From a virus, in IMG/VR virus record IMGVR_UViG_3300037068_000169, positions 1-32,410 of that record: a stretch of DNA of 32,410 nt. One strand, written 5' to 3'. The notes under the pieces are model-generated. The model was not told where the DNA came from and searched no databases. It saw nothing but the letters and a program-made list of their open reading frames with translations. Below, in pieces: positions 1 through 32,410 of this stretch (the first letter of the stretch is position 1; every line of letters starts with the position of its first letter). Position numbers and translations under genes: made by a program.

Positions 1-112
1 GGCGGCTCCGTCACGGACACCGCGGCCGCCACGGTCATCGCCTCGGACTCCGGGTCCTCCGACCCGTGCCCGCGGATGCCGCTCCGGGACTCCGACTGGG
101 TCGCCCTCGGGC
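1..112. repeat. Direct terminal repeat, left copy
   Basis: Exact match to 32287-32398. The repeat lies within one reading frame and marks either the overlap of a circular assembly or a short terminal redundancy. Confidence 0.9.
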
Positions 113-750
113 TCTCCCCCTGGGGGACCTACGGGGGACTGCAGGAGGGCACGGGCTCCCTGGTGCTCAGCGGCTCGGCCGGATACACGCTGGCCCCGAC
201 CAACTCCCCGCTGTACTCGCAGGCCCTGGCGAACTGGACGAGGAAAGCGGTCTCGCTCCCGGCCAACGCCGCACTCAGTGCCTCGACCGGCCAGGGTCCC
301 TCCGCCGCGGCCACCAGCGTGGCCTCCCTCGCGTACGTCGCCACCACGACCACGCCCACCGGCTCGGCCAACGTCCTGACGGTCTCGGCCAACGCGGCGG
401 GCCTGCGGGTCGACCACCTCCCGACGGACAGGCTGGCGATCCGGGTCGGCGGGACCTCCGCGACGTCGAGCGTCGGGTACACCTCGGGCTCGGCCTACCC
501 ACTCCTGATCGTGCATGACCGGACCCACTCCACGACGATCGCCTACACCGACCGGGAGGCCATCAGCGGGACCTTCGCGGCCGTCGTGGACGGCGGGAAG
601 GGGCTCGGGGCGGTCTCGGGCACGGCCTCGGGGGACCCGGGGGCCCGGTACGTCTACCACGCGACCTGCACCGGCTCGGTCGCCGAGATCGGGGCCGTGG
701 GCGTACGCAACCTGCTGACCGCTCTCGGGTGGACCCCGACGGGCTATTGA
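1..750 (+). CDS. Ig-like fibre/virion surface protein, 3' part (wraps genome ends)
   Basis: This is the C-terminal 249 codons of a 358-residue protein whose start is at 31960; the frame is open from base 1 and is identical to the right end up to base 112. An ATG at 76 exists but lies inside the continuous frame, so it is not the likely start. The joined protein has a bacterial Ig-like (BIG2-type) fold signature at about residues 60-125 (YSITAGDTAAVSS, then GLLTATAAG), followed by a Ser/Thr/Gly/Ala-rich C-terminal part of unknown fold. Phage Ig-like domains usually sit on exposed virion proteins and help surface attachment; that role is inferred here. It follows a small virion protein gene and precedes a lysis-type gene. 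Confidence 0.75.
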   Translation, partial: GGSVTDTAAATVIASDSGSSDPCPRMPLRDSDWVALGLSPWGTYGGLQEGTGSLVLSGSAGYTLAPTNSPLYSQALANWTRKAVSLPANAALSASTGQGPSAAATSVASLAYVATTTTPTGSANVLTVSANAAGLRVDHLPTDRLAIRVGGTSATSSVGYTSGSAYPLLIVHDRTHSTTIAYTDREAISGTFAAVVDGGKGLGAVSGTASGDPGARYVYHATCTGSVAEIGAVGVRNLLTALGWTPTGY

Positions 751-782
751 CCGTGGACCGGCAGGGACACTGAGGAGCGCCG

Positions 783-1082
783 ATGTTGACCAACGAGGAG
801 CTGGCCGTGTCGATCGCCAAGATCGAGGAACGTGTCGACGGGATGGCCGACGACGTCCGGGAGATCCGGGACTGCATCGTCGGCAACGGCCTCCGCCCGG
901 GGCTGGTGGAGCGGACCACGGTCGTGGAGCAGCGGGTCATCGGGACCGAGTCCCGCCTGACCGCGCTCGAGGGGGTCGGTCGGGAGCAGTCCAAGATGTC
1001 CTGGAAGGCCCTGATGGCCGTCATCGCCCTCGCCACGACCCTGGCCGCGATCATCGGCGAGCTCATCAAGCACCTCTCGTAA
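783..1082 (+). CDS. Coiled-coil protein with C-terminal membrane anchor (XhlA/holin-like)
   Basis: This 99-residue protein begins with a charged helical region (about residues 1-70) containing heptad-like spacing (IAKIEERVDGM, VVEQRVIGTESRLTALEGV) and ends in one hydrophobic segment at about 73-95 (ALMAVIALATTLAAIIGEL). That architecture resembles the hemolysin XhlA family and other small phage lysis accessory proteins, which place a coiled coil on one side of the cytoplasmic membrane. GAGGAG lies six bases before the ATG. It is the last gene of the rightward structural block and converges on a leftward lipoprotein gene 24 bp away. No endolysin is adjacent, so a lysis role is inferred from architecture and position only. 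Confidence 0.7.
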   Translation: MLTNEELAVSIAKIEERVDGMADDVREIRDCIVGNGLRPGLVERTTVVEQRVIGTESRLTALEGVGREQSKMSWKALMAVIALATTLAAIIGELIKHLS

Positions 1083-1106
1083 GACGAGGGATTCATCCCC
1101 TTAGCG
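1083..1106. terminator. Possible bidirectional terminator between convergent genes
   Basis: The 24 bp between two convergent stop codons contain a short stem GGGA-TTCA-TCCC flanked by complementary TAAG and CTTA. It is weak and has no clear T run, but it is the only candidate to separate the two converging transcripts. Confidence 0.3.
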
Positions 1107-1655
1107 TCAGATCTCGGTCCACGGTCCCCCGTCCACCGAGACGTACTCGTGCTGGATGTCCCAACCCTCGTAGCCGCTCCACTCGTGGAGGTCGAGGGTT
1201 AGGGTGTCGTCCGAGCCCGCGGCGACGACGTCCGCCGAGCACTCAGTGGTGGTCCCGACGTTCGGAGGCCAGTCCGGCGGCCTGACCCCGGGCAGGCAGG
1301 GGACCCCGCCGTCGATCGATAGGGTCGCCCCGTCGGCCAGGCCGCCGTTCCCGTTGTTCCCGGTGGTCCTCACCGCCACCCGATGGGGTCCCGCGGATGC
1401 CGAGTACGGGGTGACCTGGCGGACGTCGATCGCCCACGAGACGAAGGCCCCGGGGGCATGGACCTCGGGGACCGGAGCGTCCGGGATCGAGTCCAGGGGG
1501 GAGTCGACCGCCGCGTCGGGCGGGGAGTCGACCGCCGCGTCGGGCGGGGAGCCGGACCCGACGTCCGTCGGGTCCGACGACAGGGGGGCGCTCGCCGTTC
1601 GGGTGGTGGGCGAGCATGCGGCCGCGAGGGCCATGACCAGTGTGACGTTCCTCAT
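1107..1655 (-). CDS. Predicted lipoprotein with SPPDAAVD repeat linker
   Basis: This 182-residue protein starts with a short signal peptide and an ALAAAC lipobox-like sequence with the modifiable Cys at residue 14 (the -3 residue is Ala, slightly atypical). Residues about 27-65 form a Pro/Asp/Ala linker with two exact SPPDAAVD copies and a third decayed one. A globular C-terminal region follows, rich in Gly, Trp and Tyr (DLHEWSGYEGWDIQHEYVSV). Such linkers are common in lipoproteins of Myxococcota and look host-derived. AAGGA lies about ten bases before the ATG. It is the last gene of the leftward lipoprotein group. Its role is unknown; phage lipoproteins often modify the lysogen or infected-cell surface, for example for superinfection exclusion, which is inference here. 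Confidence 0.75.
   Translation of the reverse strand: MRNVTLVMALAAACSPTTRTASAPLSSDPTDVGSGSPPDAAVDSPPDAAVDSPLDSIPDAPVPEVHAPGAFVSWAIDVRQVTPYSASAGPHRVAVRTTGNNGNGGLADGATLSIDGGVPCLPGVRPPDWPPNVGTTTECSADVVAAGSDDTLTLDLHEWSGYEGWDIQHEYVSVDGGPWTEI
1498..1545. repeat. 24-bp tandem repeat (two exact copies)
   Basis: Two adjacent identical 24-bp units (1498-1521 and 1522-1545) encode the SPPDAAVD repeats of the leftward lipoprotein; a partial third copy follows. This is expandable low-complexity linker sequence. Confidence 0.85.
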
Positions 1656-1677
1656 CGCTGTCAGTCCTTTCGTTCAA

Positions 1678-1693
1678 CGGGCGCTGCCGCCCG
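1678..1693. promoter_or_regulatory. Hairpin upstream of lipoprotein gene
   Basis: A perfect 6-bp stem CGGGCG/CGCCCG encloses a CTGC tetraloop (GCAG on the leftward transcript). It lies 23 bp before the start codon at 1655 and just downstream of the larger inverted repeat at 1704-1766. There is no T run, so RNA processing or stability is as likely as termination. Confidence 0.4.
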
Positions 1694-1703
1694 ACTCGTC
1701 GGT

Positions 1704-1766
1704 CCGAGCGGGGAGGCCCACTCACTCCAGCAGCGGCTCCGCCCGGTAACAGGCCTCCCCGCTCGG
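1704..1766. promoter_or_regulatory. 15-bp perfect inverted repeat across the end of the 72-aa ORF
   Basis: The arms CCGAGCGGGGAGGCC (1704-1718) and GGCCTCCCCGCTCGG (1752-1766) are perfectly complementary and enclose 33 bases that include the stop codon (1722-1724) and last codons of the upstream leftward gene. In the leftward mRNA this would form a very stable stem between two lipoprotein-operon genes. It could terminate transcription, protect the upstream mRNA from 3' decay, or attenuate the last gene. No T run follows. Confidence 0.6.
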
Positions 1767-1940
1767 TCCGATGAGCCGGAAGCTCCGACCCTCCTCGATC
1801 GCGGTCACGAAGGCCTGCCACTCCGGGGCATCGCATCCCATCGACTTGGCGTCGGCCAGGGCCCACCGGTGGGCGGCCTCGACGGTGGCGAGGTAGTCGA
1901 GGCCGCTCCGGGTGGAGCGGACGATGATGGACCGGCTCAC
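1722..1940 (-). CDS. Small hypothetical protein (72 aa) in lipoprotein operon
   Basis: The GTG start at 1940 overlaps the TGA of the preceding gene in a GTGA arrangement, which implies translational coupling and decides the start. An ATG further upstream at 2006 would read deep into the upstream gene and is rejected. The protein has no signal peptide or membrane segment. It is mixed alpha/beta in character (SGLDYLATVEAAHRWALADA; WQAFVTAIEEGRSFRLIGP) with two Cys residues and a short C-terminal tail. No family is recognised. It sits between two lipoprotein genes and is presumably cytoplasmic. Its C-terminal codons form one arm of the long inverted repeat at 1704-1766. Confidence 0.6.
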   Translation of the reverse strand: MSRSIIVRSTRSGLDYLATVEAAHRWALADAKSMGCDAPEWQAFVTAIEEGRSFRLIGPSGEACYRAEPLLE

Positions 1941-2224
1941 GGGACACTCCCGTCCACGCACCGGGCGGCGCATGACAGGAAGCCCGGGCATGGATCGGCC
2001 TCGCACGCGGCCTCGAGCTCCCGACCGGCGGCTTCTGGAGTGGAGGCGGTCGTGACGTACGGCTCCCCCAGCCGGGGAACGATGCCGCCGGCGCAGTCAC
2101 GGAACGAGTCGCACAGGTAGGTGTACGACTTGGCGGGACCATCGGCGCAGCCACCGACTCCGATGCACGCGACGACGGCCATGATCCCCTGGGAGAGTAG
2201 GCATCCGATGAACCGGGCCCTCAT
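1937..2224 (-). CDS. Small Cys-rich lipoprotein B (95 aa)
   Basis: This protein has a hydrophobic signal peptide ending in a good VGGC lipobox with the lipid-modified Cys at residue 26, then a short mature part with Y-L-C-x5-C (C38, C44) and four further Cys (74, 79, 85, 89). The start at 2224 is fixed by an ATGA overlap with the stop of the upstream lipoprotein gene; Met15 is an alternative internal start. The mature part resembles the upstream gene product in its early YxC-x5-C motif and size, so the two look like diverged tandem duplicates. The likely location is the periplasmic face of a membrane, probably disulphide-bonded. The function is unknown; superinfection exclusion is a plausible inference. 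Confidence 0.75.
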   Translation of the reverse strand: MRARFIGCLLSQGIMAVVACIGVGGCADGPAKSYTYLCDSFRDCAGGIVPRLGEPYVTTASTPEAAGRELEAACEADPCPGFLSCAARCVDGSVP

Positions 2225-2595
2225 TGCGAACCCCCCCCGTCCTCCGTATCGCCGAGGGCCGCGAGGTGCTCGACGGAGGAGAACCTCGTCCTGAGGGGTT
2301 TGCACCTCACCCACGAGACGGCCGGCTCCCCCGTTGGGGGACACCCGACCTCGGACCCCACGATCGACCTCAGCTCGCGGTCGAGGACCGGGACGTTCCC
2401 GGGAGGCTCCGCGTTCGACATGACCGGAAGGGCCACGATCAGCAGCTGCGTGCTCTCCGGCCCCCGGTCCGGACAGCTGAAGTGGACCGCGCAGACGTAC
2501 TGCGCCTGCCGGTCCGGATCCGGTCGACGTCCCACCCCGCAGGCGACGAGGATGACCGACATGAATGAGACGGTGAACATAGCGAGTCGACCCAT
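2221..2595 (-). CDS. Small Cys-containing lipoprotein A (124 aa)
   Basis: The signal peptide (residues 1-18, FTVSFMSVILVAC) ends in an LVAC lipobox with Cys19. The mature protein has Y-V-C-x5-C (C35, C41) and two later Cys (85, 98). The ATG at 2595 is chosen because GGAG lies seven bases upstream and the signal peptide then begins correctly; longer in-frame extension reads through AT-rich promoter-like DNA. It heads a run of three overlapping leftward genes and shares the YxC-x5-C motif with its downstream neighbour. It is likely exported and lipid-anchored. No family is recognised. Confidence 0.75.
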   Translation of the reverse strand: MGRLAMFTVSFMSVILVACGVGRRPDPDRQAQYVCAVHFSCPDRGPESTQLLIVALPVMSNAEPPGNVPVLDRELRSIVGSEVGCPPTGEPAVSWVRCKPLRTRFSSVEHLAALGDTEDGGGSQ

Positions 2596-2684
2596 CACGC
2601 ATCTCCAACTTGGGGTTAATTCCCCACTGTGATAATGGTAAATACCAATTACTTTCCATGAAATACCATTAATCCATCGCGTCA
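2596..2684 (-). promoter_or_regulatory. AT-rich promoter/operator island upstream of lipoprotein operon
   Basis: This short gap is much more AT-rich than the rest of the window. It contains a dyad TGGTA-AA-TACCA (2636-2647) and a second AATGGTATTT half-site on the leftward strand (about 2661-2670), so TGGTATTT occurs twice. A GGGG-TTAATT-CCCC stem lies nearer the gene, followed by the GGAG ribosome site. The AT content, the dyad and the position suggest a separate regulated leftward promoter. No convincing -35/-10 pair can be assigned, and the host sigma consensus is unknown. Confidence 0.55.
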
Positions 2685-2801
2685 TCACGCGAACCAACCC
2701 CTCCACACGTCGAACCGGTGCCACGCCAGCGCCTCCTCGGTGACCGCGACGCGGCCGTCCGACCACCGGAAGCAGCGGCCCGCGGGGTCCCATTGGGTCA
2801 C
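2685..2801 (-). CDS. Very small ORF (38 aa) coupled to the ParB-like gene
   Basis: The GTG start at 2801 overlaps the TGA of the ParB-like gene in a GTGA arrangement. The peptide is Trp-rich and contains WDPAGRCFRWSDGRVAV and ends WHRFDVWRGWFA. No family is recognised. The stop-start overlap and non-random composition support it being real. It would be co-translated with the ParB-like protein. Confidence 0.45.
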   Translation of the reverse strand: MTQWDPAGRCFRWSDGRVAVTEEALAWHRFDVWRGWFA

Positions 2802-3979
2802 CCGACACCCGCGGCGGCCAGCTCGGCGTCCACCGACCGCCTGACCCTGTCGAGCTCCAGCTCGATCGAGGCCGGGGAGGCCCTTCCGTCGGAGGCCAGC
2901 TGGGCCCCGTACGCCGCCAGCGTGTCGGCCCTCCCCCCGACCCCGACCCTCAGCTGGACCAGCAGCAGCTCGGTGGCCAGCAACCTGGCCCTGAGCGATC
3001 GGACCGCGTCGGCCATCTCCAACCCCGTCAGGACCCCGTCGTCCACGGCCCCACGGAGGGGAGCCGGGGCCTCTGGGCGGTGTTCGGCGTTCCTCGGTGG
3101 GGGGACAGGGGCCGGCGGCGGCGGGGCCTGCATAGACGAGGGGGGAGGCGTCCTCCGCAGGTCCTCCATCACGCGGCTGAGCCTGTCCGGATCGGCGTTG
3201 GTCGGCATGTGGACCGATCCTACCGCTTCGACCTTCGGTCGGCCATCGTCGTCCGGGTGCTCCCCGCCGTCCTCGTCCCAATACTCCGCTCCGCTGTCGG
3301 CCAGGACGCCCCGGAGCTCCGCCTCCACGTCGCCGCGGTCGTCACCAGGCCGACCGCCAGGTTCACTCCGAGGGGTCTCCACGTGCGTCGTGGGGGGTTC
3401 GATCGCCGCGGCCTGTGGGGAGGCCACCGGCGCGGGGAGTCCCATCCCAGACGATCCGGTTGGCGGCAGGCCCCGGGCGGCCCGCAACTCCCGCTTCACC
3501 CCGTTCACCGAGCGCTCACCGCTGAGCACGGCGCGTTGCTGCTCCTCCGAGGCGTTGCGGACCACGAAGTTCGCGTCGACCAGCTGCTGCCGGGAGACGC
3601 CTGCCAGCGCGGCCTCCTGGGCCAGGGTCCTCCCGGGAGAACAATCGTTGTTCTCCCGTCGCCTCAGCTCCATCCGCAGCAGCAGCTTCGCCTTGATCAG
3701 GGCCCGCTGCGACTTGTCCAGGTGCCGCCGGTGGATGTTCAGCCCGGCCACCAGGTCCTCGGGGGTCCCGACCCCGTCCCAGACGTTGAACTGGGGCTCG
3801 ACTCCGGCCAGCTCGCAGGCCAGCATCCTGTTCCGACCGTCTAGGACGGACCCGTCCGGATGGAGCAGGATCGGGGTCCGGAGGCCGTTCGTCCTGATGT
3901 CATCCGCGAGCTCCGCCAGCTCGTCCTTCGGTAGCATGGGGAACTCGTTCGCCACGTCGCTGATCCTGCGTTCACTCAT
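2798..3979 (-). CDS. ParB-like nuclease/partition-domain protein (393 aa)
   Basis: The N-terminal region (about 1-75) is a ParB/sulfiredoxin-type domain: a LADDIRTNGLRTPILL segment, then the signature LDGRNRMLACELAGV at 46-60. Residues about 85-165 are helical with a helix-turn-helix-like part (LAQEAALAGVSRQQLVDANFVV). The remainder is a long Pro/Asp/Glu-rich linker (about 170-305) and a helical C-terminal domain (about 310-393) with leucine spacing suited to dimerisation. ParB-family phage proteins bind DNA sites, act as CTPases or nucleases, or regulate. The start ATG overlaps the upstream RHH gene by 8 nt. No ParA gene is present. A 25-bp palindrome lies inside this gene. A DNA-binding regulator is the most economical reading. 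Confidence 0.8.
   Translation of the reverse strand: MSERRISDVANEFPMLPKDELAELADDIRTNGLRTPILLHPDGSVLDGRNRMLACELAGVEPQFNVWDGVGTPEDLVAGLNIHRRHLDKSQRALIKAKLLLRMELRRRENNDCSPGRTLAQEAALAGVSRQQLVDANFVVRNASEEQQRAVLSGERSVNGVKRELRAARGLPPTGSSGMGLPAPVASPQAAAIEPPTTHVETPRSEPGGRPGDDRGDVEAELRGVLADSGAEYWDEDGGEHPDDDGRPKVEAVGSVHMPTNADPDRLSRVMEDLRRTPPPSSMQAPPPPAPVPPPRNAEHRPEAPAPLRGAVDDGVLTGLEMADAVRSLRARLLATELLLVQLRVGVGGRADTLAAYGAQLASDGRASPASIELELDRVRRSVDAELAAAGVG
3634..3658. promoter_or_regulatory. 25-bp palindrome, site A
   Basis: The arms CGGGAGAACAA (3634-3644) and TTGTTCTCCCG (3648-3658) surround the trinucleotide TCG. The site lies inside the ParB-like gene, where it reads as RENNDCSP on the leftward strand. 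It is one of three related sites in the control third of the genome and is likely a protein-binding site. Confidence 0.7.
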
Positions 3980-4163
3980 CTCCGCTTCCCTCCCCCTCGG
4001 CCGTCGCTCCCTCGATCCCGAGCGCCATCCTGACCATCAGGGCCAGGGTGACGCCCGCCTCCCTGGCCCGCTCCGTCAGCTCCTCGTGCTCGGCCTCGGT
4101 CACCGTGACCGCGACCCTCCTGCTCTTTCGCCCGACGTTGCGGGCCCTCTCCGGTGTTTCCAT
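3972..4163 (-). CDS. Ribbon-helix-helix DNA-binding protein (63 aa)
   Basis: The fold signature is a basic N-terminus, a short beta strand (SRRVAVTVTEAE) and two helices (HEELTERAREAG, then LALMVRMALGIEG), typical of Arc/CopG/MobC-type ribbon-helix-helix repressors that bind DNA as dimers. The acidic tail ends GEGSGDE. The ATG at 4163 has no good ribosome site and lies just after an AT-rich hexamer, so the transcript may be leaderless or poorly translated; a GTG at 4217 in frame would read through the operator-like repeats and is less likely. The stop overlaps the ParB-like gene start by 8 nt. It probably represses its own divergent promoter. Confidence 0.8.
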   Translation of the reverse strand: METPERARNVGRKSRRVAVTVTEAEHEELTERAREAGVTLALMVRMALGIEGATAEGEGSGDE

Positions 4164-4196
4164 GGCGTAAAATATGGCGCTGCAACGCCATGGCGC
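4161..4196. promoter_or_regulatory. Divergent promoter/operator with ATGGCG repeats
   Basis: ATGGCG occurs at 4162, 4174 and 4190, and inverted as CGCCAT at 4186-4191. The second and the inverted copies form a near-perfect 18-bp dyad (4174-4191) with a TGCA centre. Between the copies, TAAAAT (4168-4173) is a rightward -10-like hexamer, and on the leftward strand the overlapping TATTTT is a -10-like hexamer. Short repeated half-sites are typical RHH operators, and the RHH gene starts here, so autoregulation of both divergent units is likely. No clear -35 is seen. Confidence 0.6.
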
Positions 4197-4285
4197 CACT
4201 AAACGAACGGAAATCACCGTTTCGCGGGGGGAACGGCCGGGAGCCGTCCCAGAGGCCTACCCAGGTCCTGAAGGAGTGCACGGAG

Positions 4286-4624
4286 ATGGCGACGTTCACC
4301 GACGAGCGGCTGATCGAGGCGTGGGCCCGTATCGACGGGATCGCGGAGGTGGCCCATGAGCTGGGCGCGACCTATGCCGCAGTAAACAACCGGGCAATGC
4401 GACTCCGACTACAGGGAGTTCCCCTGAGGGGGATGCGCTCCCCGAGTAGACGCCGGGGAGGACAATCGCTGTCCTCCCAGAATCCCGTCGGCCAGGATTC
4501 TGGGAGGATCGGAGTCGAATCACGCGGAGACGATGACCCGTCGACGCGCGGGGTGGACCCCGAGGAGCTGAGGGACCTGGTGGAGGCCTTCCGGTCCAGC
4601 GTCAGGCGTCGACCCTCTCCCTGA
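4286..4624 (+). CDS. Small helix-turn-helix protein (112 aa)
   Basis: The N-terminal 45 residues look like a helix-turn-helix of the kind that recognises tandem sites: ERLIEAWARIDGIAEVAHEL, then GATYAAVNNRAMRLRLQGV. A Gly/Ser/Arg/Gln-rich linker (about 50-90) and a short C-terminal helix (DPEELRDLVEAFRSSV) follow. AAGGAG lies nine bases before the ATG at 4286, which decides the start against an upstream frame-open ATG at 4154. It diverges from the RHH-ParB unit and its 3' end overlaps the convergent gene at 4602 by 23 nt. The linker coding sequence carries two hairpins and one regulatory palindrome. It is probably a phage transcription regulator. Confidence 0.7.
   Translation: MATFTDERLIEAWARIDGIAEVAHELGATYAAVNNRAMRLRLQGVPLRGMRSPSRRRGGQSLSSQNPVGQDSGRIGVESRGDDDPSTRGVDPEELRDLVEAFRSSVRRRPSP
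4455..4508 (+). promoter_or_regulatory. Palindrome site B with competing downstream hairpin
   Basis: The first hairpin has arms GGGAGGACA (4456-4464) and TGTCCTCCC (4470-4478); it matches site A at 20 of 23 positions, and one arm change (A-T to G-C) is compensated. The second hairpin has 14-bp perfect arms, TCCTCCCAGAATCC (4472-4485) and GGATTCTGGGAGGA (4495-4508), with a 9-nt loop. The two use the same central TCCTCCC, so they cannot form together, as in attenuators. Confidence 0.6.
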
Positions 4625-5225
4625 CGCGATCGACTCGAGTCGGGTAGAGCCTCTCCCCCGGTATCGGACGGAAGCAGACCCGCCTGACCGACCCCTCGCT
4701 GGGAAACGCGTAGGCGGGGGTCCAGAGGGACTCCCTCGTCAGGAACTCGACCCTCCTGAGCCGGGGGACGTCGCGCTCCTGAAGGGTGTTGGAGGTCCTC
4801 TCGACCTCCCCACGGACCTGGGCCTTCGACATGAGTCCCGGGATCACCACGGTCGCCTGGGCCTCGGGAGTCACCCCCGCGAGTCCGGGGACCAGCGTGA
4901 TCGCGGCCTTCGAGACGACGCAGGTCCTCCCCGACCCGTCGACCATCGCCACCGCGTAGGGCTCACCGGCCTTGTTCCTCCTGAGGAGGCAGCGCGGTGA
5001 GCCGGACGGGTCGAAGAGCGGGTCCAGCGTCACGAGGAGGGAGCGGACCGCGGAGAGCATCCCGAGGACCCCTCCCGATCCCTGACCGAGGGGGATCGCC
5101 CCTAGTCCCTCCCAGTCGCTGAGGTCAGGAGGACTCCGGTACGATGCGACGTACGCTTGGAGTCCCGCTCCCACTATCCCGGGGGACCGTGGAGTCCCCC
5201 GAATCGCTCCGCTCTTCCTAGACAA
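4602..5225 (-). CDS. Hypothetical protein (207 aa), convergent with HTH gene
   Basis: No family is recognised. The start is TTG at 5225, chosen because a strong AGGAGG lies about six bases upstream. The protein is mixed alpha/beta: SDWEGLGAIPLGQGSGGVLGMLSAVRSLL near residues 36-65, then strand-rich sequence (EPYAVAMVDGSGRTCVVSKAAITLVPGLAG) at about 87-117, and a basic Arg-rich C-terminus (VRRVCFRPIPGERLYPTRVDRVRERV). There is no signal peptide or membrane segment. It lies in the control region and converges on the HTH gene with a 23-nt overlap, so the two transcripts would interfere. A regulatory or replication role is possible but cannot be shown. Confidence 0.6.
   Translation of the reverse strand: MSRKSGAIRGTPRSPGIVGAGLQAYVASYRSPPDLSDWEGLGAIPLGQGSGGVLGMLSAVRSLLVTLDPLFDPSGSPRCLLRRNKAGEPYAVAMVDGSGRTCVVSKAAITLVPGLAGVTPEAQATVVIPGLMSKAQVRGEVERTSNTLQERDVPRLRRVEFLTRESLWTPAYAFPSEGSVRRVCFRPIPGERLYPTRVDRVRERVDA
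5181..5200. promoter_or_regulatory. Inverted repeat near the start of the 207-aa gene
   Basis: The arms GGGGGAC (5181-5187) and GTCCCCC (5194-5200) enclose CGTGGA, inside the first 15 codons of the leftward gene starting at 5225. A stable stem so close to the start could slow translation initiation. Confidence 0.35.
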
Positions 5226-5334
5226 CGTCTCCTCCTCGGAATCGGTTGGGGACCGGTGGGTTAGACCGATCGATAGGAGGGATTGTATCGCTATTGGACC
5301 AAGGGAGTCCCAAGCGATGCGTTCGGGCGAGTCC
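5226..5334 (-). promoter_or_regulatory. Leader/promoter region of the 207-aa gene
   Basis: On the leftward strand this holds a -10-like TACAAT (about 5282-5287) and the strong AGGAGG before the TTG at 5225. The stem ATTGGACC...GGAGTCC (5293-5310) lies here. A matching -35 at 17 bp spacing is absent; TTGGGA lies 20 bp upstream. No gene is supported in this stretch. Confidence 0.35.
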
Positions 5335-5359
5335 TAAAAACTCTCCTCGATTGGAGAGT
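5335..5359 (-). terminator. Rho-independent terminator on the leftward strand
   Basis: Read leftward, stem ACTCTCC/GGAGAGT with a 6-nt loop is followed directly by TTTTTAGG. This is the clearest intrinsic terminator in the window. It would end a leftward transcript arriving from about 5740-5870, before the 207-aa gene, or act as an attenuator in that gene's leader. Confidence 0.65.
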
Positions 5360-5378
5360 GAGCGGACCCGCCTCCCCA

Positions 5379-5454
5379 TTCCCTCAGGGATCGGTGTTCG
5401 TCGTCGGTGGGCTTGTCCCACCGACCTTAGCGTCTCCCCGCAGTGTTCGCGGGG
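5379..5454. promoter_or_regulatory. Cluster of three hairpins
   Basis: Stems are TCCC-TCA-GGGA (5380-5390), GTCGGTGGG/CCCACCGAC with a 5-nt loop (5403-5425), and CCCCGC/GCGGGG with a 7-nt loop (5436-5454). Together with the adjacent terminator they give a compact structured RNA on either strand. It could be the 3' end of a leftward transcript or a small RNA. Confidence 0.5.
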
Positions 5455-5738
5455 GGGAGCGGGTTTCGCCGGAGGCGATCCATCCGCCGTGTCCCCTCTG
5501 GACTCTTTATAGGAATGACTGCGGCCCTCGCCTGAACGCAAATAGTTTGTAACAAAGTGAGCGGTGACTCAAGGCATTGGACCCATTGGAGTCCGTCGAG
5601 GGCCACTCCGTCGACCGCTTCCGAGAGAACAACGATTGTTCTCTCGACGAGTCCACCGTGCCCCCATGCTTCAGGTCGGATCGCAGGTCCCCTCAGGCGG
5701 GCCCCACGGTGCCACCCGATCGTCTGAGGTGAACCCAT
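5427..5738 (-). CDS. Doubtful leftward ORF (103 aa) ahead of a terminator
   Basis: This frame would start at ATG 5738 with GGGAGG three bases upstream (short spacing) and end just before the hairpin cluster and terminator, which is where a gene should end. The middle is protein-like (LVERTIVVLSEAVDGVALDGLQWVQCLESPLTLLQ), but codon use is not biased to G/C at third positions as in most window genes and both ends are low-complexity. It contains palindrome site C and a TTGTAACAA motif, so the DNA may instead be a regulatory region. I would not rely on this gene. Confidence 0.25.
   Translation of the reverse strand: MGSPQTIGWHRGARLRGPAIRPEAWGHGGLVERTIVVLSEAVDGVALDGLQWVQCLESPLTLLQTICVQARAAVIPIKSPEGTRRMDRLRRNPLPPANTAGRR
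5546..5556. promoter_or_regulatory. TTTGTAACAAA dyad, first copy
   Basis: TTTGT-A-ACAAA is a perfect odd-length palindrome in an AT-rich patch. A TTGTAACAA copy at 5822-5830 and a TGTAACA half-match at 5812-5818 lie before the rightward early genes. The shared motif suggests an operator used twice in the control region. Confidence 0.45.
5622..5646. promoter_or_regulatory. 25-bp palindrome, site C
   Basis: The arms CGAGAGAACAA (5622-5632) and TTGTTCTCTCG (5636-5646) surround CGA. Read on the other strand the centre is TCG and the site differs from site A only at the third base pair of the stem (G-C to A-T, changed on both sides). It lies in the control region outside any confident gene. Confidence 0.7.
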
Positions 5739-5871
5739 CGGCCTCCCGTCCCAGGACGCCCCACCGACGCCCGTCGGTCACGCTCAGATGATCCGACGGG
5801 CCTTCATCCCCTGTAACACGCTTGTAACAACTTTGATGGGGATCGCCGGCCTACAGCGGTATGGTTATGGC
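5739..5871 (+). promoter_or_regulatory. Promoter region of the rightward early genes
   Basis: This stretch includes TGTAACA (5812-5818) and TTGTAACAA (5822-5830) motifs, then TATGGT about five bases before the ATG at 5872. The close spacing of that hexamer to the start would make the first transcript leaderless. A good -35 is not evident. No ORF in this segment is supported. Confidence 0.4.
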
Positions 5872-6117
5872 ATGGCCAAGTGCGAGCGTACGAAGAGGGC
5901 GTGGCTGCCGAACGATTCGCTGGGGAGGGCGACCCCCCACGTGTTCCACGGGACCGAGAGGGTGCGGGTGTCCTGCGGGGACGACGGGTCCCCGACGGCG
6001 CTGGCACTGCTCTACCGGTGTGAGGAGACGGGCCTCGTCAGGCGATGGGGCCTGGAGCCGGACTCCGTCCAGGGGTTGTCGGTGGCGGGCGATTTGCCCG
6101 CCACGGGGGTCAACTGA
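5872..6117 (+). CDS. Small hypothetical protein (81 aa), first rightward gene
   Basis: The protein begins MAKCERTKRAWLPNDSLG, is basic at the N-terminus and has strand-like segments (ERVRVSCGDDGSPTALALLYRCEE) with three Cys residues; the pattern suggests a small beta-rich fold, possibly metal-binding, but no family is recognised. ATG 5872 has no Shine-Dalgarno sequence; an upstream in-frame ATG at 5788 would read through the TGTAACA motifs and is less likely. It begins the rightward unit. The 3' end carries a perfect 9-bp hairpin just before the next gene. Confidence 0.55.
   Translation: MAKCERTKRAWLPNDSLGRATPHVFHGTERVRVSCGDDGSPTALALLYRCEETGLVRRWGLEPDSVQGLSVAGDLPATGVN
6082..6104 (+). promoter_or_regulatory. 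Perfect 9-bp hairpin at gene junction
   Basis: Arms GTGGCGGGC (6082-6090) and GCCCGCCAC (6096-6104) enclose GATTT, inside the last codons of one gene and 14 bases before the next ATG at 6119. It can expose or hide the ribosome site of the next gene or tune read-through. Confidence 0.5.
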
Positions 6118-6118
6118 C

Positions 6119-6301
6119 ATGGTGATCGAGGTCAGGCACTCGGCGGACCCGCAGTGCACCGCGATGGCGGCCCTCGTGGCGCTGGTCCTCAGGCACGGCC
6201 GGTCCCTCGGCTACCGAGCGGGGGAGCGCCTGATGGGGATCGTCGGGACCAAGGCCGACGGGACCTCCACGGCCCCCCCCGGAGTCCCCACCGTCGTCTG
6301 A
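6119..6301 (+). CDS. Small hypothetical protein (60 aa)
   Basis: Starts one base after the upstream stop codon, so translation is likely coupled. The core is MVIEVRHSADPQCTAMAAL, a strand followed by a hydrophobic helix (MAALVALVLRHG) too short for a confident membrane anchor. The N-terminal pattern (VEV-x-H, then C, then an Ala/Leu helix) resembles the start of the 142-residue protein encoded at 6808, so the two may share a small domain. No function is known. Confidence 0.5.
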   Translation: MVIEVRHSADPQCTAMAALVALVLRHGRSLGYRAGERLMGIVGTKADGTSTAPPGVPTVV

Positions 6302-6314
6302 GGTGAGCTTTCCG

Positions 6315-6470
6315 GTGGCGGATGGATCGGCCAAGGGGTCCTCTCCGGGGACCCCTCTCAGACGAGGACGTCACACGGTGGCATGGCAGGCCTCGGACCC
6401 GCACCGGAACGACCAGGCGAGGATCATGATGGGGATGGAGGCGGCGTGCCGCCGGGCGGAGGGACTGTGA
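6315..6470 (+). CDS. Small hypothetical protein (51 aa)
   Basis: The GTG at 6315 has AGGTGA about eight bases upstream, overlapping the previous stop codon. The C-terminal half (VAWQASDPHRNDQARIMM, then GMEAACRRAEGL) reads like a genuine helical protein and has no run of out-of-frame-type residues; the first 20 residues are Gly/Ser-rich, and GTG 6378 could be a shorter start. A 7-bp hairpin (6335-6355) lies in its 5' coding part. No family is recognised. Confidence 0.4.
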   Translation: MADGSAKGSSPGTPLRRGRHTVAWQASDPHRNDQARIMMGMEAACRRAEGL

Positions 6471-6496
6471 TTATCGTTGATCGAGAAGGAGTGAAG

Positions 6497-6811
6497 ATGG
6501 GTTACATCACGTTTCATGAAGTGTGTGAGGCCGTTGAGGTCGTGAAGTCAAGGTTCGGAGACCGGGTCGGTCCCTACGGAGAGATTCGAGATGTCCGAAT
6601 GTGGCCAGGTCGTAACGGGATCGCTGAGACGCCTGAGGCGATGTTCGTAAAGGGGCTGGTCGATGCGGGCCTCTATGAACAGAGGGACCTTGACTATGGG
6701 CCGAGCTCAGCGCGAACGGTCATGCTGCACAACTCCCGGGAGCACATCCTGAATCTGAGAGAGCAGGTTCGTTCTCTGGGTGGGGAGCCGGTCCCCGGGT
6801 TCGAACTGTGA
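6497..6811 (+). CDS. Hypothetical protein (104 aa) with low-GC coding
   Basis: AAGGAG lies six bases before the ATG. The protein is mostly alpha/beta: ITFHEVCEAVEVVKSRFGD, then YGEIRDVRMWPGRNGI, a helix with FVKGLVDAGLYEQRDLDYG, and a C-terminal helix (SREHILNLREQVRSLGG). Coding sequence is clearly less GC-rich than the neighbours, with many A/T third positions (for example ACGTTTCATGAAGTGTGTGA), which hints at recent acquisition. It overlaps the next gene in a GTGA arrangement. No family is recognised. Confidence 0.65.
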   Translation: MGYITFHEVCEAVEVVKSRFGDRVGPYGEIRDVRMWPGRNGIAETPEAMFVKGLVDAGLYEQRDLDYGPSSARTVMLHNSREHILNLREQVRSLGGEPVPGFEL

Positions 6812-7236
6812 CCGTCGAGGTCTGTCACACGTTCGGGGACGCGGGGTGCCTCGAGCTGGCGTCCCTGACGGCCATGGCCCTCAGGTGTGAGGTCCGCGAG
6901 GACCCGCCGGGGATCGACGGACGGATCGTCCGCGTCTCGGTCCACGGGCACGTGGTCGCCTCGGTGGAGCTGGGGCCGGCCCCTCGCACCGACGAGTGGG
7001 TCACGCGGATGGCGGCGTCGCTGGCCCGCTCGGTCTTGGCCGCAGGTGCGGACTTCGGCGGACAGGGCGACGTCTCGGCGTTGCATAAGGCCCACGGCCT
7101 GGACCGGTACGACGCTGCCAAGATCTGGAGGGCCCGGAGTGCGACGAGGGCGAGAGACAGGAGGCGGGTGGCGGAGGCGGCGGGCCTCCCGACCGCGACG
7201 AATGGGACGACTGCTACTGATGATGGAGGAGAGTGA
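6808..7236 (+). CDS. Hypothetical protein (142 aa)
   Basis: GTG start overlaps the preceding TGA, so translation is coupled. The N-terminal half has strands with VEVCHTFGDAGCLELASL and IVRVSVHGHVVASVEL; the C-terminal half is helical and basic (KAHGLDRYDAAKIWRARSATRARDRRRVAEAAG), which may contact nucleic acid. The N-terminus resembles the 60-residue product at 6119. No family is recognised. Confidence 0.6.
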   Translation: MTVEVCHTFGDAGCLELASLTAMALRCEVREDPPGIDGRIVRVSVHGHVVASVELGPAPRTDEWVTRMAASLARSVLAAGADFGGQGDVSALHKAHGLDRYDAAKIWRARSATRARDRRRVAEAAGLPTATNGTTATDDGGE

Positions 7237-7237
7237 G

Positions 7238-7417
7238 ATGCGTGGGAACGAGATCGTTTGCTTTGAGGTCGGCGTCCAAGGCGTCCGACGAACGTCTGAG
7301 GAGCACAGGGCGTGCTTGGAGGCACAGCTGGACGCGGAGCTCGCTGAGATCCGCGAGCTCTGCCTGAGGGCCGGGAGGCACCAGTCGATCCAGATCGAGG
7401 TTAGGATCCGTGGCTGA
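7238..7417 (+). CDS. Small hypothetical protein (59 aa)
   Basis: GGAGGAGAG lies just before the ATG at 7238, one base after the upstream stop codon, and fixes the start. The peptide has a strand (EIVCFEVGVQGV), a charged helix (SEEHRACLEAQLDAELAEIRE), and ends with a strand (SIQIEVRIRG). Its 3' end overlaps the next small ORF by 8 nt. No family is recognised. Confidence 0.6.
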   Translation: MRGNEIVCFEVGVQGVRRTSEEHRACLEAQLDAELAEIRELCLRAGRHQSIQIEVRIRG

Positions 7418-7535
7418 GGACCTGGCGGTCCTCCTCCGAGAGGCACTGACTGAGTACCGGCGGCAGCTCGAGGAGCTGCGGGGGATCGCCCGGGACGCGC
7501 GGGAGGTCCTTCGGTGCGTGATGGGGGACGACTGA
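7410..7535 (+). CDS. Small coiled-coil protein (41 aa)
   Basis: GTG 7410 lies inside the end of the previous gene (8-nt overlap), and the stop is one base before the next GTG. The peptide is almost wholly one charged helix (AVLLREALTEYRRQLEELRG, then IARDAREVL) with heptad-like leucines. It is below usual gene-finding thresholds, but the tight overlaps and clean helical composition support it. It may be a small regulator or assembly factor. Confidence 0.5.
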   Translation: MAEDLAVLLREALTEYRRQLEELRGIARDAREVLRCVMGDD

Positions 7536-7536
7536 C

Positions 7537-8154
7537 GTGCCCTGCCCCCAGCACGGGAGCATGCCCAGTCCCCTCAGGCCCGCCGCATGCACCACGTGTC
7601 ACCCACTCGATCTGGGCGAGCCCACGCCGGCCGGGTCGGTTGGAACCACCCAGGCCACCGAGAGGCTCCTCTCAGACCTCGTGGGGACCCTGAGGGCCCA
7701 GTTGGCAGAATCGAAGGCCGAGGCCTCGCGGCTCGCGGCGGAGATCGAGTCCCTGCGGGCCGAGGTCACGGGACTCAAGCGCGGCCTGACGGCGGCGAAG
7801 CGGGACGCGAGGGAGGGCCGCGAGCTCGTCCGCCAGCTGGTCGCGGAGAAGCACGTCATCCTCGAGGCGATGGAGGGCCTGGTCAAGTGGCCGCCCTCCG
7901 CTTCCTCCGTCGGAAGGACCCCGACGGCGACCCGATCGAGTGGTCCGAGCTGGAGGGCACCGACCTCACGGCCGCCGTCTGGGTGGACGACTCGGGCGTG
8001 CATTGCTGGAGTGTCCGCCAGGGGAAGCGGCACCTGGAGAACGGGACTGCGGACACCCGGGGGCTGGCCCGGCTCGAGTCCCGGCGATACGCGGCTCATG
8101 CCATGGCGTTCGTTCTGTCGTGGGGGCGGTGGTGCTGACTGTCGGCCTACGTAA
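7537..8154 (+). CDS. Cys/His N-terminus plus coiled-coil protein; only the 5' half looks coding
   Basis: GTG 7537 starts one base after the previous stop. Residues 1-25 hold C3, H6, C19, C22 and H23, a possible small zinc site. Residues about 40-115 form a long coiled coil (LRAQLAESKAEASRLAAEIE continuing SLRAEVTGLKRGL). After about residue 117 (7887) the frame becomes Ser/Arg/Pro/Thr-rich nonsense up to the stop at 8154, while the other frame (7887-8138) becomes protein-like. Either this gene is disrupted by an indel, or a frameshift joins the two, or the second gene starts internally. A fused product would have about 200 residues. No family is recognised. Confidence 0.5.
   Translation: MPCPQHGSMPSPLRPAACTTCHPLDLGEPTPAGSVGTTQATERLLSDLVGTLRAQLAESKAEASRLAAEIESLRAEVTGLKRGLTAAKRDAREGRELVRQLVAEKHVILEAMEGLVKWPPSASSVGRTPTATRSSGPSWRAPTSRPPSGWTTRACIAGVSARGSGTWRTGLRTPGGWPGSSPGDTRLMPWRSFCRGGGGADCRPT
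7887..8138 (+). CDS. Hypothetical protein (83 aa), -1 frame relative to upstream gene
   Basis: This frame carries AALRFLRRKDPDGDPIEW, then DLTAAVWVDDSGVHCWSVRQ and a helix LARLESRRYAAHAMAFVL, a compact alpha/beta pattern with good codon character, whereas the upstream frame is nonsense here. GTG 7887 has no strong ribosome site, so it may be read by continuation from the upstream coiled-coil gene or by reinitiation. The product is probably the C-terminal domain of that protein or a small separate protein. Confidence 0.5.
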   Translation: MAALRFLRRKDPDGDPIEWSELEGTDLTAAVWVDDSGVHCWSVRQGKRHLENGTADTRGLARLESRRYAAHAMAFVLSWGRWC

Positions 8155-8158
8155 CGCC

Positions 8159-8362
8159 ATGACATCGATCCTGAACTACCTGCGTGGTCACCTGACCCTC
8201 TCCTCGGCCCTCGCGGTCGTCCTGACGGTCATCAGCGTGACCCTCGCCTCGGGCCTCATCGGCCCGGACACCGCGTTCTACCACGCCCTCGGCTACGTCT
8301 CGGCGGTCATCGTGGCCCTGGGATTCAAGGCGTACCAGCCGGCCGACAAGCCGTCCGCCTGA
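8159..8362 (+). CDS. Two-TM small membrane protein, holin candidate (67 aa)
   Basis: Two hydrophobic segments are visible, about 13-34 (TLSSALAVVLTVISVTLASG) and about 40-58 (AFYHALGYVSAVIVALGF), separated by a short turn, with charged ends and a C-terminal KPSA tail. Size and topology fit class II holins, small inner-membrane proteins that permeabilise the membrane at lysis. ATG 8159 is chosen; GTG at 8129/8132 in frame is an alternative that would overlap the preceding gene. No endolysin is adjacent, so holin is a hypothesis. Confidence 0.6.
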   Translation: MTSILNYLRGHLTLSSALAVVLTVISVTLASGLIGPDTAFYHALGYVSAVIVALGFKAYQPADKPSA

Positions 8363-8407
8363 GCGGAATTTGAGGCCGCGACCTACTTCCTGGGATGACG
8401 AGGGGAA

Positions 8408-8845
8408 ATGCCGGCGACTGAGCGACAGCTGGACGAGATCACGGGCCTCCGCGACGAGGCCCTCCACGAGACCGACGAGGGACGCATCCAGCGGATCGCT
8501 GACGAGCTGGTCTCCCGGGCCGACGAGGCCGCCTCGATGCCCGAGGACAGGCTCCTGGCCGCCATCGAGCGGGAGTACCTCCAGAACCCGCTGCAGTACC
8601 GGAACACCCTCGACGTCTGCGAGGGCAGCGAGCGGGCGGCCGCCCGGCTCTGCCTCGACCACATGGTGAAGCTGCTGGAGCACGGCAAGCCCTGGCCCAT
8701 GGTGAAGTCCATGGCCCACCTCGACGGCTTCTGTCGGGTCGTCACGATGGGCCCCCGGGCCGTCCGGGGCTGCATCGACGACCTCAAGAGGCGGGGCGCC
8801 GAGCTCCGGGCCGCGGGCCTCCGCCCGACGTCCCTCAGGGAGTGA
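8408..8845 (+). CDS. Helical hypothetical protein (145 aa) at the start of the packaging block
   Basis: GAGGGG precedes the ATG by about three bases. The protein is alpha-helical throughout (ERQLDEITGLRDEALHETDE; RIQRIADELVSRADEAAS; ARLCLDHMVKLLEHGK) and acidic in the N-terminal half, more basic at the end. It precedes the GNAT-like, terminase and portal genes. A DNA-packaging adaptor or small-terminase-type role is possible from position only. Confidence 0.6.
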   Translation: MPATERQLDEITGLRDEALHETDEGRIQRIADELVSRADEAASMPEDRLLAAIEREYLQNPLQYRNTLDVCEGSERAAARLCLDHMVKLLEHGKPWPMVKSMAHLDGFCRVVTMGPRAVRGCIDDLKRRGAELRAAGLRPTSLRE

Positions 8846-8849
8846 CCGG

Positions 8850-9317
8850 GTGCTGAGGCGGACCCACGCGGGGCTGGAGGCCGAGGTCGTCGTCCCGACG
8901 GACGAGCACCGGGCCTACGCCCTGTCCTCGATGGTCCGCCAGCTCCGCACCGTCCCGGGACCCCGGGACCTGGACCGCCGCGGCTTCGACCGCCTGGTCC
9001 GGCTCCTCGAGGACCGCTGGGACTCCGCCGACGCCCTCGTGGCCGTCGACCCGACGGACCCCTGGCTCGTCCTCGGGTTCGTTGTCGGCATGGCCGGGGA
9101 CCCGCCCGTCCTGACCTACCTGCACGTCCGGGGGGGCTTCCGGGGCCTCGGCCTCGCCGCCCTCCTGGCGTCGCTGCTGGGGATCACCTACGGCGTGCCC
9201 GCCGCCGTCGAGTTCCCGACCTGGGACCTGGTCCGGGAGAGGCCGGGGAGGGACCAGCCCGTCGGCCTCCTGCACAACCCCCACTGGGACCTGACGCTGG
9301 TGGAGCCGAGGCCCTGA
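8850..9317 (+). CDS. GNAT-like acyltransferase (155 aa)
   Basis: GNAT enzymes move an acyl group from acyl-CoA to an amine. The central strand and motif A region is visible at about residues 72-106: WLVLGFVVGMAG, then LTYLHVRGGFRGLGLAALL, which matches the R/Q-x-x-G-x-G/A CoA-binding pattern (here RGLGLA). The N-terminal helices and C-terminal strands fit a small GNAT of usual length. The start is GTG 8850, five bases after the upstream stop. GNAT-like genes occur in phage head and packaging blocks with unknown substrates. The RGLGLA loop is slightly atypical, so catalysis is not assured. Confidence 0.7.
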   Translation: MLRRTHAGLEAEVVVPTDEHRAYALSSMVRQLRTVPGPRDLDRRGFDRLVRLLEDRWDSADALVAVDPTDPWLVLGFVVGMAGDPPVLTYLHVRGGFRGLGLAALLASLLGITYGVPAAVEFPTWDLVRERPGRDQPVGLLHNPHWDLTLVEPRP

Positions 9318-9362
9318 GAGCGGGCCCGATGACACGACTGACAGATGACGAGGGAGAGACGC

Positions 9363-9560
9363 ATGCACACGAACCCGCCGGATGATGTCCGGGCCCTATA
9401 CGAGCGGTACCGGAGTGCGGTCCCCGTCGAGGCCACCGATGGCCTCGACCGCCTCGCGCACGTCCCGGAGCTCATCCGGTTCCTGCACACGGACGGCTCG
9501 CCCGCGGCCGGCGAGATGCTGGACCGACTCCTGCTCCTGACCCAATTGCCGCGGGACTGA
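9363..9560 (+). CDS. Small hypothetical protein (65 aa)
   Basis: GAGGGAGAG ends a few bases before the ATG at 9363, which is preferred over an in-frame ATG at 9345. The peptide is mainly helical and acidic (DDVRALYERYRSAVPVEATD; LAHVPELIRFLHTDG; AAGEMLDRLLLLTQ). It lies in the packaging block, four bases ahead of the next gene. No family is recognised. Confidence 0.55.
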   Translation: MHTNPPDDVRALYERYRSAVPVEATDGLDRLAHVPELIRFLHTDGSPAAGEMLDRLLLLTQLPRD

Positions 9561-9564
9561 CCAC

Positions 9565-10194
9565 GTGGCCAAGTCCGCTCGGAAGGAGTCCGCGTTCCCG
9601 CTCTGGCGGAGGGGCATCCCCCGGCTGGCCCGGGCCCTGTCGAAGGCCAAGGCCCTCGGGAAGCTGATCCCCGAGGACGACGTCCAGGGCCAGGCCGGCC
9701 TCATCGAGCTGGACCTCAGGATCAACCGCGAGGTCCGGGAGACCCTCCTGGCCGAGATGAGGGTCCGCCGCGAGGTCGTGGAGCTGAGGAAGCTCGAGCT
9801 CGACGGCATGACGGAGGACGAGGTGGAGCAGCTGCTCATCAGGACCGCCCAGCGTCGCGGCTTCCGCTCCCTAGACGGCATCCGCCGGGGCGCCGTGGAG
9901 TACCTGACGTCCCGGGGCGCGTCACCCGACGCCGCCCGGATGCTAGTTGACGAGGTGATCCCCCCGGCCGACAACGTCGAGGCCAAGCGCAAGCGCCTGA
10001 AGAGGGCCCTCGGGCAGAGCTACGACGCCCTGGCGGAGGACCTCGAGGCGGGCGCCGCCGACGTCCGCGAGGCCCTCGAGGGCGACCCGGGGTCTGAGTC
10101 ACAGGAACCCGCGCAACCGGTTGCCCCGGCCACGGCAAGCGACACGAGTGATACAGACGAGGCCAGGGCCCCCTTCGACCCCGAGGAGCCGTGA
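9565..10194 (+). CDS. Helical protein (209 aa), small-terminase candidate
   Basis: Start is GTG 9565. The protein is basic at the N-terminus (KSARKESAFPLWRRGIPRLA), then long helices (INREVRETLLAEMRVRREVV; DEVEQLLIRTAQRRGFRSLD) and an acidic Pro/Ala/Asp-rich C-terminal tail. It lies two genes upstream of the large terminase. Small terminases are small helical oligomers that bind packaging sites, and this is the best positional candidate in the window, but no family signature is seen. The stop overlaps the next start. Confidence 0.55.
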   Translation: MAKSARKESAFPLWRRGIPRLARALSKAKALGKLIPEDDVQGQAGLIELDLRINREVRETLLAEMRVRREVVELRKLELDGMTEDEVEQLLIRTAQRRGFRSLDGIRRGAVEYLTSRGASPDAARMLVDEVIPPADNVEAKRKRLKRALGQSYDALAEDLEAGAADVREALEGDPGSESQEPAQPVAPATASDTSDTDEARAPFDPEEP

Positions 10195-10511
10195 TGGATG
10201 AGGAGAGTAGACGTATGGATGAGTACCCGAGGCCGCTCACGGCCCATGAGATCCGCAAGTTGACAGACCGGACCGGCCCGTGCGCCGAACAGAGCATGAC
10301 CGCACAGTTCCGGAGGCTCGTCGCCGCCGGCCACCCGCCGGAGTCCCTGGAGGTGTTCATAAGTGTCTACCGGGTCGACCGGCCCTACTGGGCCATGACC
10401 GAGGACCTCTGCCTCCCGGCCGTCCTTGGCCCGCAGCTGATCACACGCCACGTCCGCTTCGCGCTCCGCCCACGCCCACCGAACTCGGACGATCGGCTCT
10501 CGGAGGACTGA
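10191..10511 (+). CDS. Hypothetical protein (106 aa) upstream of terminase
   Basis: GTG 10191 overlaps the preceding TGA. ATG 10215 is a strong alternative because GAGGAGAG precedes it by about nine bases; then the protein has 98 residues. It has a mixed helical pattern (LTAHEIRKLTDRTGPCAEQS; FRRLVAAGHPPESLEVFISV) followed by WAMTEDLCLPAVLGPQLI and a Pro/Arg tail. It sits immediately before the large terminase with 4 nt spacing. No family is recognised. Confidence 0.55.
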   Translation: MMDEESRRMDEYPRPLTAHEIRKLTDRTGPCAEQSMTAQFRRLVAAGHPPESLEVFISVYRVDRPYWAMTEDLCLPAVLGPQLITRHVRFALRPRPPNSDDRLSED

Positions 10512-10515
10512 GCCG

Positions 10516-12120
10516 GTGTCCCTGGCCCGGCTGCTCAGCCGCGTCTCATCGATGGACGCGAGGGCCGTGGCCGCCACGGCCCTCGACGAGGAGTGGTCCG
10601 CCACTGTCGACCGGGTTCGGGACCTCATCAGGTCCCAACTGGTACCCGAGCAGCTCGGGCCCTTCGACTCGGCGTCCCGCTTCGAGGCCTGCTGCTCGTC
10701 CCGCCAGTGCGGCAAGACGTTCATGGCCGCCCGCCTCCTGGTGGACACGGCCCTGCGGGTCCCCGAGAGCATCTCGGTCTACGTCTCGGACACCTGGGAC
10801 AACGCCGTCAAGGTCATGTGGGTGGACCAGGAGGACGGGCTCCCCGCGGTCCTCGCGACCCTCGGCCTGGTCGAGCGGTCGTCGGCCTCGGACACGCTCT
10901 GGCACTACCGGGTCAACCTGAGCACCCGGACGGTGACGTTCCGCAACGGCTCGATCGTCGAGCTCGCCGGGGCCGACAGGAACGCCTGGGCCAAGTTCCG
11001 CGGTCGCAAGCTAGACCTCATCGTGGCCGACGAGATGCAGCGGCAGCACCAGGACTCCCTCGAGGCCGCGCTCCGGCGGGACGTCCCCGACTGCCTGATG
11101 CGCCGCCGGGGACGCTTCGTGGGCCTCGGGACCGTCGGAAGGGCGCTCCGGGGCCTCTGGTTCGAGGTCAACGCCGGGACCCACGGGCTCTGCCCCGTCA
11201 GGCCCGGCTGGGGCTGCTCCCACTGGACGGCCTACGAGCTCAGGGACAGGACCCGGGTCTGGGACGAGCAGGTCGCGTACGCCGCGGCCATGGGCATCGA
11301 CACCGAGACCGACCCGGAGTGGCTCCGTGAGAAGCGGGGCCTGTGGGTCCGGGACGAGGGGGGCCTACTGCACACGCTGTCCGCCCGCTCCCTGTGGGAC
11401 GGGACGCTGCCGGTCGGGGTCCGCACCCGCTGTCCGGAGCACGGGCACATGCGGGGCCGCTGCGCCTGCGTCCTCCCCGAGGTCCCCCGGTCCGAGGAGC
11501 CCGTGGCCTACGCGGGCCTCGACCTCGGCTTCGACGACCCGTGCGGCGTCGTCGTCGGGACGATCAGCCGCGAGGAGGGCGTCCTCCGGGAGGTCCACTC
11601 CGAGCAGCGGGGGGGCATGGACACGGCCCAGATGGCGGACTGGCTCCGGGACGTCCGGGAGCGCTTCCGGGTCCAGCGCTTCTACTGCGACCCGGCCTGG
11701 AAGGTCACCGTGACGGACCTGCGGAGCCTGTACGGCCTGCCCGTCGAGGCGGCCCTGAAGGGCGACGCCGAGGGCACGACCGAGGACCTCTGGCACGGGG
11801 AGCGGCAGTCGGCCCTGCGCGACGGCTCGATGCTCGTCCGGTCCGGCGGCGTCCTCCACGGCCAGCTCGAGTCCCTGCTCAGGGACCCCGTCATGCTCGA
11901 GCAGGGACACGTCCGGGCGGCCCCCGGACAGGACGATCACGCGGCGGACGCCTGGCGGTACCTCTTCCGAATGGTGCGGACGAGGCACGTGGTCTCCCCG
12001 ACCCCGCCGGCCTCCGAGGCCCAGCGTCTGGCGTCCGAGGCCCGGGACATGCGGGAGCGGTCACTCCGGCCCCCGCCGGTCATGAACCGCCGCGAGGCCA
12101 TACGTAGGGGGATCAGATGA
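10516..12120 (+). CDS. terL: Large terminase subunit (534 aa)
   Basis: The terminase motor packages phage DNA into the prohead using ATP. The ATPase domain has a Walker A-like SSRQCGKT at 61-68 and Walker B LDLIVADE at 166-173. A coupling motif GLGTVG follows at about 203-208. The nuclease domain shows LDLGFDDP (Asp336, Asp340), YCDPAW (Asp392) and QDDHAADAWRY (Asp473/474, Asp478), as expected for the metal-binding acidic triad. Between them an unusual Cys/His cluster (C306, H309, H311, C316, C318) suggests a bound zinc. Start is GTG 10516. Function is well supported by motifs and by the portal gene downstream. Confidence 0.9.
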   Translation: MSLARLLSRVSSMDARAVAATALDEEWSATVDRVRDLIRSQLVPEQLGPFDSASRFEACCSSRQCGKTFMAARLLVDTALRVPESISVYVSDTWDNAVKVMWVDQEDGLPAVLATLGLVERSSASDTLWHYRVNLSTRTVTFRNGSIVELAGADRNAWAKFRGRKLDLIVADEMQRQHQDSLEAALRRDVPDCLMRRRGRFVGLGTVGRALRGLWFEVNAGTHGLCPVRPGWGCSHWTAYELRDRTRVWDEQVAYAAAMGIDTETDPEWLREKRGLWVRDEGGLLHTLSARSLWDGTLPVGVRTRCPEHGHMRGRCACVLPEVPRSEEPVAYAGLDLGFDDPCGVVVGTISREEGVLREVHSEQRGGMDTAQMADWLRDVRERFRVQRFYCDPAWKVTVTDLRSLYGLPVEAALKGDAEGTTEDLWHGERQSALRDGSMLVRSGGVLHGQLESLLRDPVMLEQGHVRAAPGQDDHAADAWRYLFRMVRTRHVVSPTPPASEAQRLASEARDMRERSLRPPPVMNRREAIRRGIR

Positions 12121-12140
12121 CGACAGGGAGAGCGGGCTGA

Positions 12141-14042
12141 ATGCCAGGACAGGACGAGTCACCCGCCGCCAGGCCCTCCTGGTGGCACGAGGACGAGGGC
12201 TCCGAGGCGGTCGTGCAGACCCTCTCGGGCCTCGTCACGGTCCTCCGCGCCGGGGACTCCGTCCGCCGCGCGCGCTACCGCCTCTGGGACCTCATGTACG
12301 ACGGGGACTCCCTGGTCGACGGGCAGAACGTCGGGATCGCCGACGTGGTCCGCGGCATGACCGGCGAGACCACGTTCAACTACGCCGCCCGGGCACTGGA
12401 CATGGTCCACTCCCGGGTCTCGGCGGAGCTCCCGACGGTCCGGGCGACCGGCCACGGGGCGGACTACGAGCAGCACCTGAGGGCCCAGGACCTCAGCCGC
12501 TTCATCGTCGGCATGTCCGAGGCCCTCGAGCTGACGACAGAGCTGCCCCGCGCCGTCCACTGCGCCCTGCGGGTCGGCACCGGCGCGGTGTTCGCCGACG
12601 CCTCGGACGACGAGCCGACGGTCGAGGTCTTCCACCCCCGGGAGCTCCTGGTCGACCCCGACGACGCCCTCCACGGGGACCCGCGGGCCCTCTACCGGGT
12701 CTCCCCCCAGGACCGGAACGCCGTCATCGCTCGCTTCCCGGACCGGGTCGACGACGTCGTGGCCGCGGGCTGCGCCTCGTACCGGGACGCGACCCAGGTC
12801 GGTCGTCCCGGGGACTGGACCATCGGCTCGAGCACGGGCCGGGTCTCCGACTGCGTGGACCTGATCGACGCCTGGCTGCTCCCGATGGGGGACTCGCCGG
12901 GACGCCACGTCCGCTGCCTCGACCACGGCGCGCCGCTGGTCGACGAGCCGTGGGACTGCCCCCGCTTCCCGGTGGCAGTCCTGAGGGCCTGGGAGCCGAC
13001 GGTCAGCACGGGCTTCTACGGCCGCGGCGTGATGGAGCGCCTCGCGTCCTCCCAGGTCGAGGTCGACGAGCTCTGGCGCCACGTCTGCCGGCAGATGAAG
13101 TTCAGCAACACGATCGGCCTCCTGCCCGACGGGTCGGACATCACCGAGGCCGCCCTGACCGACACGGACCCCGACGGGATCACGGTCTATCGCTACAGCA
13201 ACGGCCCGGGCGGCGGGGCCCCGAGCTTCGTCAACCCGCCCGTCCTCGGACCGGAGACGATGCCCGTGCTGCAGGCCCTCAAGGCCGACATCTACGCGAT
13301 GGCCGGCACCGACGAGTCCGCCGTCAGCTCCCAGACCCGCCTCGGGCCCAACGCCTCGGGGGTCGCCCTCCGGACGATGCATGACTTCGAGTCCCAGGGC
13401 CACGTCGACCTGATGAAGCGCATCGGACGCTTCTGCGTCGACGTGGTCGACCGGGTCATCGACGCCGCCCGCCGCCGCTACGGGTCCTCCGCGGACGCCG
13501 AGGCGGACTGGGTGGTCCGCCACCCGACCATGGACGCCGTCCGCTGGTCCGAGGTCGGCATGGACCGCGACGCCTACGTCCTCGAGCTCGAGGAGTCCAG
13601 CCCGGTCCCGGACACCCTGGCCGGGCGGCTCCAGGACCTCGAGGAGGACGCCGCCGCCGGGCGGGTGCCGCCCGAGTACATGGTGCGCCTCCGGGAGGAC
13701 CCGGACCGCTGGTGGGCCGAGCGCGTCAACTCGAAGGAGGACGTGGACTTCGTCGACTGGATCGTCTCCGAGTGCCTCGACCCCCGACGCCCCGTGCCGG
13801 ACCTCCCGACCGACGAGTGCCCGCTCCCGATGCTGATCGACCGGGTCCGCCGGGAGGTCCTGGCCAGCGTGAGGCTCGGGCGTCCGCCCGGGGTCCTCGC
13901 CCGCCTCCGGGACATGGGGGCCCAGGCCGCCGAGGCGATCCAACAGGCCCAGCAGCCACAGGCCCCCGTCGCCCCTCCGGGCGGCCCGGGGGTCGAACCG
14001 ACGCCGACGGGGGCCCCGCCTCCCCCGCCGGTCAACCCGTGA
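12141..14042 (+). CDS. Portal protein (633 aa)
   Basis: Portal proteins form the dodecameric ring through which DNA enters and leaves the head. The identification rests on position directly after the large terminase and before scaffold and capsid genes, a length typical of podovirus portals, and mixed features such as a helical stem-type region (ARALDMVHSRVSAELPTVRA), strand-rich wing segments (VEVFHPRELLVDPDD), and a Pro/Gly/Gln-rich C-terminus (APVAPPGGPGVEPTPTGAPP). No diagnostic active site exists for this family. GGGAG precedes the ATG by about 11 bases. An alternative start is not obvious. Confidence 0.8.
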   Translation: MPGQDESPAARPSWWHEDEGSEAVVQTLSGLVTVLRAGDSVRRARYRLWDLMYDGDSLVDGQNVGIADVVRGMTGETTFNYAARALDMVHSRVSAELPTVRATGHGADYEQHLRAQDLSRFIVGMSEALELTTELPRAVHCALRVGTGAVFADASDDEPTVEVFHPRELLVDPDDALHGDPRALYRVSPQDRNAVIARFPDRVDDVVAAGCASYRDATQVGRPGDWTIGSSTGRVSDCVDLIDAWLLPMGDSPGRHVRCLDHGAPLVDEPWDCPRFPVAVLRAWEPTVSTGFYGRGVMERLASSQVEVDELWRHVCRQMKFSNTIGLLPDGSDITEAALTDTDPDGITVYRYSNGPGGGAPSFVNPPVLGPETMPVLQALKADIYAMAGTDESAVSSQTRLGPNASGVALRTMHDFESQGHVDLMKRIGRFCVDVVDRVIDAARRRYGSSADAEADWVVRHPTMDAVRWSEVGMDRDAYVLELEESSPVPDTLAGRLQDLEEDAAAGRVPPEYMVRLREDPDRWWAERVNSKEDVDFVDWIVSECLDPRRPVPDLPTDECPLPMLIDRVRREVLASVRLGRPPGVLARLRDMGAQAAEAIQQAQQPQAPVAPPGGPGVEPTPTGAPPPPPVNP

Positions 14043-14068
14043 CGGCGGACTGACGAGGGGAACGAGAC

Positions 14069-15274
14069 ATGGCAGACATCGACGCGGGCCACGGGGGCAT
14101 GACCCTGGCTGAGCAGATCGCGGCCGCCGCGGGGGCCGCCCCCGGCTCCGACGACGACGGACTGGACGGACTGGACGGACTGGACGGAACGCCCGCCTCC
14201 TCGGAGGCCACCGCCGACCCCCACGGGTCCCCGCCGTCGTCTGAGGAGGGCCTCGAGTGGACCGACGGTGGCCAGGAGGAGGACGCCCCCCCCGTCACAC
14301 CTCAGACGACGGTGGATGACCCTGCCCCGGCGGTCAGCCGCCTCATCCGCAACGTTCGAGTCAAGGAACGGGAGCTGGCCGCCGAGCGCGGGGCCCGCAG
14401 GACCGAGCAGGCCGAGCTCCAGCGACTTCGGGCCGAGGTCGGGAGGCTCTCGGCCGGCCCCCAGGACGCCGACGACCCCGTCGATCTCCTGAGGGGCTGG
14501 GCGATCAGGCGCCTCGGCCTGACCGAGGCCCAGGCCGGCGACCCCCGGGTCCTCCAGGCGCTCCAGCAGGCGACCGTCGACCTGACCGCCGAGGCCTTCG
14601 AGGCCTCGGACGCCGACCCCGCCCTCAGGGAGCGGAGGATCGCCCGCCAGCGCCAGCGCGAGGAGGCCGGGCGCTTCCGCTCGTACGAGCAGCGCATCGC
14701 GGCCATGGAGGAGGAGCGGGCCGCCGCCCAGGAACAGGCCGTCGTGGCCGAGGTCCGGGCAGACGCCACGGCGTACCTCTCGGCCAATGCGGCCCGGACT
14801 CCCAACCTCTCCGCCGCCGCGGAGGCCGGGGACGTGGACCCGATCGCCCTCATGATGGAGTCCGCCGCGGAGATGATCCGCTCGGGCCAGGCCCCGGAGC
14901 CGCGGAGCAAGGCCGACGTCGGTAGGCTCTACGCCCTCGTCCTCTCGAACGCCGAGCGGCACTACGCCGCCCTGGCGGACAGGCTCTCCGCCCGGAGGGC
15001 AGGAAACGTCGCCCCCGCCATACCTGTCAGGAATGGCGGACCACGCGGGGACGCGGGACAGCAGCGGCAGGGGGACCCCCGATCGAGGGCACGGGGGGAC
15101 GCCGCGGGCGATGGAAGAAGGGCCCAGGGGGCCCCGACCAAGGCCACCAGGGGGGGCGGGGGACGCGGCAGCGCCGGTCCGGACGCTCGTGAAGACGACG
15201 ACGGGTCCGGCGAACGCCCGGACCTCTGGACAAGGGTCAGGCGGGCAGAGCTCGCCGCCCGGCGGGGCCGCTGA
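14069..15274 (+). CDS. Scaffold-like protein (401 aa)
   Basis: Scaffolding proteins guide prohead assembly and are usually acidic and helical, and this protein lies between the portal and capsid genes. An acidic N-terminal part (residues 25-75) includes a DGLDGLDGLDG repeat; a central helical/coiled-coil region (about 100-300) holds long charged helices (ERELAAERGARRTEQAELQR; REEAGRFRSYEQRIAAMEEE). The C-terminal 80 residues are Gly/Arg-rich and disordered. GLEWTDGG (61-68) recurs as GLEYSDGG in the head protein at 17441. GAGGGG precedes the ATG. Confidence 0.75.
   Translation: MADIDAGHGGMTLAEQIAAAAGAAPGSDDDGLDGLDGLDGTPASSEATADPHGSPPSSEEGLEWTDGGQEEDAPPVTPQTTVDDPAPAVSRLIRNVRVKERELAAERGARRTEQAELQRLRAEVGRLSAGPQDADDPVDLLRGWAIRRLGLTEAQAGDPRVLQALQQATVDLTAEAFEASDADPALRERRIARQRQREEAGRFRSYEQRIAAMEEERAAAQEQAVVAEVRADATAYLSANAARTPNLSAAAEAGDVDPIALMMESAAEMIRSGQAPEPRSKADVGRLYALVLSNAERHYAALADRLSARRAGNVAPAIPVRNGGPRGDAGQQRQGDPRSRARGDAAGDGRRAQGAPTKATRGGGGRGSAGPDAREDDDGSGERPDLWTRVRRAELAARRGR
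14161..14187. repeat. 9-bp tandem repeat (three copies)
   Basis: ACTGGACGG is repeated three times in the scaffold-like gene and encodes the GLD-type triplet repeat in an acidic linker. Such repeats can change copy number without disturbing the frame. Confidence 0.85.
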
Positions 15275-15306
15275 GACGCCCGCACTGACACGGAGACACT
15301 GAAGAC

Positions 15307-16704
15307 ATGACTGCTCAGGCACTCACCATCGCCCAGGTCACGGCCATCACGAAGACGTACTTCGTGGAGGAGGGCGCGCTCTTCGAGAGCGACTACTACG
15401 ACAACCAGCTGCTGAAGCTGATCCCCAAGCTCGCGGACGCCCAGGGCGACTCCCTCAAGCAGCCGCTCCTCGACGGCCAGGTCGCCGGCAACTCCGGCGA
15501 CTACGCGTCCTCGATCAACAACATCACGGCCGGCTCCCAGGTCGCCTTCACCCTTCCCTGGGTGAACCGCTACCAGGGCGCGCTGGTCGACGACAAGGTC
15601 GCCCGCCTGACCACCACCAACCGCGGCGGGTTCATCCAGGCCAAGGAGCTGGCGATCCGCTCGGCCGGCTCGCACTTCAACGACTGCACGAACTACCAGT
15701 TCTTCAGGGCGCAGGACGGCGCCATCGGCCAGGTCGCCTCGGGCACGAACGGTCCGAGCTGGACGACCCCGGGCATGACGATCACCTGCACGGCGGACAC
15801 CTCGGTGAACGTCCTGCAGCGGATCAAGACCAACGGCACGGCCCTCGTGGCCGGCGCCGGGGCCATCGGAGGCACGGTCCTCAACTTCTCGGCCGGCGGG
15901 GCCATCGGGATCACGGCGGGCCCCGCGGGTCCGATCCAGACGGGCGACTGGGTGGTCACCAGCATCGGCGACACCAGCTTCGTGGTCTCCCCCCTCGCGG
16001 GGGCCGTGATGGTCACCGGCTCGGCGTTCATCTACGTCAAGGGCGACGCCCAGGCCCAGCTCTCGGGGACGAGCGTCGTGGCCTCCTTCGCCGGCTTCGC
16101 GTCCTGGAACCCCCCGACGGCGGGCCTCGCGGCCACGACCTTCGGCGGCGTCGACCGCTCGGTCAACACGAAGGGCCGCGCGGGACAGCGGGTCATCGGG
16201 GCGGGCACGGTCCACGAGGGCCTGATCGCCGGCGGGAACTCCGCGATGCTCCGCGGCGCGAAGACCTCGCACATCTTCATGCATCCGGACAGGTTCAACG
16301 ACCTGGTGAACGAGCTGCAGGACGCCAAGCGGTACTTCCCGGGCTCGTCCCTCCAGAAGGGCACGGCCGCGATGCCGGGCGGGATGAAGCTGAAGGCCTC
16401 GGACGCGGCCCGCTTCGGGTTCGACGCCGTGACCCTCAGCCAGTACGCCGGGCGTACGATCGCCATCGTCCCGGACTGGGCCTGCCAGAGCAACTACTCC
16501 TGGATGGTCGAGCTCCCGAAGTACAAGTTCCGCCACACCAAGGAGGGCTTCCCGTACAACCGCGGGGTCATGATGGACGGGCAGGACTGGTTCCGCCAGG
16601 CCTCCGTCAACTGGCTGCTGGAGCTGTTCGGCATCGCCCAGGTCACCTGCGCCGACCCGAGCAAGCAGGTCTGCGTCGTCCACACGGTCGCCGCCACCGC
16701 CTGA
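15307..16704 (+). CDS. Major capsid protein (465 aa)
   Basis: Position directly after the scaffold-like gene, length and composition fit a major capsid protein of HK97-type fold. The N-terminal helix region (TAQALTIAQVTAITKTYFVE) is followed by beta-rich sequence with a TGSA/GNSGDYASSIN pattern, an E-loop-like part (SQVAFTLPWVNRYQGALVDD) and a Trp/Gly-rich C-terminus (GVMMDGQDWFRQASVNWLLE). Codon use is strongly optimised, unlike small genes nearby, consistent with high expression. No diagnostic motif can be seen by eye. A terminator-like hairpin lies just after the gene. Confidence 0.8.
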   Translation: MTAQALTIAQVTAITKTYFVEEGALFESDYYDNQLLKLIPKLADAQGDSLKQPLLDGQVAGNSGDYASSINNITAGSQVAFTLPWVNRYQGALVDDKVARLTTTNRGGFIQAKELAIRSAGSHFNDCTNYQFFRAQDGAIGQVASGTNGPSWTTPGMTITCTADTSVNVLQRIKTNGTALVAGAGAIGGTVLNFSAGGAIGITAGPAGPIQTGDWVVTSIGDTSFVVSPLAGAVMVTGSAFIYVKGDAQAQLSGTSVVASFAGFASWNPPTAGLAATTFGGVDRSVNTKGRAGQRVIGAGTVHEGLIAGGNSAMLRGAKTSHIFMHPDRFNDLVNELQDAKRYFPGSSLQKGTAAMPGGMKLKASDAARFGFDAVTLSQYAGRTIAIVPDWACQSNYSWMVELPKYKFRHTKEGFPYNRGVMMDGQDWFRQASVNWLLELFGIAQVTCADPSKQVCVVHTVAATA

Positions 16705-16867
16705 TCGACTGACGTAGCCGACGGCATCGGGCCTCCCTGGGTGACCCCCTCGGGGGCCCTTCGTCTGTCCGGGGGCCGGTAACCCGTCGTCGCCCCTATT
16801 TCGTGGGAACGGCGCCGCGGTGGCGGTCCACGGTGGGCCGACCGGAGCCGGAGCACGGAGAAGAGAC
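16705..16867 (+). terminator. Terminator-like hairpin after the capsid gene
   Basis: An 8-bp stem (GGGCCTCC at 16729-16736 and GGGGGCCC at 16752-16759, one G-U pair) is followed by TTCGTCT, a short T-rich tail. Capsid genes commonly have such partial terminators that lower expression of what follows. The rest of this gap, to 16867, has no ORF; it ends with CGGAGAAGAGAC before the next start. Confidence 0.5.
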
Positions 16868-17437
16868 ATGGGTGACGTGAGGATGAGGGGCGACTCCAAC
16901 TGGATCGCCTGGGTGAAGGGGGCGGTCTCGGGCACTGACTCGGGGGCCGGAGTCCCCCGAAACATGACCGGCACGCTGATCGACGCGTCCAACGCGCAGG
17001 GCATCGTGGTCTCGTACCCCTCGGGTACGGTCGCGAGCCTTAACAACGTGACCCTGCCCTCGGGCTCGGTCCTGGTCAGTTTTCCGGTCGGGGCGAACCA
17101 CGGCGACCCCCGGGACGACAGGTTCGTGACCGTGGGCTACTGGGACGTCTCAATCGAGGTGAGCGGGGCGGACCGCAAGTCCAACGGCCTGGCCTCGGCC
17201 CAGAACTATCGGGCGGTCCGGGTGGCGCACTCCTCGGTCTCGGGGACCTACGCCTTCGCCTTCCAGCGTCTCAGCGGCTCGGCGAACGCGGCCAGCGGCT
17301 TCACCCTCGACAGCGACCCGACCTTCACGTCGGCCTCGTTCCAGTTCGAGGTCCCGCAGGACCTGGTCAACCCGTCCAGCATGGCCCTCGAGTGGAACGC
17401 CCTCTTCGTCGGTCGCAAGACCTCCAGGAGGAGCTGA
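16868..17437 (+). CDS. Hypothetical virion protein (189 aa)
   Basis: Start is ATG 16868 with GGAG upstream; a longer ATG at 16820 would lack a good site. The protein is beta-rich with TGTLIDASNAQGIVVSYPSG, VSIEVSGADRKSNG, and a C-terminal FQFEVPQDLVNPSSMALEW. Head decoration or minor capsid is likely by position right after the capsid gene. No family is recognised. Confidence 0.65.
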   Translation: MGDVRMRGDSNWIAWVKGAVSGTDSGAGVPRNMTGTLIDASNAQGIVVSYPSGTVASLNNVTLPSGSVLVSFPVGANHGDPRDDRFVTVGYWDVSIEVSGADRKSNGLASAQNYRAVRVAHSSVSGTYAFAFQRLSGSANAASGFTLDSDPTFTSASFQFEVPQDLVNPSSMALEWNALFVGRKTSRRS

Positions 17438-17440
17438 GCC

Positions 17441-17869
17441 GTGGCGCGTGACACCGCGAGCCTGATCGCCATCGGCCTGGGGAGGACCCGGGCGGGCAAG
17501 GCCAAGGGCGGGAGGGACCCCCAGAGGAAGGACTCGGTCTACCGTCCGGTGGACGATGACGAGGGGCAACCCTCGGGGGTCCGCGCCTTCCGGAAGGGCG
17601 GGTACGTCGGGAGCGACCCGGGGGACGACGCCTCGGACGACGACGACGGCCTCGAGTACTCCGACGGGGGTCCGGACGACGACGTCGAGTCACAGGAGCC
17701 GGAGTCCGAGGAGCGGGACGAGGGTCCGATCGACGAGTCGTACGAGCACGAGGGCCTCGCGGTCCGGGACCTCGCGGACGCCCTGGGAGTCGACCCGAAG
17801 CGGGTCGACGTCAAGAGGGCCTGCGAGGCCATCCGGGCGCTGGTCGAGCTCGCCCGCGACGACCGCTGA
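17441..17869 (+). CDS. Acidic head-region protein (142 aa)
   Basis: GTG 17441 starts just after the upstream stop. The protein has a basic N-terminus (LGRTRAGKAKGGRDPQRK) then a strongly Asp/Glu-rich middle (about 58-105) with GLEYSDGG at 70-77, shared with the scaffold-like protein, and a helical end (LRDLADALGVDPKRVD-like). It is mostly disordered in character. It probably helps head completion or assembly; the function is not identified. Confidence 0.6.
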   Translation: MARDTASLIAIGLGRTRAGKAKGGRDPQRKDSVYRPVDDDEGQPSGVRAFRKGGYVGSDPGDDASDDDDGLEYSDGGPDDDVESQEPESEERDEGPIDESYEHEGLAVRDLADALGVDPKRVDVKRACEAIRALVELARDDR

Positions 17870-17882
17870 GGGAGGCTAAGCC

Positions 17883-18590
17883 GTGGCCTTCAGCTTCACC
17901 GTCCAGGAGGAGATCGACCTCATCCGCTCCATCGGGGCGTACGAGGACCTCGACGGCGACTACTCCTCCGACGCCCCCTCGGCCCCCTCCGGGAGCACGA
18001 TCATCAGGCTGATCGACCGGGCCAACCGGGAGGCCTGGGAGGCCTGGTCGGCCTCCGACGAGGGCTGGAACACCCTAAGGGTGAACCTCACCTCGTCCAC
18101 CGACCCGACCCTCTCCTCCTCGTTCGTGGACCTCCCCTCGGACTGCCATCGCATCCGGGCGGTCCAGTTCCAGGTCGGGCCGGGCCTCGGCTACGAGACC
18201 CTCCGTCGGGGCAACGCCACCGACGACCTCTTCACCGTGGTCGGCTCCGGCTACCCGCTGGCCTACCGGGAGTTCCCGACGAGGCTGGAGATACTGCCGG
18301 CCGGCGCCATGAGCACGGTCCGCCTGACCTACTGCCCCGTGGCGGCCCGGATCACCTCGACGGCGAACACGATCCCGTCGACCGACGGGTACGACCTCTA
18401 CGTCGCCTACTGGACCCTCATCAGGCTCAGGCAGCGGGAGGAGAAGGACACGTCGGAGTTCCGGGCCTCCCTGGCCGAGGTCAAGGCCTCGTTCCTGGAG
18501 AAGGTCCGGCGGAGGGACAGGTCGCAGTCGATGCGGATGCGCCCGCGGGGGACGGTGGGGCGGTGGCCCGTCAGGCCCAGGAACCTCTGA
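17883..18590 (+). CDS. Head-to-tail adaptor, gatekeeper-like (235 aa)
   Basis: The N-terminal helix-rich region (EEIDLIRSIGAYEDLDGDYS; LIDRANREAWEAWSASDEGW), a central beta domain (SSFVDLPSDCHRIRAVQFQV) and a helical C-terminal part (WTLIRLRQREEKDTSEFRAS) resemble podovirus connector/tail tubular protein A proteins, which join portal and nozzle. Position between head and tail genes and the T7 gp12-like nozzle downstream agree. Start is GTG 17883 and no other start is better. Identity is inferred, not certain. Confidence 0.6.
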   Translation: MAFSFTVQEEIDLIRSIGAYEDLDGDYSSDAPSAPSGSTIIRLIDRANREAWEAWSASDEGWNTLRVNLTSSTDPTLSSSFVDLPSDCHRIRAVQFQVGPGLGYETLRRGNATDDLFTVVGSGYPLAYREFPTRLEILPAGAMSTVRLTYCPVAARITSTANTIPSTDGYDLYVAYWTLIRLRQREEKDTSEFRASLAEVKASFLEKVRRRDRSQSMRMRPRGTVGRWPVRPRNL

Positions 18591-18669
18591 GGGGTTCTCC
18601 GGTGTCTCCGGTGGTTGGCAGGCCGGGGAAAGCTCCCGTCACCGTTCAGAACACACGGGGGGCCCTCCC

Positions 18670-19455
18670 GTGCCCATGAGACCCGTCCCGCCGGGGAGGC
18701 AGCCCCCCCAGGTCTCCGACACGGTCCAGAACCGGGCGAACCAGGGGCTGCATGACCGCATCGCGGCCCTGGAGGACCGCTCGAGGACGTCCGCCGGCGG
18801 GCGCTACATCGCCCGCCGGCGCCTCACCGGGTCGGGCTCCTACGTCCCGACGCTCGGGACGACACTGGCCCTCGTCAGGATGATCGGCGGCGGGGGAGGC
18901 GGCGGAGGGGTTGTGCTCAGCGGGACGACGATAGCCGCCGCGGCCGGCGGGTCGTCGGGCGTCCTCCTCGAGGCCACCGTCGGGGACGGGCGGGCGTCCC
19001 TCGTCGGTGGCGCGTATCGCTGTGGGTCCGGGGGGGCGGGGGGGTCGGCCTCCGGAGGGGACGGGGGGGGCGGTGGGGACACCGTCATCGCGATCGGGGG
19101 CACGACCCTCGCCACCGGCGGCGGCGTCGGGGGTAGCGGCACGACGGGGACGGCGGGGAGCGGGAACGTCAACCCGTTCGCCCCCTCCCTCACGACCACC
19201 ACGACCTCCGCGGGCCTGGCCTCATACGGCCTCGGTGAGCCCGGGGTCATGATCGCCGGCTCGGCCTGGTTCTCGGGCGACGGCGGGTGGACCGACCTGG
19301 GTGCCGGCGGCGTGCTGGTCGGCAACAGCAGCGACGGCAACCCGGGCCTCGCCCTCGGCGGGGGCGGCTCGGGGGCCGCCACGTCGGTCGGGGGTCACGC
19401 CGGTGGGGCCGGCGGTGCCGGGGGCATCGTCATCGATGAGTTCGGGGACGGGTGA
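18670..19455 (+). CDS. Glycine-rich fibre/adhesin-like protein (261 aa)
   Basis: The N-terminal helix (RANQGLHDRIAALEDRSRTS) precedes a polyglycine domain starting about residue 50: GSGSYVPTLGTTLALVRMIG followed by GGGGGGGG. Repeated Gly-rich segments (GGAGGSASGGDGGGGG; GGGGSGAATSVGGHAGGAGG) continue to the end. This pattern is known for phage polyglycine tail-fibre or adhesin tips (T-even gp38-like), with hypervariable loops between Gly helices. Start is GTG 18670; ATG 18676 is an alternative. Role in receptor binding is inferred. Confidence 0.7.
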   Translation: MPMRPVPPGRQPPQVSDTVQNRANQGLHDRIAALEDRSRTSAGGRYIARRRLTGSGSYVPTLGTTLALVRMIGGGGGGGGVVLSGTTIAAAAGGSSGVLLEATVGDGRASLVGGAYRCGSGGAGGSASGGDGGGGGDTVIAIGGTTLATGGGVGGSGTTGTAGSGNVNPFAPSLTTTTTSAGLASYGLGEPGVMIAGSAWFSGDGGWTDLGAGGVLVGNSSDGNPGLALGGGGSGAATSVGGHAGGAGGAGGIVIDEFGDG

Positions 19456-19492
19456 CCGGGTGGTTGCCGGGGCCCATACGTAAGGAGCTGAG

Positions 19493-20560
19493 ATGGCTAG
19501 CTACGGAGTCGCGATAACCCTTCCCCTGCCCGTCGCGGGCCAGGTCCAGTGGGACGGTCCCCTCGGGGACCTCCTCCAGGCCCTCATCGACGTCCTGTCC
19601 CAGCGGGTCACGGTCGACGGCATGGACATCGGGGCGTCCCTCGACATGCAGGGACACGCCCTGATCGACGCCCTGAACGTCCAGTTCATCTCCGAGGGTG
19701 ACTCGGGGGCCATCAACACCCTCTACTACAGCGCCGGCGAGCTCTTCGCTCGCGACGGATCGAACCGGGCGGTCCAGATCACGAGCGGCGGCGTGATCAA
19801 CGTGGCGGGCTCCGGCGGCTTCGGCGGCGACTACGTCTCGTCGAACCAGAACGGGGCCAGCTTCACCAACTCCACCTCGACGTTCACGTTCACGGCGGCC
19901 GGCGGGACGGTCTACGCCACGATGGAGGGCGGTGAGGTCAAGGTCCACCAGGGCTCCTCGGCCAACAGCGTCGGGCTGAAGTCCCCCGCGTCGCTGGGCT
20001 CATCGTTCGAGCTGACGTTCCCGACGTCCCTTCCGACGAACGGCGGACCCGCCCTCCTCAGGATCGACGCCACGGGATCGATCCAGTGCGCCGCCTCGGC
20101 GAGCTTCACGGAGTCGTTCGACGCCTCGGCGGCGCTTCCGTCGGCCGGCCTGGTGGGCGGGTACAACACCACGGTCGCGCTCGCCGGGTGGTCGATCGGC
20201 GGCATCGGGTCGACCGGCTCGGTGGATTTCCCCGTCCCGTACCAGCTCGGGGATCGGATCGACTCGCTGGGGGTCTCGCTGTTCGGGACCTCGACCGTGA
20301 CCGCCTCCCTGATGTTCAGAACCGACGGGGCCGTCGGTGGCGGGGCGGGCAACCAGATCGCCCGGATGGCCTTCGCCATCGCCAACACCACCGCCTCGCT
20401 GTTCTACACGATGCAGAACGGGTCGAACACGCTGACCGGGACCCTGCCGTACACCTCGCCGGGGACCGGGTCCCTCTACATGAACGTCAACAGCGGCGGG
20501 AACAGCCAGATCGTTGTTGGGGGATCCCGGTTCGGGCGCACCCGCAGGCTCATCTCCTGA
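19493..20560 (+). CDS. Tail fibre-like protein (355 aa)
   Basis: AAGGAG precedes the ATG by six bases. The N-terminal part looks like an attachment domain (LGDLLQALIDVLSQRVTVDG), then Ser/Thr/Gly-rich beta-strand sequence typical of trimeric fibres (GDYVSSNQNGASFTNSTSTF; GSVDFPVPYQLGDRIDSLGV), and a C-terminal region ending RFGRTRRLIS. It lies between a polyglycine adhesin and the nozzle. Fibre identity is inferred from composition and position. Confidence 0.65.
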   Translation: MASYGVAITLPLPVAGQVQWDGPLGDLLQALIDVLSQRVTVDGMDIGASLDMQGHALIDALNVQFISEGDSGAINTLYYSAGELFARDGSNRAVQITSGGVINVAGSGGFGGDYVSSNQNGASFTNSTSTFTFTAAGGTVYATMEGGEVKVHQGSSANSVGLKSPASLGSSFELTFPTSLPTNGGPALLRIDATGSIQCAASASFTESFDASAALPSAGLVGGYNTTVALAGWSIGGIGSTGSVDFPVPYQLGDRIDSLGVSLFGTSTVTASLMFRTDGAVGGGAGNQIARMAFAIANTTASLFYTMQNGSNTLTGTLPYTSPGTGSLYMNVNSGGNSQIVVGGSRFGRTRRLIS

Positions 20561-20591
20561 TCTGAGGGACCTTTCGATCGGGTGGTGGCCT

Positions 20592-20616
20592 GTCACCCCG
20601 GCCGGGAGCCGGTGAC
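20592..20616. promoter_or_regulatory. Hairpin upstream of the nozzle gene
   Basis: Stem GTCA/TGAC and CCGGC/GCCGG (with a 2-nt bulge) enclose CGGGA. It lies between two tail genes, 24 bases before the nozzle start. It may act as an RNA stability or processing element. Confidence 0.4.
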
Positions 20617-20640
20617 GCTCTCAGAGACACGGAGGAGCAC

Positions 20641-23600
20641 ATGGCGCTACGAGAGAGGTGGGTCCCGATCGTCCTGTCCCACGGGATCGACTCGGAGACC
20701 AACCCGAAGACGATCGTCCCGGGGTACTTCGAGGACCTCGAGAACGGGGTCTTCACCGAGCGGGTGACGATCGTCAAGCGTCCCGGTACCCGGATCCTGG
20801 GTCGTCGGCTGGCCACGAGCGTCGGTTACGCCCAGCTCTCCGGGGCACTCGGCCTCGCATCCCGGGACGACGGCAACGACCTCGTCCTCCCGACGACCGA
20901 CGACCGGCTCTGCTCGTACGACCCGTCCCTGGACTCGTGGATCCAGCGAGGCGACTACGCGTCGATGCTCCTGGGACTCGAGTCCCCGCCCCGGGGACCG
21001 AACGAGGGCTGGGACGCCACCCAATGCTCCTCGGGTTCGGTCCAGCTCTGGGCCTGGGAGGACCTCCGCGGAGGCGTCTACGCCCGGCTGCGGAACCTCG
21101 ACACCGGCGTGTCCTACGGGCCTGAGTTCAGGGTCGGGGGATCGACCGGACGTCAGCCCACCGCCCTGGCCGTCGGCCACAGCTTCCACGTGTACTTCGT
21201 CTCCGGGACCGCCAACACGATGAACGTGGGAGTGATGAACGCGGGTAACCCGGTGTCCGTCAGCACCTCACTCATCCAACTCCACTCCGCCGTCAGTCCG
21301 ACGAACGCGAGCTACTGCGTCGACACGCTTGAGGGCTGGAGCACGTCCCGCATCGCGATCGGGATCTCCGGAAGCACGTACTTCGCGGTGGTCAGGGAGG
21401 ACGGGACGATCGGGTCCTCGGGGACCTTCCCGTCGTGGCCGAACCCCGTGACGTTCGACGTCTCGATCGTCCCCCCGGCGCTCGCCATCTCAGGAGACGG
21501 GACCAGGGTGGCCGTCGGGGTCAAGGGGGACGTGAACCACTCCCGCTCGGTCTACGCCCGGGTCTACGACTCGGTCACGTTCGCTGTGGTCACGGCCTCG
21601 GTGACCCTGGACAGCGGGTCCAACGTGACATCGTCCGACACGAGCCTCGATCGGATCGCCCTTGGGTACTGGGGCGTCAGCGGGAGCCAGTACCTGGGGG
21701 CCTGGTCCTCTGTCTCGTCCTCGGTCCCCTCCCTCAGGCACGTACGCCTGGGCTACGTCAACGCCTCGACGCTCCCGTACGTCTCCCAGGGGTCGGCCAG
21801 CCTGATCAGGCACACGGGGTTGACGACCGCGCCGTTCAGGCTGGGGTCCCGAGCCTACTTCTGGGGCACCCAGGGCTCGGACCGCCAGACGACGGACTTC
21901 CTCGTCCGGGACGACGGGGACGTCCAGGCCGTCAGCCGCTACTCGGTCGCGTACCCACGGGCCTCCGGCGTCCTCGGGCGGGTCGAGGTGCGTCACGAGG
22001 ACGGGGGATATGTCATCGCTCGCCATGGGGTCACGAGTCGGGACGAGTTCGTCGCCGTCAGCGGCGGGCTCTCGGCCTTCGGGGACCGCCACCCGGAGCT
22101 CCTGACCCTGACGTACCACCCCAGCTCATCGTTCCAGTCCGCGGACGTCGGGGGGGTCCTGTACACGCCCGGCGGGTACCTCGGGAAGTACGACGGCTCG
22201 TCGTTCACCGAGAACGGCTTCCTGATGCAGGTGGAGGGCCTCAGCGCCTCGCTCGGCTCGGCCTCCCTGGCCGCGGGCCTGGGGGTCCTCCTGAGCGGAA
22301 GCCAGTTCGGACCCCTCTCTGCCACCGGTCCCCTCGCCTCGGCCTCGTTCACCTACGAGGTGGTCCCGGTGGCCTACGACGCCCTGGGGAACGAGGAGCA
22401 GGGCGGCTGCGTCTCGCTCCTGCAGGTCTACCTCACAGCGTCGATCGGGAACGTCCAGAACACGGCCTCGCTGACCTGGAACACGATCGCCCACACCCGA
22501 CGAAACGGGGACGACGCCCCCGACATCCGCTTCAAGGTCTTCCGGACGGGGTTCCTGAACGGCGCGCCCCTGACGACCCGGCAGAGGATCGACGACCCGG
22601 CCAAGCCGGTCGTGAACCAGACCGGCTCGGACACGGTCACGTTCACCGATTCGGTCCCGACGGCGGTCCAGGCCCTCGGGGAGGTCTCGTACACCCAGCT
22701 GTCGCCGACGAACGCTCCGGTCCCGGCGTGCTCCTACCTCGCCGGGGCCGGGGACCGCCTCTACGTCGCCGGGGTCGAGGGCCGTCCGGTCGACGTCCTC
22801 CCGTCCAAGCTCCGGCTCGGCGGCCCGGTGGCCTTCGCCGACGGGGCCTCGTTCTCGATCGACAGCGCCGGGGGCCCGATCACGGGCATCGGCGCCCTCG
22901 ACGCCGACGTCGCGGTCTTCAAGGCCACCCGGGCCTACCACACGGTCGCCGACGGCCCGGACAACACCCTGACGGACACGACCCCGTACCCGATCCCGAC
23001 CCTCGTCAACGGCGACGTCGGCGCCGTCGCCCCGGCGGTGATCACCCAGGTCGCCTCGGCGGACCCCGCGCTGCAGGGCCTGGTCTTCCGCTCAGCCCGC
23101 GGCTTCCGCCTGCTGCAGCGCGGGATCACGATGGTCGACGTCGGGCACATGATGCGACGCTTCGATGGGCTCCACGTCGTGGCCGGCCTCTCCCCCTCGA
23201 ACTCCGAGGAGGCCCGGTTCCATACCTCCGAGGGGAGGACCCTCGTCCTCAACACCCGCTACAACGAGTGGTCGACGTTCCCGGACCAGACGGCCGTGGC
23301 CGCGGCGACGTACCGGGGGGCCGCCGCCTTCGTCGGATCCGACGCTCGGGTGCGGGTCGAGACGACGGGCACCTGGCTCGACAACTCCCTCCCGTATCCG
23401 CTCAGGATGACGACCGGCTGGCTTCCCCTGAACGGCCTCCAGGGCCTCTCCAGGGTGCGTCGGCTCCTCGTCCTCGGGGACTTCCACAGCCACCATCGCC
23501 TTAGGGTGGAGATGGCGGTGGACTACCGGGACAGCTGGCGGGTGGTCAAGGAGGTCGACACCCGCCAGGCCCTCGGGGTGACCTACTACGGCGGCCCCCC

Positions 23601-23850
23601 CTCCGGCTCCGCGACGGGGTCGGCGGGGACCTATGGCTCGGGCAGCTACGGCGGGTCGGACCCGGTCTACCAGTTCGAGTTCCGCCTGCCGATCGAACGC
23701 TTCCAGATGGTCCGCTTCAGGTTCACGGACGTGGGTCAGGAGCTCTCGGGTTCGGCGGAGCCGGGGCGCTCGTACTCCCTGACCGAGCTACGGATACTGA
23801 CGGCGTTGGACACGGCCAGGCCGTCGCTGCCGACGAGAAAGATCAGATGA
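20641..23850 (+). CDS. Tail nozzle, T7 gp12-like tail tubular protein B (1069 aa)
   Basis: The start region (IVPGYFEDLENGVFTE, then VTIVKRPGT at 42-50) matches the 'N...G-x-x-KRPGT' hallmark of podovirus nozzle proteins. The rest is beta-strand rich with many repeats of Ser/Thr/Gly-rich loops, consistent with the beta-propeller/platform architecture of the nozzle. C-terminal segments contain GSATGSAGTYGSGSYGGSDP-like linkers. A strong GGAGGAGC precedes the ATG. It lets DNA pass and anchors fibres at the tail tip. Length is on the long side for the family. Confidence 0.75.
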   Translation: MALRERWVPIVLSHGIDSETNPKTIVPGYFEDLENGVFTERVTIVKRPGTRILGRRLATSVGYAQLSGALGLASRDDGNDLVLPTTDDRLCSYDPSLDSWIQRGDYASMLLGLESPPRGPNEGWDATQCSSGSVQLWAWEDLRGGVYARLRNLDTGVSYGPEFRVGGSTGRQPTALAVGHSFHVYFVSGTANTMNVGVMNAGNPVSVSTSLIQLHSAVSPTNASYCVDTLEGWSTSRIAIGISGSTYFAVVREDGTIGSSGTFPSWPNPVTFDVSIVPPALAISGDGTRVAVGVKGDVNHSRSVYARVYDSVTFAVVTASVTLDSGSNVTSSDTSLDRIALGYWGVSGSQYLGAWSSVSSSVPSLRHVRLGYVNASTLPYVSQGSASLIRHTGLTTAPFRLGSRAYFWGTQGSDRQTTDFLVRDDGDVQAVSRYSVAYPRASGVLGRVEVRHEDGGYVIARHGVTSRDEFVAVSGGLSAFGDRHPELLTLTYHPSSSFQSADVGGVLYTPGGYLGKYDGSSFTENGFLMQVEGLSASLGSASLAAGLGVLLSGSQFGPLSATGPLASASFTYEVVPVAYDALGNEEQGGCVSLLQVYLTASIGNVQNTASLTWNTIAHTRRNGDDAPDIRFKVFRTGFLNGAPLTTRQRIDDPAKPVVNQTGSDTVTFTDSVPTAVQALGEVSYTQLSPTNAPVPACSYLAGAGDRLYVAGVEGRPVDVLPSKLRLGGPVAFADGASFSIDSAGGPITGIGALDADVAVFKATRAYHTVADGPDNTLTDTTPYPIPTLVNGDVGAVAPAVITQVASADPALQGLVFRSARGFRLLQRGITMVDVGHMMRRFDGLHVVAGLSPSNSEEARFHTSEGRTLVLNTRYNEWSTFPDQTAVAAATYRGAAAFVGSDARVRVETTGTWLDNSLPYPLRMTTGWLPLNGLQGLSRVRRLLVLGDFHSHHRLRVEMAVDYRDSWRVVKEVDTRQALGVTYYGGPPSGSATGSAGTYGSGSYGGSDPVYQFEFRLPIERFQMVRFRFTDVGQELSGSAEPGRSYSLTELRILTALDTARPSLPTRKIR

Positions 23851-23851
23851 T

Positions 23852-24554
23852 GGGCCTATCTGTATCGTGCACACAACGACGGATAACGTTCGACTCATCA
23901 ACGAGATGAAGTCGAGACCATGCTACGACTGCGCCGGATCGTTCCCGACCGTTTGCATGGACTTCGATCACCGACCCGATGAGGTCAAGCTCGGGTCCGT
24001 CGGCTCTTTCCGAAAGGATCGAGTGGCATTGCTCTCCGAGGCGGCGAAGTGCGACGTGGTCTGCTCCAACTGCCATCGGATCAGGACATCGAAACGTGGT
24101 GCGTCAACCAAGACGCGAGAACGGCTATCGACCGCACGATTGAGGCTTACTCCAGAGAGGCGACGCGAGATCACCGCTGAGGCGAACAGGATCAGATCCG
24201 CCAAGGCCCGGGAGAGGCGTCTGGCAAGACCACAGCACGAACAGGACGCACTCGCACGTAGATACAAGAGGGAACGGGAATTGGCCCAGCTGAGGTCCAT
24301 GGGACTCGAACGCCCCCGGCGTGAGACCAATGTCCAAAAGGCCGGCGCTCTCGGCATCAGCATGCCCACGTTCTACCGACGGCAGGCGAGGGAAGCGCGG
24401 TGAGGTCAGGGGATGACCCGGAGGCCCCGTCGGATCGTCTACGATGTGCCCCGTCCCGCTCCCCGGTGGGCGGACCACCGGGGCCCGCGGGCCCCGCCCA
24501 GACGATCCCGTGTGATCCCGTGGACGGGGACCGAATGCCGTGGTCCGGGCCTAT
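23852..24554. repeat. 8-bp direct repeats flanking the HNH insert
   Basis: GGGCCTAT at 23852-23859 recurs at 24547-24554. After it, ATCGT appears on both sides, with an extra 4 nt on the left. Removing the segment between them would leave the nozzle and the next gene about 45 bp apart, close to the usual gap in this genome. This suggests the HNH-containing segment entered as a unit; the short match could also be chance. Confidence 0.35.
23867..24403 (+). CDS. HNH endonuclease (178 aa)
   Basis: HNH enzymes cut DNA with a metal-bound His. Visible are CYDC (19-22), DFDH (32-35) and CDVVCSNCH (62-70), which together give the two Cys pairs of a zinc ribbon plus HNH His35, Asn68 and His70. A basic middle and a helical C-terminus with a HTH-like end (KAGALGISMPTFYRRQAREA) suggest DNA binding. 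Start is GTG 23867, 16 bases after the nozzle stop. Codon use is less GC-rich than in flanking genes. It is likely a free-standing homing-type element. Confidence 0.85.
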   Translation: MHTTTDNVRLINEMKSRPCYDCAGSFPTVCMDFDHRPDEVKLGSVGSFRKDRVALLSEAAKCDVVCSNCHRIRTSKRGASTKTRERLSTARLRLTPERRREITAEANRIRSAKARERRLARPQHEQDALARRYKRERELAQLRSMGLERPRRETNVQKAGALGISMPTFYRRQAREAR

Positions 24555-24589
24555 ATCGTCGGATGACGGGAGCGGGGGGACGGGACTGA
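24404..24589. other. Intergenic gap with strong inverted repeats
   Basis: Between the HNH gene and the next virion gene are arms CCCCGGTGG (24461-24469) and CCACCGGGG (24475-24483) with a 5-nt loop, directly abutting the perfect palindrome GGGCCCGCGGGCCC (24481-24494). No T run follows, so a classical terminator is unlikely but RNA structure is strong. I see no gene here. Confidence 0.5.
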
Positions 24590-26326
24590 ATGGCCACTAG
24601 GAACGGATACTCGGGACTGGGATTCAAGAGGGCGGCGGCTGGAGGCGGGAACGCGGGGACGGGAGGAGGGTCGCCTCCCGTCCATCCGGCGGTTCCCGGG
24701 AGCGTCCCGGTGGCCTCGTCGCCGTCGAACCCATACGCGGGCCAGCAACAGGGTGGCCCGCCCGCCGGCTACGGTCCCGGTGGTCCCGGCGGCGGCGCCC
24801 CACCCGTCCCCGTCGCACCGCCGACCGCTCCTTCACCCGGGAGCTGGCTGGTCGACCCGACCCACACGGACGACGGCGACAAGTACAAGCCGAGTCCCGC
24901 GGCGGCGTCCGTCGCCGGGAGCGACCCGACGAACTGGAACTCGATCAATCACGCGTACGACGTGACAGGTCGGGAGGCCGGGTTCACCCAGACGGCCCGC
25001 GACGCGTATGACCGCCAGACCCAGTTGGCGGACCTCCTCCAGGCCGGGGCCTCGGGCCAGGGCCCCTCGGGGGCCGGGATGGCCGGCGCCGCCCAGCGGG
25101 ACGCCAACCTCACCCAGGCCGCCGCCCTGCTCTCCGGGCGTCGCGGACAGGGCGCGGGTGTCGGGGTCCGGGCGGCCGGCAACCAGGCCGTCGCCGGGAA
25201 CCAGCTGGCGGCCCAGACCGAGGCCATGGGTAGGGTCAATGAGATGCAGGGGGCCCGGGGACAGCTCGCCGGGGTTCTCGGCCAGCAGGCGAACGAGAAC
25301 GTCTCCCAGGCCCAGCTGGACCAGCAGGTGCGGCTCGCGAACTCCGGCCAGGCCCAGCAGGCGATGCTGGCGAGCCAGGCCTCCCAGCTCGGGATCAGCG
25401 AGGCGGAGATGCAGCAGCGGGCCCGTCAGGAGCAGATGGCCTACGGGAACCTCAACCCCGGGGGCGGCGGCGGGGGAATCGGCCAGTACTTCGCCCCCGT
25501 CCTCGGTGCGGCCGGGGCGGTCATCGGGGGCATCTACGGGGGTCCGGGTGGGGCGATGGCCGGCTACAGCGTCGGGAACGCCGTCGGCTCGGGACTGTCA
25601 CACGCGGCGCACGGGAAGTACGTCAGGGGGCCCACCGTGGCCCTCATCGGCGAGGCGGGGCCCGAGGTGGTGGTCCCGCTGACGCCCGGGAATGAGCACA
25701 GGGGGATGCAGGTGTCGGCGCTACACTCGATCGTCAGGGCCCTCCACGAGGGCCGCCTCGACCGCGGGGACGCGGACGGGGCTCCCCACATGGCGGACGG
25801 CGGGTACGTCGGGGCGCAGGTCCCCGTCCCGCAGCTGGGCCAGCCCCAGGTCCCCCAGATGCCCTACGGGTACGGCTACCAGCCCCCGGTCCAGCTCATG
25901 GGCATCGGGCAGCGGGTGGTCCCGAACTTCAACGTCAACCGGAACATCCAGAACGCCAGGATCAACGCCTCGATCCAGGCCCTGGTGAACTCGTACGTCG
26001 CCCACCTCTACGGCAAGCAGGCGGCGGCGGACAAGGCCGCGAAGGCGAGTAAGGCCGACGCGGACTCGCTGCCGCTCTCCCAGCGCTTCCCCCACGGCGG
26101 GGGGACCGGCGAGGGCCCCGTGACCGACCCGTCCCAGCTCGACGGGGCGATCGCCGCGGCCCCGGCGCAGGGCTCGTACTGGACCGCGGACCTGCCGGGT
26201 GTCCTCGGGGACGCCGCCTCGGACGTCCCCGCGATGGCGGACGGCGGGTACGTGGGACGGCCCACCGGTAATCCGTATGCCGCGATCGCTTACGCCAACA
26301 GGAACAGGGGCGGAAGGGCGTACTGA
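24590..26326 (+). CDS. Internal virion/ejection protein with tape-measure-like motif (578 aa)
   Basis: The N-terminal 90 residues are Gly/Pro-rich and disordered. A helical Gln/Ala-rich region (about 130-290) is followed by a Gly-rich hydrophobic segment (about 300-340; FAPVLGAAGAVIGGIYGGPG) that could insert into a membrane. GEAGPE at 354-359 (VALIGEAGPEVVVPL) is the signature seen near the C-terminus of tape-measure proteins in long-tailed phages. MADGGYVG occurs twice (about 401 and 549). It probably is ejected with the DNA. Ribosome site is weak. ATG 24590 is supported by continuity. Confidence 0.65.
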   Translation: MATRNGYSGLGFKRAAAGGGNAGTGGGSPPVHPAVPGSVPVASSPSNPYAGQQQGGPPAGYGPGGPGGGAPPVPVAPPTAPSPGSWLVDPTHTDDGDKYKPSPAAASVAGSDPTNWNSINHAYDVTGREAGFTQTARDAYDRQTQLADLLQAGASGQGPSGAGMAGAAQRDANLTQAAALLSGRRGQGAGVGVRAAGNQAVAGNQLAAQTEAMGRVNEMQGARGQLAGVLGQQANENVSQAQLDQQVRLANSGQAQQAMLASQASQLGISEAEMQQRARQEQMAYGNLNPGGGGGGIGQYFAPVLGAAGAVIGGIYGGPGGAMAGYSVGNAVGSGLSHAAHGKYVRGPTVALIGEAGPEVVVPLTPGNEHRGMQVSALHSIVRALHEGRLDRGDADGAPHMADGGYVGAQVPVPQLGQPQVPQMPYGYGYQPPVQLMGIGQRVVPNFNVNRNIQNARINASIQALVNSYVAHLYGKQAAADKAAKASKADADSLPLSQRFPHGGGTGEGPVTDPSQLDGAIAAAPAQGSYWTADLPGVLGDAASDVPAMADGGYVGRPTGNPYAAIAYANRNRGGRAY

Positions 26327-29124
26327 TGCCCGACGACCGCTTCGACCCGACCTCCCCGGGTGCCCTCGGACGGCTCCTGAGGGCCCAGGGGCTGCTCTCA
26401 TCGACCTCAGGTTCGGTCCCCCGGGTCGACGCCGTCTCCGGCGCCGGGCCGATCGTTCCCGGGGGGCCGGCGTTGCCGGCCCTCGTCCCGATGGGAGCGA
26501 AGGCCGCCGAGGGACCCATGGAACGGGCCCCGGCGCCACCGCCCGCGGTGAACACCGCTCCACGCAACCGCCCACTGGGTGTGGTCCCGGTCCCCGTCCC
26601 GGTGTCGCCGCCGGTCCAACAGCAGCCACCCGTGACCGTCAACGTCATCGGGAACGGGGGCGCGCCCCCTCCTGTCTCGAGTGAGCTGCCCGGGTCCCCC
26701 TCGTACCAGGACCTCGTTAGGGCCCAGGGTGGGGCCCCACCCGTCCCATCGATCCCCATCCCGCCGCCCGCCGCCGGGCTCCCCGCGGACCCGAACGCGC
26801 CCCTCCCGTCGATGCGGGACCGCCTGCTCCTCGCCCAAGGGGCGTCGCCCCAGGCGCAGGGACAGCCCCAGACGCCCCCCACGGTCACGCCGGCTCCTCT
26901 GGGCGGGCCTCCCGTCCCCGGGGTGCCTGCGGCCACCCCCGCACCCACCGCCGCTCCTCAGACGACTCCAGACGTCGGTCCCGTCGGTGTGCCGCCCGAC
27001 GAGCGCCTGCCCCTCGGCGACGAGGACGACTACGTCCCCACCCAGGCGGACATGGACCCGACGACCTGGACCCCTCCGAAGGCGCCTCCCGAGGGCCTCA
27101 CCCCCGCGCCCAACGGCAGGCCGGGGCAGTACCTCGACGGGGCCCGACGGACGGTCTGGCGCACCGGGGACCCCCGGAGGGACTCGTTCCTCGAGCGCGA
27201 GAGCGGGCTGGTCGAGGGCATCATCAGCGATCACCCCCAGATGCGACTCAGCGACTCCCAGCGGGAGGCCCTGGGCTTCACCGGGGAGACCCCTGAGGAG
27301 AACGCGGAGGCGATCCAAGTCATCGGGAACCGCCCCGACCCGTACATGATCGACGCCAAGGCGCGGAGGTACGCGGCGGCGGCCATGCCCGAGCCGCTGG
27401 CCCAGCTCGACCCCCGGACGGGCCGCCCGGTCCCGCCCTCCGAGGACGACCTCGCCTACGTCCAGGCCCGAAACCTCGACCAGGGTTTCTCTGATCGGGT
27501 CGAGTCGCTGGCCCGTGAGCGGGCCACGGAGGAGGAGAGGGCCGCCCGGGCCCTCCCGCTTCAGGAAGAGCACGCGAGGTCCGCCATGGCCGTCGCCGAC
27601 CAGCGACGGGAGCTCCTGGACCGCTACGTCGCGGACCACCGCCGCTTCTGGGACGAGGCCCGCGGGGCGCAGGCCCGGGCGGACGCCATGTACCCGAACC
27701 CCGACGACCTCCTCGGAGGCGAGGGGTCGTGGTCCCGGGCGATGGCCCTCGGGATCGCCTCGGTCAATAGTCCCGTCGCCTTCCAGGGGCTCTCGGCGGT
27801 GATCAACTCCCAGATGGCCCTCGAGTGGGCCGGTCAACAGGCCGCATACGGTCGCGAGCGCCAGCGGGAGGCCACCGCCCTCGGGAACGCCGAGGAGGCG
27901 TACCGGACGATGGCGACGGAGGACGGGGCCCGGGTCGCCCAGGGGGCGGCCGCCAAGGAGCGCCTCGCCGCGGGGCTCGAGCTCGTGGGGGCGCGAACGG
28001 CCGACCAGGCGGTCCAAGCGAAGTACCAGGGCCTCGCGGGCCAGCTCAGGCTGGAGGCCGCCAAGGACCTCGGGGCCATGGCCACCCAGATGGCCAACCG
28101 GGACCTCAAGGACGCCCAGCTGGCGATGAAGGGGATGCACTACGACACGAAGCTCCATCGCTGGGTCTCGATGTTCGGGGACGGGGGAGGGGGGACCGGA
28201 GGCCCCGGGGGAGCCCCCGGACAGGCCGTCCAGTCGCCCACGAACCCGTTCGGGAAGCTAGGTGTCCGGGAGCCTGACCGGAGCGGTCGACCGGGCGGCT
28301 GGTGGCAGTCATCGGACGACGACTCGGCGAAGAAGGCCCGGGAGGCCGGGATCGAGTACGGGAAGCTCGACGACGCGATCAATCAGATGCAGGTGCTGGC
28401 GGCCCAGGCCAAGGGGGCCAAGAGCGCCGGGGCCCAGGCCTGGAGCAAGTGGCAAAGCGAGCACGAGGCCGAGTACAAGCTGGCCTTCCTGAACGCTACT
28501 CAACTCGCGGCCCGCGTCCTCCACGGCCGCCCACCCGGGAAGTTCACGATGCAGGAGGTCCACGACGAGTACCCCCAGCTCGCCTCCGCCTGGGAGTCGA
28601 ACAACGTCGAGGGGGTCATCCGCTGGCTCAGGGACGACGCCGACCGGAACTACAACAAGTCGATGCACCAGTACGGCTACAACGGGACCTACCTGAGTGA
28701 CCGGCCGACGCCGACCCAGGCGCCGACCGCGGAGGAGCTGCGCCGCTCGGTCGTCGGGGACTACGTCCCGGGCCACGCCCCCGACGTCGAGGCCGCCGTG
28801 GGGCAGAACCGCGGGGGGTCGGCCGACGACCGCGGGGCCCTCGGAGCGTACGTCAAGGAGTACTACACGCTCCTCAACGGCACCGACGGGGGCCTCGCCT
28901 CCTCGCTGGACGAGATGCGGCGGAAGGCCGACGGGAACAGGCTGAGGGCCGTGCAGAGGAAGGACGTCGCCGGGGCATCGAAGTGGCGGGTCATCGCCGA
29001 GTCGATCGGCTCCCAGGCCGCCGAGGTCAGGTCCGGGACGGCCCGGAAGGCGATCGAGGCGCAGAGGGCCGCGGAGGCCGAGCGGAACCGCCTCGGCGAC
29101 AGCCTGATGCGCCTGCCGCACTGA
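26326..29124 (+). CDS. Large internal virion/ejection protein (932 aa)
   Basis: Start overlaps the previous stop in a TGATG arrangement. Residues about 1-250 are Pro/Ala/Val-rich low-complexity (VPVSPPVQQQPPVTVNVIGN). A central helical region (about 400-650) is rich in Ala/Arg/Glu (ARALPLQEEHARSAMAVADQ). The C-terminal part is helical with KLAFLNATQLAARVLHG and WESNNVEGVIRWLRDDADRN. This layout matches podovirus internal core/ejection proteins. No lysozyme or transglycosylase active site was found by eye. Confidence 0.65.
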   Translation: MPDDRFDPTSPGALGRLLRAQGLLSSTSGSVPRVDAVSGAGPIVPGGPALPALVPMGAKAAEGPMERAPAPPPAVNTAPRNRPLGVVPVPVPVSPPVQQQPPVTVNVIGNGGAPPPVSSELPGSPSYQDLVRAQGGAPPVPSIPIPPPAAGLPADPNAPLPSMRDRLLLAQGASPQAQGQPQTPPTVTPAPLGGPPVPGVPAATPAPTAAPQTTPDVGPVGVPPDERLPLGDEDDYVPTQADMDPTTWTPPKAPPEGLTPAPNGRPGQYLDGARRTVWRTGDPRRDSFLERESGLVEGIISDHPQMRLSDSQREALGFTGETPEENAEAIQVIGNRPDPYMIDAKARRYAAAAMPEPLAQLDPRTGRPVPPSEDDLAYVQARNLDQGFSDRVESLARERATEEERAARALPLQEEHARSAMAVADQRRELLDRYVADHRRFWDEARGAQARADAMYPNPDDLLGGEGSWSRAMALGIASVNSPVAFQGLSAVINSQMALEWAGQQAAYGRERQREATALGNAEEAYRTMATEDGARVAQGAAAKERLAAGLELVGARTADQAVQAKYQGLAGQLRLEAAKDLGAMATQMANRDLKDAQLAMKGMHYDTKLHRWVSMFGDGGGGTGGPGGAPGQAVQSPTNPFGKLGVREPDRSGRPGGWWQSSDDDSAKKAREAGIEYGKLDDAINQMQVLAAQAKGAKSAGAQAWSKWQSEHEAEYKLAFLNATQLAARVLHGRPPGKFTMQEVHDEYPQLASAWESNNVEGVIRWLRDDADRNYNKSMHQYGYNGTYLSDRPTPTQAPTAEELRRSVVGDYVPGHAPDVEAAVGQNRGGSADDRGALGAYVKEYYTLLNGTDGGLASSLDEMRRKADGNRLRAVQRKDVAGASKWRVIAESIGSQAAEVRSGTARKAIEAQRAAEAERNRLGDSLMRLPH

Positions 29125-29152
29125 CGTGACCCGCCAGGAGCACTGAGGGGAC

Positions 29153-31489
29153 ATGGGAAGGCTTCGCAACACCCGCACAGGGGAGACCTACGAGGTCCCC
29201 GACGTCGACGCCGTCCAGGCGGCCCGGCAGGACCCGGACCTCGAGGTCGTCGGCGACGTCGCCGTCTCCCCCCAGTCCCGCTTCCCGGGCGCCGCGGTGG
29301 CGGCCGACCCCAACGCCGAGGCGACCCCCGAGGCCGACGTCGCGGGCTTCTACCGCGCCCAGGAGGCCGAGCGGGAGCACGACACGGCGCTCTCCCGGAC
29401 CAAGGCCGCCCTGGGCGGCGGGGCCCAGGAGCTCAGCCTCGGGTTCGTCAACCCGTGGCGGGAGGACCAGGAGTTCCACCCGGGCTACGCCCTCGGTGGG
29501 AGGGTCGGGGGCATCGCGGCCACGCTGCTGGTCCCCGGGGCCGGGGAGGAGAACCTGGCCCGGGCCGGGGCGGAGGGGATCGCCGAGGCGGCCGGTGCCG
29601 CCCGGGAGGCCGGCTCGATCGGACGGACCGTCGGGAGGGCCGTCGGGTACACCCCGCTGGGCCTCGCCACCCGGGCCGGGGAGGCCGTCGGGGGACTCGT
29701 CAGGGGGGCCTCGGCCGGGGCCAGGATCGCCCGTGCCGCCGTCACCGCCGGGACCGCCGGCGGGGCCATCGGCCTCGGGACCGAGCTCTCCCGCCAGCTC
29801 CTCGACTCCGACGCCGCCTTCAGCGGCGAGGCCCTCGTCGGGGCCGCCGCCCACGGGGCCCTCCTCGGCGGGGTCCTCGGGGCGGCCGGCGGGACCCTCA
29901 CGGAGGGCCTCGGGGCGCTCGGGAGGAGGCTCTCGGGTCGCGGGGAGTCGGCGGCCCCGGAGGCGCTGGCCCCCGAGGAGTACGCCGCTCGGGCGGAGGC
30001 CCGGGCCCCCACGCCCTACCGCGAGGCCCTCGACGCGGGTCCGCCCCGTCCGCCCCTCGCCCCCATGCTCGACCCGCGGAACGTCACGCTGGTCGACGCG
30101 GTCGCCTCGCGGGCCAGGGACCTCGGGACCCTCGAGTCCCGCCTGACCGAGCTCCAGGAGGCCCCGGCGCTCGCTCGGTCCGCCGGCCTGTCCCGGGAGT
30201 ACCTGATCGCGTCCCAGGGGACGGTGGCCCGGGAGCTCGCCGGCCTGAAGTCCCTCAGCCGCTTCGAGGACGCCCCCCTGGCGAGGATCGCGGAGGACGC
30301 CCACGCGAACGACCTGATCGGCGTGCGCCTGGCCCGGGAGACCGAGCGGATCCCCCCCCGCTGGTCGGACGCGGAGCAGCGGGCCGCGGACGTCTCCGCC
30401 CGTGACCGGGCCCTCGACGCCCTCGCCGAGCGCCGGGCCCGAGGCGAGCCCGTCTCCCAGGCCGAGGAGGACGCGGTCCGCTACTCGGTCCAGCTCTCCT
30501 CGGGGCGCCCGCCCGCCCAGGCGGCGGAGGTCGGGGGGTCCCTCCTCGCCGGCGTCGCCCGCCGGATCATCGACCGGGTCCCCGGGGGGCGGCTCATCGG
30601 GACCACGCTGGGCGTCGCCGCCCCCGTCGGGATCGCGGAGCACCTCGTCACCCACGGCGTCACCGGCCTGCTCGGCCACGCGGTGCTCCCGGTCGCGGCG
30701 GTCGGGGTGGGTGTCAAGGCCGTCCGGGCCGCCTTCCGGGACCCGATCGTCGGGGGCATCGTCGCCGCGGACGCGGCCCACGTCCTGGACTCCACCGGCG
30801 TCCTCCGGGGGGAGCGTCCCCGGGCCTCCGCGGACCCCCGACGTGCGCTGAGGGACCTCGGGGACCGGGTCCGGACCGTCACCCCGGCCCAGGTGCGGGC
30901 CTCCGTCGTCGCCTCCCTGTCACACGCCGCGGGGGCCTCCCCGACCGCGGTGGCCCAGGCCGGGGTCGCGGCCGCCAACCGCCACGCCGCCCTCCTGGCG
31001 GCCCTCGACCGGGCCGACCCGATGCCGACCACCCCGGGCCAGGCCCTCCTCGGGCGGCCCCTTCCGACGGCCTCGGCGGCGCGGGGCGTCGCCGACCTCA
31101 TCAGGATGGCCTCCTCCCCGGCGGCCTTCCTCGTGGCGGCCTCCCGGGGTCGACTGACCCCCGCGATGATGTCCCAGTCCGAGTCGGTCTGGCCGGCCAC
31201 GGTCAGGCGGGCCCGGGCCGAGCTCACGGCGCGGCTCTCCCGACCCGGCGTCGGCGACCGCCTCGGCCCGACCGAGCGACGGATGGCGGAGCTGGTGCTC
31301 GGCCGGGACGCGTCCATGGGACAGCTCCCCCGCTCGACGGCCTACTCGGCGGCCATGCGGTCGTCCGCCGTCGCCTCGGCCGCTCCCCCGGCCCCGCCCC
31401 CCGGCGGTCCCCGTCCCGGAGTCGTGCCGACCCGACCACCCGCCCCGACCCCCGCGGTCAGGGCGGCGAACCCGGGGACATACCGCTGA
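29153..31489 (+). CDS. Large ejection-type protein with membrane-like segments (778 aa)
   Basis: The N-terminus (MGRLRNTRTGETYEVPDVDA) is followed by helical sequence and several Gly/Ala-rich hydrophobic stretches (ALGGRVGGIAATLLVPGAG; AVTAGTAGGAIGLGTELSRQ; VGAAAHGALLGGVLGAAGGT) that look membrane-active. A coiled, charged middle (about 280-440) and a second hydrophobic region near 500-560 (LIGTTLGVAAPVGIAEHLVT) follow, then a disordered Pro-rich tail. Podovirus ejection proteins form a channel across the envelope. Family is not identified; the role is inferred. Confidence 0.6.
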   Translation: MGRLRNTRTGETYEVPDVDAVQAARQDPDLEVVGDVAVSPQSRFPGAAVAADPNAEATPEADVAGFYRAQEAEREHDTALSRTKAALGGGAQELSLGFVNPWREDQEFHPGYALGGRVGGIAATLLVPGAGEENLARAGAEGIAEAAGAAREAGSIGRTVGRAVGYTPLGLATRAGEAVGGLVRGASAGARIARAAVTAGTAGGAIGLGTELSRQLLDSDAAFSGEALVGAAAHGALLGGVLGAAGGTLTEGLGALGRRLSGRGESAAPEALAPEEYAARAEARAPTPYREALDAGPPRPPLAPMLDPRNVTLVDAVASRARDLGTLESRLTELQEAPALARSAGLSREYLIASQGTVARELAGLKSLSRFEDAPLARIAEDAHANDLIGVRLARETERIPPRWSDAEQRAADVSARDRALDALAERRARGEPVSQAEEDAVRYSVQLSSGRPPAQAAEVGGSLLAGVARRIIDRVPGGRLIGTTLGVAAPVGIAEHLVTHGVTGLLGHAVLPVAAVGVGVKAVRAAFRDPIVGGIVAADAAHVLDSTGVLRGERPRASADPRRALRDLGDRVRTVTPAQVRASVVASLSHAAGASPTAVAQAGVAAANRHAALLAALDRADPMPTTPGQALLGRPLPTASAARGVADLIRMASSPAAFLVAASRGRLTPAMMSQSESVWPATVRRARAELTARLSRPGVGDRLGPTERRMAELVLGRDASMGQLPRSTAYSAAMRSSAVASAAPPAPPPGGPRPGVVPTRPPAPTPAVRAANPGTYR

Positions 31490-31553
31490 TGCGGTGACCG
31501 ACCCCTAGCTACAAGAGACGGAACTGAAACGATAGGACAGGAGACGAGACGAC

Positions 31554-31955
31554 ATGGCGATCCCCAACGACAACCAGTGGAAGCGACAGACGATCGCGGC
31601 CACGGGCACCGGCAGCTTCTACTTCGTCGACACGGCCACGCCGTGCCTGGCGATCCAGACGTTCCCGATCAGCCCGGCGACCGACGTGCAGGCCCCGCTG
31701 GTCTTCTACTCGAACGTCAACCCGAGGTCCTTCGACGCGAGCATGCCGGGGGACCCGAACACCCCGGTCACCAGCTCGGCGCACGCCTACGTCTGGGCCC
31801 AGGACACGTCCTTCAGCGGGACGATCGTCGGGGCCTCGGCCTTCCTGACCTCGTCGCTGTACAACATCGGCAACGTGGGGGCCCAGCACCTGCTGGTCAA
31901 GGTCCCCTCGGTGGTCGGGGGCGACGTGGTCGTCGCGGTCAACAGGAAGGGCTGA
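31554..31955 (+). CDS. Small beta-rich virion protein (133 aa)
   Basis: AGGAG lies about ten bases before the ATG. The protein is beta-strand rich with FYFVDTATPCLAIQTFPISP, PLVFYSNVNPRSFDA and a C-terminal VGGDVVVAVNRKG. It has a single Cys and no signal peptide. It is followed four bases later by the Ig-like fibre gene, so it may be a tail or decoration component. No family is recognised. Confidence 0.65.
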   Translation: MAIPNDNQWKRQTIAATGTGSFYFVDTATPCLAIQTFPISPATDVQAPLVFYSNVNPRSFDASMPGDPNTPVTSSAHAYVWAQDTSFSGTIVGASAFLTSSLYNIGNVGAQHLLVKVPSVVGGDVVVAVNRKG

Positions 31956-31959
31956 GCCG

Positions 31960-32410
31960 ATGGCCCAGGGGACCCGCCAGGGGACCAGGCAGCAGTCCAG
32001 GACGGGGGTCGTCGAGGGGACCGCCCCGGACGTCCTCGACCTCCCGACCGTGCAGCTGGCGGCCGTCCATGTCACGCCCGACGTGGGCGTGCTCTTCACG
32101 ACCCTTCAGCTCTTCGTGACGGGGACGATGACGAACGGGGCCCAGTTCAACCGGACGCAGTTCGCGACCTACAGCATCACCGCGGGGGACACGGCGGCGG
32201 TCTCCTCCCCCGGGGGCCTGCTGACGGCCACGGCGGCCGGGAGGGTCTACGGCGGCGCCGACACCGTCCTCGCGACCGACGGACCGGGCGGCTCCGTCAC
32301 GGACACCGCGGCCGCCACGGTCATCGCCTCGGACTCCGGGTCCTCCGACCCGTGCCCGCGGATGCCGCTCCGGGACTCCGACTGGGTCGCCCTCGGGCAC
32401 GGGTCGGAGG
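31960..32410 (+). CDS. Ig-like fibre/virion surface protein, 5' part (wraps genome ends)
   Basis: ATG 31960 lies four bases after the previous stop. The frame is open to the end of the window and is continued at base 1; bases 32287-32398 are identical to 1-112. The N-terminal region (MAQGTRQGTRQQSRTGVVEG) is basic and Gln/Arg-rich, then VQLAAVHVTPDVGVLFTTLQ and the Ig-like YSITAGDTAAVSS. The last 12 bases are not part of the gene. See the entry at 1-750. Confidence 0.75.
   Translation, partial: MAQGTRQGTRQQSRTGVVEGTAPDVLDLPTVQLAAVHVTPDVGVLFTTLQLFVTGTMTNGAQFNRTQFATYSITAGDTAAVSSPGGLLTATAAGRVYGGADTVLATDGPGGSVTDTAAATVIASDSGSSDPCPRMPLRDSDWVALGHGSE
32287..32398. repeat. Direct terminal repeat, right copy
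   Basis: Exact match to bases 1-112. Unit length without the overlap is 32,286 bp. Confidence 0.9.
32342..32410. repeat. Fold-back at the right end (16-bp inverted repeat)
   Basis: The last 16 bases, GGGCACGGGTCGGAGG (32395-32410), are the reverse complement of CCTCCGACCCGTGCCC (32342-32357), with 37 bases between. The final 12 bases disagree with the sequence at 113 onward, so this end is either an assembly or amplification artefact or a real hairpin end. Confidence 0.75.

Follow-up and report, generated by a model that had tools for sequence, protein, structure and literature searches.

Layout of the control region

The window analysed here is the whole virus record of 32,410 bases with 71% G+C. 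Its two ends share a 112-base direct repeat (1-112 and 32287-32410), which indicates a near-complete, circularly mapping phage genome, and it encodes a recognisable terminase, portal protein and SU10-type adaptor. The terminal 12 bases repeat positions 57-68 in reverse-complement form, a fold-back that resembles an assembly end. The following features of the control region are relevant here:

2798..3979, minus strand: gene of an orphan ParB-like protein (393 aa), the proposed binder of the sites
3634..3658, plus strand: site A, a perfect 25-bp palindrome at codons 108-116 of the ParB-like gene (linker joining CTPase fold and HTH)
3972..4163, minus strand: gene of a 63-aa ribbon-helix-helix (RHH) protein, in overlap with the ParB-like gene; the protein is a candidate for a partner and an autoregulator
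4162..4195, no strand: ATGGCG/CGCCAT repeat cluster directly upstream of the RHH gene, a putative RHH operator
4286..4624, plus strand: gene of a small, 112-aa HTH protein, oriented divergently to the RHH/ParB-like operon; competing candidate for the binder
4455..4479, plus strand: site B, an imperfect 25-bp copy in the HTH gene, where about 13 codons are absent from a relative
5226..5871, no strand: non-coding control gap with site C, between a leftward gene for a 207-aa protein and the rightward early genes
5622..5646, minus strand: site C, a perfect 25-bp palindrome in the non-coding gap, of opposite orientation as judged by its centre

The ATGGCG/CGCCAT cluster comprises four repeats within 34 bp, which are unlike the 25-bp sites, and it is likely an autoregulatory operator of the RHH protein. 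Promoter prediction called no promoter, no terminator was called in 2500-8500, and the Rfam and tRNA scans gave no matches. The structure model of the HTH protein yielded nothing informative.

A bounded family of 25-bp palindromes

Direct re-reading of the DNA confirmed the coordinates and sequences that the first-pass annotation had given for the three sites. Sites A (CGGGAGAACAATCGTTGTTCTCCCG) and C (CGAGAGAACAACGATTGTTCTCTCG) are perfect palindromes with 11-bp arms on both sides of a 3-bp centre. Site B (GGGGAGGACAATCGCTGTCCTCCCA) deviates by one compensated (positions 7/19) and one uncompensated change (position 15), as already described, and is perfect over 9+5+9 only (4456-4478) with mismatched ends. 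Once the sites are oriented as A(+), B(+) and C(-), they agree at 19 of the 25 positions, among them the centre TCG, which reads the same on the minus strand of C as on the plus strand of A and B. This invariant centre indicates that the sites form one family with a direction, and the difference between TCG and CGA centres noted earlier is due to the strand alone. Apart from A and C, the window contains no copy of the half-site GAGAACAA/TTGTTCTC, and both of these sites are predicted to form strong hairpins in either strand. Another perfect inverted repeat, with 14-bp arms and a 9-base loop, spans 4472-4508 and overlaps the right arm of B; the two stems have TCCTCCC in common and are mutually exclusive.

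The occurrence of the sites was scored with the pattern GAGAACAAN3TTGTTCTC, i.e. a 16-base core plus three free centre bases, permitting up to three mismatches. At this threshold the window contains three matches versus 0.02 expected. Frequent triple matches in shuffled sequence had been named beforehand as an outcome that would speak against the sites, and not a single shuffle reached three. The core mismatches amount to 0, 0 and 3 for the three sites, while the next best match in the 32.4 kb has 6. When arms of the same composition were permuted (n=991), one match was obtained in 19 cases and two matches in none.

The coding context of the intragenic copies is also informative. In the ParB-like gene, site A is translated from the codons GAG AAC AAC GAT TGT TCT CCC, among which GAT, TGT and TCT make up 4%, 6% and 2% of the respective synonymous codons used by the phage. 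Rare codons are thus kept where palindrome A needs them, indicating that selection acts on the DNA. The residues encoded by site A belong to the linker that joins CTPase fold and HTH region and varies in length among homologues, and those encoded by site B to the linker that follows the HTH in the small protein; hence, the intragenic copies sit where the proteins tolerate change. Collectively, A, B and C are a sharply bounded, real family, which is confined to 2 kb around regulatory genes. The statistics, the constrained codons, the conserved centre and the different reading contexts make it a well supported prediction that they are dispersed sites for a DNA-binding protein, which bears out this part of the proposal of the first-pass annotation.

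The ParB-like protein and the distribution of the sites

The assignment of the 393-aa protein to the ParB family relies on comparison of several sequences. A family profile built from this protein and four homologues matches Noc (3e-5) and Spo0J (2e-4) and covers the CTPase fold and the HTH, and a weak fold search ranked Spo0J first and KorB fourth. The box I-, II- and III-like residues G32/P36, G48/R51 and N81/R85 are invariant in the family alignment. The two parts expected of a ParB, CTPase fold and HTH, are accordingly recognisable via the family profile and the box-like residues, while the Pfam ParB_N match of the single sequence is below the curated cut-off and its single-sequence structure model is poor. 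ParA (PF13614) was not found in the window but in 14 of 14 controls, and neither a tyrosine integrase (PF00589) nor a serine recombinase (PF00239) was detected in the window. Near the N terminus, which reads MSERRISDVANEFPML, the motif LG[K/R]GL is absent, which is the form of the ParA-binding motif; mobile elements frequently carry orphan ParBs (PMC12704722).

The sole close relative found is IMGVR_UViG_3300046516_001926, here called G001, with 85% identity in the capsid and 77% in the portal protein and aligned blocks along most of the genome. Neither the ParB-like gene nor any of the sites A, B and C was detected in G001, i.e. sites and gene are present or absent together in a co-occurrence sample of two genomes. 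The G001 contig comprises 29.1 kb, and the alignment places its missing part among the structural genes, at about 16.7-19.5 kb in window coordinates; a contig gap is hence not the reason why gene and sites are absent from its control region. The HTH gene is kept in G001; its product is 42% identical and about 13 codons shorter in the stretch holding B, the low similarity around B preventing an exact placement of the gap. Site B and the inverted repeat at 4472-4508 both fall in this shorter stretch. The first-pass annotation had regarded a lack of the sites at equivalent places in related phages as evidence against its claim. With the ParB-like gene absent as well, the finding in G001 leaves the version with ParB-like binding standing, and the HTH version is somewhat weakened because G001 keeps the HTH gene without the sites. 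The control-region genes are swapped between the two genomes (window 2798-5225 versus L022:494-2518), with the ParB-like, RHH and 207-aa orphan proteins on the window side and a T5orf172-type protein, an endonuclease VII and a 108-aa protein on the G001 side. Downstream of its HTH gene, G001 has two palindromes sharing the arm GAGAGGG/CCCTCTC (L018:1187-1205 and 1570-1587); such a pair is obtained by chance in about 6% of cases (Markov test), and it was rejected as a meaningful site pair.

Searches with the ParB-like protein revealed no relatives in the viral contigs searched, and terminase and portal alignments identified only G001 as a near relative, the other terminases being about 25% identical. 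Exact palindrome scans of viral contigs gave single matches that were dismissed as unrelated, since they differed in base composition or were located in coding sequence. A scan of genomes from 84,980 species for the core with a TCG-like centre gave four scattered, unrelated contigs, about the chance expectation. A relative with the same site was not found in the collections searched. Homologues of the ParB-like protein are encoded on plasmids and in phages, with identities of 22-32% across the aligned proteins, and a comparable dispersed palindrome family was not found within about 6 kb of these homologues on Pseudomonas and Azotobacter plasmids or in other phages. In the same scan, canonical parA/parB genes in the neighbourhood were found to be accompanied by arrays of TGGTGCTC-N-GAGCACCA and of TGTTTCAC-N-GTGAAACA, which indicates that it works.

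Some of the sequences scanned contain repeats of their own. Three to five TGGTGCTC-N-GAGCACCA palindromes are located at the parA/parB junction of Pseudomonas plasmids (L029:3128-3290, L030:3223-3350, L031:3235-3322) and represent candidate parS sites. Plasmid pT75-VIM has a single 25-bp palindrome, AAACCTACCAGAATCTGGTAGGTTT, just upstream of an orphan ParB-like gene (L035:19911-19935), and no second related palindrome was seen within 29 kb. An unrelated viral contig with 65% G+C contains a long GC-rich tract of GGCAAGG/GGCGAGG-like short units (L008:3040-3295).

Candidate binders and a possible mode of action

The best explanation at present, to which we assign a probability of about one half, is that A, B and C are specific sites of the orphan ParB-like protein, comparable to parS or KorB operators. 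Where the first-pass annotation had named the ParB-like, the HTH or another phage protein as possible binder, the ParB-like protein is now favoured as the inferred one, because of its co-occurrence with the sites in the single genome pair and its ParB-type HTH region. In its favour are also the restriction of the family to 2 kb around its own gene and the codon choice of that gene, which yields to site A. Confidence in this binder is moderate, since the collections searched yielded no relative carrying this site and a dispersed family was not seen with the plasmid homologues. Against this reading also count that the comparison involves one related genome, that the ParB_N match is sub-cut-off, that the single-sequence model is of poor quality, and that the 25-bp site is longer and its centre wider than in parS or KorB operators.

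The alternatives differ in how well they account for the distribution of the sites. One possibility is that they serve the small HTH protein, or a phage repressor that escaped recognition, as operators or stoperators for the control of early genes. The HTH protein is a serious rival as binder, even if we rate this possibility as unlikely: B lies inside its gene and C downstream, palindromic sites are typical for dimeric HTH repressors, and the GAGAGGG pair beside the diverged HTH gene of G001 is what a changed specificity might give. However, this pair is at chance level, G001 keeps the gene without any 25-bp site, and A lies within the ParB-like gene, with over 600 bp separating it from the HTH gene. 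The RHH protein (3972-4163) is a quite improbable binder of the 25-mers. RHH proteins bind short symmetric operators, and the ParB-like gene overlaps at its start with the RHH gene, but the RHH promoter contains no 25-bp site and instead the ATGGCG/CGCCAT repeats, apparently its own operator, which makes binding of the 25-mers less likely.

Recognition by a host regulator or architectural protein exploited by the phage is improbable, if slightly less so than binding by the RHH protein. It would be compatible with the fact that no phage protein is proven as binder, and the spacing of the core, GAAC-N7-GTTC, loosely resembles that of some LexA boxes, which provides a lead only. A host regulon would show many copies, however, and not four scattered contigs among 84,980 species. 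It is just as improbable as RHH binding that the palindromes are RNA hairpins, recombination sites or a mobile palindromic repeat and not protein operators. The strong hairpins of A and C, their inverted arrangement relative to each other and the location of B in the segment shorter in G001 would fit such a role. Against it stand the lack of a called terminator with a stem followed by a T run, the failure to find an integrase or resolvase, the lack of copies in viral contigs beyond unrelated matches, and the occurrence of the sites on both strands in coding and non-coding DNA.

Several known systems resemble the proposed interaction of the ParB-like protein with the palindromes. KorB of plasmid RK2 acts from 16-bp operators (OB) situated 4 bp to >1 kb from promoters, with the small partner KorA (PMC11790492). 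Shared features would be a ParB-family protein, palindromic operators scattered at short and long distances from promoters, a gene for a small DNA-binding partner nearby and a function in regulation, not partition alone; the placement of the phage sites fits such proximal and distal operators, with the promoters not located by prediction. In contrast, OB has 16 bp and another sequence while the phage sites have 25 bp and an asymmetric 3-bp centre, and the element here is a phage in which no ParA was found and in which DNA binding and CTP use are presumed. In Bacillus subtilis, parS-359 is located inside parB (PMC4442127), and similarly one of the three related palindromes, which are spread over 2 kb, is within the ParB-like gene and others are nearby. 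Different from ParABS, the window lacks ParA, the ParB-like protein lacks the ParA-binding motif, the site sequence is another one, and the copies extend across 2 kb of coding and non-coding DNA. Noc, which binds NBS, is likewise a ParB paralogue without the ParA-binding motif and with detectable profile similarity, but the NBS sequence differs and Noc acts in chromosomal nucleoid occlusion. Repeated dispersed sites in a phage control region are also known from lambda OR/OL and mycobacteriophage stoperators; however, the lambda operators comprise 17 bp and stoperators are asymmetric, whereas the sites described here are few, long and in two cases inside genes.

By analogy, a dimer of the ParB-like protein would recognise the palindrome through its central HTH and load there. 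The loaded protein would probably clamp with a nucleotide, presumably CTP, and might then spread along the control region, thereby repressing or organising the divergent regulatory promoters at about 4163-4286 and in the 5226-5871 gap. The RHH or the HTH protein may serve as promoter-bound partner, as KorA does for KorB. It is a tentative and rather doubtful extension that an orphan ParB-like clamp without ParA silences the early control region over at least 1 kb from long, directional intragenic palindromes and thus represents a phage-borne long-range switch of the KorB type.

Phages and plasmids commonly encode orphan ParB-like proteins, many of them uncharacterised (PMC12704722). For the protein described here, a candidate target can be read straight from the sequence, and the three natural site variants together with a relative that lacks both site and gene make the question of the binder decidable by a simple assay. 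At stake is whether orphan ParB-like proteins act as sequence-loaded clamps in phage regulation.
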